Shown here: in pieces, positions 1 to 64,000 of the stretch
How the letters are laid out: every line of letters begins with the position of its first letter
Position numbering within the stretch: position 1 is the first letter of the stretch
From: Aestuariispira insulae
GTDB lineage: Bacteria > Pseudomonadota > Alphaproteobacteria > UBA8366 > Aestuariispiraceae
DNA length: 64,000 nucleotides
Direction: 5' to 3'
Assembly (NCBI RefSeq): GCF_003385955.1
Contig: NZ_QRDW01000008.1
Span: 62,001-126,000, forward strand
The notes under the pieces: model-generated
Database searches by the model: none
Seen by the model: the letters and a program-made list of their open reading frames with translations, nothing else
Told to the model about the DNA's origin: nothing
Made by a program: the position numbers and the translations under genes

Positions 1-3000
1 TGGCGCATTTCCGCGCCTGGGCCGGTGGCGATCATCAGAGGCACCACACCAAGCACGAAAGCAAAGGCGGTCATCAGGATCGGACGAAGACGCAGGCGCG
101 CCGCTTCGATGACGGCGGCCCGCAGGGGCTTGCCTTCATCTTCCAGCTGTTTGGCAAATTCCACGATCAGGATCGCGTTTTTCGCCGCCAGTGCCACCAG
201 CACAACCAAACCGATCTGGGTCAGGATATTATTATCCATGCCGCGCAGGGAGACCCCGGTCAGGGCGGAAAGCATGCTCATCGGCACGATCAAGATGATC
301 GCCAGCGGCAGGACCCAGCTCTCATATTGTGCTGCCAACAGCAGGAAGACAAAGACGATTGCCAGCAGGAAGATAAAGACCGCCGTGTCGCCGGTCTGTT
401 TTTCCTGATAGGCAAGCTCTGTCCACTCGATCTCCAGCCCCTGTGGCAATGTCTGGGCCGCCATGTCTTCCATGATCTTGAGCGCCTCCCCGGTGGAAAT
501 GCCGGGCATGGCGCTGCCCTGCAACGGCACTGATGTATACATGTTATAGCGCTGGACCAGATCCGGCCCCGCCACATCACGAATTTCCACCAGTGTGCCC
601 AGCGGCACCAGCGCGCCCGTGGCGGACCGCACTTTCAGGCTGGCAATATCCTCACGCTCTGCCCGAAAGGCCTGGTCGGCCTGGGCACGGACCTGGTAAA
701 CCCGGCCAAAGGCATTGAAATCGTTAACATAGGCGGTGCCCAGATTGATCTGAAGGGTTTCGAAAATTGCCGGGATAGGCACATTCAGCATGCGCGCCTT
801 GACCCGGTCAATCTCCAGATAGACCTGCGGGCTGGAGGCGCTGAAGGTTGTGAAGACGCCCATGACGCCCGGCGTCTGGCTGGCCTGCCCCATCATCTGA
901 TAGGCTGCGGCCAGGACCCGTTGCACGCTGTCGCCATTGCGTTCCTGGATCTGCATCTTGAAACCGCCGGCATTCCCGATACCGCTGACCGGTGGGGGCG
1001 GCACGGCGATGATGAAGGCTTCCTGGATCGATTGCAGGCGGCCATAAATCTGGCCGATGATCGCATTGGCATTCTGGCCGTTTTCGATCCGGCTGTCGAA
1101 ATCCTCAAATGTGGCGAAGATAGCGGCGGCATTGGACGCGTTGGTGAAGGTTGCGCCTGAAAAACCGGCAAAGGCCACGGCATTTTTCACACCCGGCGTA
1201 TCCAAAATGATCTGGGTCGCGCGCTTGGTCACCTCGTCAGTCCGGGCCAGGGATGCGCCATCGGGCAGTTGGATCACCACGATGGAATATCCCTGGTCCT
1301 GCGTCGGGATGAAGCCGCGCGGTACCGTCATGAAGCTATTAACCGTTAACGCGACCAGACCGGCATAAAGCACCCACATGAGGGCGGTCCGTTTGGTGAC
1401 AAAGCGGATCGATCGGCCATAGCGGTTGGTCAGCCCGTCAAAGAGATGGTTGAAGCCGTTGGCGAAACTGCGGCCCCAGCGCGCCAGGAAAAAAGTGGGT
1501 TCCTGATCCTGGCCGGGCCGGTGCAGCAGCAGGGCGGCCAATGCCGGTGACAATGTCAGCGAGTTCAAGGCAGAAATCAGGGTGGATATAGCGATGGTCA
1601 GGGCAAATTGCTTGTAAAACTGTCCGGAAATGCCCGGTATGAAAGCGGTCGGCACAAAGACCGCGCACAAGACCAACGCCATGGCTATGAGCGCACTGCC
1701 AACCTCGTCCATGCTTTTGTGGGCGGCTTGGCGCGGGCTCATGCCCAGGGCGATGTTCCGCTCCACATTCTCCACCACGACAATAGCATCATCCACCACG
1801 ATACCGATGGCCAGGACCAGTCCAAACAGGGTCAGGGTGTTGAGCGAATAATCAAAGGCGGCCATGAAAGCCAATGTCCCGATCAGCGAGACTGGAATGG
1901 CGGCGATCGGAATGATCGCGGTGCGCCAGGATTGCAGGAAGATGATCACGACCAAGATCACCAGGATCATGGCTTCGAACAGGGTCTTGTAAACCTCGTT
2001 CATGGATTCGGCGATGAATTCGGTCGGGTTGTAAACGATCTCGTAATCAAGCCCTTCCGGGAAATCCCGGGACAGGTCTTCCATGGTTGCCATGATTTCG
2101 TCGGCGGTGTTCAGCGCGTTGGATCCCGGGCGTTGGAAAATGCCCAGCGCCACGGCGGGCTTGCCGTTCAGATAGGAGTTGGTGACATAATCCTTGGCCC
2201 CCAATTCCACCCGGGCCACATCCTGAACCCGGATCAGACGGCCGTCATCGCTGGATTTGACGATTACCTGGCGAAATTGTTTTACATCGGAAAAACGCCC
2301 CTGGGTGGTGACCACAAACTGGAAGGCGTTATTGCCGGGATTGGGCGGTGTGCCAAGCGCCCCGCCGGAAACCTGAACATTCTGCTCGCGCAGTGCATTG
2401 ATGACATCCCCGGCGGCAAGGCCGTAGGAGGCGAGCTTTTCCGGATCGAGCCAGACACGCAGCGAATATTCACGCTCCCCAAAAATGGTCAATGTGCCCA
2501 CTCCGTCGAGGCGCAACAACACGTCGCGCACCCGGGTCTTGGCATAGTTGGAGACATAAAGCTGGTCATAGCTGTCGTCGGGCGAGAGCATATGAACCAC
2601 CATCATAAGGTCCGGCGAGCTTTTGACCGTTGTGACCCCCAGCCTGCGGACTTCTTCCGGCAGGCGCGGCTCGGCAATGGCGACCCGGTTCTGAACCAGG
2701 ACCTGGGCCTGATCCAAATCGGTCCCCAGGGCAAAAGTGATGGTCAGGGCCATATTGCCGTCGCTGGTGGAATAGGAGGACATATAAAGCATATCCTCGA
2801 CCCCGTTGATTTCCTGTTCCAGCGGGGTTGCGACCGTGGCGGCGATGGTTTCCGCATTGGCGCCGGGATAGCTGGCGCGCACCACGATGGATGGCGGGGC
2901 AATCTCCGGATATTGCGCCACCGGCAGATTGAAATAGGAAATCCCGCCGACAATCATGATCACCAGGGAGATCACGGTTGCAAAGATCGGGCGTTCGACG

Positions 3001-3020
3001 AAGAAATGAGCGAATTTCAT
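1..3020 (-). CDS. RND multidrug efflux permease (AcrB/HAE1 type), cut by window edge
   Basis: Inner-membrane proton/drug antiporter of a tripartite efflux pump. It passes substrates to the periplasmic adaptor and an outer-membrane channel. About 1006 codons are visible and the frame runs off the left edge, so roughly the last 30-50 residues of a 1030-1060-aa family are missing. The N-terminus MKFAHFFVERPIFATVIS is the usual cytoplasmic start and TM1. The TM4 proton-relay motif GIVVDDAIVVVENVER (near residue 400) and the TM10 motif AAKNAILIVEFAKQ (near 940) are intact, so nothing suggests a dead pump. The gene starts 25 bp after the stop of the adaptor gene and is clearly in one operon with it. 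No outer-membrane factor gene is visible on this side. The substrate cannot be read from sequence. Confidence 0.96.
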   Translation of the reverse strand, partial: MKFAHFFVERPIFATVISLVIMIVGGISYFNLPVAQYPEIAPPSIVVRASYPGANAETIAATVATPLEQEINGVEDMLYMSSYSTSDGNMALTITFALGTDLDQAQVLVQNRVAIAEPRLPEEVRRLGVTTVKSSPDLMMVVHMLSPDDSYDQLYVSNYAKTRVRDVLLRLDGVGTLTIFGEREYSLRVWLDPEKLASYGLAAGDVINALREQNVQVSGGALGTPPNPGNNAFQFVVTTQGRFSDVKQFRQVIVKSSDDGRLIRVQDVARVELGAKDYVTNSYLNGKPAVALGIFQRPGSNALNTADEIMATMEDLSRDFPEGLDYEIVYNPTEFIAESMNEVYKTLFEAMILVILVVIIFLQSWRTAIIPIAAIPVSLIGTLAFMAAFDYSLNTLTLFGLVLAIGIVVDDAIVVVENVERNIALGMSPRQAAHKSMDEVGSALIAMALVLCAVFVPTAFIPGISGQFYKQFALTIAISTLISALNSLTLSPALAALLLHRPGQDQEPTFFLARWGRSFANGFNHLFDGLTNRYGRSIRFVTKRTALMWVLYAGLVALTVNSFMTVPRGFIPTQDQGYSIVVIQLPDGASLARTDEVTKRATQIILDTPGVKNAVAFAGFSGATFTNASNAAAIFATFEDFDSRIENGQNANAIIGQIYGRLQSIQEAFIIAVPPPPVSGIGNAGGFKMQIQERNGDSVQRVLAAAYQMMGQASQTPGVMGVFTTFSASSPQVYLEIDRVKARMLNVPIPAIFETLQINLGTAYVNDFNAFGRVYQVRAQADQAFRAEREDIASLKVRSATGALVPLGTLVEIRDVAGPDLVQRYNMYTSVPLQGSAMPGISTGEALKIMEDMAAQTLPQGLEIEWTELAYQEKQTGDTAVFIFLLAIVFVFLLLAAQYESWVLPLAIILIVPMSMLSALTGVSLRGMDNNILTQIGLVVLVALAAKNAILIVEFAKQLEDEGKPLRAAVIEAARLRLRPILMTAFAFVLGVVPLMIATGPGAEMR

Positions 3021-3045
3021 GAGATTGGTCCTCGGCCGGGGCGGC

Positions 3046-4194
3046 TTATTGTTTCACCGGCGGCAGCTCGGTCATCTGCGGGGTGACGGTGACGCCGGGG
3101 CGCACCCGCATCAAGCCGTTCACAACAATGATTTCCGTGCCGGTCAGGCCTTCGCGGATCACCCGGTAGCCGTCGATGCGCGGGCCGGGCCTGACAATCT
3201 GTGGGCTGACCGCATTGTCATTGCCCACCAGATAGACAATCCGGCGGTCCTGGTCGGACCCGATTGCCTCATCCGGGATCAGGATGCCTTGATACAGCGG
3301 GGAACCGGGGATGCTGATCCGGCCAAACAGGCCGGGCTGCAGAATCATGTCGGCGTTGTCAAAGACCGCCCGGATCCGAACCGTGCCGGTGGCCTCATCC
3401 ACCCGGTTGTCGACGAAATCCAGATAGCCGGTCAAATCGCCTTCGCGCTCATCGGTCAGGGTGACTGTCACCGTCTGGCGGTTGGCGCCGCCGCCGTTGC
3501 GGGCCATGCGGGCATAGGCAAGATAGGATCGCTCATCCACATCGAAGTAGAAATGGATCGGGGATTGGGAAACAATATTGGCCAGGATTGTTTCATTGGC
3601 ATTGACCAAATTCCCGATGGAAATGCCTTTCTGGCCGATGCGTCCGCTGATGGGGGCGCGGACTTCGGTGAATTCCAGATCCAGCCGTGCCCGGTTGACC
3701 GCGGCCTTCGCGCCTTCAATCTGGGCTTTGGCAGAGGCAAATTGCTGATTGCGCTCATCCAGGGTGGCCTGGGAGATATTTCCGCGTTTGATCAGGGTCT
3801 GGGCGCGTTCCAGTTCCTGTTCAGCAAGATCGAACTGCGTTTGGGCGACATCCAGATTGGCCAACGCTTCGTTCAACTGGGTTTGATAGGGGCGCTGATC
3901 GATGGTGACCAGAAGGTCGCCTTCCTGGACCAGGCTGCCTTCGGTGAAATGGATTTTCTCCAGATAGCCGGTCACACGGGCACGCACATTGACATCATCC
4001 ACAGCCTCGAAACGGCCGGTGAAGTCATCCCGCTCCATGATTTTTTTAACGACAGGCTTTGCCACCGTCACGGCTGGCGGCTGCGGGCCGGGGCTCTGGC
4101 TGTTGGCGCTGTCATCGCAGGCGGTCAGCAAACCGAGACCGGCCAGCGCGGCCAGGGCCAACAGTTTTGAAGGGCGTTTGAGGATGTTTTTCAT
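3046..4194 (-). CDS. RND efflux periplasmic adaptor (membrane fusion protein), lipoprotein
   Basis: Periplasmic adaptor linking the RND permease to an outer-membrane channel (HlyD/AcrA family), 382 aa. A lipoprotein signal peptide with lipobox LLTAC places the acylated Cys at about residue 26. After it come a first biotinyl/lipoyl half, a coiled-coil hairpin (about 95-165, rich in Q/E/A) and the second lipoyl half with the motif VRAPISGRIG. Beta-barrel and membrane-proximal domains follow, ending at GVTVTPQMTELPPVKQ. I chose the ATG at 4194 because it gives the signal peptide directly; a longer TTG start at 4248 would add 18 residues before it. It is the first gene of the pump operon. Confidence 0.95.
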   Translation of the reverse strand: MKNILKRPSKLLALAALAGLGLLTACDDSANSQSPGPQPPAVTVAKPVVKKIMERDDFTGRFEAVDDVNVRARVTGYLEKIHFTEGSLVQEGDLLVTIDQRPYQTQLNEALANLDVAQTQFDLAEQELERAQTLIKRGNISQATLDERNQQFASAKAQIEGAKAAVNRARLDLEFTEVRAPISGRIGQKGISIGNLVNANETILANIVSQSPIHFYFDVDERSYLAYARMARNGGGANRQTVTVTLTDEREGDLTGYLDFVDNRVDEATGTVRIRAVFDNADMILQPGLFGRISIPGSPLYQGILIPDEAIGSDQDRRIVYLVGNDNAVSPQIVRPGPRIDGYRVIREGLTGTEIIVVNGLMRVRPGVTVTPQMTELPPVKQ

Positions 4195-4242
4195 AGGTCG
4201 TCTGCCTGTGGCTGATATCTGTGCAGGAACGCTGTCGGGAAC

Positions 4243-4263
4243 TAACAAATCAGAAAGTTGTTA
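4243..4263. promoter_or_regulatory. Inverted repeat upstream of the efflux operon, possible operator
   Basis: Six-base arms TAACAA (4243-4248) and TTGTTA (4258-4263) are separated by 9 bases, about 50 bp upstream of the adaptor ATG in the 265-bp gap between the divergent efflux operon and the SDR gene. RND operons are commonly controlled by TetR- or MarR-type repressors binding such sites, but no regulator gene is next to it here. The assignment is speculative. Confidence 0.25.
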
Positions 4264-4459
4264 ACAAAATCCGATAATTGTGCGGGATGATCAACATGGC
4301 GTTCGATTCCGCAAATACAATTAACGAAATGGAAAATAACTATTTCCAATCGGTTGGGGATGCGACAAGTTGACGTTGATATTCATTTCCCCGATTGCGA
4401 AGCTGTCATACAACGCCCGATAGTGTGCCATGAATTCGCGGATACAGGGGAGAAATTAA

Positions 4460-5221
4460 ATGGATATCAAAAATGCTGTGGCGGTTGTGACCGGCGGTGC
4501 ATCCGGCCTGGGTGAAGGGACCGCACGTGCGTTGGCACAGGCAGGAGCCAAAGTTGCAATCCTTGATATGGGCCTGGAAAAGGCGCAGGAGGTTGCATCT
4601 GATATCGATGGTATTGCGGTTCAATGCAATGTGGCCGATGCCGCCAGCGCTGAGGCCGCCATGGCGGAAGTCTCGGAAAAACTTGGGGCTTGCGCGGTCG
4701 CGGTGAATTGCGCGGGCGTCGCCCCGGCTGGGCGGATCGTCGGCCGGGACGGCCCGATGGAGCTCGACGCCTTCAACAAAGTCATCCAGGTCAATCTGGT
4801 GGGCACTTTCAATATCATGCGCCTGGCGGCCAGCCAGATGCAGACACGTGATGCCAATGAAGATGGCGAGCGTGGCATTATCATTTCAACGGCCTCCGTG
4901 GCGGCCTATGAAGGCCAGATCGGCCAGGCGGCTTATGCGGCATCCAAAGGCGGGGTGGTGTCCCTGACCCTCCCGGCGGCCCGCGAATTTGCCAAAACCG
5001 GTATCCGTGTCAATGCGATTGCGCCGGGCCTGTTTGGCACGCCAATGCTGCTGGGCATGCCGCAGGAAGTCCAGGACAGCCTGGCCGCAACCCTGCCGTT
5101 CCCGTCACGGTTCGGCAAACCGTCCGAATATGCCAAGCTGGTTTTGCATATGATCGATAATCCGATCATGAATGGCGAGGTGGTGCGTCTGGACAGCGCG
5201 CTGCGCATGCAGCCGCGCTAA
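4460..5221 (+). CDS. SDR dehydrogenase, type-2 3-hydroxyacyl-CoA dehydrogenase-like
   Basis: Short-chain dehydrogenase/reductase of 253 aa, most like 3-hydroxyacyl-CoA or 3-hydroxy-2-methylbutyryl-CoA dehydrogenases (HSD17B10 group). The Rossmann motif TGGASGLGEG lies at 11-20. Asp36 at the end of beta-2 favours NAD(H). NCAGVAP lies near 83. The catalytic set Ser146, Tyr159 and Lys163 (YAASK) is complete. The C-terminal NGEVVRLDSALRMQPR ending is typical of this subgroup. GGGGAG sits about 8 bp before the ATG. It is transcribed away from the efflux operon and converges on the next gene with only 12 bp between, so it is probably monocistronic. A role in fatty-acid or branched-chain degradation is inferred. 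Confidence 0.9.
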   Translation: MDIKNAVAVVTGGASGLGEGTARALAQAGAKVAILDMGLEKAQEVASDIDGIAVQCNVADAASAEAAMAEVSEKLGACAVAVNCAGVAPAGRIVGRDGPMELDAFNKVIQVNLVGTFNIMRLAASQMQTRDANEDGERGIIISTASVAAYEGQIGQAAYAASKGGVVSLTLPAAREFAKTGIRVNAIAPGLFGTPMLLGMPQEVQDSLAATLPFPSRFGKPSEYAKLVLHMIDNPIMNGEVVRLDSALRMQPR

Positions 5222-5233
5222 CGGGGCTGCGGA

Positions 5234-6190
5234 CTATCCGGCGGGGGCCTGGGCTTCCGCCGCTGTCCGGCTGATCCTCTCGGTGTCGATATCCCTGGCG
5301 GAGGGGAATTCCGTCAGGGCTGCGGCCTGGCTGAAGGCATCGGCGGCCTGCCTGGCGGATATGCCGCCCTCACCGAATTGGCCGGACCCAGGCTGGCCAG
5401 TGGGATCGGAAGACTCTCCGGCTTCGGCCGATCTCGTTGTCGTATCAGGCCTGTCTTCCAGGCTTTCCGTGCGCTGTTCTTCTTCCTCCCGGCGTGCTTC
5501 GCGGGCTTCTTCCTGTCGCTGTGTTCTCAATTCAGCTGAGGCCTGGGCAATTCCCTGGTTGGCTTCTGCAGCCACCCGTTGGTCTTGCGGCGAGGGTTCC
5601 GCCGGGGCGAGCGCCGCCCGACGCACAATCGTTAACTTAGCAATGGTTGCTTCCGGATCATTCAACGGGGAGGTATTGATACTGACTTCGCCGCCAATGG
5701 CATATTGCCGGCCGTCGGGGCCGGTTTGGTATTCATATGTGGGCGCGCTGGCATATTGTCCTCCGACCGCGGCATGGGCCTGTTCGTGGCGTTTCACTTC
5801 CGCGTCACGCTGTTTCAATTCCTGGACCTGCTGCTGTTCGGCGGTGGTCAGGCCCTGCGCGTTTGTCTTTTCCTCTGGCTGTTCTTCATCCTCTGCCTCT
5901 GTGGCAGCAGCATCAGTCTGCTCTTCATCGGCCTGGTCCGTGGCTGCTGCCTCTTCGGCGGCCGGATCCGTTGACTCTGGTGGGGTACTGATCAATGCCT
6001 GGGCCGCCAACAGGGTGTCGGTTGCCAGTTGGGATGTGGCGGTCAGAGGGTTAATGGCGGGCGATGGGCCGGACGGGCCTGCAGGGGCAGAGCTCTGCGA
6101 TGTCGCAGGCACAGACGTATCACCCGCCACCGCAGACGGGGTGGCGAGTGGTCTGGCAATCGCAAGTCCACTGCTTAAATTTACCTGCAT
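5234..6190 (-). CDS. Putative metalloprotease of the SprA-related family (HExxH protein)
   Basis: Protein of about 318 aa. Low-complexity regions flank a compact conserved core: KRHEQAHAAVGGQYASAPTY, then YQTGPDGRQYAIGGEVSI, then PEATIAKLTIVRRAALAPA. HEQAH is an HExxH zinc-binding motif, and the GGEV(S/N)I and AL(A/N)PAEPSPQD blocks are those of the SprA-related putative metalloprotease family. The N-terminal part is Ala/Thr/Ser/Pro-rich and acidic. The C-terminal part is a charged Arg/Glu-rich segment, probably coiled or disordered. The ATG at 6190 was preferred over an alternative start at 6283 that would add 31 residues. Substrate and cellular location are unknown, and activity has not to my knowledge been shown for close relatives. 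Confidence 0.75.
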   Translation of the reverse strand: MQVNLSSGLAIARPLATPSAVAGDTSVPATSQSSAPAGPSGPSPAINPLTATSQLATDTLLAAQALISTPPESTDPAAEEAAATDQADEEQTDAAATEAEDEEQPEEKTNAQGLTTAEQQQVQELKQRDAEVKRHEQAHAAVGGQYASAPTYEYQTGPDGRQYAIGGEVSINTSPLNDPEATIAKLTIVRRAALAPAEPSPQDQRVAAEANQGIAQASAELRTQRQEEAREARREEEEQRTESLEDRPDTTTRSAEAGESSDPTGQPGSGQFGEGGISARQAADAFSQAAALTEFPSARDIDTERISRTAAEAQAPAG

Positions 6191-6377
6191 TCTACTTTTG
6201 CCTTCTGGCTTTCTTTGATCGACTGAAGCCCGATACCGCTTCTGGTTCAGGAAATACGCATTCTTGCCAACAACCGACCACACCAGACTATAACAAAGGA
6301 TGCCGGATTTGTGGAGATATAATGTACATAAAAATAAAGTTAATAATATATATTATACAAAAAATATTGTAAAACAA

Positions 6378-6406
6378 TTGACCTCTCACCAGATATTCCT
6401 TAAACA
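6378..6406 (+). promoter_or_regulatory. Possible sigma-70 promoter of cysH
   Basis: TTGACC (6378-6383), a 17-base spacer and TAAACA (6401-6406) lie about 32 bp before the cysH ATG, at the end of a strikingly AT-rich stretch (about 6315-6378). The -35 is good and the -10 poor, so an activator is plausible. I cannot identify a CysB-type site by eye. Confidence 0.3.
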
Positions 6407-6437
6407 CAAGCAATCAGGCAAAGTTGAGGATCAAACC

Positions 6438-7220
6438 ATGGCGCTTATTGATGCAGCCGATCATACTGCGGAGGCTCAAGCCACCCCGCTATCACAAAGA
6501 GTTGATGTCCGTGCGCACAGCGCGCCGATGGATCCGGCCTTGCTGAATGATTCCCTGGCAGGATTGTCAGTGAAGGAATTGCTGCATAAGGTTCTGCTCG
6601 AAATCTTCCCCGGACGGGTCGCGGTTGTTTCATCCTTTGGGGCTGAAGCCGCAGCCTTATTGGATCTGGTTTCCCGGGTTGATCGCGACACGCCGATCAT
6701 TTTCATGGATACCGGCAAACATTTTCAGGAAACCCTCGATTACCGGGACATGCTGATTGAACGGCTGCGGCTGACCAATGTCCAGTCTTTCAACCCGCTG
6801 GAGACGGACATTCAGGCGGAGGACCCGAACGGTACACTTTGGGAACGCGATACGGATGCCTGCTGTGATATCCGCAAGGTTCGCCCGTTGGATCGTGCTT
6901 TGCAGGGCTATGATGCTTGGATTTCCGGGCGCAAGCGTTATCAGTCTTCCACCCGCGCCAACCTGCCGACATTTGAATCTGATGACGGCCGGATCAAGAT
7001 CAATCCGTTGGCGGATTGGGATGCTGAGCAGATTGATGAGCATTACATGAATTTCGGCCTGCCGCGCCATCCGCTGTTTTACGAAGGTTATCCGTCCATC
7101 GGCTGCGCCAACTGTACCTCCAAACCGAAACCGGGTGAAGATGCGCGGTCCGGTCGCTGGGCAGGTAACGGCAAGACCGAATGTGGTATCCATAAAATGC
7201 GATTTGCGGATAATATCTAA
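6438..7220 (+). CDS. cysH: Assimilatory adenylylsulfate (APS) reductase
   Basis: Thioredoxin-dependent reductase that reduces adenylylsulfate to sulfite in assimilatory sulfate reduction, 260 aa. The nucleotide-binding part carries SSFGAEAAALLDL and FMDTGKHFQETLDYRD. Four cysteines for a [4Fe-4S] cluster are present as DACCDIRK and GCANCTS, which marks the APS-using class (EC 1.8.4.10) rather than the cluster-free PAPS reductases. The catalytic cysteine is in the C-terminal KTECGIHKM. Start: ATG at 6438 with GAGG 8 bp upstream; a longer frame to 6300 runs through the AT-rich leader and is unlikely. No cysD, cysN or cysI is adjacent, and a terminator follows, so the gene appears to stand alone. 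Confidence 0.95.
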   Translation: MALIDAADHTAEAQATPLSQRVDVRAHSAPMDPALLNDSLAGLSVKELLHKVLLEIFPGRVAVVSSFGAEAAALLDLVSRVDRDTPIIFMDTGKHFQETLDYRDMLIERLRLTNVQSFNPLETDIQAEDPNGTLWERDTDACCDIRKVRPLDRALQGYDAWISGRKRYQSSTRANLPTFESDDGRIKINPLADWDAEQIDEHYMNFGLPRHPLFYEGYPSIGCANCTSKPKPGEDARSGRWAGNGKTECGIHKMRFADNI

Positions 7221-7246
7221 CCGTCGGCTCATTTGGGATCCGGAGG

Positions 7247-7275
7247 AACCAGTCGCCTATGGCGGCTGGTTTTTT
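7247..7275 (+). terminator. Rho-independent terminator after cysH
   Basis: An 11-bp stem (7247-7257 with 7261-7271, one G-U pair) with a 3-base loop is followed by a T run, 27 bp after the cysH stop. It separates cysH from metA. Confidence 0.85.
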
Positions 7276-7392
7276 GTTTCAGGACAAAAAAACGAACGGT
7301 TGTTCTGTATAGCGGATTTTTGGACTGGAAAAGCGGATTGATTTCCATTAGGTAGATTGGATTAAGTTCATTATTACCCAGAGGCCAGTCCA

Positions 7393-8316
7393 ATGCCCAT
7401 CAAGATTCCAGATAACCTGCCGGCGCGTAAATTCCTGAGCGACGAAGGCCTGGTGGTGATGCAGGAATCCGATGCTGCGCGTCAGGATATCCGGCCACTG
7501 AAGATCGGGTTGTTGAATCTGATGCCGCTGAAGGAAAAAACCGAGCTGCATTTTTCACGCCTGATCGGGGCGACGCCGCTGCAGGTTGAGATGACCCTGA
7601 TCACGACGGGGTCCTACACACCTAGCAATGTATCCCGTCAGCATATGCTGGATTTCTATCATCCGTGGGAAGCCATCCGGGATCAGAAATTCGATGGTTT
7701 GATCGTCACCGGTGCCCCGGTGGAAACACTGGATTTCGAGGATGTCGCCTATTGGGAGGAGCTTTCCCAGATCTATGAGTGGACTCAGACGCATGTCCAT
7801 AACACGCTGAATATTTGCTGGGGGGCGCAAGCGGCGCTTTATCATTTCCATAATGTGCCGAAACATCCGCTGCGTGAAAAGATGTTCGGTTTGTTCCAGC
7901 ATCGCGTGGTCAAGAAACATTCGATCCTGTTGCGCGGTTTTGCGGATGAATTCCTGGTGCCGGTTTCCCGTCATACCGAGAACCGCCGGGAGGACCTGCC
8001 ACAACGTGACGGGATTGATGTGCTCGCGGAATCACCTGAATCCGGGCTTTGTATCGTTCGGGACCGGATCTGCCGTCAGGTCTATATGTTCAATCATCTG
8101 GAATATGACGCGACCACCTTGAAGGATGAATATGATCGTGATGTGCGCCAGGGACTGGAAATACAGCTGCCCAGGAACTACTATCCGGATGATGATCCAA
8201 ATCAGATGCCGCTCAATCTTTGGCGCAGCCATGCCCATCTGTTGATCGCGAACTGGATCAATGATGTTTATCAAACGACACCGTTTGATATCGAGGCTAT
8301 TGGCACGGGGACCTGA
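7393..8316 (+). CDS. metA: Homoserine O-acetyltransferase of the MetA fold
   Basis: First committed step of methionine synthesis: acylation of the homoserine hydroxyl, 307 aa. All MetA catalytic positions line up at their canonical numbers: Cys142 (NICWGAQAAL), His235 and Glu237 (FNHLEYD). Residue 111 is Glu (TGAPVETLDF). In characterised MetA proteins Glu111 goes with acetyl-CoA use and Gly111 with succinyl-CoA, so O-acetylhomoserine is the predicted product despite the usual annotation as succinyltransferase. GAGG lies 8 bp before the ATG. I looked for a SAM-II riboswitch in the 117 bp between the cysH terminator and the ATG and did not find its conserved blocks. Confidence 0.95.
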   Translation: MPIKIPDNLPARKFLSDEGLVVMQESDAARQDIRPLKIGLLNLMPLKEKTELHFSRLIGATPLQVEMTLITTGSYTPSNVSRQHMLDFYHPWEAIRDQKFDGLIVTGAPVETLDFEDVAYWEELSQIYEWTQTHVHNTLNICWGAQAALYHFHNVPKHPLREKMFGLFQHRVVKKHSILLRGFADEFLVPVSRHTENRREDLPQRDGIDVLAESPESGLCIVRDRICRQVYMFNHLEYDATTLKDEYDRDVRQGLEIQLPRNYYPDDDPNQMPLNLWRSHAHLLIANWINDVYQTTPFDIEAIGTGT

Positions 8317-8325
8317 CATAACGTC

Positions 8326-8715
8326 ATGATGAGGAACAGGCGGAACCTTCTTAGCGCATATGGATGCGCCTTGTTCGGTCTTTTGCTGAACCTGTTCCTG
8401 CCCATTGCCAGTGCACAGGCCTCTTCGGCCTCACAGGACCAGTCTGGGGTTTTCATCTGCGGATGGATCCAAGACATGCAAGCGAATCTATCCGGCGGGA
8501 ATGTTCCCGCTGGGGCCGATAGGGGGGCGGTTGATCCCATAAAGGCTTGCGATTTCTGCCTGCTGGCCTGTGAGAAGCCTGCGCAAGATGCCGCGCGTGC
8601 CGGGCTTGCCCAATCCCCCTTGCCGACCGCGATCCACGGTGGCTGGTTGGCAGTGCACTATGGTCCGGCAGGCATGGTCGGGACCGTCTCGATCCGGGCA
8701 CCTCCTGCGGTTTGA
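8326..8715 (+). CDS. DUF2946-like small exported protein
   Basis: A 129-aa protein (or 128 from the second ATG) with a signal peptide or N-terminal membrane anchor (YGCALFGLLLNLFLPIASAQA). It has Cys pairs at ICGW and CDFCLLAC and ends in IRAPPAV. The CxxCL motif and the RAPP ending are the marks of DUF2946, a family often found beside copper or metal uptake genes. It sits 10 bp after metA and 58 bp before a PCu(A)C copper chaperone, so I infer a role in periplasmic copper handling with its downstream neighbour rather than in methionine synthesis. The ribosome-binding site is weak, suggesting coupling to metA. Confidence 0.7.
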   Translation: MMRNRRNLLSAYGCALFGLLLNLFLPIASAQASSASQDQSGVFICGWIQDMQANLSGGNVPAGADRGAVDPIKACDFCLLACEKPAQDAARAGLAQSPLPTAIHGGWLAVHYGPAGMVGTVSIRAPPAV

Positions 8716-8773
8716 AGCATACAAGAAAAACCATTATATAACGCTTCATTCTCCAGAGAGGGAAACCAGACAT

Positions 8774-9262
8774 ATGAAAAAAATCCAAATGATCGTGGCC
8801 GCTGTTGTCACGCTGATGAGTGTTACCGCCTTTGCCCATGATGTGAAGCTGGGCGATTTGATGATTGAAGAAGCCTGGGCGCGCGCCAGCGCCACCAAAC
8901 AGGCAAAAGCGGGCGGTGCCTATCTGACCATTCATAACAAGGGGGACGACGACAAGCTGATCCGCGCTTCCTCCGATGTTGCGAAAAAGGTGGAGCTCCA
9001 CACCCATCAGATGGTCGGTGACGGTGTCATGAAAATGACAGAGGTTGCCTTTGTACCGGTACCGTCTGGCGGTATGGCGGAACTGAAACCCGGCAGCTAT
9101 CATGTGATGTTCATGGGGCTGAAACAGCCTTTTGTTGAGGGCGAGATGTTCGATCTTACCCTGACTTTTGAAAAGGCCGGTGAAACCACCGTTCAGGTGA
9201 TGGTGAAATCCGTCGCCCATGGTGCGGAAAAAACCATGAACCACAACAGCCACGGCAGCTGA
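8774..9262 (+). CDS. Periplasmic copper chaperone PCu(A)C
   Basis: Exported 162-aa protein of the PCu(A)C family, which binds Cu(I) in the periplasm and helps deliver it to cytochrome c oxidase. A clear signal peptide (about residues 1-21, cut after TAFA) precedes the cupredoxin-like domain. The Cu(I) ligands are seen as LHTHQM, then KMTEV, then SYHVMFMGL, which fits the family's H(M)x10Mx21HxM pattern. The C-terminus adds a small His/Met-rich tail (HGAEKTMNHNSHGS) that could bind extra metal. A strong GAGAGGG ribosome site precedes the ATG at 8774. A longer frame to 8570 overlaps the upstream gene and was rejected. Confidence 0.92.
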   Translation: MKKIQMIVAAVVTLMSVTAFAHDVKLGDLMIEEAWARASATKQAKAGGAYLTIHNKGDDDKLIRASSDVAKKVELHTHQMVGDGVMKMTEVAFVPVPSGGMAELKPGSYHVMFMGLKQPFVEGEMFDLTLTFEKAGETTVQVMVKSVAHGAEKTMNHNSHGS

Positions 9263-9302
9263 TTGGCTCCGCTGTCCGGCAATCCAGGTAACAGGTGTAG
9301 AA

Positions 9303-10040
9303 ATGGCCCGTTGGAAAATTCGAGTTGAATATAATGGCGGGCCTTTCTCCGGCTGGCAGCGGCAGGATGACCGTGCCACGGTTCAAGGGGAGTTGGAGGC
9401 GGCGATCTTCCGTTTTTCCGGTGAAGAGGTTCTGGTCCAGGGCGCCGGACGAACCGATGCGGGTGTGCATGCCACTAATCAGGCGGCCCATTTCGACCTG
9501 GAGCGCGATTTTCCCGCACTCAAGATTCGCGAGGCGCTGAATGCCCATCTGCGCCAGGTGCCAATCTCGGTCCTGGAGGTCGAGGCTGTGGAAGATGATT
9601 TCAACGCGCGCTTTGATGCGCTCAGCCGGGCCTATATCTATCGCTTGCTGAACCGGCGGGCACCGCCTGCCCTGGATAAAGGGCGGGTCTGGCATGTGAA
9701 GGTGCCCCTGGATGTGGCCTTGATGGATGATGCGGCAAAGGTTCTTTTGGGCCAGCATGATTTTTCATCCTTCCGCGCGGCGGAATGCCAGGCGAAATCA
9801 CCGGTCAAGACGTTGGACCGGCTGGATGTTGTGGAGGAGGATGGTGAGATCCGTTTCCATGTGGGGGCGAAATCCTTTCTGCATCATCAGGTGCGCAATT
9901 TCGTAGGCTCGCTGAAGCTGGTCGGTGAAGGCAAATGGACCAAGGCGGACCTGAAATCAGCCCTGGAAGCCTGTGACCGTGCGGCGGGTGGCCCCACAGC
10001 CCCTGCGCAGGGCCTTTACCTCACGGAAGTGAATTACTGA
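9303..10040 (+). CDS. truA: tRNA pseudouridine(38-40) synthase
   Basis: Converts uridines 38-40 of the tRNA anticodon arm to pseudouridine; 245 aa, normal for TruA. The catalytic Asp52 is in GAGRTDAGVHA. FNARFDALSRAYIYR and HHQVRNFVGSL are the other family blocks. It starts at ATG 9303 with AGGTG just upstream and ends 6 bp from the convergent membrane-protein gene. Confidence 0.97.
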   Translation: MARWKIRVEYNGGPFSGWQRQDDRATVQGELEAAIFRFSGEEVLVQGAGRTDAGVHATNQAAHFDLERDFPALKIREALNAHLRQVPISVLEVEAVEDDFNARFDALSRAYIYRLLNRRAPPALDKGRVWHVKVPLDVALMDDAAKVLLGQHDFSSFRAAECQAKSPVKTLDRLDVVEEDGEIRFHVGAKSFLHHQVRNFVGSLKLVGEGKWTKADLKSALEACDRAAGGPTAPAQGLYLTEVNY

Positions 10041-10046
10041 CGCCCG

Positions 10047-10631
10047 TTAATGCAAGATGGCCTGTCGGGTGGCGGCAACAGTCAGCACCAGGATGACATT
10101 GCCGAGCACGATCAGGATGGCGGTTGGCACCAGTTGTTTCAGCAGGGTGGTCACAATGAAGATATGCAGACCGATTTTCCAGAAAAAGAAACCGAATAAT
10201 AAGGTTTGATACAAGTCGTGTGCAATCAGGCCTGCGGCTTCCAGCAGGATCAGCGGGGTCAGCAGTAAGTAGAACACGCCGTTGTTCCAGTTCAGCGCAC
10301 AAATATAGGGAATGAACTGTTGGCTCTGGTTCATCAGTCTGCAGATTGGTGCGATGACCACAGGCCAGATGATCCAACTGATCAGATAGATCAGGCTTTC
10401 CACCGTAACTGCCCAAAAAAGGGACCATTCGATGTCGGGTCTGTAATATTCCTGACCGAAGGTCAAACGCAGCACATGCAGGGGCAATACGAATGCAGCG
10501 CACCAGAAACTTTTCCAGAAGGCTTCTTCGGTGCGTCCGAAAGAAGCCAGGGCTTTCCGGTTGAGCCAGAGCAGCCGCCAACCGAGATAGAGCTGCCCGG
10601 CGGTTTCTGCAATGCTGGGTCTTTGGATCAT
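10047..10631 (-). CDS. Unrecognised membrane protein (about 5 helices)
   Basis: A 194-aa protein that I do not recognise. It has a short cytoplasmic N-terminus (MIQRPSIAETAGQLYLGWRL) and then about five hydrophobic segments, near residues 50-70, 75-105, 110-130, 140-160 and 165-190. A conserved-looking LNWNNGVFYLLL lies in the middle. I chose ATG 10631; a longer frame to 10763 would run back through the hairpin and into dapE. It lies downstream of dapD-dapE on the same strand, 64 bp after dapE, with a hairpin between, so it may be the last gene of that transcript at reduced level. Confidence 0.7.
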   Translation of the reverse strand: MIQRPSIAETAGQLYLGWRLLWLNRKALASFGRTEEAFWKSFWCAAFVLPLHVLRLTFGQEYYRPDIEWSLFWAVTVESLIYLISWIIWPVVIAPICRLMNQSQQFIPYICALNWNNGVFYLLLTPLILLEAAGLIAHDLYQTLLFGFFFWKIGLHIFIVTTLLKQLVPTAILIVLGNVILVLTVAATRQAILH

Positions 10632-10662
10632 AGGCCCATTGTCTCCCGGGGCCCACGGTTGT

Positions 10663-10684
10663 CCCGGTCCTTTACGGGACCGGG
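10663..10684 (-). terminator. Strong hairpin after dapE
   Basis: Perfect 8-bp stem CCCGGTCC/GGACCGGG with a 6-base loop, 12 bp downstream of the dapE stop. On the minus strand there is no T run after it; on the plus strand it is followed by TTT. It could be a weak terminator or a 3'-end-stabilising hairpin. Confidence 0.5.
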
Positions 10685-10695
10685 TTTCCTGTTGT

Positions 10696-11859
10696 TCAGG
10701 ACGGGACCTTTTCGAAATAACCTTCGATAATATTCTGATAGATTTTGGCAAGCGCTTCAACATCGCTGACGGCGACGCATTCGTTGGTCTTGTGCATGGT
10801 CTGGCCGACCAGGCCGAAATCCAGCACCGGACAATAATCTTTGATGAAGCGCGAATCCGAGGTGCCGCCGGTGGTCGAAAGTTCCGGCCGCTGGCCGGTT
10901 ACTTTTTCGCAAGCGTCGCTGACCAGATCGGACAGCAGGCCCGGCGGTGTGAGGAAACTCTCGCCCGATACCTTGATATCAAGTTCATACTGGCCACCTT
11001 CACCGATGGCGGCGTCCAGGATCTCCCGATACTGCTTTTCCAGGCTGTCGGAGGTGTGCAGGTCATTGAAACGGATGTTGAAGACTGCTTTTGCCGTCCC
11101 GGGGATAATGTTGGTGGCCGGGTTATCGATATCGATGGTGGAGATGGCCAGCGTGGACGGCTGGAAATGGTCGGACCCCTGGTCGATTTCCCAGTCCGTC
11201 AGGGCTTTCAACATGGCGACCAGACGGTGGGCGGCATTGTCTGCCAGATGCGGATAGCCGGTATGGCCCTGAACGCCGGTCACGGTAATGGTGACATTCA
11301 GGCTGCCGCGGCGGCCGATTTTGACCATTTCGCCCAAAGATTTTGGGTTGGTTGGCTCGCCGGTGACGCAAGCGTCAAGTTTTTCACCCATCTTGGTAAT
11401 AGCGGGCAACATCTTCTTGGTGCCATTGATAGAAGGGCCTTCTTCATCTCCCGTGATCAGCAGGCTGAAGCTGCCATGGGGCTGGCCTTTCTCTTCCAGA
11501 TAGGCGGAAACGGCGGCGACCCAGCTGGCGATGGCGCCTTTCATGTCCGCAGCGCCGCGGCCATAGAGCATGCCATCCTTGATCAATCCCTGGAACGGAT
11601 CGTCATTCCAGCCATCCCGGTCGCCGACCGGGACCACATCCGTATGCCCTGCAAAACAAAGATTGGGGGCACCATCCCCCAGACGGGCATAAAGGTTATC
11701 AACATCATCGGTCCCTTCTTCCTGGAAGGGCAGGCGGGTACAGGTGAAGCCCAGATCCTCCAGCACCGATTGCAAGAGGTCCAGCGCGCCGCCTTCATGG
11801 GGCGTGACGGACGGACATTGGATCAGTTGCTGGGCCAGTTTGACCGGATCGAGGGGCAT
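10696..11859 (-). CDS. dapE: Succinyl-diaminopimelate desuccinylase
   Basis: Zn-dependent hydrolase that removes succinate from N-succinyl-LL-DAP in lysine/peptidoglycan precursor synthesis, 387 aa. Metal-binding residues are visible: His72 and Asp74 ([11 protein letters not shown]), Asp105 ([10 protein letters not shown]), Glu139/140 (ITGDEEG), and the C-terminal His in [19 protein letters not shown] is also present. AGGTGA sits at the right distance before the ATG. It lies 39 bp after dapD, the enzyme two steps earlier, forming a dapD-dapE operon. Confidence 0.97.
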
Positions 11860-11898
11860 TTTTTCACCTATACCTTTATGAGCCTGATGCTGGGATGC

Positions 11899-12744
11899 TT
11901 AGTCGCGCAGCAGATCGTTGATGGATGTCTTGGACCGGGTTTTTTCGTCCACGCGCTTCACGATGACCGCGCAATAGAGGCTCGGTCCCGGCGTGCCGTC
12001 GGGCAGCGGCTTGCCCGGCATGGAGCCGGAAACCACGACGGAATAGGGCGGCACGCGGCCAATGAAGACCTCACCGGTGTTGCGATCGATGATCTTGGTG
12101 GACTGGCCGATGAAGACACCCATGGAAATCACGGAACCCTCGCCGACAACAACGCCTTCGACCACTTCGGAACGCGCGCCGATGAAGCAGTTGTCTTCAA
12201 TGATCACAGGACCGGCCTGCAGCGGTTCCAGCACACCGCCGATACCGACACCGCCACTAAGGTGAACATCCTTGCCGATCTGGGCACAGGACCCAACGGT
12301 CACCCAGGTATCGACCATGGTACCGCTGTCCACATAGGCGCCCAGATTGACAAAGCTTGGCATCAGGACCGCATTGGGGGCGATATAGGCGGAGTGTCGC
12401 ACGATGGAGCCCGGAACAGCCCGGAAGCCGGCCTCACGGAAATTGGCTTCACCCCAACCTTCAAACTTGCTGGGCACTTTATCCCACCAGTTGGTGTTTT
12501 CGCCCGGACCACCGGCAATCGGCTTCATGTCATTCAGGCGGAAGGACAGCAGAACGGCTTTTTTCAGCCACTGGTTCACCTGCCATTCGCCATCAATTTT
12601 CTCGGCAACGCGGGCTTTACCCGAATCCATCAGGTTAAGCGCTTCGTTGACCGCTTCACGGATTTCGCCGGTGGTGCCGTAGTTGACGGTGTCGCGGTTG
12701 TCGAAGGCCGCTTCGATGGTGGCTTGCAAATCTTGGTAGCTCAT
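11899..12744 (-). CDS. dapD: Tetrahydrodipicolinate N-succinyltransferase
   Basis: Transfers succinyl from succinyl-CoA to tetrahydrodipicolinate, committing carbon to the succinylase branch of DAP synthesis; 281 aa. The N-terminal helical domain (about 1-100) is followed by a left-handed beta-helix of hexapeptide repeats ([20 protein letters not shown] region and [14 protein letters not shown]). The C-terminal [19 protein letters not shown] block is typical of DapD. With dapE it shows that lysine and meso-DAP are made by the succinylase route. Confidence 0.97.
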
Positions 12745-12864
12745 AGGCCGAACCCCTTGTTCAAATCATTTGTTTCTCACAGCGGCGGCAGAATGGTGCG
12801 CAGGGCCTTCAAGGTCAAGCTTGCAGGCGACTTCTGCTTCCCAAAAAGCGGCTGAAAGGCTGGT

Positions 12865-13137
12865 TCAGGCGCTGTTTTGCGCCGACCAGTCGAACAGGAC
12901 CAGCTTGATCAACCGGAAGAGCAGGAACAGCGCGAGCAGATTCAAAAATCCGACCACGTGGCTGAGGCCTCCTCCGGCCAGTGGCGTGATCACGTCGGTG
13001 TTGATGAAAATGCCGGTTTGGCAGGCAGGCGTCGCCAGATTTTTTTTCCCAGAAGCCGTTTGAGAATAGTTTGAAAGCGACTGCGTGTCACCATGCCTAT
13101 GGCGGTGTTGAACACAAAAATGCTGTTTTGTTCTCAT
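12865..13137 (-). CDS. Doubtful small ORF with one hydrophobic segment
   Basis: A 90-aa frame upstream of dapD on the same strand. The first 50 residues look non-coding in composition. The C-terminal part (HVVGFLNLLALFLLFRLIKL) could be one membrane helix with a short basic tail. There is no good ribosome site and opposing frames also lack stops here. Listed only because nothing else fills the gap. Confidence 0.2.
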   Translation of the reverse strand: MRTKQHFCVQHRHRHGDTQSLSNYSQTASGKKNLATPACQTGIFINTDVITPLAGGGLSHVVGFLNLLALFLLFRLIKLVLFDWSAQNSA

Positions 13138-13144
13138 TTTGTTT
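13130..13144 (+). promoter_or_regulatory. Degenerate second LexA-like half-site pair
   Basis: GTTC-N7-GTTT, one base off the alphaproteobacterial SOS consensus, 24 bp upstream of the perfect box. It could aid cooperative LexA binding or be chance. Confidence 0.3.
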
Positions 13145-13145
13145 G

Positions 13146-13174
13146 TTGACGATGTTCCAATTCTGTTCTAGCGT
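13146..13174 (+). promoter_or_regulatory. Promoter with embedded LexA (SOS) box GTTC-N7-GTTC
   Basis: A -35 element TTGACG (13146-13151) and weak -10 TAGCGT (13169-13174) are 17 bases apart. The spacer (13154-13168) contains a perfect direct repeat GTTC-CAATTCT-GTTC, which is the LexA operator consensus of alphaproteobacteria (GTTC-N7-GTTC). A repressor bound there would block RNA polymerase directly. It is 30 bp upstream of the start codon of the 123-aa gene. Confidence 0.7.
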
Positions 13175-13203
13175 TCCTTCATTGAGAACAGAGGGGAAAC
13201 AAA

Positions 13204-13575
13204 ATGACCGCGTCCGCCTATACTGTACCTGTTTCGACCAATGCTGTATCGGCCAATCCGGTGCACGAGATCTCGCGTTTTCTGCATGATATGGAATATT
13301 TCGCGGAGCAGACGAAGCCGAATACCTGGCAGTTGCGCACCATGAAGGAAGAACTGCTGGTTGAGATTGAGGGGTTGCGCGCTGCGGCCGCTCCGGACCG
13401 GCTGAAATGGGCCCTTATGCGGTTTGAATCCTATCTCTGTGCGATGCAGCCCCAGGATGCGGATCTTTTGGAACTGCAAAAGCGGTTGCGCGGTCACAGT
13501 TTCAAGATGCGTATGGGCATGCAGAAACGGGTGCCGGTGAAACGGGGGGCTGTCCGGCGGCTGTTTGCCGCCTGA
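13204..13575 (+). CDS. Unrecognised 123-aa protein, probably SOS-controlled
   Basis: I do not recognise this small soluble protein. It has no signal peptide or membrane segment. The middle (HEISRFLHDMEYFAEQTKPN to MRFESYLCAMQPQD) looks mostly helical. The C-terminus is strongly basic with Met/Arg (FKMRMGMQKRVPVKRGAVRR), suggesting nucleic-acid binding. A strong GAGGGG ribosome site precedes ATG 13204. The clearest clue is upstream: a consensus LexA box lies inside its promoter, so I infer DNA-damage induction. Possible roles include cell-division arrest or DNA-repair accessory function, but nothing in the sequence selects one. Confidence 0.8.
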   Translation: MTASAYTVPVSTNAVSANPVHEISRFLHDMEYFAEQTKPNTWQLRTMKEELLVEIEGLRAAAAPDRLKWALMRFESYLCAMQPQDADLLELQKRLRGHSFKMRMGMQKRVPVKRGAVRRLFAA

Positions 13576-13621
13576 CCGGATCAAATTATGGCCGGAATAA
13601 TTGAATGGCGTCCCATCAGTT

Positions 13622-13647
13622 CCTATCTCTCTAAAATAAGTGATAGG
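13622..13647 (+). terminator. Inverted repeat between the SOS-type gene and the VOC gene
   Basis: CCTATC (13622-13627) and GATAGG (13642-13647) with a 14-base loop lie 26 bp before the VOC start. There is no T run, so this could be an operator or a weak hairpin rather than a true terminator. Confidence 0.25.
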
Positions 13648-13672
13648 TTCTGACTGGTTCCGGGGGGTAGGA

Positions 13673-14059
13673 ATGCAACGCGTATTTTCGAATATTCTGG
13701 CCAACGATGTTGACCGCACGGCGTCCTTTTATGAGGCTCTGCTTGGCATGCGGCGTCATTTCAATTCAGGCTGGTTCGTGATTTTGACCCATGACGGGAT
13801 GCCGGGATTGGAATATGGCATCTTGAAACGGGATAGTGACATTGTGCCACCGGACGTTCGTGAGGCTCCGCAGGGCGTGATTATCACCTTTGTGGTGGAG
13901 GATTGCGACCTTGTGCATCAGATCGCCCAGGAAATGAAAGCGGACATCATCCAGCCGCCTACCGATATGCCCTATGGCCAACGCCGTATGCTGTTGCGTG
14001 ATCCGGAAGGCGCGGTGCTTGATATCAGCGCGCCAACCGCGGCGGTAACGGTCGTATGA
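13673..14059 (+). CDS. VOC (glyoxalase/bleomycin-resistance fold) protein
   Basis: A 128-aa single-domain VOC-superfamily protein. It begins VFSNILANDVDRTASFYEAL, the classic first beta-alpha unit, has YGILKRDS in the middle and ends GQRRMLLRDPEGAVLDI, the typical C-terminal Glu/Asp strand. The family includes metal-dependent dioxygenases, lyases and drug-binding proteins, and the substrate cannot be assigned. A purine-rich GGGGGGTAGGA sits just before ATG 13673; upstream in-frame codons were rejected for lack of a ribosome site. It converges on coaA with a 27-bp gap. Confidence 0.85.
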   Translation: MQRVFSNILANDVDRTASFYEALLGMRRHFNSGWFVILTHDGMPGLEYGILKRDSDIVPPDVREAPQGVIITFVVEDCDLVHQIAQEMKADIIQPPTDMPYGQRRMLLRDPEGAVLDISAPTAAVTVV

Positions 14060-14086
14060 CGTTTGGTGCCAGCATGGGCTTGGCCG

Positions 14087-15034
14087 TCATAGTTTCCGCA
14101 GGAAAATCTCGTCAATCATATGATCGGCCCCCTTATGCAGGATCAGCCGCGCCCGCTCCCGGGTGGGCTGGATATTTTCATGGAGGTTTTTCAGGTTGAT
14201 TTCGTGCCAGATCCTGGTCGCGGTTTTCACGGCCTCTTCTTCTGATAAGCTCGCGTAGTTGCGGAAATAGGATCGGGGGTCGGTGAAGGCGGTTTTGCGT
14301 AATTCCAGAAAACGTTGGATATACCATTCCTCCACCAAGGCTTCATCGGCATCCAGATAGATGGAAAAATCAAAATAGTCCGAGATGAAGACATGGGGCT
14401 CGCCGGCGCGCAGCCGTCCAGTCTGCAGGACATTGAGGCCTTCGACAATCAGGATATCCGGCTGATCCACTTCCAGCCACTGATCGGGCACCACATCATA
14501 GACCAGATGGGAATAGACCGGGGAGCGCACCTGGCGGCGGCCGCTTTTGATATCGCTCAAGAAAGCTAGCAGGGCCGCGCGGTCATAGCTTTCCGGAAAG
14601 CCCTTGCGGTTCATGATTCCCTGCTGCACCAGCTTGGCATTGGGATGAAGGAAACCGTCGGTGGTGATCAGATCCACCTTGGGATGGCCGGGCCAGCGGG
14701 CCAATAGCGTTTGCAGGATCCTGGCGGTGGTGCTTTTGCCCACAGCGACACTGCCTGCAAGGCCGATGATAAACGGGATCTTAGCGCCATTACCGCCCAG
14801 GAAAGATGATTCCTCGCGGTTCAGCCCCTGCACGGCGCCGACATATAGGCTCAGCAGCCTGGACAGCGGCAGATAGATCTCTTCCACTTCCCGCATCGAG
14901 GCTTTCTCGTTATAGCCTTGAAGCTCTTCCAGCTCCCTTGCGGTCAGCGGTGCCGTTTTATCCTGGCTGAGCGCGCTCCATTCCTTGACCGAAAACCGTC
15001 GGTAGGGGGAATAGACTTCCTTGGATAGGGCCAT
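14087..15034 (-). CDS. coaA: Pantothenate kinase, type I
   Basis: Phosphorylates pantothenate, the first and usually rate-limiting step of coenzyme A synthesis; 315 aa, the usual size. P-loop [15 protein letters not shown] lies around residues 95-109. The TTDGFLHPN and IVEGLNVLQ blocks and the C-terminal [20 protein letters not shown] are typical of bacterial CoaA, which is feedback-inhibited by CoA. ATG 15034 has AGAAGG upstream; the upstream TTG at 15049 was rejected. It is downstream of secA, separated by a terminator. Confidence 0.96.
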
Positions 15035-15052
15035 GGCGCCTTCTCTCAAAAG

Positions 15053-15085
15053 AAACGGGCGATCTGTAATCCAAACCGCCCGTTT
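15053..15085 (-). terminator. Terminator after secA
   Basis: A 9-bp stem (AAACGGGCG/CGCCCGTTT, 15053-15061 and 15077-15085) with a 15-base loop lies 26 bp past the secA stop. On the minus strand it is followed by CTTTT. Confidence 0.65.
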
Positions 15086-15111
15086 AATTTATCCTGCTCT
15101 GTCGGGCGGTA

Positions 15112-17784
15112 TTAGACGCGTCCGTGGCAATGCTTGTATTTCTTTCCGGATCCGCACGGGCATGCCGCGTTGCGCGCAACTTTGCCCCAAGTTTCCGGAT
15201 TATCAGGGTCAATTTCCTGTGGCGTGCCGCCGGCCGCAGCACTTGCGGAAAGCGGCATGGCCGCTTCGGGGGCCTGCTGGCGTGGCTGTTCCTGTTCGGG
15301 CTGGCCGATCTGCAACTCCACATGGCTGAGAACCTGGGTCACCTGGCTGCGCAGGTTATTCAGCAGATGATCGAAAAGGTTGAAGGCCTCCCGTTTATAT
15401 TCGTTCAGCGGATCCCGCTGGGCATAAGCCCGCAGCCCGATGCCCTGGCGCAATTGGTCCAGATGCAAAAGATGTTCTTTCCAGGAATGATCCAGGATCT
15501 GTAAAACAAGCTGTTTTTCCAGGCTGCGCATGACTTCAGGCCCGTAATTGGCACCCTTTTCCGCCATCATCTTATCTGCGGCGCTGGCAATACGCTCACG
15601 GATTTCCTCATTGGCGATGCCTTCTTCCTTGGCCCATTCATCGACGGGCAGGTCCAGGCTGAAAGTGCGGTTGACCGCTTCGCGCAGACCGGGGAGGTCC
15701 CATTGATCCGGCAGGGCATTGGGCGGCATATGTTCGTCAACGACGGTTTGAACCACATCCTGGCGCATGTCCTGGATGGTGTCATGGACATCGTCGGCCC
15801 GCATCATTTCCTTGCGCTGTTCAAAGATGACCTTGCGCTGATCATTCATCACATCGTCAAATTTCAGCAGCTGTTTCCGGATTTCAAAGTTCCTGGCCTC
15901 GACTTTGGTCTGGGCCTTTTCGAGCGCTTTGTTCACCCAGGGATGAATGATGGCTTCGCCTTCTTCCAGACCCAGCTTCTGCAACATGCCATCCATGCGC
16001 TCTGACCCGAAAATGCGCATCAGGTCATCTTGCAGGCTGACGTAAAACTTGGACGCACCCGGATCGCCCTGACGCCCGGCACGGCCGCGCAGCTGGTTAT
16101 CGATCCGGCGGGATTCATGGCGTTCGGTGCCGATGATGTAAAGCCCGCCAGCCGCCATAACCTTCTCACGTTCTGCGGCAATCTCGGCTTTGACTTCTTC
16201 GGTTTTTTTCGTGCGGGCGTCTGCGTCCTCGATGCCCTCCAATTCCTTGATCAGGCGCATTTCAAGGTTGCCGCCCAGCTGGATATCGGTGCCGCGGCCT
16301 GCCATGTTGGTGGCAAGGGTGATCGCGCCGGTGAGGCCCGCATCGGCAATGATGAAGGCTTCGCGCTCATGCTGTCTGGCATTCAGGACCTCATGCTTGA
16401 GGCCGGCCTTTTTCAGCTTGGCAGAAAGCTCTTCAGAACGTTCAATCGAGGCGGTGCCGACCAGGACCGGCTGGCCTTTTTCATGGCAATCCTTGATCTG
16501 CGCGATGACAGCGTTATCCCGTTCGTTGCTGGTACGGTAAACTTCATCATCATAATCTTTTCGGGCAAGTTCCCGGTTGGGCGGAATATCCACCACGCGC
16601 AGACTATAAATCTCCTCAAATTCACCGGCTTCTGTCATGGCCGTACCGGTCATACCGGCCAGCTTCGGATACATGCGGAAGTAATTCTGGAAGGTGATCG
16701 AGGCCAGAGTCTGGTTCTCACGCTGGATCTCGACACGCTCCTTTGCTTCCAGGGCCTGATGCAGGCCCTCGGAAAAGCGGCGGCCTTCCATTTTTCGGCC
16801 GGTGAACTCGTCAATGATCACTACTTTGTTGTTTTCGACGATGTAATCCACATCGCGGGTAAACAATTTGTGGGCGCGCAGAGCCGAGTTGATGTGATGC
16901 ACTACCGAGATGTTTTCGGTGTCATACAGGCTGCCGCCATTCAAAAGCTCGGTTTTCTCATTCAGCAGCTGTTCGATATGTTCCGTGCCCTCCTCGGTGA
17001 AGGTGACGGATTTCGCCTTTTCGTCGACTTCGTAATCCTCTTCCACCAGATCGGGGATCAGGGCATCGATGGCGATATACATTTCAGATGAGTCTTCCGC
17101 CGGGCCGGAAATAATCAGCGGCGTCCTGGCCTCATCGATCAGGATACTGTCTACCTCGTCGACAATGGCGAAATTGAATTCACGCTGGACCATCTGATCG
17201 ATCGAAAGCTTCAGATTATCGCGCAGATAATCGAAACCAAACTCGTTGTTGGTGCCGTAGGTGATGTCACAGGCATAGGCATGCTGGCGCATCGGGTCCG
17301 GCAGGTTGGGGACAATCACGCCCACCGACAGGCCCAGATAATTATACAGCTTGCCCATCCATTCGGCATCGCGGCTGGCCAGGTAATCGTTCACCGTGAC
17401 CACATGGGCCCCTTTGCCCGAGAGTGCGTTCAAATAGACCGGCAGGGTGGCGACCAGGGTTTTACCCTCACCAGTGCGCATTTCTGAGATCATGCCTTGA
17501 TGCAGCACCATGCCGCCAACCAGCTGGACATCGAAATGGCGCATCCCCAAGGCCCGTTTCGAGGCTTCCCGAACCACGGCGAAAGCCTCTTCGAGGATCT
17601 GCTCCTCGGTTTCGCCGGCTTTCAGCCTTTCGCGAAATTCTGTGGTTTTCGCCTTCAGCGCCTCTTCACTAAGCGCCTCCAGTTCCGGTTCCATCGCGTT
17701 GATGCGATCAACCTTTTTCTGGAGATTTTTGACAATACGGTCGTTGGCCGAGCCAAACACGGCTTTCAGCAATCCGCCAATCAT
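15112..17784 (-). CDS. secA: Preprotein translocase ATPase
   Basis: Motor of the Sec pathway, pushing unfolded preproteins through SecYEG; 890 aa. It starts [16 protein letters not shown] (ATG 17784, with GAGG upstream; the longer frame to 17862 adds a non-conserved leader). Walker [18 protein letters not shown], Walker B region [17 protein letters not shown], the preprotein-binding domain, helicase motif [14 protein letters not shown] and [13 protein letters not shown] all appear in order. The C-terminal zinc finger [16 protein letters not shown], which contacts SecB, is intact. It is preceded by a 276-bp gap and followed by a terminator, so it is monocistronic. Confidence 0.98.
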
Positions 17785-17975
17785 GAAAAAGCCTCGAATA
17801 CAGTGCAGTAAATAAATGAATAAAGTTCTTCTAGAATTCTGAGATAAGCGCCGGATGGGCATGTGTCAACGTAAACGGGGTGACATTAAGGGAATAACCC
17901 GAAACTAATCCCCGATAAGATCAGTTTTCCGAAAAATGAGGGTTTTTGGACCGTATTCCGGAAATCCCGTTATTG

Positions 17976-17984
17976 TGGTATGAT
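17976..17984 (+). promoter_or_regulatory. Possible extended -10 promoter element
   Basis: TGG-TATGAT fits an extended -10 (TGnTATAAT) about 75 bp before the unrecognised gene starting at 18061. No convincing -35 is at the matching distance, which is acceptable for this class. Confidence 0.35.
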
Positions 17985-18060
17985 CGTGTTTCAGTATCGC
18001 GGCAGAATGCCGCTGTTTCCGACTATTTTCTATCCATCATGGCACCAGAAGGAGGCAGTC

Positions 18061-19065
18061 ATGGGTAGTATTTCCAATCTTGGCGAACCTGTGCCCAAGT
18101 CACGGGACCCCGCGCCACATATCCGTCAAAATCAACCCAACAATGATTCGACCGGGTTAAACCGGCAAGATACTGATCTGCTCTCACAGCCAATAACCGC
18201 ACAGCTTTTTGCCGATAGGATCCCTGTTGCCCGTGATCCGGGGCGGCAGGATGATGTCTTTTTGAGCCGGGCGGCCGGCGATGTGCTGGATCAGGCCCGG
18301 GACGCCATTCAGCGGGCCCGCGGTTTTGTTCGGGAAACTGTTGCGGGCGCGATCCGCGATGCCGCTGGAGATTTTTTACAGCAATTGGGGGCTATTGCCG
18401 GCCAACCGGTTGGCAAGGAAGCATCTCTTGCCGGCTTTTCGGAGGAAATCGGCCGGACGGCGTCAGAAAAAGCGGAGCAGTTGGGGCAATCCCTGCTCGA
18501 GGAAACCGGAAATAAGGATTTTTCCTTTAAGGAAATCAAACTATCCGTTGTTGTGGAGACCTTTGATTTGCGGGTGGCAACCAACGAACATTCCGCGGCT
18601 GTCCAGCTTAAACGGGTCAGCCTCCGTGTTGAAATCGAGGAAGTAGAAGGATCGCTCACCAAAAAGGATAGTGTCGATATTACCTTTCCTAATGCGACTA
18701 AGGGGCCGGGCCTGCCGGAACCGGATCAGTCACGGACCCCAAGCCCGTTGGACCCGGAAGCCTTTGATCCGCTGGCGGAAACCTTGGATCAGACACGCGG
18801 TGATCTACGGTCGGTTCTGGACCGGCTCAAGGAAGAGCGCTCAGGTTTGAATCAGGATTATCTGGCAACTGCGACCCGGTCTCTCGGCGATCTGTTTGAC
18901 AAACTGTTCGGCGGTCCGGTGAGCCGGGCGGATCCGGCAGAAGGACGGCTCACGGTCCGGCCTGAACTGGTTTTGATAGTGGAGGGCGGTGACGGACGCC
19001 CAAATGACGGGCTGCGCCGATTGCCGGATTTGAGGCCGGGTGGGATTGCGCAACTGGACGCGTGA
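18061..19065 (+). CDS. Unrecognised 334-aa protein
   Basis: No family recognised. The ATG at 18061 has an excellent AGGAGG site 6-7 bp upstream, so this start is secure and the in-frame extension to 17980 is not coding. There is no signal peptide or membrane segment. The N-terminal 60 residues are polar and Pro/Asn-rich. Residues about 60-150 look helical (DVLDQARDAIQRARGFVRE; RTASEKAEQLGQSLLEE). A beta-rich section follows with alternating hydrophobics (FKEIKLSVVVETFDLRV; AVQLKRVSLRVEIEEVEG). A Pro-rich linker leads to a helical stretch (LDQTRGDLRSVLDRLKEERS) and a Gly/Pro-rich end. This layout suggests an extended structural, secreted or assembly-type protein, which is inference only. Confidence 0.75.
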   Translation: MGSISNLGEPVPKSRDPAPHIRQNQPNNDSTGLNRQDTDLLSQPITAQLFADRIPVARDPGRQDDVFLSRAAGDVLDQARDAIQRARGFVRETVAGAIRDAAGDFLQQLGAIAGQPVGKEASLAGFSEEIGRTASEKAEQLGQSLLEETGNKDFSFKEIKLSVVVETFDLRVATNEHSAAVQLKRVSLRVEIEEVEGSLTKKDSVDITFPNATKGPGLPEPDQSRTPSPLDPEAFDPLAETLDQTRGDLRSVLDRLKEERSGLNQDYLATATRSLGDLFDKLFGGPVSRADPAEGRLTVRPELVLIVEGGDGRPNDGLRRLPDLRPGGIAQLDA

Positions 19066-19128
19066 TCCGCCTTTTCAGGCTGCACAAAGGTTCCCTTGCC
19101 GGTCCGGTCCACCGGATTGACCGGGGGG

Positions 19129-19719
19129 TCAATTGTTGTTGACCAGCCCTAACTCTATCTCCAGAGCACCGATCAGCATATGGCCGATGGTGATATGCAT
19201 CTCCTGGATATGGGCGGTGATATCGGAAGGCACAATGATCAACGGGTCACACAAATCGATCATTTTTCCGCCATCGCGGCCGGACAGGCCGGTGGCGACC
19301 ATGCCGATGTCGCGGGCTGCGATCAATGCCCGGTTCACATTTTCCGAATTGCCGCTGGTGGAGATGCCAACCGCGATGTCGCCGGGCCGGCCAAGGGCGC
19401 GGATCTGGCGCTCGAAAAGATGGTTGAACCCGTAATCATTCCCAATGGCCGTGAGGGCGGAGGTATCGGTGGTCAGTGCCAGGCCGGCGATGGGTGCGCG
19501 GTCATCCTTGAGCTTCACCGACATTTCGGTGGCAAGATGCTGGCTGTCGCTGGCGGAACCGCCATTGCCGAAAAAGACGATCTTGTTGCCGTCCCGGATC
19601 GCGGCTACCCAACCGGCCAGCATGTGGGCGAAGGTATCGCGGCAGGCACCGCGGGTGCGTTCCAACACGTCGGAATGCTCATCGAGATTTCGGTCGAAAT
19701 AAAGATCCAGATTGCTCAT
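19129..19719 (-). CDS. gmhA: Phosphoheptose isomerase (sedoheptulose 7-phosphate isomerase)
   Basis: Makes D-glycero-D-manno-heptose 7-phosphate for the lipopolysaccharide inner core; 196 aa, a single SIS domain. The substrate-binding loop FGNGGSASDSQHLATEM, the GISTSGNSENVNRAL block and the C-terminal QEMHITIGHML (zinc/catalytic His and Gln/Glu) are conserved. It lies 14 bp downstream of the Lon-like protease gene, so they are probably co-transcribed. No other heptose gene (gmhB, hldE) is near. Confidence 0.95.
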   Translation of the reverse strand: MSNLDLYFDRNLDEHSDVLERTRGACRDTFAHMLAGWVAAIRDGNKIVFFGNGGSASDSQHLATEMSVKLKDDRAPIAGLALTTDTSALTAIGNDYGFNHLFERQIRALGRPGDIAVGISTSGNSENVNRALIAARDIGMVATGLSGRDGGKMIDLCDPLIIVPSDITAHIQEMHITIGHMLIGALEIELGLVNNN

Positions 19720-19733
19720 GGCATGGCTCCTTG

Positions 19734-22112
19734 CTAGCGCGGGCTGTTCATGTTGGACAGCCGCCCTTCCCGTTCCCTCAGGATCATATCAAATTCCTCC
19801 AATTGGGCGGCAACCCGGCCATAGATGCTCGAATCCGGGATATACTGGCCTTTCTTAAGCTCGCCCACCGGCATATCGGTGAAAAGGGACAGGGCCTGAT
19901 CCACATGGGAAATGGTCCAGATGTGGAAAGACCCGTCGGACACTGCCAGTTCCAGCTCCCGGTCGAAAATCAGGTTGGTCCGGTTGGCCTCGGGCACCAC
20001 CACACCCTGCTTTCCGGTCAATGGGCCCTTGGCCAGGCAGGTATGGTAAAAGGCCTCGACCTTTTCCCGGATGCCGCCGACCGGCTGCACGACACCGCGC
20101 TGGTTCATCGAACCGGTGATGGCCAGATCCTGGCGCAGCGGGCATCCCGCCAGTTCGGACAGGACCGCCAACAGCTCGGCCACGGTCGCGCTGTCGCCCT
20201 CGACACCGCTGTAGCTTTGCTCGAAAGTGATGGTGCAGTTAAACGCAATCGGCATCACCCGAGCAAACAGACCGGTCAGATAACCATGCAGGATCATGGC
20301 GCCTTTCTGCTGCAACGGTCCGCCCAGATCCACCTGGCGTTCGATATTGATCAGGCCGGTGCGTCCGGCGCTGGCCCGGGCGGTCACGCGCGACACATTG
20401 CCAAAACTATGGTCGCCGGTATCATAGACGGTCAGGGCATTGACCTGGCCAATTTCCTGGCCTTCCACATCCAGCAGAACTGACCCGCGCGTAACCTGTT
20501 CCATCATGCGGTCTTCGATGCGCGCATTGCGGCGTCGGCGCATGGCGTCGGATTTTTCCAGCGCATTGATGGTGATTTTGCCACCTTTGGCGTGATGGCG
20601 GGCCTCCACCATCAAATCGACCAGCAATTCATAGCGCGAGCTTAGGCGGCTGCGGTCATCGGCCAACCGGGCCGCTTTGCCCAGCATGCGCATTAACACC
20701 GGTCGGCTGAGCCAGCCGAGTTTCTCCCGCTTGGCCATATCGCGCAGCAGGCCCGCATAATGGGACAGGTTTTCTGTGGTGGCGGCCATGTCGGGATCGA
20801 TATCGGCCTTGACCTTGAAGAGCGGCGCGAAATCCGGATCTGCGGAGAAGAAGGTGTAATACCAATGCGGCGCGCCGATCAAAACTACTTTCACATCCAA
20901 TGGCACAGCCTTCGGGCTGGGCGATCCCGCCACCCGCACGCCATTCTGGCGATGGCGTTCCTCAATCCTGATTTTGGAGTCACGAAGCGCGCCTTTCAGC
21001 GCCGCCCAGGCTTCCGGCTGTTCGGCGATCTCCTGGGCGCGCAGGACCAGAACGCCGCCATTGGCACGATGCAGCGCACCCGGCCGGATCATGGAAAAAT
21101 CCGTGGTCAATTCGCCATTCACCGAGCGGTATTCGATATAACCCATCAGATTTTCATAGGTGGGCGAGGGTTCAAGAACCGGTTCAGGCGGGGTCATATC
21201 GCCATTATCCACCAGCAGATTGACCCCATAGCGTCGTTTCAACTCCTCCTCATAGGCCTCACGGACATCATCATCCTCGGTGGCGATGGTGGTCTGGAAT
21301 ATTTCCAGATTATCCATGATGTCTTCCTTGAGGCCGGTCAGCCAGCGCCCGATCCCCGGATAACCCCCGAAATCCTTGATGATCGGCGAGAGCAGCTCGC
21401 TTATGATGCTGTCGGCGATATCCTGGTCCAGGGCGGCAACCTCAATGCCGGCTTCGGTCTGCTGTTCGGCGGCCCGGCGGTGAATTGCGGTCAGTTCCTC
21501 TGCGATCTCATTGGCACGCTCGGTCATTTCCTCGCGCATTTCGGCGGGCACATCGCTCAAGGGCATGGCCTCGCCCTCTTCATTGAGCGGGCTGACCATC
21601 ATGCCTTCCTGGGTGCGCAGGATGGTCAGGCCATGTTCGCTGGCCTCCTGGCGCAAGATATCCATTTCTTCGTCGATGGTGGATTGAACCTCGCGGCCAA
21701 TAGTGGCCAACCTGCCTTCGTAATCCTCGCTTTGGAAGGCGGCTTCAAAAGCCTCGATCATGGTGATCACGCAGGCATGGATGCGGTCGCGGAACAACCG
21801 CCCGGTGCCGGGTGGCAGGGAATAGGGGCGTGGCCGATGGGTGCGCTGAAAATTATTCAGATAGATCCAGTCATTCTGCGGCCGTTCAGTTGAGAGCTTT
21901 TCCGTCAGGAAAGCCATGGTCTGGGTCAGCCTGCCAGAATCATCATCCCCAAGGACGAAGATGTTGAAACCGGGTTTCTTGATGGAAAGGCCGAATTCCA
22001 AGGCTTCGCGTGCGCGTTTGTGGCTGGATAGAACAAACAGACCATTGCCGCGGGCCCGCCACCCATCAAAACGGGGCAGGCCGACTTCCTTGTGAGATTT
22101 TTTCTGGGGCAT
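19734..22112 (-). CDS. Lon-like protease with degenerate ATPase domain (LonB/YcbZ-type)
   Basis: A 792-aa protein of the YcbZ-type Lon-like family: an N-terminal AAA_32-type domain, a long helical insertion (about 90-320) and a C-terminal Lon protease domain. The Ser-Lys dyad is visible as [12 protein letters not shown] and [11 protein letters not shown], so peptidase activity is expected. Where a Walker A Lys would sit, the sequence reads [13 protein letters not shown], with no GKT/GKS, so ATP hydrolysis is probably lost or altered; this is common in the family. ATG 22112 was preferred over a TTG at 22124, though neither has a good ribosome site. It is divergent from the MOSC gene and leads into gmhA. 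Confidence 0.9.
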
Positions 22113-22218
22113 GAAAGAGAGCAATTCCGCTTTTTTGTTTTGATGAAACAGAGTCTAAAGCGATTTCCGGCGATCTGAAAGCTTTCCGTCGGCAAATTCT
22201 TTCGTTATGTTGCAGTGC

Positions 22219-22986
22219 ATGAAAATACAGATCGACGAAATTTGCCGCTATCCCGTCAAAGGCTTGGCGGCTGACATCATAAGCGAAACCAATCTGGTTC
22301 CCGGCGAAGGGCTTCCCTATGACCGGCGCTGGGGCATTATTCATGCCTCTTCTGATGTGGATCCGGCGGCCCCGGCCTGGGCGCCGAAGAAAAATTTCCT
22401 GATGCTGGCGCGGGATGAAAAACTGGCGCAGCTCGGCTTGGAATTTGATGAGGAAAACGGGCAGTTGACGATCACCCGCAAGGGCAAGCCGGTCAGCCGC
22501 GGCGTGATCCGCGATCATATCGGTCGCCAGACGTTACAGACCTTCCTGTCCGCTTTCATGCCAACCGGTTCGCGCGGCATGCCGAAGATTGTCGAGGCTC
22601 CCGCCAGCGACGGTTTCACCGATACCCAGCCGAATTTCGTCAGCCTGATCAATCTGGCCAGTGTTAAGGATCTGGAAGAACGTGTGTTGCAGCAACCGGT
22701 GCATCCGCATCGGTTCCGCGGCAATCTGTATTTTTCCGGCGCGACCCCCTGGGTTGAGGGTGACTGGATCGCCAAGAAGATCAAGATCGGGGATGTGATC
22801 CTGGCGGTTGAGGAAATGATCGGGCGCTGTGCAGCGACCAATGTAAACCCGGAGAATGGCGAGGTGGACATGAATGTGCCCTTAAGCCTGCGCCGCGGTT
22901 TTGGTCATATGGATATGGGTATCTATGCCCGCGTGATCGAAGGCGGCACCATCCGTCAGGGAGATGAGATTACGCTTGTTGATTGA
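22219..22986 (+). CDS. MOSC domain protein (mARC/YcbX-like)
   Basis: A 255-aa protein with an N-terminal MOSC beta-barrel domain (ICRYPVKGLAADIISETNLV, then YDRRWGIIHASS) and a C-terminal MOSC core (HPHRFRGNLYFSGATPWVEG; GRCAATNVNPENGEVDMNVP). The single Cys in GRCAATNV is the Mo-coordinating position in mARC/YcbX enzymes, which reduce N-hydroxylated compounds. Residues after it match the usual NP-pattern. An upstream in-frame ATG at 22207 would add four residues; no clear ribosome site decides between them. It is divergent from the Lon-like protease gene and followed by a bidirectional terminator. Confidence 0.9.
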   Translation: MKIQIDEICRYPVKGLAADIISETNLVPGEGLPYDRRWGIIHASSDVDPAAPAWAPKKNFLMLARDEKLAQLGLEFDEENGQLTITRKGKPVSRGVIRDHIGRQTLQTFLSAFMPTGSRGMPKIVEAPASDGFTDTQPNFVSLINLASVKDLEERVLQQPVHPHRFRGNLYFSGATPWVEGDWIAKKIKIGDVILAVEEMIGRCAATNVNPENGEVDMNVPLSLRRGFGHMDMGIYARVIEGGTIRQGDEITLVD

Positions 22987-23014
22987 TGCCTCGAAGCAAT
23001 AAAGGCCACGGTAT

Positions 23015-23046
23015 AAAAAAGGGCGGTAAACAACCGCCCTTATCTA
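23015..23046. terminator. Bidirectional terminator between MOSC and DUF4167 genes
   Basis: A 9-bp stem AAGGGCGGT/ACCGCCCTT (23019-23027 and 23033-23041) with a 5-base loop. A-rich sequence on its left gives a T run on the minus strand, serving the DUF4167 gene; the plus-strand side ends in TTATCTATTT and serves the MOSC gene. Confidence 0.8.
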
Positions 23047-23067
23047 TTTCCGCCTGCTTAAGCTGAT

Positions 23068-23562
23068 TTATTCAGCAACAGCCGCTTTGGTTTTTTTACG
23101 TCTGGCCGGACGCGGCTTGACGTCTTCTTCCTCTTCATCCGCCTCGTTGTTTTCATCATTGGCGGGCGTTTCGGTCACAACCTCGGCTTCAGCTTCATCT
23201 TCCTCGTCGCTGCTATCATCAGCGTCGTCATTTTCGGTTGCCTCTGGATCCTTGGATTCAGCTTCTTCCTTTGCCTTTTTGGCATTCTGCTGTTCCTGGC
23301 GGCGGGCACGGTTTTCCTGGTCGGCGCTCAGGATGCGGTAATAATGTTCCGCATGCTGCAGCAGGCTTTCGGCCAGAACCGGATCGCCGGAGGTCTGGGC
23401 GTCACGGGCCAGGGCGACATATTTGTCGTAGATCTGGGTCGCGGTGCCACGGATGCGGACATTCGGACCGTTGGAATCAAAATTTTGCCGCGCGTTCGGA
23501 CGACGGTTACCCCCGCCACCACTATTCCCGCGACCACGGCGGTTTTTGTTGTTTTGTCTCAT
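23068..23562 (-). CDS. DUF4167 protein
   Basis: A 164-aa protein. The basic Arg/Asn/Gly-rich N-terminus (MRQNNKNRRGRGNSGGGGNR) resembles an RNA-binding tail. The short conserved helical core (TATQIYDKYVALARDAQTSG to LQHAEHYYRILSADQE) defines DUF4167. A highly acidic Asp/Glu-rich tract follows, ending in a basic KTKAAVAE tail. DUF4167 is essentially an alphaproteobacterial family, usually found beside prmC and prfA as here. Its function is unknown; a link to ribosomes or RNA is inferred from composition and neighbours. It lies 219 bp after prmC. Confidence 0.9.
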   Translation of the reverse strand: MRQNNKNRRGRGNSGGGGNRRPNARQNFDSNGPNVRIRGTATQIYDKYVALARDAQTSGDPVLAESLLQHAEHYYRILSADQENRARRQEQQNAKKAKEEAESKDPEATENDDADDSSDEEDEAEAEVVTETPANDENNEADEEEEDVKPRPARRKKTKAAVAE

Positions 23563-23781
23563 ACTCGCATCACACAGATAAGCCGGTGAAAGAAGCCGCT
23601 AACCTCTGCGCCCAGTCAGATGACAGTGGCGCTCGTTTTATATTGTAGCGGAAACTAAAGTGCCTCACAGCGCTCCCAATAGCGCCCGCGCTTTTCAGCG
23701 CGTCTAGGACATATCTTCACCGTAACCATTGAAGACGGCTTTTCAAGCTTTTTTTTACCACATCGGCGGAAAAGTGCGGGA

Positions 23782-24633
23782 TCAGGGATGCCGGGCAGTC
23801 AGGCATCGTTCGATGCCCGCGAGATCGCAATGGGTATTTATTTCGCTAAATCCGGATTGTAATAGTATTTCAGAGACTTGGCCGGCCTGTCCCATGCCCA
23901 GTTCTAACGCGATCAATCCGCCTTCGCGTAAAAGGGAAAAAGCCTGGGGGATGAGTGCGCGGTAGGCAACCAGGCCGTCGGCACCCCCATCCAACGCCAG
24001 ATGGGGTTCATGATCACGCACTTCCGGCTCCAGATCGAGCACGGTGGCGCTCTCGATATAGGGCGGGTTGGAAATCACGATATCAAAGGGGCCGGTCACA
24101 TTCTCTGCCCAGTTGGACCGGATGAAGGAGCAGCGTTCCGCCAAGCCATGGCGGATTGCATTGCGTTGGGCAACGGCCAGCGCGTCCGGGGAAAGGTCGA
24201 CCGCCGTGCCCTTGGCCAGCGGCCGTTCCGAAAGCAATGTCAGCAGCAAGCAACCGCTGCCGGTGCCGAAATCAACAATGGATAATGGCCGGTCCGCAGG
24301 CGGCGACAGGGTCAAGACGGCCTCAATCAGGGTCTCACTGTCGGGCCTGGGGTCCAATACATGGGAGGAGACCTCGAAATCCAGGCTCCAGAATTCCCGC
24401 AGGCCTGTGATGTGGGACAGTGGCTCGCGCGCAGCACGGCGTGCAATCATGGCATCAAAGCGCTGCCGGTCCGCAACCGGCTCTTCGGGGAAGGCCATGA
24501 CCCGCTCCACCGTGCAGCCCAGATGGTAGGCTAGCAAGAGTCTGGCTTCACGCCGGGGGCCTTCGATCCCGGCGGTGCGCAGCTTCTCCTCCGCGTTGAT
24601 CAGGCAGTCATCCGCTCTGGGCAGGTCGCTCAT
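23782..24633 (-). CDS. prmC: Release factor glutamine methyltransferase
   Basis: Methylates the Gln of the GGQ motif in release factors RF1 and RF2, using SAM; 283 aa. An N-terminal helical bundle (1-75) is followed by a class I methyltransferase fold: VDFGTGSGCLLLTLL (motif I), AVDLSPDALAVAQRNA and the signature NPPYIES, where the Asn-Pro-Pro-Tyr binds the target Gln. It starts one base after the prfA stop, so enzyme and substrate are translated together. Confidence 0.96.
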   Translation of the reverse strand: MSDLPRADDCLINAEEKLRTAGIEGPRREARLLLAYHLGCTVERVMAFPEEPVADRQRFDAMIARRAAREPLSHITGLREFWSLDFEVSSHVLDPRPDSETLIEAVLTLSPPADRPLSIVDFGTGSGCLLLTLLSERPLAKGTAVDLSPDALAVAQRNAIRHGLAERCSFIRSNWAENVTGPFDIVISNPPYIESATVLDLEPEVRDHEPHLALDGGADGLVAYRALIPQAFSLLREGGLIALELGMGQAGQVSEILLQSGFSEINTHCDLAGIERCLTARHP

Positions 24634-24634
24634 C

Positions 24635-25714
24635 TCATGCCTCGCCGAGGGCGGCCAACTGAGCCATCTGGTCTTCCAGGATCAGGGCGTCCAGCAGCTC
24701 ATCCAGGGCTTCGCCCTCAATCACTTTGTCCAATTTATAGAGGGTCAGGTTGATGCGATGATCGGTCACGCGCCCTTGCGGGAAATTATAGGTCCGGATG
24801 CGTTCCGAGCGGTCGCCGGAGCCGACCTGGCTCTTGCGGTCCTCGGCGCGCTCGGAAGCCAGGCGCTCGCGTTCATGTTCATAAAGCCTGGCGCGCAGAA
24901 CCTTCATGGCCTTGGCCTTGTTTTTGTGCTGGGATTTTTCATCCTGACACTGGACCACGACGCCGGTTGGAATATGGGTGATACGGATTGCGGAATCGGT
25001 GGTGTTCACATGCTGACCGCCGGCGCCCTGGGCGCGGAATGTATCGATGCGCAGATCTTCGTTGGCAATCTCGATATCCACCTCTTCCGCCTCGGGCAGG
25101 ACGGCAACCGTGGCTGCGGAGGTGTGGATGCGCCCGCCGCTTTCGGTTTCCGGCACGCGCTGGACCCGGTGCACACCGGATTCATATTTCAACCGTTTAA
25201 AGACGTCGGACCCGGACACGGAAGCAACAACCTGACTGAAGCCGCCGATTTCGTTGGCACTTTCTTCAATCAGCTCGACCCGCCAGCCGTGATTGGCGGC
25301 ATAGCGCTGATACATGCGGAACAGATCGCCGGCAAAAAGGGCGGCCTCATCGCCGCCAGTCCCGGCGCGGATCTCCAGGATGGCGTTTCGGGAGTCTGCC
25401 TGATCCTTCGGCAGCAGCGCCAACTGCAACTGATGCTCCAAATCCGGCAGCTGCTCGTTGAGGGTTTGCAATTCCTCTTCCGCCAACTCTTTCATTTCCG
25501 CATCGGCGTCCGGGTCTGCAACCATTTCCTCCAGGTCGCTCAATTCCTGTTGGGCGGCCTTGAAGGCGGCGACTTTTTCCACGATCGGGCTCAGCTCGGC
25601 GAACTCTTTGGAAAGCGCGACAAAGGCGTCCCCTTCAGCCTGGCCGGATGCCAAGGTATCGGACAGTTCCTGATGCCGGGCAACAACCCGGTCCAGCCGA
25701 TGTGTCCAACTCAT
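24635..25714 (-). CDS. prfA: Peptide chain release factor 1
   Basis: Recognises UAA and UAG stop codons and releases the nascent chain; 359 aa. The GGQ loop ([20 protein letters not shown], near residue 230) and the C-terminal [20 protein letters not shown] are intact. The start codon overlaps the hemA stop by 4 bp (ATGA), so translation is coupled. The order hemA-prfA-prmC is the classical enterobacterial arrangement. Confidence 0.97.
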
Positions 25715-27030
25715 TCTTTCTCTCCTGAAGGGGCCATTTTATCGATGGCTTGGTTCTTGTCCTGGTTATCCGCCTGGGCAGCCAGATCAAACAGTTGTTC
25801 GAGAACCCTATTGACGGTGATGGTGTCGCGCAAATCAGCGGCATCGCCCTGGCCGGCAAGCGCACGCAACGCTTCGCTCGGCTGATGCAGCAGGCGGTTG
25901 ACCAGCAGACGGGTGGCTTCTTCGGCACTGGCATTGGGATGATCGGCCAGCAGGTTTGCCCGGATCAATTCAAAATGGCGGCGCAGGGTGACCAGCATGG
26001 GAATACCATCTTTCTCCGCCTGAATGCGGCGATAGTCGCCGACCGCTTCCCGGACCATCTGCCGGGCCTCTTCTGCCGCTTCCTGCCGGTCCAGCTGGCC
26101 TTTCTCGGCCAATTGCTCGATATCGGAAAGGCCGTAGAGGAAAACATCGTCCAGCGCGTCCAGGCCGGGGTCGATATCGGCCGGTATGCCGCAATCGAGA
26201 AACAGAACCGGTTTGCGGCGGCGGGCACGGATGATGGTCTCCGCCATCTCGACATCGATTAAATAGCGTCCGTTCCCGGCAGCGGTGACCACCAGGTCGG
26301 CCTGTTCCAGGGCGGCGGGCAGCTGTTCTGTTGGCGTGAAATGTGCGCCGATCTTGGCCGCCATCCGTTCGGTGCGGCGGGCGCTGCCGGCCATCATCCA
26401 ACCGGTCAGCCCGGCCAGCTGCATCTGTTCGCGCAACAAAAGGCCGGTTTCCCCCAACCCGATCAGCAGCGCCCGGCAGTCGGCCAGATTGCCATGGAGG
26501 TCGCGGGCCAAACGCACAGCTGCCGAGGCGACCGATATCGCGCCCTCGCCAATGCGCGTCTGGCTGCGCACCCGTTTTGCCAGCGCGACCGCGCTGTTGC
26601 TTAAGTCGGCCAGTTCGGTGCCGATCATGTCGGCCTCCTGGCTTTCCGTGATCGCTTCTTTTACCTGGCCGAAAATCTGCGCTTCGCCGATCATATGGCT
26701 GTCGAGGGCGCAGATGACGGTAAAAAGATGGCTGACGGCCTCATCATCATAAAGTCGGTAGAGCAGGTCTGAGATTTTGCCGAAGGACAATCCGGCATGA
26801 GCTGCCAAATGCCTTTGCACCTGCTGGCAATGGGGTTCGCCATCCGGGCTGCAGATCAAAACTTCAACCCGGTCGCAGGTGGACAGGATCAGGGCCTGAT
26901 CAATCCCATCACGGCGTAGTTTTTCCTGCAGGGACTGGCGGGCCGCCCGGTCAAGGTAGAGCTTGTCGCGAGTCCCGGATGGGACGGTGCGATAGCTGGC
27001 TCCAACAATGACAGGGCGTATGCCGCTCAT
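25711..27030 (-). CDS. hemA: Glutamyl-tRNA reductase (C5 pathway)
   Basis: Reduces Glu-tRNA(Glu) to glutamate-1-semialdehyde with NADPH, the first step of the C5 route to haem; 439 aa. The N-terminal catalytic domain has [15 protein letters not shown] and STCDRVEV (catalytic Cys; most relatives have STCNR). [16 protein letters not shown] gives the tRNA/Glu recognition block. The NADPH domain has [13 protein letters not shown]. The C-terminal dimerisation helix includes [16 protein letters not shown]. This is genuine GluTR, not the 5-aminolevulinate synthase that is also called hemA in most alphaproteobacteria. It is 26 bp downstream of hisS and overlaps prfA. Confidence 0.94.
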
Positions 27031-27056
27031 TCAGTCTCTTTCTTTAAGGGGCCGGC

Positions 27057-28349
27057 TCAGTCTTGCGGATCCGACGGCAGACCGTCTTCACCATACATCT
27101 CAGCCAGTTCCCAGGCGGTGATGCCACCGACCAATTGTTCCAGCGGCACTTCTTCCTGTTCGCCGCTATCCAGATCTTTGACCATGGCAACGCCTTTGGC
27201 CAGCTCGTCATCACCCATGATAATGGCAATGCCGGCATCAATCTTATTCGCATGTTTCATGCGTTTCTTCATGTTGCCGCCATAGGCCATTTCAACCCGG
27301 TAGCCCTCGGCGCGAATCTCTTCCGCCAGGGTCAGCGCCCGGATCTCTGCCGCGTCACCCAACGGAATGATCACCATCGGTCGCACGGCTTCCGGCGTGT
27401 CATTGGCCAGCATGGCCAGACGTTCAATGCCTGCTGCCCAGCCAACGCCAGGTGTTGGCTGGCCACCCATCTGTTCGATCAGCCCGTCATAACGGCCACC
27501 CGCCATGACGGTCCCCTGCGCGCCCAGTGCCTGGGTGGTGAATTCGAAACAGGTATGGTTGTAGTAGTCGAGGCCGCGCACCAGGCGCGGGTTCAGCTCA
27601 TAAGCAATGCCCAGGCTATCGAGACCGTCTTTGACGGCTTTGAAAAAGGCCTTGCTTTCTTCATTCAGGAAGTCACCGAAAACCGGTGCGTCCTTGACCA
27701 GTTCCCGATCACTGGGATCCTTGGAATCGAGGATGCGCAGCGGGTTTTTCTCCAGCCGCATCAGCGAATCTTCGGAAAGCTTATCCTTATGCGCACTGAA
27801 ATAGGCAACCAGGGCATCGCGATAGGCGGTGCGGCTGGCCGGATCACCCAATGTGTTCAGTTCCAGCGTGGTTTCTTCATAAATACCAAGCGATTTCAGC
27901 ACGGCAACACCGGCGGCGATCACTTCCACATCCGCCTGCGGTTGGGCAGCGCCGATCAATTCCACCCCGATCTGGTGGAACTGGCGTTGGCGGCCTTTCT
28001 GCGGTTTTTCGTAACGGAACATCGGGCCGGCATAGAAACATTTCACCGGCGCATGCTGGGCCAGGCCGTTGGTGATGAAAGCGCGGGCGACACCGGCGGT
28101 GTTTTCCGGGCGCAGCGTAATGTGATCTCCACCCTGGGTCTCAAACGAATACATCTCTTTGGTGACGACATCGGATGTGTCGCCGAGCGTCCGGGAGAAA
28201 ACCTCGGTAAATTCAAAAACCGGGGTTGCGACTTCCTCGAACCCATAACAGAGAGTCACACCAGCTGCGGTATCAACCACATGACGATGGGCGCGCATGG
28301 CTTCGGGTAACAGGTCATAGGTGCCGCGGACGGGTTGCAATACCGCCAT
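27057..28349 (-). CDS. hisS: Histidyl-tRNA synthetase
   Basis: Class II synthetase charging tRNA(His); 430 aa. Motifs in order: LQPVRGTYDLLP at the start, TLRPENTAGVARAF, motif 2 MFRYEKPQKGRQRQFHQIG, the His-specific LVRGLDYYNHTCFEF, motif 3 PGVGWAAGIERLAML, and an anticodon-binding domain from about residue 330 (PMVIIPLGDAAEIRALTLAE). ATG 28349. It lies 27 bp after ispG and 26 bp before hemA. Confidence 0.97.
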   Translation of the reverse strand: MAVLQPVRGTYDLLPEAMRAHRHVVDTAAGVTLCYGFEEVATPVFEFTEVFSRTLGDTSDVVTKEMYSFETQGGDHITLRPENTAGVARAFITNGLAQHAPVKCFYAGPMFRYEKPQKGRQRQFHQIGVELIGAAQPQADVEVIAAGVAVLKSLGIYEETTLELNTLGDPASRTAYRDALVAYFSAHKDKLSEDSLMRLEKNPLRILDSKDPSDRELVKDAPVFGDFLNEESKAFFKAVKDGLDSLGIAYELNPRLVRGLDYYNHTCFEFTTQALGAQGTVMAGGRYDGLIEQMGGQPTPGVGWAAGIERLAMLANDTPEAVRPMVIIPLGDAAEIRALTLAEEIRAEGYRVEMAYGGNMKKRMKHANKIDAGIAIIMGDDELAKGVAMVKDLDSGEQEEVPLEQLVGGITAWELAEMYGEDGLPSDPQD

Positions 28350-28376
28350 GGTTTTAATCCTTCGTCAGTTGGTGAG

Positions 28377-29519
28377 CTACTCTGCAGCGTCGGCTGCGTT
28401 GGGTTTTGCCTTTTCGGCGTCGATCTCCGCCTGGATCTCGGCGGCTTTCTTTTCCACCAGACCGACAAGATGATCAACGATATTATCGTCCTTGAGACGA
28501 TGATCCGGCAGGCCGGATACGTAAACCTGATGGGTGCCTTTGCCCCCGCCGGTGAAGCCGATATCGGTCTCGCGCGCTTCGCCAGGGCCATTGACCACGC
28601 AACCGATGACCGAAACGCTCATCGGGGTGGTGATGTGGGCCAGGCGTTCCTCCAGAACCTCTACGGTCTTGATCACATTGAACTGTTGGCGGGCGCAACT
28701 TGGGCAGGAAATGACATTCACACCGCGATGGCGCAGGCCCAGCGTTTTCAGGATATCGAAACCGACTTTCACTTCCTCGACCGGATCGGCGGAAAGGGAG
28801 ACACGGATAGTGTCGCCGATGCCAGCCCAAAGGAGGGAACCGATACCCATGGCGGATTTGATCGTGCCGGTGCGGATCCCGCCTGCTTCGGTGATGCCAA
28901 GATGCAGCGGATAATCACAGGCTTCAGCCAGGCCGTGATAGGCGGCGGCAGCCAGGAAAACATCGGAAGCCTTCACGCTGATCTTGAAATCAAAAAAATC
29001 GTTGTCTTCCAGGATGCGGGCATGTTCCAGACCGCTTTCCACCATGGCTTCCGGGCAAGGTTCGCCATATTTTTCCAACAGGTGCTTTTCCAGTGAACCG
29101 GCATTCACGCCGATACGCATGGAACAGCCATTATCTTTCGCGGCTTTGACCACTTCGCGAACCTTCTCCGCGCTGCCGATATTGCCGGGATTGATCCGCA
29201 GGCAGGCCGCGCCGGCCAGGGCGGCCTCGATGCCACGTTTGTAATGAAAATGGATGTCGGCGACCACAGGGATCGAAACATTGTCGATGATGGTCTTGAG
29301 CGCGGCGGTGGATTCAACATCCGGGCAGGAAACACGCACGATATCCGCACCGGCCTCCTCAACGGCCTTGATCTGCCGGATGGTGGCTTGAGCGTCGCTG
29401 GTCAGCGTATTGGTCATGGTTTGCACGGTGATTGGCGCATCACCGCCCACCGGCACATTGCCGACCATGATCTGACGGGATTTCCGCCGATAGATATCGC
29501 GATAGGGCCTAACACTCAT
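28377..29519 (-). CDS. ispG: 4-hydroxy-3-methylbut-2-enyl diphosphate synthase (flavodoxin)
   Basis: Iron-sulfur enzyme of the MEP isoprenoid pathway converting MEcPP to HMBPP; 380 aa. An N-terminal TIM barrel ([39 protein letters not shown]) is followed by the C-terminal cluster domain with cysteines in [12 protein letters not shown] and [17 protein letters not shown] chose ATG 29519 with GGAGAG upstream over a TTG at 29579, because the extra 20 residues are not family-like. It is followed closely by hisS; rodZ lies 142 bp upstream. Confidence 0.97.
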
Positions 29520-29661
29520 GGCCGGTTTATCTCTCCATTTTGCCGGGGCCTGCTGCCCGCGGGGAGAAAATGCGCTCAAAGCCCTGAAAATTCAAGCCTG
29601 CAGCGTCTACTTCGGATGAAACTTGCGTGAATTTTCCCCGTTACGGTAAATCGGGCGACTG

Positions 29662-31020
29662 TCAGGGCGTGGTCAGGCTGTCGGGATCCAGGGATACATC
29701 GCGCACAACCGCACCAACCTCACCGATCGGTGCGACCGGTTTTCCATCCACGGCAATTTCCAGCGCACCGGCATTTCCGGTGATCAGGGTGATACCAGGT
29801 TTGTTGGGAACCTTGTACCTATCGCCGCTGTTTAAAAGGCGGGTGAGAAGCAGGTCTCCGGAGGCGGAAGAGATTTCCACCCAGGCGGTGGATTTGGCGG
29901 TGATGATGACACGCGCACCGTCATTTTCTTCGCCATAGATTTTTGGTTCAACGGTGGCCGTGGGCAGGTTCGCAGAAGGCACGGCTGCCACAGCACGCTC
30001 CTCGGCGGGCTGTTCGGTCCTGTTTTCTTCTGCGGCATCGACATTACCTTCTTCCACGGTTTCAGCTGCTGCTTCATCAGCGCTGGCGACTGTGTCAGCA
30101 GGGGTGTCCGGCGCGGTTTCTGTGACGGTTTCTGCCACTTCCTGAGCGGTTTGGGCGGCGGCGTCCTGACCGTCTGGGGCTGAAGTCGTTTCTGCAGCCA
30201 TTTCCTCATTGGCTGGAGACGGGTCGGACGGCTCAGCGGTCTCGGTCGCCATCATTTGTCCCGCTTCCTCGACGGATGTTTCTTCCGCCGGTTCATTGCT
30301 GGCAGGTGCGGTCTCGACCGGGGTTAGGTTGTTTTCAGTGACTGTCGGCTGCGAGGCTTCCACTGCCGGGCTGGCATCGGAACTTGCCGTGTCGCTGTCG
30401 GGGTCCTGATCCTGGTCCTGGCCGGCAGGAGCTTGCGCGGTTGAATTCTCAGGGACAGATTCCTCCGGGGCGGTGCTGGCGCCCTCAACTTGTGCCGGTT
30501 CAGTTTGCTCTGCCGTTTCCTCCGATTTGGCGCCGGTCATGCTATCAATCACATGGGCAATCTGGGGCGGCAGGTCCGGCACCAGATCGGCGACGGATTT
30601 ATCCTGGGTATTCAGATAATACCAGAGACCGTAGAACACGCCGAATAACAATAGCCCCATGAAGACAAGGGCGCCGCCGGGTACGCTTTTGGCCGGCAGG
30701 GGTTCCGGGAAGTTAAGCTCAGTGAGTTTTTCAATCTCTTCCGCTTCTACCTTGAACTGGTCCACAAGAATTTTGGTGTCCAGGTCAAGATGGCTGGCAT
30801 AGGTTCGGACAAAGCCGAGGGCGTAGGCGGTGCCGGGAAGGTCGTTTGGCCGGTTTTCCTCGATGGCGCGTAGATACTCCAGCCGGATTCTTAAAAGATC
30901 GGCAACCTGATCAAGCTCTTCATCTCGGGCAACCCTGGCCTCGCGCAATATATCGCCAACACGTTTCTTATTTTCCAATTCTGGCGCTTGCGCGGAATCA
31001 GCTTGATTGATTGGAGTCAT
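29662..31020 (-). CDS. rodZ: RodZ-like cytoskeletal/HTH membrane protein
   Basis: A 452-aa bitopic protein in the RodZ layout. A cytoplasmic HTH_25 domain (VGDILREARVARDEELDQVA to YALGFVRTYASHLDL, about 25-85) is followed by a basic/proline junction and one membrane helix (GGALVFMGLLLFGVFYGLWY, about 125-145). A very long acidic Ala/Glu/Thr/Ser/Pro linker (about 165-365) leads to a periplasmic DUF4115 beta domain (RVIITAKSTAWVEISSASGD to the end). RodZ ties MreB to the cell-wall machinery. The position upstream of ispG-hisS is the conserved one. ATG 31020 was chosen over a GTG at 31035. Confidence 0.88.
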   Translation of the reverse strand: MTPINQADSAQAPELENKKRVGDILREARVARDEELDQVADLLRIRLEYLRAIEENRPNDLPGTAYALGFVRTYASHLDLDTKILVDQFKVEAEEIEKLTELNFPEPLPAKSVPGGALVFMGLLLFGVFYGLWYYLNTQDKSVADLVPDLPPQIAHVIDSMTGAKSEETAEQTEPAQVEGASTAPEESVPENSTAQAPAGQDQDQDPDSDTASSDASPAVEASQPTVTENNLTPVETAPASNEPAEETSVEEAGQMMATETAEPSDPSPANEEMAAETTSAPDGQDAAAQTAQEVAETVTETAPDTPADTVASADEAAAETVEEGNVDAAEENRTEQPAEERAVAAVPSANLPTATVEPKIYGEENDGARVIITAKSTAWVEISSASGDLLLTRLLNSGDRYKVPNKPGITLITGNAGALEIAVDGKPVAPIGEVGAVVRDVSLDPDSLTTP

Positions 31021-31193
31021 GGTACGACCTGCCACCGCCTAAGCGGCGATCCCCGTTTACTTGTGTTTTTTTCATCCCTCTGGCGAGTATGCCGCGTGGA
31101 ACGGACCCGCTTTGGGGCATTATGGGCAAGTGTTGAAAAAATGCAAAGCCTTAACCGAAGGCCGGGCAAAAAAACCAAATCTGATTCAATTCC

Positions 31194-33515
31194 TTACAGG
31201 AATATCTTGTGATCTTTGGCGAATGCGATCAGCAGGCTTCTCAAACTGTGGGCGGGGCTGTCCAGATTGACGGCCAGGAAGGCTTCCAGCGCTTTGGCAT
31301 CAAGGGTCCGAACCATGCTGCGGACCGGGCCGATGGAGCGTGGTGACATGGATAGCTGCCGAATTCCGACACCGATCAGGGCCATGGCATGAAGCGGATC
31401 GCCGGCAATTTCACCGCATACGCTCAACGACACCCCTTTCTCGCGGCATTTGTCCGCAATCAACCGGATCAATGACAGGAATGCGGGTGAAAGGGCTTCA
31501 TAGCGTTTGTCCAGGCGCGGGTTGCCGCGGTCGCTGGCAAAGAAAAACTGCAGCAGGTCGTTGGAGCCGATTGAAATAAAATCCACATGCGGCAGCATTG
31601 CATCCATCTGGAAGGCAAGCGACGGCACTTCAAACATGATGCCGACCGACAAATCGGAGGGCAGCGACAGCCCTCTGTCCTTGGCCCGGTCCAGCTCCTT
31701 GTTCAACGCCTTCTTGGCGTTCAGCAGTTCCTGCACATCGGAGATCATCGGGAACATGATGGCTAATGGCTGACCATTGGCCGCATGGATCATGGCGCGC
31801 AGCTGCTGGCGCAGCATGGCCGGCCGGTCGAGGGCCACCCGTATCGCCCGCCAACCCATGGCCGGGTTTTCTTCCGCCTGATCCTGGAAATAGGGCAGCA
31901 CTTTGTCGCCGCCGATATCCAATGTCCGGAAAACAACCGGCTTTCCCTCGGCCTGTTCGTAGACACGGGCATAGAGATCCGCCTGGACTTTCACATCGGG
32001 ATATTCGGACCGGACCATGAACGGGACTTCGGTCCGGTACAGGCCGACCCCGCAGGCGCCGGTTTCATGTAAATGTGGCATGTCGATCAGCAGGCCGGCA
32101 TTCATATTCAAAGTGATATTGGCCCCGTCACAGGTGACGGAGGGCAAATCACGATCCCGGGCATAGGCCGCCAGGCGCTGTTCATGCAGCTCCATGGATG
32201 TGGCAAAGACCCGGCGGAATTCCTCGCCCGGACGGACGAAGCAAACCGCGTTATTGCCATCGACAATGATCCGGTCATGGGGTTCGATCCGGCTCAGGAT
32301 CCGGCTGACCCGACCGACAATCGGAATGTCGAGCGCGCGCGCGACAATGGCCACATGAGCCGTGGAAGAGCCTTCCTCCAGCACCACGCCGCGCAACCGC
32401 TCCCGGTCGTAATCCAGCAGTTCCGCAGGACCCATGCTGCGTGCGATCACGATCATGTCTTTTGGCAGGTCGGCCTGGGTCGGGCCGGACTGGCCGTTCC
32501 CATTTGCATTGCTTTCCTGGAGATGCTGCAACAGACGAAAGGCGAGATCTTCCAAATCCAGGAGGCGCTCGCGCAGATAGTTATCCTGCACCTTTGCCAT
32601 GCGGGCGCGGGTTTCGTTCTGGACACGCACAACCGCCCCCTCGGCGGTCAGGCCGGTGCCTATGGCGTCCCGGATGCGCTGGATCCAGCCGCGATCCTCC
32701 GCGATCATGCGGTAGGTTTTCAGAATATCCACATGGTCACCGCCGCCGGCGTCATCCACGGTTTTAACCATATGGTCCAGCTTGGTATGCATGGCGGCCA
32801 GCGCGTAATCCAGGCGGCGCTGTTCATGGGCCTCATCCTCGGCCACCATCTTGCCGATCGGCACAAGGGGGCGATGCAGCACGGCGCGGCCCATGGCAAG
32901 CCCGCTGCTCAATTGGACACCATCAATACGAAGCGGCTTCAGGGCAAGGCCGTCGACCGGGGCCTGTTCACGGCGACGCACCACACCGCCCGCGGCGATG
33001 ACTTCGGCCACTACCATCCCGACGGTTTCCATCAATTCGACGGTTTCGTCGGAATATTCGCTTTCCTCTCGGTTCTGGACAACCAGAACCCCCATGACGC
33101 GGCCGCCGCGCAGGATCGGCACCCCCATCAGGGAATGGAAGCTTTCCTCACCCGTTTCGGGGCGATAGGCGAAATGTGGGTGGCTTTGGGCGTCGGCCAG
33201 GGCAAAGGGCCTGGCATAGGCGGCAATATCACCGACGATCCCCTCGCCGATGCGCAGCCTGGTCTGATGCACGGATTCCGATTTCAAACCTTCAGTGGCG
33301 AACAGTTCCAGGACATCCCCCGCCCGGCGCACATAGAGTGAGCAGACATCGGCATGCATTTCCTGCGCGATGATTTTCACCAGCCGGTCAAGGCGTTCCT
33401 GGGCGCCCTCTCCGGTGGCCATGATATCTCGAAGACGCCGCAGCAGCTGCCTGGACCCGCCACGGGCCTTGTCTTCCTTCATGGTCGGAGAGTTTGTATC
33501 TTTATGTTCCAACAT
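31194..33515 (-). CDS. ptsP: PTS-Ntr enzyme I (phosphoenolpyruvate phosphotransferase)
   Basis: First enzyme of the nitrogen-related PTS, phosphorylating NPr from PEP; about 773 aa. The N-terminal GAF domain (RLDRLVKIIAQEMHADVCSL to GVLVVQNREESEYSDE) is followed by the PEP-utiliser N domain and the phosphohistidine domain with the active His in SSTAHVAIVARALDIP. The C-terminal TIM barrel has LDIGGDKVLPYF, SIGSNDLLQFFFASDR and the catalytic Cys in LSVCGEIAGDP. In-frame ATGs at 33527, 33515 and 33482 are all possible; 33515 is used because of the purine run before it, while homology supports either of the last two. It lies downstream of lysC behind a terminator. Confidence 0.95.
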   Translation of the reverse strand: MLEHKDTNSPTMKEDKARGGSRQLLRRLRDIMATGEGAQERLDRLVKIIAQEMHADVCSLYVRRAGDVLELFATEGLKSESVHQTRLRIGEGIVGDIAAYARPFALADAQSHPHFAYRPETGEESFHSLMGVPILRGGRVMGVLVVQNREESEYSDETVELMETVGMVVAEVIAAGGVVRRREQAPVDGLALKPLRIDGVQLSSGLAMGRAVLHRPLVPIGKMVAEDEAHEQRRLDYALAAMHTKLDHMVKTVDDAGGGDHVDILKTYRMIAEDRGWIQRIRDAIGTGLTAEGAVVRVQNETRARMAKVQDNYLRERLLDLEDLAFRLLQHLQESNANGNGQSGPTQADLPKDMIVIARSMGPAELLDYDRERLRGVVLEEGSSTAHVAIVARALDIPIVGRVSRILSRIEPHDRIIVDGNNAVCFVRPGEEFRRVFATSMELHEQRLAAYARDRDLPSVTCDGANITLNMNAGLLIDMPHLHETGACGVGLYRTEVPFMVRSEYPDVKVQADLYARVYEQAEGKPVVFRTLDIGGDKVLPYFQDQAEENPAMGWRAIRVALDRPAMLRQQLRAMIHAANGQPLAIMFPMISDVQELLNAKKALNKELDRAKDRGLSLPSDLSVGIMFEVPSLAFQMDAMLPHVDFISIGSNDLLQFFFASDRGNPRLDKRYEALSPAFLSLIRLIADKCREKGVSLSVCGEIAGDPLHAMALIGVGIRQLSMSPRSIGPVRSMVRTLDAKALEAFLAVNLDSPAHSLRSLLIAFAKDHKIFL

Positions 33516-33594
33516 GCCCCCAAGCATTGTCCCGGTTTGGGTTGCACCCGTTACCTGCGCCAATGACGCCCCGGAAGCAAAGATTCCGGGAATC

Positions 33595-33636
33595 AAAAAA
33601 CCATGCGGGCTGCCCAATCCGCGATGAAGCAGCCCG
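33595..33636 (-). terminator. Rho-independent terminator after lysC
   Basis: On the minus strand, stem CGGGCTGC/GCAGCCCG (33629-33636 and 33606-33613) is followed by CATGG and six T (33595-33600). It stands between the lysC stop and the ptsP start. Confidence 0.75.
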
Positions 33637-33726
33637 ACATGTTCTTTTGTAGCGCGAATCGCGCCACAGCGTCCATCAGATAACTATTATGTTATCCGGG
33701 CCTGATGATCCAGACCTATGAGAGAA

Positions 33727-34947
33727 TTATTCCGCGTCCAGCCCGTATGCCGTGTGCAGGGCGCGCAAAGCCAGTTCGGTATATTCCTCAGCCACCAGAG
33801 TGGAGATCTTGATCTCGGAGGTGGAGATCACCTGGATATTGATGCCTTTTTCAGCCAGGGTCTTGAACATGGTTTGGGCAACACCGGCATGGGACCGCAT
33901 GCCAACACCGATCACCGAAACCTTGACCACATCGGAATCCGCCAGCAGATCATCATATTCGATCTCGTGGTGATTATCTTCGAGGACCTTGACCGCGCGC
34001 TCCACGTCGGTTTTGCCAACGGTGAAGGTCAGGTCGGTTTTCTTGCCGTCGGCGGAAACCGACTGGACAATCATGTCGACATTGACGCTGGCATCGGCCA
34101 GGGGGCCAAAGATATGGGCGGCGACACCCGGTTTGTCGGCGACATTGACCAGGGTGATTTTGGCTTCATCGCGGCTATAGGCGATGCCGGTGACGATTTG
34201 TTCTTCCACGATTTCATCCTCTGCAACTACCAGGGTGCCGGGCAGGTCCTCGAAACTGGATAATACCTGCATGCGAACCCCATGGTTCATGGCCATCTCA
34301 ACGCTGCGGGTCTGCAGGACTTTCGCCCCCTGCGACGCCAGTTCCAGCATCTCTTCATGGCTGATTTTTTCGATCTTGCGGGCTTTGGTCACGATCCGGG
34401 GGTCGGTGGTATAGACCCCGTCCACATCGGTATAGATGTCGCACCGGTCGGCTTTGACGGCGGCGGCCAGAGCAACCGCAGTGGTGTCTGAACCACCCCG
34501 GCCCAGGGTCGCGATGCGGTTCAGCGGGCTGATGCCCTGGAACCCGGCGATCACGGCAACCTGGCCTTCGCCAAACCGCTCGATCATTTCCGAGCCGTCG
34601 ATGGCGGTGATACGGGCCTTGCCATGCACGTCATCGGTATGGATTTTGATCTGCCAACCCAGCCAGGACCGTGCATTCACACCCATTTCCTGCAGCCGCA
34701 GTGCCATCAGGCCGGCGGTCACCTGCTCGCCAGAGGCGACGATGGAGTCATATTCACGGGTATCATAGATCTTGGAGGTCTGGTCCACATAGGAAACCAG
34801 CTGGTTTGTGACACCGGCCATGGCAGAGACGACAACCGCCACCTCATTCCCGGCGTCCACTTCCCGTTTGACCCGTTTCGCGGCATTGGCGATCCGGTCC
34901 AGATCGGCGACGGAAGTGCCGCCGAATTTCATAACAATGCGCGCCAT
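33727..34947 (-). CDS. lysC: Aspartokinase
   Basis: Phosphorylates aspartate, the entry to the Lys/Met/Thr family; 406 aa. The kinase domain begins MARIVMKFGGTSVADLDRI and includes VVVSAMAGVTNQL and GRGGSDTTAVALAAAVKADR. Two C-terminal ACT domains (about 265-405; KITLVNVADKPGVAAHIFG, VSVIGVGMRSHAGVAQTMF) mark the feedback-regulated class. It feeds the dapD/dapE and metA products found elsewhere in this window. It is divergent from ubiG. Confidence 0.97.
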   Translation of the reverse strand: MARIVMKFGGTSVADLDRIANAAKRVKREVDAGNEVAVVVSAMAGVTNQLVSYVDQTSKIYDTREYDSIVASGEQVTAGLMALRLQEMGVNARSWLGWQIKIHTDDVHGKARITAIDGSEMIERFGEGQVAVIAGFQGISPLNRIATLGRGGSDTTAVALAAAVKADRCDIYTDVDGVYTTDPRIVTKARKIEKISHEEMLELASQGAKVLQTRSVEMAMNHGVRMQVLSSFEDLPGTLVVAEDEIVEEQIVTGIAYSRDEAKITLVNVADKPGVAAHIFGPLADASVNVDMIVQSVSADGKKTDLTFTVGKTDVERAVKVLEDNHHEIEYDDLLADSDVVKVSVIGVGMRSHAGVAQTMFKTLAEKGINIQVISTSEIKISTLVAEEYTELALRALHTAYGLDAE

Positions 34948-35222
34948 AGCGTCTCTTCGGCCTCATATAAAATTAAGCGTTCGCGCAACCCGACCAGCAG
35001 GTGCGACCAAAAGGTCTCATTCAAGCTCTATTGGAGGGCTTGCCCTGCCGGGGCCGCGTATCCATACTCTGTGTGGCGGTTTGGTTCAAGCGCGGACGGC
35101 AATATATTCAGGCAGGCCGTGATCTTTTTGGACCCGATCCGTCGTAACTGGCATAAGTTTCCTTCGCCAAATTTTGAATATCAGTAATTTTGGGAATCCT
35201 GAGGATGGGCAAATCGAGCGCC

Positions 35223-35984
35223 ATGGACAAAGAGCATCTCAACCCCCTGGGCCACACGGTTGATGATGCGGAAATCGCCAAATTCGCGGCCATGGCCGAG
35301 GAATGGTGGGATCCTGATGGTAAGTTCAAGCCGCTGCATAAGTTCAATCCGGTCCGCATCGGCTATATCCGCGATCATCTTTGCGCCCGTTTCGGCCGTG
35401 ACCCGCACGCTGCCAATCCGCTGAAAGATTTGCGTATTCTCGATATCGGCAGTGGCGGCGGCCTGTTGTGCGAGCCGATGAAGCGGCTGGGCGCGGACAT
35501 CATCGGGGTCGATGCCACGGAAAAATCGGTTCATGTGGCACGCGCCCATGCGGAATCCGTCGGCTTGGATATCGATTATCGCTTTGCCACCGCCGAACAG
35601 TTGCTGGCCGATGGCGAACAATTTGATGCGGTGCTGAATATGGAAGTGGTCGAACATGTGGCGGATGTTCAATCCTTTGTCAGCGTTTCAGCCGACCTGG
35701 TGCGGCCCGGCGGGGCCATGTTCATGGCGACCCTCAACCGCACGGCACGCTCCTACATGTTTGCCATTGTCGGTGCGGAATATGTGATGCGCTGGCTGCC
35801 CAAAGGCACCCATGACTGGAAAAAATTCCTGAAACCATCCGAGCTGGCAGCCCATCTGCGTCCGACCGGTATGGAAATCCGGGATTTGCAGGGCGTGGTC
35901 TTTAATCCGCTCAAAGACACGTGGTCGCTGAACCCCAATGATCTGGCGGTGAATTACCTGCTATACGCGGAAAAAGAAGGTTAA
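35223..35984 (+). CDS. ubiG: Ubiquinone biosynthesis O-methyltransferase
   Basis: SAM-dependent enzyme doing both O-methylations in ubiquinone synthesis; 253 aa. AEEWWDPDGKFKPLHKFNPV is the UbiG N-terminal signature. The SAM site is LDIGSGGGLLCEPMKRLGA and GVDATEKSVHVARAHA; NMEVVEHVADV and TLNRTARSYMFAIVGAEYVM follow. ATG 35223 gives the family-like start; ATG 35205 six codons earlier is also possible. It is divergent from lysC, an arrangement common in alphaproteobacteria, and followed by a terminator. Confidence 0.96.
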   Translation: MDKEHLNPLGHTVDDAEIAKFAAMAEEWWDPDGKFKPLHKFNPVRIGYIRDHLCARFGRDPHAANPLKDLRILDIGSGGGLLCEPMKRLGADIIGVDATEKSVHVARAHAESVGLDIDYRFATAEQLLADGEQFDAVLNMEVVEHVADVQSFVSVSADLVRPGGAMFMATLNRTARSYMFAIVGAEYVMRWLPKGTHDWKKFLKPSELAAHLRPTGMEIRDLQGVVFNPLKDTWSLNPNDLAVNYLLYAEKEG

Positions 35985-36055
35985 GGTCGGGAACCCGCTG
36001 GGGCGTTAACCCCCCATTAAACAAAAGATACAATACTACTGGGCAGGCCCGGCTG

Positions 36056-36074
36056 ACAGGCTTGCCTGTTTTTT
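36056..36074 (+). terminator. Terminator after ubiG
   Basis: ACAGG-CTTG-CCTGT hairpin followed by a T run, 72 bp past the ubiG stop. A longer alternative pairing with GCAGGC just upstream is also possible. Confidence 0.65.
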
Positions 36075-36185
36075 CTAGTCGCTGGACCTTGAGGCACCGG
36101 ATGCTTGTTCGGGCTGATGATCGGCCCACGCGACATAACATGACCGGCTCCGGTGTGGACTTGAATTTTTCAAGGAGCATAGACA

Positions 36186-37001
36186 ATGCGCACCCCAAGC
36201 CGACGCCGTTCCCCCCGTGTCCGGGCCGCAACTGCTGAGAAATTGACAATGATCCAATGGGGCACCGGTTTGCTCGCAACCCTGATGGTCCTGGCCCTGA
36301 TGGGGCTGGGCAATGCCCATGCTGAAACGATCAAGCTGGTGACCGGGGATGAATATCCGCCCTACACGGACAAAAAACTGGAAGGTGGCGGGGCTGCGGT
36401 GGTGATCACGGAAATGGCCCTGAAGGAAAGCGGTATGGACAGCACCCTGTCCTGGGCACCGTGGAGCCGGGCCATGAAGGATGTGGGGGCTGGCAAACAG
36501 GATGCCTCTTTCCCCTGGGGCAAGACCCCGGAGCGGGAGGCGGATTTCCTGTTTTCGCGCAATGTCTATTCCTCGGATCCAAGTTACGGTTATGTCTTAG
36601 CCGGAAGCCCGACGATCAATTCGCCCGACGATATGAAAGGCAAGACTGTTTGTCTGCCGGCCGGCTATGGTGAATTCGGCCATGTTGGCACATTGATCGC
36701 CAGCGGGGATTTGAAACGCCGTGATCCCAAGGATATGGCGGCCTGTTTCAAGCTGCTGGAACGCGGCCAGGTTGATTTTGTCGATTCCGCGATCGCTGAT
36801 GCGGAAGGGGCTGCGGCCGAGGCCCTGGGCGATGCCTCCAAGGTGGCCCGCAGCGAGTTCCAGACCTCTGCCGCCGGGCTGCATTTCATTGTCGCAAGAT
36901 CACACGCGAATGCTCAGGCGCTGGTGGATGCTTTTGATGCCGGTTTCGACAAATTGATGGCGGCAGGAAAAATCGAAGAAGTCCTGGGCCGCTATCAATA
37001 A
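36186..37001 (+). CDS. Periplasmic solute-binding protein (SBP_bac_3 type) without transporter
   Basis: A 271-aa exported protein of the polar-amino-acid binding family. The long basic n-region (MRTPSRRRSPRVR) precedes the hydrophobic core and a likely cut after NAHA (about 46-50). The mature part starts ETIKLVTGDEYPPYTDKKL, the usual first strand and ligand loop, with GGAAVVITEMALKESG, WSRAMKDVGAGKQDASFPWG and a hinge region MKGKTVCLPAGYGEFG. AAGGAG 8 bp before ATG 36186 supports this start over ATG 36249. No ABC permease or ATPase is adjacent; instead a chemoreceptor gene follows 72 bp later, so it may work as a chemotactic ligand sensor. Confidence 0.88.
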   Translation: MRTPSRRRSPRVRAATAEKLTMIQWGTGLLATLMVLALMGLGNAHAETIKLVTGDEYPPYTDKKLEGGGAAVVITEMALKESGMDSTLSWAPWSRAMKDVGAGKQDASFPWGKTPEREADFLFSRNVYSSDPSYGYVLAGSPTINSPDDMKGKTVCLPAGYGEFGHVGTLIASGDLKRRDPKDMAACFKLLERGQVDFVDSAIADAEGAAAEALGDASKVARSEFQTSAAGLHFIVARSHANAQALVDAFDAGFDKLMAAGKIEEVLGRYQ

Positions 37002-37073
37002 TCTTCCCCTTGTGACACGGGAATGGCTTGGCCGTTCCCGTGTTTCATTTTCTCGGATTTCGAAGAGGGTGCC

Positions 37074-38639
37074 ATGTTGCTGTCGAAAATCAGTCTGAAA
37101 GTCAGGGTCCTGTTGCTGGTGGCAGCATTGGTGATCATCCTGTTGGCCATCTCCGGCTTCATCGAGGGAACCCGAATTGCCGGGCAGCAGCAAAACCAGC
37201 TGGTCACCAGCACGCGGCTCTTGGTGGAGCTACAGGCAAAAGCCATGGCCAGCCCGCTCTGGAATGCTGATGATGAAGAGGTTGAGAATCTGCTGCTGGA
37301 GCTTGGCCGGGAAGAAAGCTTCGCCCAGGGTGAAATCTTTGATACCGACGGTTCGCAGATGTTCATCTTCACCAAGACTGATATCTCAACGGTTAACACC
37401 CTGCAGATCGAGCAGCCGCTTTTTATTGTCGAGGATGAAGAACGCACCGATCTGGGCAAGATGGTTGTTCATATTAGCCTTGAGGCGGTGGAGGCGTCCA
37501 AGCGTGAGCTTTTGCTGCGCCAGATCATCACTGCGCTTGTTTTGATGGGGGGGGTCATGGCTGCGGTGTTCTTTTCCCTGCGGATGTTGACCGGGCCATT
37601 GGGTGATCTAGTAAAGGTGATGGAGGGGCTTTCCTCGGGCCAGACGGATCTCGAGGTGCCTTGGCAACAGCGCAACGACGAGATCGGTACCATGGCCCGC
37701 TCGCTTGAGGTCTTCAAAGCCAATGCCGCCAATGTTGATCGCCTGCGGCATGAGCGTGAAGCAACGGAAAAACGGAACCAGGCCGAAAAACGCGAAGCCA
37801 TGGAAACCCTGGCTCGGCATTTCGAGGATGCTGTCAAAGGGATTGTCGTCCAGGTTCAAAGGGATACCGACGCCCTGTCCGGCAATGTGGGCCAGATGGG
37901 CGAGGTGGCAGAAACCAACCGCACGCTCAGTCGCAGGGTGGCCGATGTCACCGAAGAATCGACCCATAACGTAAATACGGTTTCGTCCGCGGCTGAAGAG
38001 CTTTCCGCGTCTGTCCGTGAGGTGTCGGGCAGCGTAAACCGCAATTCCGATCTGGTGCAGACCATCAGTGACCGGGCGGACAATACCCGCAAGATCGTCA
38101 ATACGCTGGAAGAACGCGCGGGGCGCATTGGTGAGATCGTTGAACTGATCAGCGGTATCGCGGATCAGACCAATTTGTTGGCCCTGAACGCCACCATCGA
38201 GGCGGCGCGGGCCGGGGATGCGGGCAAGGGCTTTGCGGTTGTGGCCGGGGAAGTGAAGAGCCTGGCCTCGCAAACCGCGCAAGCAACGGAACAGATCACG
38301 GAAAATATCGGTGCGGTCCAGAGCATCACCAAGGACACGGTTGTGGCGATCCAGGAGATCAGCAAAGTGGTGGAGGAAGCGGGGCAGATCTCCAAAGCCG
38401 TGGCCATCTCCACCGAGCAGCAGGCGGCTGCAACAGCGGAGATCGCACAGAAAGTGACAGAAATTTCCGCCAATACCCACGAAGTGGCGGAAAGCATCCG
38501 AGAAGTGGAGGAAAAGGCTAACAGCACCATGGAAGCCGCCGGCCAGGTGACCAGTACGGTCAATGAGGTGAACAGCCAAACGGCCAAACTATCCAGGGAG
38601 GTGGATAAATTCCTAAGCGAAATTCGAGAATCCGCTTAA
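37074..38639 (+). CDS. Methyl-accepting chemotaxis protein
   Basis: Transmembrane chemoreceptor of 521 aa. TM1 (about 9-30) and TM2 (about 148-170) bracket a small periplasmic sensor of about 115 residues. This contains [20 protein letters not shown] and [14 protein letters not shown], resembling CHASE8-like domains. A HAMP segment follows ([20 protein letters not shown]), then the cytoplasmic coiled coil. The hairpin tip [20 protein letters not shown] and [19 protein letters not shown] are near-perfect, so it should couple to CheA/CheW. There is no CheR-tethering C-terminal pentapeptide. ATG 37074 has AGAGGG upstream. TM2 contains eight consecutive G (37547-37554). Confidence 0.95.
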
Positions 38640-38687
38640 ACTGGAAGGCGAGCAAAGATTTTCAGAGGGATAAATAGGATCTGACCG

Positions 38688-39458
38688 GTGCGTTTTCTGG
38701 TAATTGCCAGCTTTCTGTCGCTGATAAGTATTTTGTCTGTGTCCATGGCGCAGGCCCGGGAATTTATTGTGCTAGCCACACCCCAGGCACCTTTTAAATA
38801 TTTGGAAGAGGGAACGGTTCGCGGCATTGATGCGGATGTCCTGCAACTGGTGATGAAACAACTGGGCTTACATTACAAAATCCGGTTGATCAATTCGGGC
38901 AGTCGATTGCTGACGGAGGCCAAAAACGGCAATGCTGACATGCTGTTGCTTTTTTCAAAAAAAGAATCCCGCATGTCCTTTCTGGATTATCCGGACGAGT
39001 CTTATATCGACATCACCTGGAGTTTTTTCATCCGGAAAGAGGATCTAGGCAGAATCCGGTTTGAACAGCTCTCGGATCTCAAAGGCCTGCGCGTTGGTGC
39101 CACCAGTGAATATGCCTATACCCCGGAATTTTGGGCGGCGGGCCTGAATTTGGACATGGTTTCCAATAACATGCTTCAGATTCGTAAGCTGATTGCGGGC
39201 CGGATTGATATTGTGGCGCTGAATACCATCAATCTGCTTTATGATGAGCGCTACAGTGACCGCCTGGAAAAAATTGCGATCTTGCGAAAGCCCTTGACGT
39301 CCAAGCCGTATTATAATGTTTTTCCCAAAGCCTCTAGCCATCCGCAGCGTTCATTGCTGCTTGCGAATTATGATGCCATCATTCGATCGCTCCAGGCGGA
39401 TGGCACCATTGCCAAAATTAAAAGGGAATATCTTGGGACCGTGATCAGCGAGCGATGA
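38688..39458 (+). CDS. Second stand-alone solute-binding protein (SBP_bac_3 type)
   Basis: A 256-aa exported protein with a GTG start (AGGAT 7-8 bp upstream). Signal peptide MRFLVIASFLSLISILSVSM is cut after AQA. The mature part REFIVLATPQAPFKYLEEGT and RGIDADVLQLVMKQLGLHYK follow the SBP_bac_3 pattern. FDYP-type middle strands (RMSFLDYPDESYIDITWSFF) and a second lobe (LKGLRVGATSEYAYTPEFWA) complete it. There is no transporter gene nearby; it lies 48 bp after the chemoreceptor gene on the same strand. It differs clearly from the first binding protein, so it is not a recent duplicate. Confidence 0.85.
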   Translation: MRFLVIASFLSLISILSVSMAQAREFIVLATPQAPFKYLEEGTVRGIDADVLQLVMKQLGLHYKIRLINSGSRLLTEAKNGNADMLLLFSKKESRMSFLDYPDESYIDITWSFFIRKEDLGRIRFEQLSDLKGLRVGATSEYAYTPEFWAAGLNLDMVSNNMLQIRKLIAGRIDIVALNTINLLYDERYSDRLEKIAILRKPLTSKPYYNVFPKASSHPQRSLLLANYDAIIRSLQADGTIAKIKREYLGTVISER

Positions 39459-39469
39459 GCGGGTTTACG

Positions 39470-40462
39470 CTAACGCCCGGATCGGGGATGGGCCTTGGCA
39501 TATTCCATCAGCAATGTGCCGGTGTCGATCTCGGTATAGCGCTGGGTGGTGGTCAGGCTGGCATGGCCCAGCAATTCCTGGATCGCGCGTAAATCCCCGC
39601 CGCCCGCCAAAAGATGGGTCGCGAAACTGTGCCGCAGCGCATGGGGGGTGGCGCTGTCGGGAAGGCCCAGTGCATGGCGCAGTTGCTGAACCAGTTTCTG
39701 GACCGTGCGCGCATTGAGGCGACCGCCGCGAAGCCCATAGAAAAGCGGATCGTCAGCATCACTGCCGTAGGGGCAGAGATCAAGATAGGCGGTTATGGCT
39801 GCTTGCACCGCAGGCAACACTGGAACCAGTCTCTCTTTATTGCCCTTTCCCAACACCCGGACAGTGGCTTGGTCGGCGGCCCAATCCTTTCGGTTCAGAT
39901 CCAGCGCTTCGGAGATACGCAAGCCGCAGCCATAGAGCAAGGTCAGCACCGCTTCATCCCGCCGGGCAGCCCATTCTTCCGTGGTCCAGCTGCCGGCCAG
40001 ATCCAGCGTGCGTTCCGCATCTGATGCCGTCAGTGGTTTTGGCACGGCCCGGTCCAGTTTCGGGGTCCGGATGGTGGCAATGGCCGCGTTGCTGGCCAAA
40101 TCCTGTCGGTCGAGCCAGCGGAAGAAGCTGCGCACGGCGGATAGCGCTCGCGCGGTGGAGGTCTTCGCCATCTCTTGTGCCGCGCGCCGGGCCAGCCAGG
40201 CCCGGAAGTCAGCGGTTTTTAAGCTGGCAAGGTCGTTCAGGCCGGCAATGCCGCCCAGATGATGGCTGACGAAATGCAAAAAAGCAGTGAGATCCCTGGC
40301 ATATCCGTCCAAGGTGTGGTGGCTGTATCTTTTTTCTGCACGGATATGTTCCAGAAAACCCCGATAGGCACGAGCCACATCACCATTGCCACAGGTCGGA
40401 TCCAGATCCAGGTCCCAGACCGGGGCTTTTGCCCCGGACCGGGAAGATGGCTTTGTCGTCAC
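39470..40462 (-). CDS. xerC: Tyrosine recombinase XerC
   Basis: Site-specific recombinase resolving chromosome dimers at dif with XerD; 330 aa. The N-terminal SAM-like core-binding domain (YRGFLEHIRAEKRYSHHTLD) and catalytic domain carry the full set: Arg in YGCGLRISEALDL, Lys in GKGNKERLVPV, His-x-x-Arg in TPHALRHSFATHLL, His in LLGHASLTTTQ and the nucleophile Tyr in RYTEID. The GTG start overlaps the thpR stop by 4 bp (GTGA), so translation is coupled. It is chromosomal housekeeping; I see no sign of an integron or phage. Confidence 0.94.
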   Translation of the reverse strand: MTTKPSSRSGAKAPVWDLDLDPTCGNGDVARAYRGFLEHIRAEKRYSHHTLDGYARDLTAFLHFVSHHLGGIAGLNDLASLKTADFRAWLARRAAQEMAKTSTARALSAVRSFFRWLDRQDLASNAAIATIRTPKLDRAVPKPLTASDAERTLDLAGSWTTEEWAARRDEAVLTLLYGCGLRISEALDLNRKDWAADQATVRVLGKGNKERLVPVLPAVQAAITAYLDLCPYGSDADDPLFYGLRGGRLNARTVQKLVQQLRHALGLPDSATPHALRHSFATHLLAGGGDLRAIQELLGHASLTTTQRYTEIDTGTLLMEYAKAHPRSGR

Positions 40463-41055
40463 GCCAGGCTCTCGCTCAGAATGTCATCTCCAGGATCGAG
40501 GTCGAAAGGGGGGACATAGCCGCCCATCCCGTAATTAACCTCTGCCGTATAGATCGACCCTTCCGGCGTGAGCCGGCTGGAATAGAGGGTGAAGTGATCG
40601 GCGGTGAAGGTGATCTCCTCCGGGTGATGATGAGAGGCGCAATAGCTTTCCGCCACCGCGACCGGCACCGGTTTCATGCGGGCCAGGGTTACATGCGGGG
40701 TGAATTTCCGGGTTTCGGGCGGCAGCCCGGCACGGACCAGGGCCGATTCCACTTTCTTTTGCAGATGAAGGAGCCTCTCTGTGCGTTTCGCGCGGGAAAA
40801 GATGGTATGCACCCGTTCTTTCTTGGCAAAGAAACCAAGCCCATCAAGGGTCACATCCACCGGATCCATATCGATGTGGCTCAGCGCCATGTCGATATCG
40901 TCGGCCAGGCCATGTTCGACCTCTCCGATGAAAAATAAAGTCAAATGCCTGTTCTCCTCGGGAACCCAACGCGCATTGTTCAGGCCATGGCACATGGTCT
41001 GCAAAACGTGATGGACATGTTCCGGGATGGGCAGGGCGACGAATAATCTGATCAT
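40459..41055 (-). CDS. thpR: RNA 2',3'-cyclic phosphodiesterase (2'-5' RNA ligase family)
   Basis: A 198-aa enzyme of the 2H phosphoesterase superfamily, which opens 2',3'-cyclic phosphate ends of RNA. Both HxTx motifs are present: NRHLTLFFIGEV (near 45) and FTPHVTLARMKP (near 125). It starts MIRLFVALPIPEHV at ATG 41055 with GGGAGG upstream; the frame to 41133 extends into leader sequence. It is translationally coupled to xerC. Confidence 0.93.
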   Translation of the reverse strand: MIRLFVALPIPEHVHHVLQTMCHGLNNARWVPEENRHLTLFFIGEVEHGLADDIDMALSHIDMDPVDVTLDGLGFFAKKERVHTIFSRAKRTERLLHLQKKVESALVRAGLPPETRKFTPHVTLARMKPVPVAVAESYCASHHHPEEITFTADHFTLYSSRLTPEGSIYTAEVNYGMGGYVPPFDLDPGDDILSESLA

Positions 41056-41086
41056 GGCAACCTCCCTGTTCGGGTTGTTATAATAC

Positions 41087-41104
41087 CGGGGAAGATGATC
41101 CCCG
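41087..41104 (-). terminator. Hairpin downstream of the aldo/keto reductase gene
   Basis: CGGGGA/TCCCCG stem with a 6-base loop lies between the aldo/keto reductase stop (41159) and thpR start. On the minus strand it is followed by GGTATTATAAC, so it may be a weak terminator. That AT stretch may also hold the thpR -10. Confidence 0.4.
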
Positions 41105-41158
41105 ATATTCGTTGGAGGGCCTAAGAGTCCCACTAACGCACTAACAAAACCAAGTATA

Positions 41159-42214
41159 TCAGCTTGTGGGGAAGGGTGTCTCCTTATGAATTATGGCAAT
41201 TGCATGAAGAACCTCTTCCGGCAGGCTAATATTAGCCGAGCCAATACAGGTTTCCAATTGGTCCATCCGGGTTGCGCCAATGATGTTGGAAGTGACAAAA
41301 ACTTGTTGATTAACAAAGGCTAATGCCATCTGAACCGGATCAAGGCCATATTCATTTGCAAGTGATACATACTTGGCAATTTCACCTTGAACCTTGGCCG
41401 ACTGGTAGCGCGGAAAATATTCACCAAATAATGCCATGCGCGATCCTTCGGGCATCTGTCCGTTCAGATATTTGCCCGATAACGTGCCCATGGCGAGCGG
41501 TGAATAGGCCAGCAGACCGACCTGTTCCCGGCAGGAAACCTCGGCTGCGCCCACTTCGAACTGTCGGAAGAGAAGGTTGTATGGGTCCTGGATCGAGGCG
41601 ATTCGCGGCAATCCCTTCGAGTCGGCCAGGGCCAGATAGCGCATCATGCCCCAGGGCGTTTCGTTGGAAACTCCCACATGGCGTACCTTCCCGGCCTTGA
41701 CCAATTCATCCAGGGCGGACAGTGTCTCTTCGATTTCAATGGCGTCATCGTCCGGGTTATGGACATAGCCCAACTGTCCGAAGAAATTGGTTGAACGGTC
41801 CGGCCAATGGACCTGATAGAGATCGATATAGTCGGTTTTCAAGCGCTTGAGGCTGTTGTCGCAGGCCTCAAGGATGCTCTGGCGGTCGAGCCTGGTTTCG
41901 CCGTCATGAAGGTGTGGCCTGGCATAGGGAAAACGCTGGGCGCGGCCGGAAACCTTGCTGGCCAGGATCACATCCTGGCGGCGGCCGGTCTTTTGAAACC
42001 AGCTGCCGATGATTTCCTCGGTCCGGCCATAGGTCGCCTCACGCGGGGGCACGGCATACATTTCGGCGGTATCAACAAAGTTTACTCCATGTTCCAGCGC
42101 GTAATCCAGCTGGGCATGGCCGTCGGCCTCGCTGTTTTGTTCCCCCCAGGTCATGGTGCCCAGACAGATCAGGCTGACATCCAGGTCTGTCCGTCCCAAA
42201 CGGCGATATTCCAT
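41159..42214 (-). CDS. Aldo/keto reductase (Tas-like)
   Basis: NADPH-dependent oxidoreductase of 351 aa with the aldo/keto reductase TIM barrel. MEYRRLGRTDLDVSLICLGT is the classic start, and GVNFVDTAEMYAVP holds the catalytic Asp and Tyr. ILASKVSGRAQ gives the Lys; LYQVHWPDRSTNFFGQLGY gives the His and is characteristic of the Tas subgroup. GLLAYSPLAMGTLSGKYLNG follows, and the C-terminal NIIGATRMDQLETC binds NADPH. The natural substrate is not predictable. ATG 42214 was chosen over a GTG at 42223. It lies 29 bp after the FIST gene on the same strand and may be in that operon. Confidence 0.92.
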   Translation of the reverse strand: MEYRRLGRTDLDVSLICLGTMTWGEQNSEADGHAQLDYALEHGVNFVDTAEMYAVPPREATYGRTEEIIGSWFQKTGRRQDVILASKVSGRAQRFPYARPHLHDGETRLDRQSILEACDNSLKRLKTDYIDLYQVHWPDRSTNFFGQLGYVHNPDDDAIEIEETLSALDELVKAGKVRHVGVSNETPWGMMRYLALADSKGLPRIASIQDPYNLLFRQFEVGAAEVSCREQVGLLAYSPLAMGTLSGKYLNGQMPEGSRMALFGEYFPRYQSAKVQGEIAKYVSLANEYGLDPVQMALAFVNQQVFVTSNIIGATRMDQLETCIGSANISLPEEVLHAIAIIHKETPFPTS

Positions 42215-42243
42215 ATTTTCCACCCTTCTTTCAGAAATCCCGG

Positions 42244-43377
42244 CTACAGGAAAAGCGTCAGTATCCCCGTATAGCCATAGAGTTTGTCCCGGCTTATCTC
42301 GCCATTGGCAAAAAAACCGGTCAGGGGGAAATCCCCCAATGTTTCTCGGATCATTTCCAGTTCAACGGCCTTTGGGCCGAATTGATTCGGGCCGCGCCCG
42401 GCGCAGTTGACATAGATGCCGCCGCGTATGGTTTGTCCGTCCCGCCTGCGATCCAGATCATCCAGCATGCGCTGCATGTCCTGGACTGCGCTGTCGTGAT
42501 CGCGTCTGCAGAACATCAGCATTTCACCGGGTTGGATCACGGAATCGATGGCAAACACCGCATTGCCTGTATCGATGCCGACCAGATTGCGCACCATATA
42601 GTCCGCCTGATCCCCATCCAGCAGCGGCAGGGCGGCATAGATATAACCCTCCACCCGGCGCAGATCCCGCGCCAGGATTTCGCCGATATCTTCCTTGAAC
42701 ACCTCAAGCGCCGGCCTGCCATCCAGGCTGATGACCACATTGTCGGTAGCGTCGGTCACCTGATGCATGCCCCCGATCGGCGAACAGCCCTGTGTCTGAC
42801 TGGTGATGGCGGGGACCACCCGGTTGGACAACATGACCCCGCTTAGCCCCTGACCGTCCGGCTGTCCGGCCAGCTGGGTGCCGGGCCCCATGGCCGCGCT
42901 CAGCCCTCCGACCAGGAACCCCCCGGTTTCCAGGGCCAGGTCTTCCAGCAGGCCCTGCAGGACCTGGTTTGATGGGTCGCCATGGGTCAGGATCAGCGGC
43001 ACATCGACATTCTTAAGCCAGGGGAGGGCATTGCCGACGGTCGGATCAGTGTCTTCATGGATGCCGTTCAGCAAATGGAAAGCCCCTTCCGGCACTGGCA
43101 GGGCCATAACTGAAATCGAAGGACAGCCTAGATACTCGCCTTCTGTCCCGATCACACCTTGTCCGATTGTTCCGACCCAATGAGGGATGCCGGTCGTCTG
43201 GCGCATGAAAATTTCTATTTCCGGCAGATAGGGCGCGAAATCAGATGAAACATAGAGAATGCCAAGGCGATGCGCTGCGGTCGGAGTACCAAGATTTTGC
43301 AGGATTTCCGCAGCGGCCTGCTGCCATTCTGTGGCTTTGGCTGCGGCTGAAAGAAATGGTGGTGTTTGTTCTCCCAA
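42244..43377 (-). CDS. FIST domain small-ligand sensor protein
   Basis: A 377-aa soluble protein with an N-terminal FIST domain (about 35-210; RLGILYVSSDFAPYLPEIEI to GFLVGGLSAAMGPGT) and a C-terminal FIST_C domain (AIDSVIQPGEMLMFCRRDHD to GPNQFGPKAVELEMIRETLG). It ends with FFANGEISRDKLYGYTGILT, a typical close. FIST domains are thought to bind small ligands, often amino acids, in signal transduction. It has a TTG start, supported by GGAGGG 9 bp upstream and by the absence of any early ATG. The start is 3 bp after the tesA-type gene's stop, so the two are coupled. Confidence 0.88.
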   Translation of the reverse strand: MGEQTPPFLSAAAKATEWQQAAAEILQNLGTPTAAHRLGILYVSSDFAPYLPEIEIFMRQTTGIPHWVGTIGQGVIGTEGEYLGCPSISVMALPVPEGAFHLLNGIHEDTDPTVGNALPWLKNVDVPLILTHGDPSNQVLQGLLEDLALETGGFLVGGLSAAMGPGTQLAGQPDGQGLSGVMLSNRVVPAITSQTQGCSPIGGMHQVTDATDNVVISLDGRPALEVFKEDIGEILARDLRRVEGYIYAALPLLDGDQADYMVRNLVGIDTGNAVFAIDSVIQPGEMLMFCRRDHDSAVQDMQRMLDDLDRRRDGQTIRGGIYVNCAGRGPNQFGPKAVELEMIRETLGDFPLTGFFANGEISRDKLYGYTGILTLFL

Positions 43378-43380
43378 GGG

Positions 43381-44046
43381 TTAGCCCTCCGCGCCGGTAT
43401 CAGTCAGCGCTTCTTCGACGAAGGGCAGGATCCGGTCAACAATAATGGCAATGCCTTCACCGGTGGGGTGGATGCCATCCTGCTGGTTAAGCGTCGGATC
43501 GGCGGCAACCCCATCCAGGAAGAACGGGTAAAAATGGACCCCGTGTTTTTCGGCAAGTGCGGGGAAGATGGCGTCAAACTGTTGAACATAGTCCCGACCC
43601 AGATTAGGCAGCGCTTTCATACCGGTCAGCAAAACGGTGGCCCCGGTCGCCTTGGACCGGAGGATCAATTGATCCAGATTTTGTCGGGTCAGGTCCGGTG
43701 AGAGGGCGCGAAGCCCGTCATTGGCCCCAAGTTCAATAATAATCAGATCCGGATTTTCCGATAGCAGCCAGTCCAAACGGGATAGGCCGCCTGTGGTGGT
43801 GTCGCCGGACAGCCCGCCATTGATTACGCGAACTTTTTGTCCCTTGCCCACCAGTGCCTTTTCCAGCTGAGCGGGGAAACTTTCTTCCTCGGCCAGGCCA
43901 AAGCCGGCTGTCAGGCTGTCCCCCAGTGCCAAGATAACTTTCTCATTGGCCAGTGAACCATTTGCGGTGAGAAAGAGAATAAGAAAGAGGGACGCGGTGA
44001 ATTGAACCGGTCGAAACGCTGAGAGGCCATTGAAAAGCTTGATCAT
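43381..44046 (-). CDS. tesA: Arylesterase / lysophospholipase of the TesA GDSL family
   Basis: Periplasmic SGNH hydrolase of 221 aa. A signal peptide (about 1-33, cut near GSLA) is followed by block I ALGDSLTAGFGL (Ser nucleophile), block II NGGLSGDTTTGGLSRLDWLL, block III ELGANDGLRALSP and block V DGIHPTGEGIAII (Asp and His). ATG 44046 gives a clean signal peptide; a longer frame to 44181 overlaps the divergent ABC gene. TesA beside a YbbA/YbbP-type ABC system is a conserved bacterial arrangement. Confidence 0.93.
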   Translation of the reverse strand: MIKLFNGLSAFRPVQFTASLFLILFLTANGSLANEKVILALGDSLTAGFGLAEEESFPAQLEKALVGKGQKVRVINGGLSGDTTTGGLSRLDWLLSENPDLIIIELGANDGLRALSPDLTRQNLDQLILRSKATGATVLLTGMKALPNLGRDYVQQFDAIFPALAEKHGVHFYPFFLDGVAADPTLNQQDGIHPTGEGIAIIVDRILPFVEEALTDTGAEG

Positions 44047-44121
44047 CGCGCCATATCCTAATGCGAGCCGCCCTGCCGTTGCCGGGGGCTCTTGTTCAAT
44101 TTCTGGCTGTTGGAGTGCCAT

Positions 44122-44859
44122 ATGAAAGCCACTGATGTTGCCGTTGACAGGGATGATCGACCGTTGGTGCATCTCGAGCATGTCGATTTAACATTGGGGT
44201 CGGCATCCGGTGACGTCAACATCCTCAAGGGAATTTCTTTTTCCATTCAGGCCGGTGAAACGGTTAGCGTGGTCGGGCCCAGCGGGTCGGGAAAAACGTC
44301 GATGCTGATGCTGATTGCAGGGCTGGAATCCGCCAGCGCTGGCCAGTTGGAAGTGTGTGGCCTGGATCTGCGCGCCCAAAGCGAAGACCGGTTGGCCCTG
44401 TTCCGGCGCGATCATGTGGGCATTGTTTTCCAGGGATTTCACCTGATCCCCACCATGACGGCGTTGGAAAATGTCGCGATCCCGATGGAACTGTCCGGCC
44501 GGTCTGATGCGTTTGAACAGGCGGCGGATAGCTTGCGATCCGTTGGCCTGGGGCACAGGATGGATCACTATCCGGGGCAGTTGTCTGGCGGCGAACAACA
44601 GCGTGTCGCCCTGGCCAGGGCTTTTGCAATCAAGCCGAAACTGCTGTTGGCGGATGAACCGACGGGCAACCTGGACGGTGCCACCGGCCAACAGATCATC
44701 GATCTGATGTTCAAGCTTTCCGATGATCTGGGAACAACCCTTCTGTTGATTACCCATGATCCTGCCCTGGCCGAGCGATGCGGGCGGATTGTGCGCATGG
44801 CTGATGGTTGTTTGGAAGAAGTGGAACGCGACCGGATGCTGGCCGGCACGGCAGACTGA
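44122..44859 (+). CDS. ABC transporter ATP-binding protein (YbbA type)
   Basis: A 245-aa ATPase with all nucleotide-binding motifs: Walker A VGPSGSGKTSMLM, Q-loop GIVFQGFHLIPTMTALENV, signature LSGGEQQRVALARA, Walker B KLLLADEPTGNLDG and H-loop LLITHDPALA. The subgroup (LolD/MacB/YbbA-like) works with FtsX-type permeases on envelope lipids, lipoproteins or peptides. ATG 44122 has GGAG upstream. It lies 13 bp before the permease gene and is divergent from tesA. Confidence 0.94.
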   Translation: MKATDVAVDRDDRPLVHLEHVDLTLGSASGDVNILKGISFSIQAGETVSVVGPSGSGKTSMLMLIAGLESASAGQLEVCGLDLRAQSEDRLALFRRDHVGIVFQGFHLIPTMTALENVAIPMELSGRSDAFEQAADSLRSVGLGHRMDHYPGQLSGGEQQRVALARAFAIKPKLLLADEPTGNLDGATGQQIIDLMFKLSDDLGTTLLLITHDPALAERCGRIVRMADGCLEEVERDRMLAGTAD

Positions 44860-44872
44860 GGGGCGTGTTGTC

Positions 44873-47395
44873 ATGATCAAGCTGGCCTTCAAACTGGCGA
44901 TGCGCGAGATGCGCGGTGGCCTGAAAGGGTTCCGGGTTTTCCTGGCCTGTCTGGCGCTGGGTGTTGCGGTGGTGGCCAGTGTTGGAGCTGTCTCCCAGGC
45001 CATTGAACAGGGATTGCGGGCGAATGCGCGCCTGCTGCTGGGCGGGGAGGTCTCCCTGCGCCTGACCCATAAACCGGCCGAACCGGACCAGGTTGCCTGG
45101 CTGAAGGAGAATAGTGACGGCATGTCGGCCATTGCTATTCTGCGCGCCATGGCGGTGCGCCCCGATGGGGCGGACCGGCGCCTGGTCGAGGTCAAGGCCG
45201 TGGATGGGACCTATCCGATATTCGGCGGGTTCGAACTTGCAAGCGGTGCGGCCCTTCATGATGTGCTGGTGCGGGAAGATGGGTATTGGAACGCGGTGGT
45301 GGCGTCCAACCTGCTGGAACGGCTCAATTTGCAGGTCAGGGATTACTTCCGTTTGGGACAGGCGACCCTGCGCATTGCTGATGTGATCGCCGTCGAGCCG
45401 GACCGAAGCACCCAGGCCTTTGAACTGGGGCCGCGCGTCGTGGTTCCGCAGGCGGCCTTGCCGGAAACCGAGCTGATCCAACCTGGCAGCCTGGTTCGAT
45501 TTTATTACCGTCTTGATATACCGGCAGATGAATCCGCGGCCGTCTGGGAAGAAAGGCTGAAGACGCAGTTTCCCGATGCTGGCTGGCGGATCCGAAATCT
45601 TGAAAATGCCGCGCCCAATATCCAGCGCTTCGTCGACCGGGTGCAGATCTTCCTGACCCTGATTGGCTTGACGGCCCTTTTGGTGGGCGGAGTCGGGGTC
45701 GGCAATGCGGCGCAGGCCTATCTCGCCACCCGTAACGGCACCATTGCCACGTTAAAATGCCTGGGTGCGCCGTCACGCTTGATTTTCGGTACCTATCTTA
45801 GCCAACTGATGGTGCTGGGAACCCTGGGCTCTCTGGGCGGTGCCTTGATCGGGGCGGTGATGCCGACCATTTTGGCGCCGATTCTGGCGGATAAACTGCC
45901 GGTGACGGCGGAAACCGGTTTTTACCCGATGCCGCTGTTATTGGCCTTGGGCTTCGGGATTGGCACGACATTGGTTTTCAGTCTCTGGCCATTGGCCCGG
46001 GCGCGCATGGTGCCGGCAGCCTCGCTCTTTCACGATGCCATCAGCGGTCAGCGTTTCCGGTCGGGCCGGCGATTGATCCTGATCACGACGGTCTTGGGAG
46101 TGCTGATGGCGGGCATTGCCATTGCCACCTCTAAGGATCCCAGGCTGGCCGCGATTTTTGTGGTCTGCGCCACAGCGACCTTGCTGTTATTCCGGGGCAC
46201 GGCCTGGGCGGTGATCCGGCTGACCAGGAAGATGCCGCATCCGCGTTCGGCCCGGCTCCGGCTGGCGCTGGCCAATCTGCACCGACCCGGCAGTCCGACC
46301 AGTTCGGTTGTCCTCTCCCTGGGGCTGGGGCTGACGGTTTTGTCCGCAGTTAGCCTGATTGAAGCGAATTTGAACCGGGAGGTTCGGGTGACTCTGAGCG
46401 GTGAGGCGCCGTCTTTCTATTTCATTGATATCCAGCCGCATCAGATTGCCGATTTCCGATCAGAGCTTTCCGCCTTTCCCACTGTGAGTGAAACCGGTGA
46501 CACGCCGATGCTGCGCGGTCGGATTACGGCCCTGAAAGGGGTGCCGTCGGACCAGATCACGCCGCCAGCTGATTTTGCCTGGGTGCTGCGTGGGGACCGG
46601 GGCATGACCTGGGCCAGGACACCGCCGAAAGAGGGCAGTGAGGTGGTTGAGGGCGATTGGTGGCCGGCTGATTATTCCGGCAAGCCGCTGGTTTCCTTTG
46701 ATGTGCATGCGGGCAAGGCGTTCGGGCTTGCGATCGGGGATAAGGTAACGGTCAATATCCTGGGCCGGGAGGTGGAAACCACCATTGCCAATTTCCGGGA
46801 GATTGACTGGCAGGGGCTGGGTCTGAATTTCGTGATGATCTTCTCGCCGGGGCTGCTGGAAAGCGCGCCGCAAATGTATATCGCAACTGTCCATCTGGAT
46901 GCGGAAAAGGAAACCGCGCTGGAGCGTGCGGTGGTTGATAAATTCCCCAACATATCCAGCATCCGGGTCAAGGAGATCCTGGCCGAAGTGGCCAAGATCA
47001 TCGAAAGCCTGGGTATGGCGGTGCGCACCATTGCCATGGTGGCGATCCTGACCGGGGTTTTGGTCTTGGCGGGTGCGATTGCAGCTGGGCATTACCGCCG
47101 GATTTATGATTCCGTGGTTCTGAAGGTTCTTGGCGCGACCCGGCGCGATGTGATGGCGGCATACATGATCGAATATGCACTTTTGGGTGTGATCACCGCT
47201 ATTATTGCAGGATTTATAGGCACATTGGCGGGGTATGGCGTGATCCGGTTCGTGATGGATACCAGCTGGGAATTTGACGCGATGGCGTTGATGATGACTT
47301 TGGTGGCTGCCCTGATCTTGACCGTGGGAATTGGCGGTTTCGGGGCCTGGAATGCGTTGGGCCGGAAAGCGGCGCCCTTCCTGCGCAACGACTGA
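44873..47395 (+). CDS. ABC transporter permease, FtsX family (YbbP type)
   Basis: An 840-aa permease with about ten membrane helices: TM1 (LKGFRVFLACLALGVAVVAS), a large periplasmic domain (about 45-245), and a first FtsX block (VQIFLTLIGLTALLVGGVGV and the following helices). A middle pair of helices (about 400-450), a second periplasmic domain and a C-terminal FtsX block (MVAILTGVLVLAGAIAAGHY; VLKVLGATRRDVMAAYMIEY) complete it. This is the YbbP layout, not the four-helix MacB/LolC one. It has no partner other than the preceding ATPase. Export or mechanotransmission of an unknown envelope substrate is inferred. Confidence 0.92.
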   Translation: MIKLAFKLAMREMRGGLKGFRVFLACLALGVAVVASVGAVSQAIEQGLRANARLLLGGEVSLRLTHKPAEPDQVAWLKENSDGMSAIAILRAMAVRPDGADRRLVEVKAVDGTYPIFGGFELASGAALHDVLVREDGYWNAVVASNLLERLNLQVRDYFRLGQATLRIADVIAVEPDRSTQAFELGPRVVVPQAALPETELIQPGSLVRFYYRLDIPADESAAVWEERLKTQFPDAGWRIRNLENAAPNIQRFVDRVQIFLTLIGLTALLVGGVGVGNAAQAYLATRNGTIATLKCLGAPSRLIFGTYLSQLMVLGTLGSLGGALIGAVMPTILAPILADKLPVTAETGFYPMPLLLALGFGIGTTLVFSLWPLARARMVPAASLFHDAISGQRFRSGRRLILITTVLGVLMAGIAIATSKDPRLAAIFVVCATATLLLFRGTAWAVIRLTRKMPHPRSARLRLALANLHRPGSPTSSVVLSLGLGLTVLSAVSLIEANLNREVRVTLSGEAPSFYFIDIQPHQIADFRSELSAFPTVSETGDTPMLRGRITALKGVPSDQITPPADFAWVLRGDRGMTWARTPPKEGSEVVEGDWWPADYSGKPLVSFDVHAGKAFGLAIGDKVTVNILGREVETTIANFREIDWQGLGLNFVMIFSPGLLESAPQMYIATVHLDAEKETALERAVVDKFPNISSIRVKEILAEVAKIIESLGMAVRTIAMVAILTGVLVLAGAIAAGHYRRIYDSVVLKVLGATRRDVMAAYMIEYALLGVITAIIAGFIGTLAGYGVIRFVMDTSWEFDAMALMMTLVAALILTVGIGGFGAWNALGRKAAPFLRND

Positions 47396-47511
47396 TGAAT
47401 TCATACGAAAAATATTGAATTCAATTTGGATCATCCCCATATTAAACACAGTAATTGCCGCGCTGGATTTGTCCGGCGCAATTGAAATTGCATCAAGGGG
47501 TTAGAAGAAAG

Positions 47512-48249
47512 ATGGAAATGAATCGACACCAGTCGACCGTGATGGACCGCAGCGGCGCGCGTGCCGATATTGATGCGGGCCTCCGGTCATATATGCTCAA
47601 AGTCTATAACTATATGGCTCTGGGCGTGGCCTTCACCGGCCTGATCGTTCTGTTTATGTCCACCAATCAGGAGCTGATGTACACATTGGCCGTTGGACCG
47701 GCGAAATGGGTGCTTCTTATCGCTCTTCTCGGTATGGGCTGGTTCTCGCCGAAGATTATCAGCATGCGTTCCAGTGCCATGGCGCAGGGCTATTATTGGC
47801 TCTATTGTGCGCTTTGGGGCGTGATGATCTCTCCGATGGTGGCCTTTTATCTGGGTAAAGATCCGATGCTGGTTGGCCGGGCCTTCTTTATCACAGCAGG
47901 CATGTTCGCAGGCATGAGCCTGATCGGTTACACCACGAAAAAAGACCTGAGCGGTTTTGGCCGCTTTGCGATGATGGCTTGTATCGGCCTGATCCTGGCG
48001 TCTCTGGCGAATGTTTTCTTCTTCCAGGATGTTGGCATGAGCCTGGTTATCTCCTGTGGCATGGTTCTGCTGTTTGCCGGCATCACCGCCTGGGAGACCC
48101 AAGAAATCAAAAATAACTATTTCATGGCCGGTTCCAGTGAAGCGGCTGGCCGGTTCGCCATCTTCGGCGCATTGCAGCTCTACGGCAGCTTCGTGGTCAT
48201 GTTCGTCCACCTGCTGAACATCCTCGGGATCATGAACGGCGACGATTAA
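47512..48249 (+). CDS. Bax inhibitor-1 / YccA family membrane protein
   Basis: A 245-aa protein with seven membrane segments after a polar N-terminus of about 25 residues. Family features include YMLKVYNYMALGVAFTGLIV and MVAFYLGKDPMLVGRAFFIT. GYTTKKDLSGFGRFAMMACI is the conserved TTK-(D)L block, and the C-terminal LYGSFVVMFVHLLNILGIMN carries the half-helix with a charged end. Relatives act as pH-sensitive calcium leak channels or modulators of FtsH. ATG 47512 was chosen over an in-frame start at 47455. A strong terminator follows. Confidence 0.93.
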   Translation: MEMNRHQSTVMDRSGARADIDAGLRSYMLKVYNYMALGVAFTGLIVLFMSTNQELMYTLAVGPAKWVLLIALLGMGWFSPKIISMRSSAMAQGYYWLYCALWGVMISPMVAFYLGKDPMLVGRAFFITAGMFAGMSLIGYTTKKDLSGFGRFAMMACIGLILASLANVFFFQDVGMSLVISCGMVLLFAGITAWETQEIKNNYFMAGSSEAAGRFAIFGALQLYGSFVVMFVHLLNILGIMNGDD

Positions 48250-48276
48250 TCCGTTCCCTGAGTGACCGAATGAAGA

Positions 48277-48305
48277 AACGCCCGGCCTTGATGGCCGGGC
48301 GTTTT
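48277..48305 (+). terminator. Rho-independent terminator after the BI-1 gene
   Basis: An 11-bp perfect stem AACGCCCGGCC/GGCCGGGCGTT with a 5-base loop and T run, 27 bp after the stop codon. Confidence 0.9.
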
Positions 48306-48842
48306 CTGTTTGGCTGCTGGGGGACAGCCAAATCAGAAGGCTTTGAATGCCCAGATCATTAGGGCCAGAACAGTTGCCCAAAGGCCCAGACCGGCCGCAA
48401 GGGCCAGGATCAACCCCTGCATAGGTCTGAGTAATGTTTCCGGGCGGATCGGTTCGTTGGGGCATGGCTTTTGGCGGCACCGGGGCCGGTCAGTCGCGGG
48501 TTGCCGACTAAGGGGCTGGAAAGGTGAATAATCGCTGTCATAAGAAGACCAATGAGAAAATGACATAGGCGGTATCCTCCTGTTTTGACGCCCCGTGTTT
48601 CGACGCCCCGTGTTTCATCAAAACACACAGGTCTTAGACTTATTCCCGGGAAGAGCCGAAAAACTGTCCGAAAATCGGCAAACATCTCCCAAGTTACGAA
48701 GAAACAAGAAAATTTTGCGAAGTCGCATCTAGGAGTTTTTACGACGTTCCTGTAGAGTTTTGCGACGCTGGCAACGTGCATAAGCGCCGTTCTCGCATTT
48801 GCGAAATGGTCTGTGCCCCAATTGGGGAAGAAAGGAAGCCTG
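48306..48842. other. Gene-poor 537-bp stretch
   Basis: No convincing gene fills this gap between the BI-1 terminator and the MFS gene. On the minus strand a frame (48333-48566) ends in MQGLILALAAGLGLWATVLA plus about nine more residues. This could be a 29-residue single-helix membrane peptide starting at 48419, but there is no clear ribosome site. A perfect tandem repeat is listed separately. The promoter of the MFS gene must lie at the right end. Confidence 0.5.
48581..48625. repeat. 15-bp tandem repeat inside an 8-bp inverted repeat
   Basis: GACGCCCCGTGTTTC occurs twice head to tail (48587-48601 and 48602-48616). The pair is flanked by TGTTTTGA (48581-48588) and its exact inverse TCAAAACA (48618-48625). 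It may be a replication-slippage product in a non-coding gap, or a stem-loop. Confidence 0.7.
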
Positions 48843-50177
48843 ATGTTTCATGCGGTAAAAGGCTGCTGGGCGCTGTTTTTGGGGCTTGGTCTGATGATGC
48901 TTGGCAACGGGCTGCATGGCACGTTGCTTGGTGTGCGCGCAAAATTGGAAAGCTTCCCCAATGGCCTGACCGGTATCGTGATGTCGGGCTATTATGTCGG
49001 CTTCTTGCTGGGCTCGATGATTGTTCCCAAATTGGTGAACTCCGTTGGTCATGTGCGGACCTTCGGCGCCCTGGCCGGCCTGGCCTCGACGGCTGTGCTG
49101 CTGCATCCGGTTTTTGTGGATCCGATCAGTTGGGGCATCATGCGAATCCTGACCGGCTTTTCCTATGCGGGGCTCTATATCGTTTGTGAAAGCTGGGTGA
49201 ATAACGCCTCCACCAATGAGACGCGCGGCCAGATGCTCAGCTTTTACATGCTGGTGATCTTTGGCGCGCTCTGCCTGTCGCAGCTTTTGCTGAACGTGGC
49301 TGACCCCAGCAGCTTCGAGCTGTTCACCCTGATTTCCGTTTTGATCAGTGTTGCGGTGGTGCCGATCCTGGTTTCCGCCACGCCGGCCCCTTCCTATGAA
49401 GCCTCGGAAAATGCCAGCATGCTGATGCTTTATCAGGTGAGCCCACTCGGCGTGGTCGGGCTGTTTTTCACCATGATGGGCCAGGCCATCCTGTTTTCGC
49501 TGGGCGGTGTATATGCAGCGGAAGTGGGCATGAGCGTGCCGCAGATTTCCCTCTTCATGTTGATGATGTTTGTCGGCGGGCTGCTGTTCCAATGGCCGAT
49601 CGGCAAGCTTTCGGACATATTTGACCGCAGGCAGGTGATCGCTGTGGTTGCCTTTCTGTCTGCCGCGACCGGGGTGGGCTGTGTTCTGCTGGAAGACAAC
49701 TATATTATGCTGCTGGTGATGTTCGGGCTATTGGGTGGGCTTTCCTCACCGCTATATTCCCTTTGCCTGGCCCATACCAACGATTATCTGAACCCGCAGC
49801 AGATGGTCGCAGCCAGTGGCACTCTGGTTTTGGTCAGTGGCCTTGGTGCAATTTTCGGCCCACCCGCCGCAGCCTTTGCCATGGAACAGTTCGCAGCGGA
49901 TTCATTCTTCTGGGGCACGTCCGTTTGTTTTGCCCTGATCGGGGTTTTTGCCCTCTATCGTATGACCCGGCGTGCCTCCCTGCCGCAGGCGGAGCAGGGG
50001 GATTATGTGGCGATGGCGCCCACGCCCAATACCGCCGGTTTGAACCCGGAATTCGATGGCACGGAATGGAACCCCTGCGAGCCGGATCATCCCGATACGG
50101 TTGAGGAATTGTTTGAAGAATTCCTGACCGGTGAGGATGATCTGATCGATGAAGAGGAAGACCGGGAGAATTCCTGA
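48843..50177 (+). CDS. MFS transporter (YcaD/YfkF-like)
   Basis: A 444-aa major facilitator protein with 12 predicted helices. MMLGNGLHGTLLGVRAKLES and GIVMSGYYVGFLLGSMIVPK are the TM1-TM2 blocks of the YcaD/YfkF subgroup. LYIVCESWVNNASTNETRGQ is highly characteristic of it. WPIGKLSDIFDRRQVI is the second-half motif A. A cytoplasmic acidic tail of about 65 residues (TVEELFEEFLTGEDDLIDEE) follows the last helix. The substrate is unknown. ATG 48843 has GGAAG upstream. Confidence 0.9.
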   Translation: MFHAVKGCWALFLGLGLMMLGNGLHGTLLGVRAKLESFPNGLTGIVMSGYYVGFLLGSMIVPKLVNSVGHVRTFGALAGLASTAVLLHPVFVDPISWGIMRILTGFSYAGLYIVCESWVNNASTNETRGQMLSFYMLVIFGALCLSQLLLNVADPSSFELFTLISVLISVAVVPILVSATPAPSYEASENASMLMLYQVSPLGVVGLFFTMMGQAILFSLGGVYAAEVGMSVPQISLFMLMMFVGGLLFQWPIGKLSDIFDRRQVIAVVAFLSAATGVGCVLLEDNYIMLLVMFGLLGGLSSPLYSLCLAHTNDYLNPQQMVAASGTLVLVSGLGAIFGPPAAAFAMEQFAADSFFWGTSVCFALIGVFALYRMTRRASLPQAEQGDYVAMAPTPNTAGLNPEFDGTEWNPCEPDHPDTVEELFEEFLTGEDDLIDEEEDRENS

Positions 50178-50242
50178 TCCATTCCGGAATGGCTGGAGCC
50201 AATCTACTGGCCAAGCTGTCTTGAATGCCACAGAATAAAGGC

Positions 50243-50596
50243 ATGAGCGAAAGACAGGATATAGATCTGGCGGGGTTCGAACGGCAATTGCTGGACCGGC
50301 GCGAGGAATTGTCGGCCTTGGCAAAAAACAGCGAAGAGGCCCGTGCGCCGGTCGCGCTGGATCAGACCATGCAAGGGCGGCTTTCGCGCATGGATGCGAT
50401 GCAGGGCCAGGCCATGGCGCAGGAAACCGAACGCCGGCGCATGGCCGAGATCGGGCGCATTGATGCGGCGCTGAAACGGATCGGGCAGGGGGATTACGGT
50501 TATTGCGTCACCTGTGACGAACCGATTGCGGAAAAACGGTTGCGGCTGGACCCCAGTATTCCCACCTGTATTGCTTGTGCAGGCGGATCTGTCTGA
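50243..50596 (+). CDS. DksA/TraR-type zinc-finger protein
   Basis: A 117-aa protein with an N-terminal coiled coil (DLAGFERQLLDRREELSALA; AEIGRIDAALKRIGQGDYG) and a C-terminal C4 zinc finger: YCVTC followed by PTCIAC. DksA relatives bind the RNA polymerase secondary channel and modulate transcription, often with ppGpp. It is shorter than DksA (151 aa) and lacks its longer N-terminus. The tip residues between the helices (VALDQTMQGRLSRMDAMQGQ) carry the Asp expected for activity. ATG 50243 (AAGG upstream) was chosen over ATG 50225. Confidence 0.88.
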   Translation: MSERQDIDLAGFERQLLDRREELSALAKNSEEARAPVALDQTMQGRLSRMDAMQGQAMAQETERRRMAEIGRIDAALKRIGQGDYGYCVTCDEPIAEKRLRLDPSIPTCIACAGGSV

Positions 50597-50628
50597 AACA
50601 AAGTGACCACTGAAGAACGGGGACTGAC

Positions 50629-51051
50629 ATGCAATATTGGCTGATCAAATCGGAACCGAATGCCTGGTCGTGGGAGGATCAGGTCAAACGCGGTGCAAAA
50701 GGCGAGCATTGGGACGGGGTTCGTAATTATCAGGCGTCCAATAATATGAAGGCGATGAAGCTGGGCGATCGCTGTTTCTTTTATCATTCGGTCAAGGAAA
50801 AGCAGATTGTCGGCATCGTGGAAGTCTGTAAGGAATATTATCCCGACCATACCGACAAGACCGGGCGTTTCGGCATGGTGGACGTAAAAGCGGTCGCGCC
50901 GATGAAAAAGCCGGTGACATTGGCTGAGATAAAAGCCGAGCCGCGCTTGTCGGAATTAGCCCTGATCCGGCAAAGCCGGCTTTCTGTGGTGCCGGTGGAC
51001 GAAGCCTCCTGGAAACTGATTTGTCAGATGGGCGAAACTTCGGCCATCTAG
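50629..51051 (+). CDS. EVE domain protein
   Basis: A 140-aa single EVE domain (PUA-like fold, thymocyte nuclear protein 1 type). It starts MQYWLIKSEPNAWSWEDQVK and has GEHWDGVRNYQASNNMKAMK and LGDRCFFYHSVKEKQIVGIV, the aromatic cage blocks. EVE domains recognise modified bases in DNA or RNA. It lies 32 bp after the DksA-like gene, GGGGAC upstream, so it is likely co-transcribed with it. Confidence 0.93.
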   Translation: MQYWLIKSEPNAWSWEDQVKRGAKGEHWDGVRNYQASNNMKAMKLGDRCFFYHSVKEKQIVGIVEVCKEYYPDHTDKTGRFGMVDVKAVAPMKKPVTLAEIKAEPRLSELALIRQSRLSVVPVDEASWKLICQMGETSAI

Positions 51052-51079
51052 TCTAGCCCGGCCAATTATTGAAAATCCG

Positions 51080-51289
51080 TCAATCCTTGATCCGGAAGCC
51101 TACTTTCAGGACCACTTGATAATGGGCGACCCGGCCGTTTTCGATATGGCCCCGGGTTTCAATCACTTCGAACCAATCCAGATGTTTCAGCGATTTCGAG
51201 GCAGTTTCGATGGCATTCTGGATCGCTTTTTCGATGCTGGTCGCTGAGCTGCCGACCAGTTCGACTTTTTTATAAACATGATCCGACAT
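51080..51289 (-). CDS. Dodecin (flavin-storage protein)
   Basis: A 69-aa protein forming hollow dodecamers that bind and store flavins. [20 protein letters not shown], the flavin-stacking Trp in [13 protein letters not shown] and the [12 protein letters not shown] end are all conserved. ATG 51289 with GGAGAG upstream was preferred over the adjacent GTG. It converges on the EVE gene. Confidence 0.95.
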
Positions 51290-51387
51290 CACATGTCTCT
51301 CCTGTATTAAGGACGGTGTATTTCAGCAGGTTAGCATCATTTTGCGCTGTATCGTCATGAAATTGCCGAACTGGCCGTGCTGTCTGT

Positions 51388-51415
51388 TTGAGCCTGACCC
51401 ATTTCGGGCTATACT
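51388..51415 (+). promoter_or_regulatory. Sigma-70-like promoter
   Basis: TTGAGC (51388-51393), 16-base spacer, TATACT (51410-51415), 37 bp upstream of the 68-aa gene. It is one of the better matches to consensus in the window and probably drives the three-gene run ending with the macrodomain gene. Confidence 0.6.
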
Positions 51416-51451
51416 GAACCTATAACCATAAAGCCGACAGGGGCGACCGGG

Positions 51452-51658
51452 ATGTATCTGAAAACCAGTGACCCGAAGTATCATTTTGGCGCGGCAATGC
51501 TGCTGATCAAATCCCATGGAGAGCAGGCATCCGATGTCGCGCGGGAGAAGGCCGACCGTTTCGCCAGAGAGGGCGATTTGGAAAACCAGGGCGTCTGGTA
51601 TTGCATTGGCCAGGCAGTAAACGCCTTGCAGAATATGAATCCCGATATCCTTCATTGA
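51452..51658 (+). CDS. Unrecognised 68-aa soluble protein
   Basis: Small protein starting MYLKTSDPKYHFGAAMLLIK, with a helical middle (HGEQASDVAREKADRFAREG) and LENQGVWYCIGQAVNALQNM near the end. There is no signal peptide. The regular amphipathic pattern and a well-placed promoter make it likely real. No function is recognised. It is followed 10 bp later by a membrane-protein gene. Confidence 0.75.
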   Translation: MYLKTSDPKYHFGAAMLLIKSHGEQASDVAREKADRFAREGDLENQGVWYCIGQAVNALQNMNPDILH

Positions 51659-51668
51659 GTAACTTGAA

Positions 51669-52454
51669 ATGACATTAGATACAGATGACGCCGTGGCGGT
51701 GCCGCTGCCGGTTTTTGACCTGCTCGGGCAGGCCTATGGACAGACTTTCCGGCATGTTGGCGCCCTCATTCTGGTTAGCTGGTTTCCGGCGCTGATTTTC
51801 CTGCTGCTCATGATGTCACTGGAATTTGTCGATGACTTGGTCGATGCGGACAGTTTCTGGCCAGCAGGGTTGAAGGTCACATCGGCCTTGATCTGGGTGC
51901 CGATGATGACCACTTGGCAGCGCTGTTTGTTACAGGGCCGCGAAGAAGTGGTGGGTTGGAAGCCGTTGCGCCTGCGCCGGGAGGAGTTTTACTTCTTATG
52001 CCTGTTCCTGTTTTTGGGATTTGTGATCGGCGTTCCGGTATTCTTTACCGGGTTCATTCCCTATGGCTGGGCGGCGGCGGCCCTGGTGGCCTTGTGGGTG
52101 GTCAGCCGGTCGATCCTGATGTTTCCCGCAATGGCGCTTCAGGTGGAAGAGGGCAGCTGGGTGATTGTGGAGGCGACCAAGAAACGGTCCTTCAAGATCG
52201 GCACGATCCTGTTGTTGAATATCGCAATTGTGGGCGGGCTGTTTTCTTCGCCCTATCTTCTGGTAGAGTTCCTGGATCTTTATGGGGATCTCTCCGCTAC
52301 GATGATGAACCTTCTCTGGCCGATCTGGATCACGGTGGGGGGGGGGGTTTTCATCGCAACGACGCTGGCGATCGCCTGCCTCTTGTTCCTGCGTTTGCGC
52401 CCGCTCGTTGTCCAACTGGAAGATGACCAGATGTATGATTACAGCGGGAAATAA
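51669..52454 (+). CDS. Unrecognised six-helix membrane protein with 11-G tract
   Basis: A 261-aa protein with about six membrane segments. A polar N-terminus (PVFDLLGQAYGQTFRHVGAL) leads into the first helix, and WVIVEATKKRSFKIGTILLL is a basic loop before the later helices. The layout resembles bacterial membrane proteins related to the glycerophosphoryl diester phosphodiesterase membrane domain, but I cannot assign it. The last membrane segment is encoded across eleven consecutive G (52337-52347, residues T-V-G-G-G-V-F). A one-base slip would change or truncate the last 35 or so residues. It ends one base before the macrodomain start. Confidence 0.8.
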   Translation: MTLDTDDAVAVPLPVFDLLGQAYGQTFRHVGALILVSWFPALIFLLLMMSLEFVDDLVDADSFWPAGLKVTSALIWVPMMTTWQRCLLQGREEVVGWKPLRLRREEFYFLCLFLFLGFVIGVPVFFTGFIPYGWAAAALVALWVVSRSILMFPAMALQVEEGSWVIVEATKKRSFKIGTILLLNIAIVGGLFSSPYLLVEFLDLYGDLSATMMNLLWPIWITVGGGVFIATTLAIACLLFLRLRPLVVQLEDDQMYDYSGK

Positions 52455-52455
52455 G

Positions 52456-52983
52456 ATGGTGGAAAGCGCAATTAAACTGGTGCGGGCGAATATTGCCACG
52501 CTCGATGTTGATGCTATTGTCAACGCTGCCAACAAAAGCCTGCTGGGCGGCGGGGGTGTTGACGGAGTCATTCATGCGGCTGCCGGTCCCGGCCTTAAGG
52601 AAGAATGCCGGGCCTTTGGCGGCTGTCCGACGGGAGAGGTGCGTATCACATCGGGCCATTCCCTGAAAGCGCGCCATGTGATCCATGCGGTTGGTCCTGT
52701 CTGGAAAGGCGGGGGTGATGGGGAAGAGGATCTGTTGGCACAAACCTATCGGAATATCCTGAAAGCTGCGTCGGACTATGGGCTGGGCCGTGTCGCCATA
52801 CCGGCAATCTCAACCGGTGCCTACTGTTTTCCGGTGGAACTGGCGATCGGGATCGCGGTTCGAGAAATACGGGCAGGCCTGGAACAAGCCGATCAGCCGA
52901 TGGAAATCATTTTTTGTTGTTTCGATCGTAAGACCGTCAAGATTTATGAAAAGGCTTTGGGAATGGTTGCGCAAGAGACATAA
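52456..52983 (+). CDS. Macrodomain protein (O-acetyl-ADP-ribose deacetylase type)
   Basis: A 175-aa macrodomain of the MacroD/YmdB class, which hydrolyses O-acetyl-ADP-ribose and can remove mono-ADP-ribose from Asp/Glu. Key blocks: DVDAIVNAANKSLLGGGGVD (catalytic Asn and Gly-rich loop; the Asp follows in GVDGVIHAAAG), VRITSGHSLKARHVIHAVGP and VAIPAISTGAYCFPVELAIG (diphosphate loop). ATG 52456 has GGGAA upstream and follows the membrane-protein stop by one base. Confidence 0.95.
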   Translation: MVESAIKLVRANIATLDVDAIVNAANKSLLGGGGVDGVIHAAAGPGLKEECRAFGGCPTGEVRITSGHSLKARHVIHAVGPVWKGGGDGEEDLLAQTYRNILKAASDYGLGRVAIPAISTGAYCFPVELAIGIAVREIRAGLEQADQPMEIIFCCFDRKTVKIYEKALGMVAQET

Positions 52984-53020
52984 AAAAGCCGCCGGGAGGG
53001 GGCTAACGCTCCCGGCGGTG
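52984..53020 (-). terminator. Terminator of the bhc operon
   Basis: On the minus strand, stem CCGCCGGGAG/CTCCCGGCGG (53009-53018 and 52989-52998) is followed by C and a run of T (52982-52987 region). It lies 66 bp after the bhcD stop. On the plus strand it also follows the macrodomain stop. Confidence 0.75.
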
Positions 53021-53085
53021 GGAATGAAGGGCTTAAGGGAGAGGTAGCTCCCAAGGGAATAAGCCCCGCGGGGTAATTTTGTCTC

Positions 53086-54051
53086 TTAGATATCGATGCC
53101 CAGGGCGACACCTTTGTCCTTGGCCAACCTGACGGCCGCATCGGCAACGGCCAGGTCCTGCAGGCCGACACCGGTGCCGTCAAAGAGCGTGATTTCATCG
53201 TCACTGCTGCGGCCCTTATGGTCGCCGTTGATCACGTCACCGATCTGGTTGATGTCATCTTCTTTGATCAACCCTTGTGCAATGGCATGCTGGCATTCGC
53301 CGATCTCGATCGACTGTGCGATCTCGTCGGTGAAGACGGTCGCGGCCGCCACCATATTGGCATCCACTTCCTGCTTGCCCTTGGTGTCGGTGCCCATGCA
53401 GGCGATATGGGTGCCGGGCTTGATCCAGTCTTTCATCAGGAGCGGTTCAAAGCAGCTGGTGATGGTGATGATCACATCGGCCTGCTGCCCCATGGTCTCG
53501 CGGTCCACCGATTCAAACGGCAGGCCCAGCTCCTGGGCTGTCTTTTCCAGATTGCCCAGCATGTTGGGATCCACATTCCAGGCGATCACCTTGTCAAAGT
53601 CCCGCTGGGCAGCTGCGGCGCGCAGCTGGAAAGTGGATTGGTGACCGGCCCCGACCATGCCCAGGATTTTGGAGTCTTTCCTGGATAGATATTTGATCGA
53701 AATCGCGCTGGCAGCGGCCGTCCTGACAGCGGTCAGATAGTTGCCGCCGACCATGGCATGGGGCCGGCCTGTATCCGGATCAAACAGGAAAACAGTGGAC
53801 TGATGGTTGGTCAGGCCCTTTTCCATATTGCCCGGCCAATACCCGCCGGATTTCAAGCCCAGCACCTGACCCGCCCGGTCGAAACCGGATTTGAAACCGT
53901 AGAGCGCATCCGCATGGCCGATGGCTTCGCGGATCACCGGGAAATTATAGGCGTCCTTTTTGGCCATGGCACCAAAGACGGCTTCCACGGCGGTGAAGGC
54001 ATCCTGTTCGGAAATCAGGTCCGGGATGATTTTTTCGGGAATAATCAACAT
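53086..54051 (-). CDS. bhcD: Iminosuccinate reductase (ornithine cyclodeaminase family)
   Basis: Last step of the beta-hydroxyaspartate cycle: NAD(P)H reduction of iminosuccinate to L-aspartate; 321 aa. Ornithine cyclodeaminase/mu-crystallin fold. Substrate-domain features are YNFPVIREAIGHADALYGFK, LKSGGYWPGNMEKGLTNHQS and GGNYLTAVRTAAASAI. The Rossmann domain has LGMVGAGHQSTFQL. THIACMGTDTKGKQEVD and LFDGTGVGLQDLAVADAAV close it. The functional name rests on gene context (bhcB-bhcC upstream) and on resemblance to known BhcD as I recall it. By fold alone it could be alanine or ornithine cyclodeaminase. ATG 54051, 12 bp after the bhcC stop. Confidence 0.88.
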   Translation of the reverse strand: MLIIPEKIIPDLISEQDAFTAVEAVFGAMAKKDAYNFPVIREAIGHADALYGFKSGFDRAGQVLGLKSGGYWPGNMEKGLTNHQSTVFLFDPDTGRPHAMVGGNYLTAVRTAAASAISIKYLSRKDSKILGMVGAGHQSTFQLRAAAAQRDFDKVIAWNVDPNMLGNLEKTAQELGLPFESVDRETMGQQADVIITITSCFEPLLMKDWIKPGTHIACMGTDTKGKQEVDANMVAAATVFTDEIAQSIEIGECQHAIAQGLIKEDDINQIGDVINGDHKGRSSDDEITLFDGTGVGLQDLAVADAAVRLAKDKGVALGIDI

Positions 54052-54062
54052 CTGCCAAATCC

Positions 54063-55226
54063 TTAGTATGCTTTGCCGCGTGCGGTGATCGGCCAGAGGG
54101 TTTCCACCTTGCCGCCCCGAACGCCAACATACCAATCATGGACGTTGCAGGTCGGGTCGCAATGGCCCGGCACTAGGCGCAGTTTTTCATTGATGGCCAA
54201 CTTGCCATCGGGATCGGCGATCACCCCATGCTCATCAGAGCATTTGACATATTCCACATCGTCGCGGCCAAAGATCACCGGCAGGCCGGAATCCACACTC
54301 TGCGCCTTCAGACCGGCGTCACAGATCGCCTTGTCTGCTTTGGCATGGCTCATGACCGAGGTCAGGATGAAAAGAGCATTTTCCCATTCGCCCTGGTCGA
54401 TGCGCTTGCCGTCCTTATCCAGAATGCGGCCGTAATCTGCATCCATGAAAGCATAAGACCCGCATTGCAGTTCGTTATAGACGCCGGACGCCCCTTCGAA
54501 ATAGTAGGAGCCGGTGCCGCCGCCGCCGACAATGTCGCATTCCAGGCCTTCGGCTTTTAAGCCTTCCACAGCATCGACGACCATGGCGACCGCGATATCG
54601 ATCTTGGCCTTGCGGTCCTCGTAGTTATCCAGATGCTGCATTGCGCCCTGATAGGCCTGAATGCCGCCGAATTTGAGGCCGGGGGCGGCGTCGATCGCCT
54701 TGGCGATGGCGACCACATCGGCGGTTGTGGTGACGCCGCAACGGCCGGCACCACAATCAATTTCCACCAGGCACTCGATTTCCGTACCATGTTTGCTGGC
54801 CGCGGCAGAAAGCTCCGCCACATTGGTGATGTCATCGACACAGCACAGCGTGCGCGCACCCAGTTTCGGCAGTTGCGCCATGCGGTCGATCTTTGCCGGG
54901 TCGCGCACCTGGTTGGAGACCAGGATGTCTTTCACCCCGGCGCGGGCGAAGGCTTCCGCCTCGGACACTTTCTGGCAGCAGACACCGCAGGCATCGCCAT
55001 GGTCGATCTGGTAATGGGCGACATCGGCGGATTTATGCATCTTGCCATGTACCCGGTGGCGCATGTTGGTTTCGCGGCAGAAATCACGCATTTTTGCGAT
55101 ATTGCGCTCAAACGCGTCCAGGTCGACAACCAGGCAGGGGGTCTGGATATCGGCTTCGTCCATGCCGATGGCGGCTGGTACGTCATAACCCACTTCCAGT
55201 TTCGAGAAATCAAGTCTGTTGCTCAT
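54063..55226 (-). CDS. bhcC: Beta-hydroxyaspartate aldolase (D-threonine aldolase family)
   Basis: PLP enzyme joining glycine and glyoxylate to (2R,3S)-beta-hydroxyaspartate; 387 aa. An alanine-racemase-like N-terminal barrel begins with DIQTPCLVVDLDAFERNIAK. The PLP Lys is K62 in HRVHGKMHKSADV. GDACGVCCQKVSEAEAFARA and CLVEIDCGAGRCGV follow, with the phosphate-binding GGGGTGSYYFEG. A C-terminal metal-binding end (RLVPGHCDPTCNVHDWYVGV) marks the D-threonine aldolase/DSD1 group. ATG 55226 with GGAG upstream. It lies between bhcB (41 bp) and bhcD (11 bp), which makes the specific assignment strong. Confidence 0.9.
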   Translation of the reverse strand: MSNRLDFSKLEVGYDVPAAIGMDEADIQTPCLVVDLDAFERNIAKMRDFCRETNMRHRVHGKMHKSADVAHYQIDHGDACGVCCQKVSEAEAFARAGVKDILVSNQVRDPAKIDRMAQLPKLGARTLCCVDDITNVAELSAAASKHGTEIECLVEIDCGAGRCGVTTTADVVAIAKAIDAAPGLKFGGIQAYQGAMQHLDNYEDRKAKIDIAVAMVVDAVEGLKAEGLECDIVGGGGTGSYYFEGASGVYNELQCGSYAFMDADYGRILDKDGKRIDQGEWENALFILTSVMSHAKADKAICDAGLKAQSVDSGLPVIFGRDDVEYVKCSDEHGVIADPDGKLAINEKLRLVPGHCDPTCNVHDWYVGVRGGKVETLWPITARGKAY

Positions 55227-55266
55227 TGGGGCTCTCCACTCTTGCATCTTTTATCGATTATTTGTT

Positions 55267-56223
55267 TCAGGCTTTCGGCAGCCAGGGCAGTTTGTTCAGG
55301 TCCACATTGCCGCCGGTGATGATCACGCCGACCCGCTTGCCGGCGAAGGCCTCTTTATTCTTGAGGATGGTGGCCAGCGGCACGGCGCTCGATGGTTCCA
55401 TGACAATCTTCATCCGCTGCCAGATCAGGCGCATGGCCTCGATGATTTCCTCTTCTGTCGCGGTCAGGATGTCGGTGACATGGTTGGAAACGAAATGCCA
55501 AGTCAGGTCTTTCAAGGGTACTTTCAGGCCGTCGGCCACGGTCTGGGGCGCGTCATCGGCAATGATGTGGCCGGCCTTGAAGGAACGGTAGGCGTCATCG
55601 GCGTTTTTCGGCTCGGCCGCGATGATCTCCACATCGGGGGCGATACTGGACAGGGTCAGGCAGGTGCCGGACACCATGCCGCCGCCGCCGATGGGGGCAA
55701 CAACCGCATTCAGCCCCTCCACCTGCTCGGTCAGTTCCAGCGAACAGGTGGCCTGGCCCGAGATCACCCGATGGTCGTTATAAGGATGGACAAACTCTGC
55801 GCCGGACTTGGCGACAACTTCAGCAAAGACCGCTTCTCTGGAAGAGGTGGAGGGTTCGCATTCCACGATGGTGCCGCCATAGCCTCTGACGGCTTCCTTC
55901 TTGGCTTCCGGTGCGGTGCGCGGCATCACAACCGTGACCGGAATGCCCCGGCGACCGGCAGCGTAGGACAGTGACAGCGCGTGATTGCCGGAGGAATGGG
56001 TGGCAACGCCCAGCTTTGCCTTTTCCTCATCCAGGCCAAAAACGGCATTGCTGGCACCGCGCACTTTGAAGGCCCCCGCTTTCTGGAAGTTTTCGCATTT
56101 GAAGAAAAGCTCCGCACCGGCCAGCTTGTTGATAAAGCTGCTGGTCAGAATCGGGGTGCGATGGATGTGGGGCTGGATCCGCTCCTGGGCGTTACGCACA
56201 TCATCGAAGGTAGGTACATACAT
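55267..56223 (-). CDS. bhcB: Erythro-beta-hydroxyaspartate dehydratase
   Basis: PLP dehydratase (threonine-dehydratase/serine-racemase fold, no ACT domain) converting beta-hydroxyaspartate to iminosuccinate; 318 aa. It begins MYVPTFDDVRNAQERIQPHI. The PLP Lys is K53 in AGAFKVRGASNA. GVATHSSGNHALSLSYAAGR binds the substrate carboxylate and GGGGMVSGTCLTLS the phosphate. VGVIITGGNVDLNKLPW ends it. GGGAA lies before ATG 56223. It is the first gene of the bhcB-C-D operon. Without the neighbours it would be annotated only as serine/threonine dehydratase. Confidence 0.9.
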   Translation of the reverse strand: MYVPTFDDVRNAQERIQPHIHRTPILTSSFINKLAGAELFFKCENFQKAGAFKVRGASNAVFGLDEEKAKLGVATHSSGNHALSLSYAAGRRGIPVTVVMPRTAPEAKKEAVRGYGGTIVECEPSTSSREAVFAEVVAKSGAEFVHPYNDHRVISGQATCSLELTEQVEGLNAVVAPIGGGGMVSGTCLTLSSIAPDVEIIAAEPKNADDAYRSFKAGHIIADDAPQTVADGLKVPLKDLTWHFVSNHVTDILTATEEEIIEAMRLIWQRMKIVMEPSSAVPLATILKNKEAFAGKRVGVIITGGNVDLNKLPWLPKA

Positions 56224-56437
56224 CTTGTTGCTTCCCGTCTCGCATTGGAAATCATCGGCTTCCGCGAGAGCCTCCCTGTTGTCCGGCGGACCGGACAGAC
56301 CTCTTGTTTGCGGAAAGGGCCATTCCAGAAAGATGGGCAGCGCTTATGTTTTAGGAAAGCTATAAAAAATAAAATTAATCTTTTAAAAATTTTGATAATA
56401 GAGCAAAGAGACTGATCTTATGGCATTTTTGGGTGGT
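56224..56437 (-). promoter_or_regulatory. AT-rich promoter region of the bhc operon
   Basis: A 214-bp gap between the MarR gene and bhcB. Its distal part (about 56360-56402) is almost pure A/T, very unlike the surrounding coding DNA, with poly-A/T runs that probably carry the bhcB promoter or end the MarR transcript. No IclR gene, the known bhc regulator, lies beside it. Confidence 0.45.
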
Positions 56438-56887
56438 TTAAGCAGAGCGGTTTTCATCCAGATATTGCCGGACTTTCACCAGCAAAGGAAGCAGGCGCTC
56501 AATCTCGGCGTCATTGAGTTGAGCGGACAGGGCAGCCAGAAGGGGGGTGACGGTGGTAACCGCCTGTTGTCGCACGGCCAACCCCTGGGGGGTGAGGGAT
56601 ACCAGTTTTGACCGGCCATCTTCCGGGTCTGGACTTACGTGCACCAGATCCCGCGCCTCCAGTCGCTGGATGGTGTTGGTCATGGCGCCCCGGGTCACTT
56701 GAAATGCATTGGCCAGACGCACAAGGCTCCATTCACCGCCCAGTCTGGCCAGGTGGTTCAAGACATTGAACTGTGACGCCTTCAAACCGTCGGGCAGCAA
56801 TCTTTCCAACTCGGTCCGCGCCAGCTGTTCTATGATCCCAATCTCACCCAGAAGTCGGAAAATGGGCGGGTCGTTCAGCTCCGGCAA
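56438..56887 (-). CDS. MarR-family transcriptional regulator
   Basis: A 149-aa winged-helix regulator. The N-terminal dimerisation helix (FRLLGEIGIIEQLARTELER) is followed by the HTH (WSLVRLANAFQVTRGAMTNT) and the wing with DPEDGRSKLVSLTPQGLAVR, then the C-terminal helix. The TTG start has AAAGG 9 bp upstream and begins 2 bp after the nitroreductase-like gene's stop, so the two form an operon. The likely target is the double palindrome upstream of that gene. Control of the downstream bhc operon is also possible from position but unsupported. Confidence 0.9.
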   Translation of the reverse strand: MPELNDPPIFRLLGEIGIIEQLARTELERLLPDGLKASQFNVLNHLARLGGEWSLVRLANAFQVTRGAMTNTIQRLEARDLVHVSPDPEDGRSKLVSLTPQGLAVRQQAVTTVTPLLAALSAQLNDAEIERLLPLLVKVRQYLDENRSA

Positions 56888-56889
56888 GG

Positions 56890-58038
56890 TCAGCCTTTCT
56901 TGATGAATGTCTCCAGGGGCCAGCGCGGCGATGGGGCGGACCGGTCTGCATAGCCCAGACGGGCCAGCATCTGGACCGTATCACCCGCGGCGGGGGCTAG
57001 CAATTCATGGATCGCACCGTTATTGCTTGCCATTTCGGGGTATTCCTGCAACGCCTGGCTCATGGGCTGCATGGCAATGCCCTCGGTTTCGGCGCCCAGG
57101 GCAAGGCGCATATAGCTTCTGCCAGCCAAGATCTGATCGGTTCTGGAATTGCCCGGTGTGGTGATCCAGGCAAAACCCATGGCGGTCATGGCGGTGCGCT
57201 CGACCATTTCCAAACCGCCCCGGAAGGCCATGCTGGTGGGATCGTTCAATGTTTCCCTCGTCAGGATACCGGCAAGATTCATGGCTTCCAATACCGGCCC
57301 GCCGAGCGATATGCCATCGGGGTTGGCTTCGATCTCCGCTTTGCCGATGCGCATCAGATCAATACTTTCCTGATGGGCCGGTTTGGTCCGCATTTCCACA
57401 AGCATCGCATCCCGGGTCAGCTTTCGGAGTTTCCCAACAAGGGGATCAGATTGGCTGGTTCTGGTGGCGGCGGTGCCGATTGCTGTACCGGTCAGTTTAT
57501 TGAGGGCATCTTCATCAAGAGGGCGTGACAGGTCGTAAGCCGTGCGGTTCGTGCGTCTGGTCAAAATCGCCGGGAACAGCGGAACATGCGCCAGGTTTTT
57601 GTTTTCCCGCAGGGTTAGATGGGCGATAGGGCGATGATCCAGATGGCGGCCTGGCTCACCCTCGGGGAAATAATCAATGGCGGCGGCATAGCCCTGGGCG
57701 GCCGCCGCGATCCTGAAGGTTTCCAGGAAGCAGCCCAGGCCGATGGTGATCTGCCGATTGAATGGGTCGGTGGCGGGCAGCAGCCGATCCAAATCGCAGG
57801 TGAGGGCGGCATTGAGGCCGGGTTTCAGATGAACGATCCAGGGCTGGCGATTATGTGGGTTGGGGGCCAGCAATGCATAGGACAGCGCTTGCAACAAGGG
57901 ATTCCCGGTTTCTTTTCCGGCATTCCTCCAGGGCGTTAAGGCCCGGCTTGGATCGCGGGTTAGGGCAAAGCCGGCGGCTGAAGCAACAAGAATGCTGCTG
58001 CCCAGTCCGGCAATTTTCAGAAACGTGCGGCGGTCCAT
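56890..58038 (-). CDS. Tat-exported Acg-type nitroreductase-like protein
   Basis: A 382-aa protein with a Tat signal peptide (MDRRTFLKIAGLGSSILVAS) and a nitroreductase-fold body of the Acg family. LLAPNPHNRQPWIVHLKP resembles the FMN-binding SPSxxNxQPW pattern. LTRRTNRTAYDLSRPLDEDA and the late SYMRLALGAETEGIAMQPMS are typical of the group, which may sequester or use FMN outside the cytoplasm. ATG 58038 has AAGGAAAA upstream. It is first in an operon with a MarR regulator and preceded by paired palindromes. Confidence 0.85.
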   Translation of the reverse strand: MDRRTFLKIAGLGSSILVASAAGFALTRDPSRALTPWRNAGKETGNPLLQALSYALLAPNPHNRQPWIVHLKPGLNAALTCDLDRLLPATDPFNRQITIGLGCFLETFRIAAAAQGYAAAIDYFPEGEPGRHLDHRPIAHLTLRENKNLAHVPLFPAILTRRTNRTAYDLSRPLDEDALNKLTGTAIGTAATRTSQSDPLVGKLRKLTRDAMLVEMRTKPAHQESIDLMRIGKAEIEANPDGISLGGPVLEAMNLAGILTRETLNDPTSMAFRGGLEMVERTAMTAMGFAWITTPGNSRTDQILAGRSYMRLALGAETEGIAMQPMSQALQEYPEMASNNGAIHELLAPAAGDTVQMLARLGYADRSAPSPRWPLETFIKKG

Positions 58039-58055
58039 CTCGTTTTCCTTAGTAT

Positions 58056-58093
58056 GTTTAACGCTAAACTAAATATATAGTTTAACGTTAAAC
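58056..58093. promoter_or_regulatory. Two palindromic operators upstream of the Acg/MarR operon
   Basis: GTTTAACGCTAAAC (58056-58069) and the perfect 14-bp palindrome GTTTAACGTTAAAC (58080-58093) are spaced 24 bp centre to centre. Between them is TATATATTT-like DNA on the minus strand suitable for a -10. The spacing of just over two helical turns puts both dimers on one face of the DNA, matching autoregulated MarR operators. Confidence 0.7.
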
Positions 58094-58134
58094 AATGAAA
58101 GGTCAGTGAAATGAAACTTCTGTGACTGCAGCGA

Positions 58135-58590
58135 TCAGACTGTTTTTTCCGGGTAAACGAGGATTTCCCAATCCTGTGATACGATGATGTCCCCGGTTGC
58201 GCTATCCTTTGTCAGCGCGGTGAGCGAGGCATGTGCCCGGTTGCCTTTTGTCGACGGACGCATTTTTTTAACCGTCGTCTCGACGTGAATGCTGGTGCCC
58301 GGTGGCAGCGGTTTACGGAACAGGATATTGTTGACACCAGCTCCGACGAAATGAGCTTGACCGAACGGATTGGCCTCCACCACCAGACGCATAGTCACAG
58401 AAAGCACATGCCAGCCACTGGCGACCAATTGGCCGAACGGTCCTTCTTTTGCGGCTGTTTCATCCAGATGCATGGGTTGAGGATCATATTTGCCGGCAAA
58501 TTCAAGAATCTCCTCTTGCGTGACAAGATGGCTCTCTGTGCGCAATTGAGTGCCGGGTTGCAGGGCTTCCATGAGGTGGAGGTCAGCCAT
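58135..58590 (-). CDS. MaoC-like hot-dog dehydratase
   Basis: A 151-aa single hot-dog domain. It has FAGKYDPQPMHLDETAAKEG (the hydratase-2 region with catalytic Asp and His), then LVASGWHVLSVTMRLVVEAN, and LPPGTSIHVETTVKKMRPST. Family members hydrate or dehydrate enoyl/hydroxyacyl-CoAs. ATG 58590 overlaps the end of the DUF2000 gene by 8 bp; the longer frame to 58737 is a shadow of that gene. It is the last gene of the MarR-DUF2000-MaoC operon. Confidence 0.88.
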   Translation of the reverse strand: MADLHLMEALQPGTQLRTESHLVTQEEILEFAGKYDPQPMHLDETAAKEGPFGQLVASGWHVLSVTMRLVVEANPFGQAHFVGAGVNNILFRKPLPPGTSIHVETTVKKMRPSTKGNRAHASLTALTKDSATGDIIVSQDWEILVYPEKTV

Positions 58591-58996
58591 GCATCTTTGC
58601 TCCCTTGGTGATCTTATCGACGGTTTTTTTCTCGGCGCGCATGGCCAGTCCGACGATCTTGGCATTGTCCGGTCCGAAAGATTTGAAGACGGCCCGATTG
58701 GCATCATCATGGCCCGTCTGGAACATTTCTTCGACATAGGCCGAGGTTTTGACCTGTCGGTTTAAGGCGCGGTTATGGATTTTTGACAGCGTGTTGCCGT
58801 CGCCCTCCAGGACGATCATCGGCTGTACGGCCAGCGGATTGAATGTATTGCCGTCGGCATCCTCATAATCCCTGCCCAGTATCTCAGGCGTTTGGCCGAC
58901 AAGACCGCTGGTTAGGAAAGCGACCACATTCATCTTCTGCCAGCTGGCCAGATCGTTCCGTAACACAATTGCGATTTTGGTGTCGAACATGCTCAT
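58583..58996 (-). CDS. DUF2000 protein
   Basis: A 137-aa protein of the DUF2000 family (PTH2-like alpha/beta fold). TKIAIVLRNDLASWQKMNVV and FLTSGLVGQTPEILGRDYED are the conserved N-terminal half. MIVLEGDGNTLSKIHNRALN and DDANRAVFKSFGPDNAKIVG follow. Function unknown. ATG 58996 overlaps the MarR stop as ATGA and has GGGAAAGGGA upstream, so it is translationally coupled to the regulator. Confidence 0.88.
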   Translation of the reverse strand: MSMFDTKIAIVLRNDLASWQKMNVVAFLTSGLVGQTPEILGRDYEDADGNTFNPLAVQPMIVLEGDGNTLSKIHNRALNRQVKTSAYVEEMFQTGHDDANRAVFKSFGPDNAKIVGLAMRAEKKTVDKITKGAKMHG

Positions 58997-59409
58997 GTCC
59001 CTTTCCCTAGTTTGATTAGCCCCTGGCGTACTTTCTTGGCTTTGCCGCCCAGGATCATGTCTGCCTCTGCATTCAGGCGATCCATCGCATTGTCCAGCTC
59101 CGGCAACAAACTCCGGGCCTTGTCCTGGAGTGCCAGGCGGTTGATCCGGCGATCCTGACCATCCGGCACACGGGCGACCATTCCTTGTTTTTCAAGCCGG
59201 TCAACAACGCCGGTGAGGGTGGCGCTATCCATGAACAGGGTTGTGGCCAGCTCGCTGCCGGTTTGCAGGTCATATTCGTAAAGGGCCCGGATCACGGCAT
59301 ATTGCACCGGGGTCAAATGATAGGGCGCCAGCAATTCCCGCGCCCGGCGGTTGATCTGTTTCGCTGCGCCGCTAATAAGATAACTTATGCAATCCGTAAT
59401 ATTTTCCAT
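58993..59409 (-). CDS. MarR-family transcriptional regulator
   Basis: A 138-aa winged-helix regulator: N-terminal helix AKQINRRARELLAPYHLTPV, HTH TGSELATTLFMDSATLTGVV, and wing RVPDGQDRRINRLALQDKAR. It is first in an operon with DUF2000 and MaoC-like genes. An inverted repeat just upstream suggests autoregulation. It is not closely alike to the other MarR protein 2 kb away. Confidence 0.9.
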   Translation of the reverse strand: MENITDCISYLISGAAKQINRRARELLAPYHLTPVQYAVIRALYEYDLQTGSELATTLFMDSATLTGVVDRLEKQGMVARVPDGQDRRINRLALQDKARSLLPELDNAMDRLNAEADMILGGKAKKVRQGLIKLGKGT

Positions 59410-59419
59410 GACGGTATTA

Positions 59420-59442
59420 TGTACAAATAATATTTGTATACA
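59420..59442. promoter_or_regulatory. Inverted repeat upstream of the MarR-DUF2000-MaoC operon
   Basis: TGTACAAATA and TATTTGTATACA face each other across one base, 11 bp upstream of the MarR ATG; the right arm also contains the palindrome TTGTATACAA. It overlaps the only AT-rich stretch able to hold a promoter, so it probably is the repressor site. Confidence 0.55.
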
Positions 59443-59497
59443 AGATATATGTGCAAAAAGTTTTAGGAGTGACTGGGTAACTCGGCCTGTCTAAAGA

Positions 59498-62065
59498 TCA
59501 GTTGGTAATGCTGGAAAAGAGATTGCTTTGCTGTTCCGGCAAGCGCCGCTCAAGGGACAAGGTCAGCGTGACGGTGGTTCCTACGTCTGGAGTGCTTTCC
59601 ATGGAGAGATTGCCGCCATGCAATTCCGCCAACTGTTTGCTGAGCGCCAGGCCGATTCCGGTGCCGGGTTCTTTGGCGGTGCCCGGATGGCTCAGCTGCA
59701 CAAAGGGTTCCAAGACGCGGTCGATGTCGGCCGCATCAATTCCAATGCCGTTATCCGTCACGGAAAGCCGTATGGCATCATCAATCACCAGGCGTACTGC
59801 GATATCACCGCCAGAATTGGTGAACTTGATCGCGTTGGACAGAAGATTCAACAGGATCTGGCGTAAGGCGCGTCCATCACCAAGAATCGGGCAGTTCTGA
59901 GGGGCGGCCGTTGATAGATGAATGGATTTGGCTTCGGCCAATCCCTTAACGATGCGGGTGCTGGCCTCAATGATCTCAACCAGATCAATGGATTCCTCCT
60001 GCAACTCCATAGTGCCGATTTCGATCCGGGATAGATTGAGAATATCGTTAAGCAGGGTGAGGAGATGCTGGCCGCTGGTCCGGATGTCGTCGGCATATTC
60101 CACATAGCGGTCATTGCCGACCGGGCCCAGTTCCTGTCGCTGGATCATTTCGGCCAACCCCAGGATGGCATTCAGAGGCGTGCGCAATTCATGGCTCATA
60201 TTGGCCAGGAATTCCGATTTGGCCTTGCTGGCCATCTCTGCGGTGATACGGGCTTCCAGGGCGTCTTGTTCCGCTTGTTTCAAGGGCGTGATATCGCTTC
60301 GGATGCCAACAATCCAGCCTTGACCCATGGAACGTTCCCGCACAGAAATCCAGCGTCCGTCATCCAGGCGCGCGATATAGGCATCCTCAGAGCTGTCACG
60401 GTGAACCCGCAACCGTTTGTTGATCCAGCCCTCGCGGTCATTTTGCGCGCGATCCGAAACCACATTGATATGTTCCAGCGTATAGCGGAGGATTTCTTCG
60501 TAGGTTTTACCGACCGCGCCGCCGGGGATATCCCTGAGGAAAGGATAAATCTGCAGATATTCCTCGTTATAGAGCGCCAGGCGGTCTTCCTCATCCCACA
60601 AAGTGACACCGTCGGCCATGCTCTCGATCGCGGCATGAAGGCGTTGTTCGGCCTGGCGCAGGGAGGTGACATCGCGGGTGACAAAAGCGACCAGCGCGGG
60701 CGCGCGTTTCGTGGCCGGCACCAAAGAGGTCTTGCCTTCAAAAATCACTTCGCTGCCCTGAATGGTGAGGCAATATTCGACAAACTGGTTCTTGCCGGTT
60801 TCCAGCGTCTTAGAGACAACCTCTTTCAGCTTGGAGGCAACATCATGGGGCAACAGGTCGGAAAAGCGTTTGCCGATCAGATCCTGGCGATTGCGGATCA
60901 ATAACCTTTCGTCGCCGTAAATCTCCAGATAGCGCCCCTCGGCATCAAACAGGAAACCCAGGTCGGGCAGGGCGGCGGCAAAGCCGGTGAGGCGGCTTTT
61001 TGACTCGCTGAGCGCATCCTGGTTATCCGCAACCTGCTGTTCCAACATGGATGTGGCGCGACGCAAAGTATGCGTGCGCATCATCATGAAAAACCAGGCT
61101 GCTAGGAAAATGACCAGGGTCAAAATGGCGCCCAGCGACAGGCTGAGCCAACGCATGGTATTCATGCCTGCGGCCAGCTCGCTGTCAGGGGCGGATAGGG
61201 CGATGATGAATTTGTGTGGGCCAAAGGATACCGAATCCCACGCGGCCAGTTTTCGCACGACCGCGCCGCTTCGTTTGCGGGTGAAATGATAGGTGTCAAC
61301 GCCGCTTTTTTCGCTGATCAGCCGATTATCGAACCGACGCAGGTCCGGATAATCCACATGCATACCGTCGAAAACACTGCGCCCGATAATCTCGGTCTCA
61401 TGGTCATAAAGGATGGTTCCGGCCTGATTCATCAGATATCCCGCGCCAAATTCGCCGGACCGGAGGGGGGAGACATATTTCTGGGAAAGATCAGCGATAT
61501 CCACCAGACTGACAAGCAAGCCCCGGGTCATGTCACCTCGCAAGTCATTGGCCGGGATAGGAAACAGAACTGCGGCAATCTGATGGCTGTTGGTAACCAG
61601 GAAATCGGGAAAGAGCAGATAAGGATCGGTCCGGTTTTCGGACTGCCAATAGTTGTTGAGCCAGAAGGCTAGCTGTTGATCAACAACGGAATCGCTTTCA
61701 AAGCCAGCGGCAGCCACCAACTGACGGTCCGGCCCGTAATGGATGAAACGGACAGAATCGCCAAAATTCGAAAGCGCGCGGGTTAGGATTTCTGCCGAGC
61801 GCCTATTGCCGGGTACGGGGCCTCGCTGGGCCTCGCTCAGCGTCAAGGCGACTTCGCCGGCCCGGGTGGACAGGAAATCAAGACGCTGCTGCATGCTCGC
61901 CGCGCTGGATTGGGTCAGGAGCGCCTGCTGCTCCAAAAACACATGTTCCTGATCTTCAGCGGCAAATCGTTCCGCCGTGAAAACCGACATTGTGAACAGG
62001 GCCACGGCAACCAGGACAGTTGCAAAAAAATAAAGGCCCGACCGGTTTTTTGGCGAAAGAATCAT
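59498..62065 (-). CDS. Membrane sensor histidine kinase with two PAS regions
   Basis: An 855-aa kinase. TM1 (about 10-30) and TM2 (about 305-328) bracket a roughly 275-residue periplasmic sensor of double-Cache type. A coiled coil (335-360) leads to PAS 1 (about 362-475) and PAS 2 (about 478-598, PAS_7-like). HisKA carries the phospho-acceptor His625 in ANMSHELRTPLNAILGL. The ATPase domain has the N box LLNLLSNAIKFTNSGG, G1 VTDNGIGID and G2 GTGIGLALSKQLAELHGG. There is no receiver domain and no adjacent response-regulator gene, so the partner is elsewhere. It starts at ATG 62065, 59 bp after pqiC. Confidence 0.95.
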   Translation of the reverse strand: MILSPKNRSGLYFFATVLVAVALFTMSVFTAERFAAEDQEHVFLEQQALLTQSSAASMQQRLDFLSTRAGEVALTLSEAQRGPVPGNRRSAEILTRALSNFGDSVRFIHYGPDRQLVAAAGFESDSVVDQQLAFWLNNYWQSENRTDPYLLFPDFLVTNSHQIAAVLFPIPANDLRGDMTRGLLVSLVDIADLSQKYVSPLRSGEFGAGYLMNQAGTILYDHETEIIGRSVFDGMHVDYPDLRRFDNRLISEKSGVDTYHFTRKRSGAVVRKLAAWDSVSFGPHKFIIALSAPDSELAAGMNTMRWLSLSLGAILTLVIFLAAWFFMMMRTHTLRRATSMLEQQVADNQDALSESKSRLTGFAAALPDLGFLFDAEGRYLEIYGDERLLIRNRQDLIGKRFSDLLPHDVASKLKEVVSKTLETGKNQFVEYCLTIQGSEVIFEGKTSLVPATKRAPALVAFVTRDVTSLRQAEQRLHAAIESMADGVTLWDEEDRLALYNEEYLQIYPFLRDIPGGAVGKTYEEILRYTLEHINVVSDRAQNDREGWINKRLRVHRDSSEDAYIARLDDGRWISVRERSMGQGWIVGIRSDITPLKQAEQDALEARITAEMASKAKSEFLANMSHELRTPLNAILGLAEMIQRQELGPVGNDRYVEYADDIRTSGQHLLTLLNDILNLSRIEIGTMELQEESIDLVEIIEASTRIVKGLAEAKSIHLSTAAPQNCPILGDGRALRQILLNLLSNAIKFTNSGGDIAVRLVIDDAIRLSVTDNGIGIDAADIDRVLEPFVQLSHPGTAKEPGTGIGLALSKQLAELHGGNLSMESTPDVGTTVTLTLSLERRLPEQQSNLFSSITN

Positions 62066-62124
62066 GAATTCACTTCTGGATTAGGATTGGCACATTCTTG
62101 TACGAAATTCACATATCATGAAAA

Positions 62125-62730
62125 TCACGAGGATGCTAATGCAACGGTGCGCGCAGCCGTTGCAAGATCGCCAGCCAGCTCCAAAACGAGGTTGCTCAGG
62201 GCGGCGGCGTTATCTTCATGGCCGCCACCATTTTGCGACTGATAGATCTTTCCATCCCGTAAGCGAGGTTTGCCATCCAGGCTATTGAACAGGCTCCAAC
62301 GTGCTTTCAGGCTGACATCCCCCGTCGGGGAAAAACGGACTTCTGCAATATCCAATGTAATCTGAATGACGTCCGGTCCGGGGCGCAGAGACGCCGGATA
62401 GGCATAAACCTGTTCGGTTTCAAGCGCTGCCGACAGATTATCGATCAACACACGTTTGAGATTGTCGTGCAGCGGTTCAGCCCATTGATCCAATTCTGAC
62501 AATGCGAGCTTGTTGTCGGAGGTATGAGTGACCAATTGCGGCCTGTCCAGATAGCCCGGCAACGTGACCGGGCCCAGCAGAACAGCTTTACCCGCCGACA
62601 GGGGCGGGCCGTCCTGTTCCGCTCCACCGGCGGACAGCATGTAAAAACGTGTCGGCTGGGACGGACTGCCAACGCAGCCGGCCAGCAGAAGGACGGCGGC
62701 CAGGGCAATGAAGAGGCGTTTTGATATCAT
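62125..62730 (-). CDS. pqiC: PqiC-type outer-membrane lipoprotein
   Basis: A 201-aa lipoprotein (lipobox LLAGC, Cys at about 19) of the ABC-type transport auxiliary family. QPTRFYMLSAGG begins the mature domain. LGPVTLPGYLDRPQLVTHTS and LDQWAEPLHDNLKRVLIDNL are the conserved blocks. In the Pqi system PqiC forms the outer-membrane end of a PqiB tunnel carrying lipids across the periplasm. It lies 25 bp after the pqiB stop on the same strand. Confidence 0.9.
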   Translation of the reverse strand: MISKRLFIALAAVLLLAGCVGSPSQPTRFYMLSAGGAEQDGPPLSAGKAVLLGPVTLPGYLDRPQLVTHTSDNKLALSELDQWAEPLHDNLKRVLIDNLSAALETEQVYAYPASLRPGPDVIQITLDIAEVRFSPTGDVSLKARWSLFNSLDGKPRLRDGKIYQSQNGGGHEDNAAALSNLVLELAGDLATAARTVALASS

Positions 62731-62755
62731 ATCAATACTGTCCTTGTTTGATGGC

Positions 62756-64000
62756 TCAAGGCTGGACCCCCTGCGGGGTTTTGCCGGTGATCAAAGCGCT
62801 GGGGTTGCGCTCCAGATAGGCCGAGAGATTGCGGATGGAGCGTGCGGAAGCGGAAAGCTCGCGCAGCATGTTTTCCAGGTCGTAGCGGAGGGGCGAACCA
62901 TCGGCCAGCATGGAATTGGCGGCACCGAACATCAGCTGTGCGGATTGGATGGTTTTCTCCGTTTGTGCCAAGGTCGCCCTGGCATCGGCTAACGCGCCGG
63001 CCGCTTCGGGGATCACAGTCTGGTCCAAATTCTGCGTCAGGTCCTGTGCATTCTCCGCCAGCGTGCGATATTCAAGCAAGGTTGCGTTCAAGGTCCGGAC
63101 AGTTTCCTGGATATCGTCCGATGTCACCAGTTGTTCCACGCCCTCTGCCGTGCGCAGCATGCTGTTGGAAAGCTGGTCAATCGGCAGCCTCTCGATTTTT
63201 TCCACCAATTGGGTGATGGAGGTGGTGATTTCCTCCAGGCTGGTGGGGATGGTGGGAATTTCCGGGAAACCGTAACGATTGCGCTTGGAATAGTTCGCGG
63301 GTTTATCCGGTTCCATCACCAAATCTACAAACAGCTGGCCGGTCAGGAAGCTGCCGGTTTTCAATTGCGCCCGCATGCCATGCTCGATTTGTTGCTTTAG
63401 GCCGCCGGTCATGCTGGGAACATCGGCGCTGCTATCGACAAAGCGGATGCGCTGGGGTTCCAGCTGGATCAGGACCGGTATGAAGAAATCCCCGGTGGAA
63501 CGGTCGATCTCTAGATTGATATCGGTGACTGTGCCAACCCGGATTCCCTTGAATTCCACTGGTGCCCCCACATTCAGGCCACGCACCGACCCTTCAAAAT
63601 AAAGAATGAAGGACTGTTTTTCTGTATATTGCGCCTCTTCAATATCCTCTTCGCTGCCAAACAGGGTGAATTGATGCCCATCCGGCGCAGGTGCCGCATC
63701 TTCCAGGGAGACGGGCGTTGAGAATTCGATACCGCCCAGCACGAGGCTTTGCAGGGAGGAGGCGTTAAGCTTCATGCCCTCCGCGGTTAAAGAGAGATTG
63801 ATGCCGCTGGAATCCCAAAAGCGGGAGGAAACAGTGACCAATGCATCATAGGGGGCCTTGATGAAGATCCGGGTTGTGATGGATTGTTTGTCATCAGAGA
63901 GCGAATAGCCCAAAATTTCGCCCGCCTCGAAACCGCGATAATAGACCGGGGATCCGACTGAGTAACTGCCCAGCTTCCGGGACGCGAGGATGAATTCCCG
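62756..64000 (-). CDS. pqiB: PqiB-type MCE protein, cut by window edge
   Basis: C-terminal 414 codons of a multi-MCE-domain protein; the frame stays open to the right edge, so the start and probably one or more MCE domains lie outside. Visible MCE motifs are GSPVYYRGFEAGEILGYSL at the edge and VGAPVEFKGIRVGTVTDINL near the middle, each the beta-barrel signature for forming hexameric rings. The C-terminal part (about the last 190 residues; VEKIERLPIDQLSNSMLRTA; ALADARATLAQTEKTIQSAQ) is helical and forms the long needle in PqiB. It is co-transcribed with pqiC; pqiA is expected upstream outside the window. Confidence 0.92.
   Translation of the reverse strand, partial: REFILASRKLGSYSVGSPVYYRGFEAGEILGYSLSDDKQSITTRIFIKAPYDALVTVSSRFWDSSGINLSLTAEGMKLNASSLQSLVLGGIEFSTPVSLEDAAPAPDGHQFTLFGSEEDIEEAQYTEKQSFILYFEGSVRGLNVGAPVEFKGIRVGTVTDINLEIDRSTGDFFIPVLIQLEPQRIRFVDSSADVPSMTGGLKQQIEHGMRAQLKTGSFLTGQLFVDLVMEPDKPANYSKRNRYGFPEIPTIPTSLEEITTSITQLVEKIERLPIDQLSNSMLRTAEGVEQLVTSDDIQETVRTLNATLLEYRTLAENAQDLTQNLDQTVIPEAAGALADARATLAQTEKTIQSAQLMFGAANSMLADGSPLRYDLENMLRELSASARSIRNLSAYLERNPSALITGKTPQGVQP

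What the first reader, a model, noticed from the sequence alone, without database searches (positions are those of the whole stretch)
53086..56223. Beta-hydroxyaspartate cycle operon bhcB-bhcC-bhcD lacking bhcA and bhcR
Three contiguous co-oriented genes encode a PLP dehydratase, a D-threonine-aldolase-type enzyme and an ornithine-cyclodeaminase-type reductase. This is the combination and order of the beta-hydroxyaspartate cycle for glyoxylate/glycolate assimilation described in Paracoccus denitrificans, where bhcA (aspartate-glyoxylate aminotransferase) precedes them and an IclR-type BhcR controls them. Here the operon starts at bhcB, is closed by a terminator after bhcD, and its upstream neighbour is a MarR-nitroreductase unit. 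Either bhcA lies elsewhere, or another transaminase supplies glycine, or the three enzymes serve another purpose such as beta-hydroxyaspartate breakdown.
Basis: partly seen in the sequence, partly recalled or inferred. Interest (0 to 1): 0.7.

Follow-up and report, generated by a model that had tools for sequence, protein, structure and literature searches.

The report
Beta-hydroxyaspartate operon without its aminotransferase
An alphaproteobacterium keeps three of the four enzymes of a recently described route for turning glyoxylate into aspartate, but no copy of the fourth enzyme or of its regulator was found, and it probably uses the aminotransferase of another pathway, the serine cycle, in its place.

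Summary
The three genes are true bhcB, bhcC and bhcD: each scores over the curated cut-off of its own NCBIfam model, and the proteins keep 372 of 373 positions invariant in 79 other loci. They form a tight minus-strand operon closed by a terminator. In the 99.4% complete genome no IclR_C domain was found, hence no BhcR. Two aminotransferases come near BhcA, both under its cut-off. One heads a serine-cycle operon; the other lies beside a urate-oxidase gene. Trees put both outside the BhcA clade. A place inside is rejected for the serine-cycle enzyme (p-AU 1.35e-05 and 2.51e-05), which carries 0 of 10 BhcA-diagnostic residues; a place as sister of BhcA is not rejected (p 0.183). The nearest relatives carry bhcRABCD, so A and R were probably lost. 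Relative G001, also without bhcA beside bhcBCD, has the same type of serine-cycle operon. Best reading: an open beta-hydroxyaspartate route (glycine + glyoxylate to aspartate), with glycine supplied mainly by the serine-cycle serine-glyoxylate aminotransferase. Enzyme activities and the coupling are inferred. This is a new variant of a known pathway.

The parts
55267..56223 (-). bhcB, beta-hydroxyaspartate dehydratase (318 aa)
   Evidence: NF045641 601.5 bits, cut-off 550; single BhcB of the genome at E<=1e-90; 109 of 109 invariant positions kept
54063..55247 (-). bhcC, 3-hydroxy-D-aspartate aldolase (394 aa)
   Evidence: NF045642 745.8 bits, cut-off 690; best PDB match 6qkb D-3-hydroxyaspartate aldolase; 181 of 182 invariant positions kept
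53086..54051 (-). bhcD, iminosuccinate reductase (321 aa from the ATG at 54051; searches used 53086-54045)
   Evidence: NF045643 602 bits, cut-off 500; best PDB match 6rqa iminosuccinate reductase; 82 of 82 invariant positions kept
52982..53018 (-). intrinsic terminator after bhcD: 10-bp GC-rich stem, 10-base loop, six T
   Evidence: read directly from the sequence; overlaps the end of the convergent macro-domain gene
56224..56437 (-). 214-base upstream region of bhcB with an AT-rich part; probable promoter region, no sigma-70-like match found there
56280..56297 (.). perfect palindrome TGTCCGG-N4-CCGGACA ahead of bhcB, possible operator; function unknown
   Evidence: the only exact occurrence in the genome
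56438..56887 (-). MarR-family regulator, next gene upstream; could regulate the operon, untested
56890..58038 (-). Acg-family FMN-binding oxidoreductase (nitroreductase-like), upstream neighbour, probably not part of the pathway
   Evidence: NF047509 245 bits, cut-off 199

Best explanation
bhcBCD encodes an open beta-hydroxyaspartate route. BhcC joins glycine and glyoxylate to beta-hydroxyaspartate, BhcB dehydrates it to iminosuccinate, and BhcD reduces that to L-aspartate. In the known cycle BhcA makes the glycine by transaminating glyoxylate with the aspartate just formed. Here BhcA and its regulator were probably lost, and glycine is most likely made by the serine-glyoxylate aminotransferase that heads the serine-cycle operon on contig C15, with further glycine from the urate-oxidase-linked aminotransferase and general metabolism. 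Net: serine + 2 glyoxylate gives hydroxypyruvate + aspartate; hydroxypyruvate can go on through glycerate kinase and PEP carboxylase, both in the same serine-cycle operon, and aspartate to oxaloacetate through a general aspartate aminotransferase. Shown by sequence: identity and integrity of B, C and D, no BhcA-clade protein and no IclR found in the genome, and the serine-cycle operon. Inferred: enzyme activities, glycine source, physiological coupling and direction.
For: B, C and D over curated cut-offs; 372 of 373 invariant positions kept. Own BhcBCD is sister to G012 (97/94), then G007 (89/96), which carry bhcRABCD, so loss of A and R is the simplest history. IclR_C: 0 matches in own genome, while the same model gives 151.7, 164.7 and 161.5 bits on the BhcR of G012, G007 and Agrobacterium. 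The C15 aminotransferase (640.5 bits, cut-off 650) and the C1 one (599.1) are the only BhcA-model matches above 76 bits. C15 operon: aminotransferase, CoA-ester lyase, malate-CoA ligase beta, its alpha partner, PEP carboxylase, glycerate kinase-like. With reference rows added the tree groups C15 with aminotransferases of the same operon type in Aminobacter and S. meliloti (87/68), outside a 100/100 BhcA clade; two places inside the clade are rejected, p-AU 1.35e-05 and 2.51e-05. BhcA-diagnostic columns: 0 of 10. G001, also bhcBCD without adjacent A, has the same sga-mcl-mtkA-mtkB operon (aminotransferase 83% identical) and the same urate-oxidase/aminotransferase/LysR locus. P. denitrificans BhcA itself uses serine with glyoxylate (KM 2.1 mM, kcat 8.8 per s; passages of PMC9436414), so this chemistry lies within the family.
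Against: No shared operator links bhcBCD with the serine-cycle operon, and they lie on different contigs. G007, G011 and G012 keep both a BhcA and a separate serine-cycle aminotransferase, so the presence of Sga does not by itself make BhcA dispensable. The coincidence of the sga-mcl type with missing bhcA rests on 2 family genomes, and the G001 aminotransferase passes the BhcA cut-off (654 of 650 bits). A sister relation of the C15 pair to the BhcA clade is not rejected (p-AU 0.183; 80/86 in the tree), so some aspartate activity is possible. The AU groups were named after the tree had been seen. C1 supply and growth substrates were not tested.
Confidence: 0.5

Rival explanations
1. The cycle is still closed: the C15 aminotransferase (or the C1 one) also uses aspartate well and serves as a functional BhcA at a distant locus.
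For: It scores 640.5 bits against the BhcA model, just under the cut-off of 650, and its G001 counterpart 654; as a sister of BhcA it is not rejected (p-AU 0.183); BhcA of P. denitrificans is itself broad (serine with glyoxylate or oxaloacetate; passages of PMC9436414).
Against: Two places inside the BhcA clade are rejected (p-AU 1.35e-05 and 2.51e-05); 0 of 10 BhcA-diagnostic residues, for example BhcA GYPYTP against GYFPYTP here; it heads a serine-cycle operon.
Confidence: 0.27
2. The three enzymes serve another purpose, such as breakdown of external beta-hydroxyaspartate or aspartate, or detoxification of glyoxylate, and not net carbon assimilation.
For: The aldolase step is reversible in principle (general knowledge); the genome has a malate synthase as another glyoxylate outlet.
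Against: All invariant positions but one are kept, including 82 of 82 in the reductase; the B-C-D set and order is retained with a MarR and a nitroreductase-like gene upstream and a macro-domain gene downstream, no transporter beside it; a glycolate-oxidase-like GlcD (551 bits, cut-off 567.9) with a second GlcD-like frame beside it is present and could feed glyoxylate.
Confidence: 0.15
3. A real bhcA and bhcR exist but lie in an assembly gap, or the separation is an assembly error.
For: The genome is in 49 contigs; Rhodovulum adriaticum shows that bhcA can sit away from bhcBCD.
Against: 99.4% complete, 0.21% contamination; the operon lies inside a contig with other genes on both sides; no IclR_C match genome-wide; in G001, a single-contig genome, the two close BhcA relatives also fall outside the BhcA clade.
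Confidence: 0.05

Closest known systems
Beta-hydroxyaspartate cycle bhcRABCD of Paracoccus denitrificans
   Same: Orthologous BhcB (74% identical), BhcC (72%), BhcD (64%) in the same order (locus L196)
   Different: No bhcA in the operon, no BhcA-clade protein and no IclR regulator found in the genome
bhcRABCD of the same family (G012, G007)
   Same: Closest BhcBCD; BhcC 93% identical to G012
   Different: They keep bhcA and a divergent bhcR, and in addition a separate serine-cycle aminotransferase beside mtkA; flanking genes differ
Serine-cycle-type operons on plasmids of Aminobacter sp. MSH1 and Sinorhizobium meliloti LMB1
   Same: Aminotransferase 65.5% and 67.9% identical to the C15 enzyme, same order aminotransferase, CoA ester lyase, malate-CoA ligase beta, alpha partner
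   Different: The operon on C15 runs on into ppc and a glycerate kinase; whether those strains have bhc genes was not examined
bhcBCD of Rhodovulum adriaticum DSM 2781 (L131)
   Same: bhcBCD without bhcA beside it
   Different: bhcR still stands beside it and a BhcA over the cut-off, inside the BhcA clade, lies elsewhere

Membership tests
Beta-hydroxyaspartate cycle (BHAC, bhcABCD) | BhcB, beta-hydroxyaspartate dehydratase | tested here: met
   601.5 bits, cut-off 550
Beta-hydroxyaspartate cycle (BHAC, bhcABCD) | BhcC, 3-hydroxy-D-aspartate aldolase | tested here: met
   745.8 bits, cut-off 690
Beta-hydroxyaspartate cycle (BHAC, bhcABCD) | BhcD, iminosuccinate reductase | tested here: met
   602 bits, cut-off 500
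Beta-hydroxyaspartate cycle (BHAC, bhcABCD) | BhcA, aspartate-glyoxylate aminotransferase, closing the cycle | tested here: not met
   Best two matches 640.5 and 599.1 bits, cut-off 650; outside the BhcA clade; C15 at two places inside the clade rejected, as sister of the clade not rejected; 0 of 10 diagnostic residues
Beta-hydroxyaspartate cycle (BHAC, bhcABCD) | BhcR, adjacent IclR-type activator | tested here: not met
   0 IclR_C matches in own genome, 8 of 14 control genomes positive; the model finds three BhcR proteins at 151.7-164.7 bits
Beta-hydroxyaspartate cycle (BHAC, bhcABCD) | Net conversion of two glyoxylate to oxaloacetate, growth on glycolate | not testable with these tools
   needs culture and enzyme assays
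Serine-cycle sga operon (contig C15) | Class V aminotransferase with malyl-CoA lyase, malate-CoA ligase, PEP carboxylase and glycerate kinase in one operon | tested here: met
   malate-CoA ligase beta 724.6 bits, cut-off 604; alpha subunit 432, over a succinate-CoA ligase cut-off of 336; PEP carboxylase 762.4, under its cut-off of 815; lyase and kinase only by matches under cut-off; first four genes in the same order in named plasmids. Other serine-cycle genes were not searched
Serine-cycle sga operon (contig C15) | Serine-glyoxylate specificity | not testable with these tools
   Sga-type motifs; best PDB match is serine-glyoxylate aminotransferase 6pk1

The most novel reading that the evidence does not exclude
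Two C2/C1 assimilation pathways have been fused: the serine cycle's serine-glyoxylate aminotransferase has replaced BhcA, turning the beta-hydroxyaspartate cycle into an open branch that draws glycine from the serine cycle and delivers aspartate. The same replacement may have happened separately in a second genome of the family (G001), whose bhcBCD is strongly diverged.
Probability: 0.4. Interest if true: 0.58.

Novelty: new variant of a known kind. Interest (0 to 1): 0.42.

Why it matters
The beta-hydroxyaspartate cycle is described as important for glycolate conversion in the sea (passages of PMC11323563) and has been built into Arabidopsis and Pseudomonas putida (passages of PMC12214560). 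An organism that keeps the three later enzymes but not BhcA would show that the cycle can be opened, that the glycine donor is exchangeable, and that counting the pathway by BhcC alone overcounts closed cycles. It would give a natural design for coupling the pathway to the serine cycle, and simple enzyme assays would test it.

Tried and rejected
Glycine riboswitch or other known RNA around the operon: no match reached a gathering score; the one listed match (cspA, 15.9 of 78 bits) lies elsewhere. Shared operator between bhcB and the serine-cycle operon: the palindrome at 56280-56297 has no close copy in L026 (3 matches, each with 3 mismatches, none ahead of the operon) and no second exact copy in the genome; of the matches with one mismatch in G012 and G007 none lies at their bhc loci. 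Conserved neighbourhood with relatives' bhc loci: none beyond the bhc genes, apart from partial matches of a histidine-kinase-like protein in 2 of 6 loci. A relict of bhcA or bhcR directly upstream: the 214 bases before bhcB leave no room. Rest of contig C15 (L185-L187, 51,928 bases): only weak LysR matches with the query set. The weaker BhcC matches of G064, G148 and G150 were dropped as cases of the pathway because no BhcB or BhcD was found in the stretches fetched. L086 (a MAG) was not counted as a firm third case: its genome has no BhcA over the cut-off (best 586.3 bits) and that protein groups with the serine-cycle type, but no serine-cycle gene was found in the short flanks held and its completeness is unknown. 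L119's MAG (2.1 Mb) gave no BhcA match, too incomplete to use. The Nature 2019 paper of the cycle is not held, so its statements on distribution could not be checked. Literature on the variant: the listings (30 of 53 papers shown; 15 of 243; 15 of 33; 15 of 201; 9 of 9; 10 of 10) showed no title or abstract start that describes bhcBCD without bhcA; only open-licence PMC papers are in the library. I saw passages of five papers (PMC11323563, PMC9436414, PMC8307300, PMC7574528, PMC12214560), no whole text.
Full report
Observation. The finding's three genes are where it says. On the minus strand lie bhcB (55267-56223), bhcC (54063-55247) and bhcD (53086-54051), separated by 19 and 11 bases. Each passes the curated cut-off of its own NCBIfam equivalog: BhcB 601.5/550, BhcC 745.8/690, BhcD 602/500 bits (the bhcD query lacked its first two residues). 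The best solved relatives are the 3-hydroxyaspartate aldolase 6qkb and the iminosuccinate reductase 6rqa. For BhcB the best solved relatives are serine racemases; no entry named BhcB is among the 60 of 119 shown. Identities to P. denitrificans are 74, 72 and 64%. Of 87 loci tried, 81 had all three genes nearly whole; in the 79 other than this window and G001 (two of them, L028 and L117, from one genome), 373 positions of the three proteins are invariant, and this genome keeps 372 (109 of 109, 181 of 182, 82 of 82). So the genes look intact and constrained. A 10-bp stem with six T follows bhcD (read directly).

What is missing. In an even sample of 385 genomes of the class, 12 have BhcC over the cut-off and 10 of these have a BhcA-family match beside it (compared by eye by position); the two without are this genome and G419. 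Five more have weaker BhcC matches: G287 has the neighbour; G001, G064, G148 and G150 do not, and the last three show no BhcB or BhcD in the stretches fetched either.

The genome. The assembly (4.82 Mb, 49 contigs, 99.4% complete) has two proteins near BhcA: C15:7974-9155 with 640.5 bits and C1:622670-623848 with 599.1 bits, both under the cut-off of 650; three further matches have 75.1 bits or less. It has no IclR_C match, against 8 of 14 control genomes with one; as a check, the same model scores 151.7, 164.7 and 161.5 bits on the BhcR of G012, G007 and Agrobacterium. So BhcR is absent as far as the assembly goes, not merely displaced.

What the two aminotransferases are. The C15 gene heads a minus-strand operon: aminotransferase, CoA-ester lyase, malate-CoA ligase beta, its alpha partner, PEP carboxylase, glycerate kinase (the lyase, the kinase and the carboxylase match under their models' cut-offs). 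This is a serine-cycle arrangement; the first four genes stand in the same order on Aminobacter sp. MSH1 and S. meliloti plasmids, annotated there as class V aminotransferase, CoA ester lyase, malate-CoA ligase beta and succinate-CoA ligase alpha. The names sga, mcl and mtk are labels from general knowledge. The C1 gene stands beside a urate-oxidase-domain gene (PF06181, 425.6 bits), which I call puuD, and a divergent LysR gene.

Trees. Of 121 aminotransferases collected, 71 went into a first tree (near-identical BhcA rows culled, most of the distant group left out): the 41 proteins encoded beside bhc genes form one side of a 100/100 branch together with 3 unlabelled rows, and both own proteins lie outside. 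A second tree of 48 rows, with P. denitrificans, Agrobacterium, Aminobacter and S. meliloti references added and the BhcA rows thinned, again gives the BhcA branch 100/100 and groups the C15 protein with the serine-cycle type (87/68). Holding the C15 pair inside the BhcA clade is rejected (p-AU 1.35e-05 with the G007/G012 BhcA, 2.51e-05 with a wider subclade; groups named after the tree was seen). Against a tidy story: the C15 pair is a weak sister of the BhcA clade (80/86), and a sister relation is not rejected (p-AU 0.183). At 10 columns that mark the BhcA clade (at least 90% in 20 BhcA rows, at most 20% in 14 Sga rows) the C15 protein has the BhcA letter in 0; visible examples are GQFS for GMFS, GYFPYTP for GYPYTP and GLSKVAG for GLG..AG.

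History. Concatenated BhcBCD of this genome is sister to G012 (97/94) and then G007 (89/96). Both carry a divergent IclR gene, bhcA and bhcBCD. So bhcA and bhcR were probably lost in this lineage; bhcBCD also stands among different neighbours. G001, a single-contig genome of the same family, also has bhcBCD without adjacent bhcA, on a long branch (BhcB 579.9 bits, over its cut-off; BhcC 577.1, under 690). G001 departs from the invariant set at 8 BhcB, 31 BhcC and 1 BhcD positions, so its aldolase may have changed. It shares with this genome the sga-mcl-mtkA-mtkB operon (aminotransferase 83% identical) and the urate-oxidase/aminotransferase/LysR locus. The BhcA model scores its sga 654 bits, over the cut-off, although the trees put it with the C15 protein outside BhcA, so the cut-off alone does not separate the two kinds.

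The family of 14 genomes: A, B, C and D together in G005, G007 and G012, in G004 with bhcA cut by a contig end, and in G011 split over contigs; B, C and D without a BhcA-clade gene in G000 and G001; A and C without B in G006; a BhcA-clade gene without a BhcC at E 1e-120 in G008 and G009; neither in G002, G003, G010 and G013 (best BhcA-model scores 573.1 or lower). G007, G011 and G012 have both a BhcA and a separate serine-cycle aminotransferase.

Mechanism. The canonical cycle takes aspartate + glyoxylate to oxaloacetate + glycine by BhcA, then glycine + glyoxylate to beta-hydroxyaspartate, iminosuccinate and aspartate (passages of PMC8307300). Without BhcA the three remaining steps run from glycine and glyoxylate to aspartate. 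The most likely glycine source is the C15 serine-glyoxylate aminotransferase. The exchange is chemically modest: P. denitrificans BhcA itself takes serine with glyoxylate (KM 2.1 mM, kcat 8.8 per s) and with oxaloacetate (KM 7 mM, kcat 25.9 per s; passages of PMC9436414). Glyoxylate could come from a glycolate-oxidase-like GlcD (551 bits, under the cut-off of 567.9; 0 of 14 family genomes pass it, all 14 have such a match) and from the CoA-ester lyase of the serine-cycle operon (inference). A malate synthase is also present. Activities, flux and co-regulation are not shown.

Novelty. The listings of six literature searches of open-licence papers showed none on bhcBCD without bhcA; the defining Nature 2019 paper is not held. 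I rate it a new variant of a known pathway, of moderate interest.

Noticed in passing
G006:C11 (L033:9560-11935): A bhcA-bhcC pair stands without bhcB (no BhcB in the genome at E<=1e-90) and with only a 31% identical BhcD-like stretch upstream: another broken-up bhc set.
   Followed up: partly
G008:C62 (L190:9845-11011), G009:C10 (L189:9628-10794): A BhcA-clade aminotransferase stands alone, beside genes that look like a LysR regulator and an FAD oxidoreductase (by eye), in genomes without a BhcC at E 1e-120.
   Followed up: partly
G419:C1 (L180:5192-10937): Genes that look like glcD, glcE and glcF (by eye) run straight into a bhcC over the cut-off (745.1 bits) and an ORF holding only the C-terminal part of bhcD; no BhcA or BhcB was found in the stretch.
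   Followed up: partly
L131 (Rhodovulum adriaticum DSM 2781): bhcR stands directly before bhcBCD while a BhcA over the cut-off (672.8 bits) lies elsewhere in the genome.
   Followed up: yes
L086 (uncultured Neomegalonema MAG, G424): bhcBCD without bhcA upstream; the genome's best BhcA-model match is 586.3 bits and groups with the serine-cycle type, perhaps a third case of the variant; MAG of unknown completeness.
   Followed up: partly
L097:5267-6973 (Neomegalonema MAG): Only short bhcA remnants precede bhcBCD, next to a divergent gene that looks like serine hydroxymethyltransferase (by eye); may be a MAG artefact.
   Followed up: no
window 56280-56297: Perfect palindrome TGTCCGG-N4-CCGGACA ahead of bhcB, the only exact copy in the genome; 17 matches with up to 3 mismatches in the window against 4.43 expected.
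   Followed up: partly
L026:10662-12008 (own genome, contig C15): A DMSP lyase DddP gene (632.4 bits, cut-off 600) stands next to the LysR gene ahead of the serine-cycle operon, which would fit a marine life style.
   Followed up: no
L027:6427-9957 (own genome, contig C1): Urate-oxidase-domain gene, class V aminotransferase and divergent LysR gene, conserved in G001: perhaps a glyoxylate- or ureidoglycine-transaminating unit of purine breakdown.
   Followed up: partly
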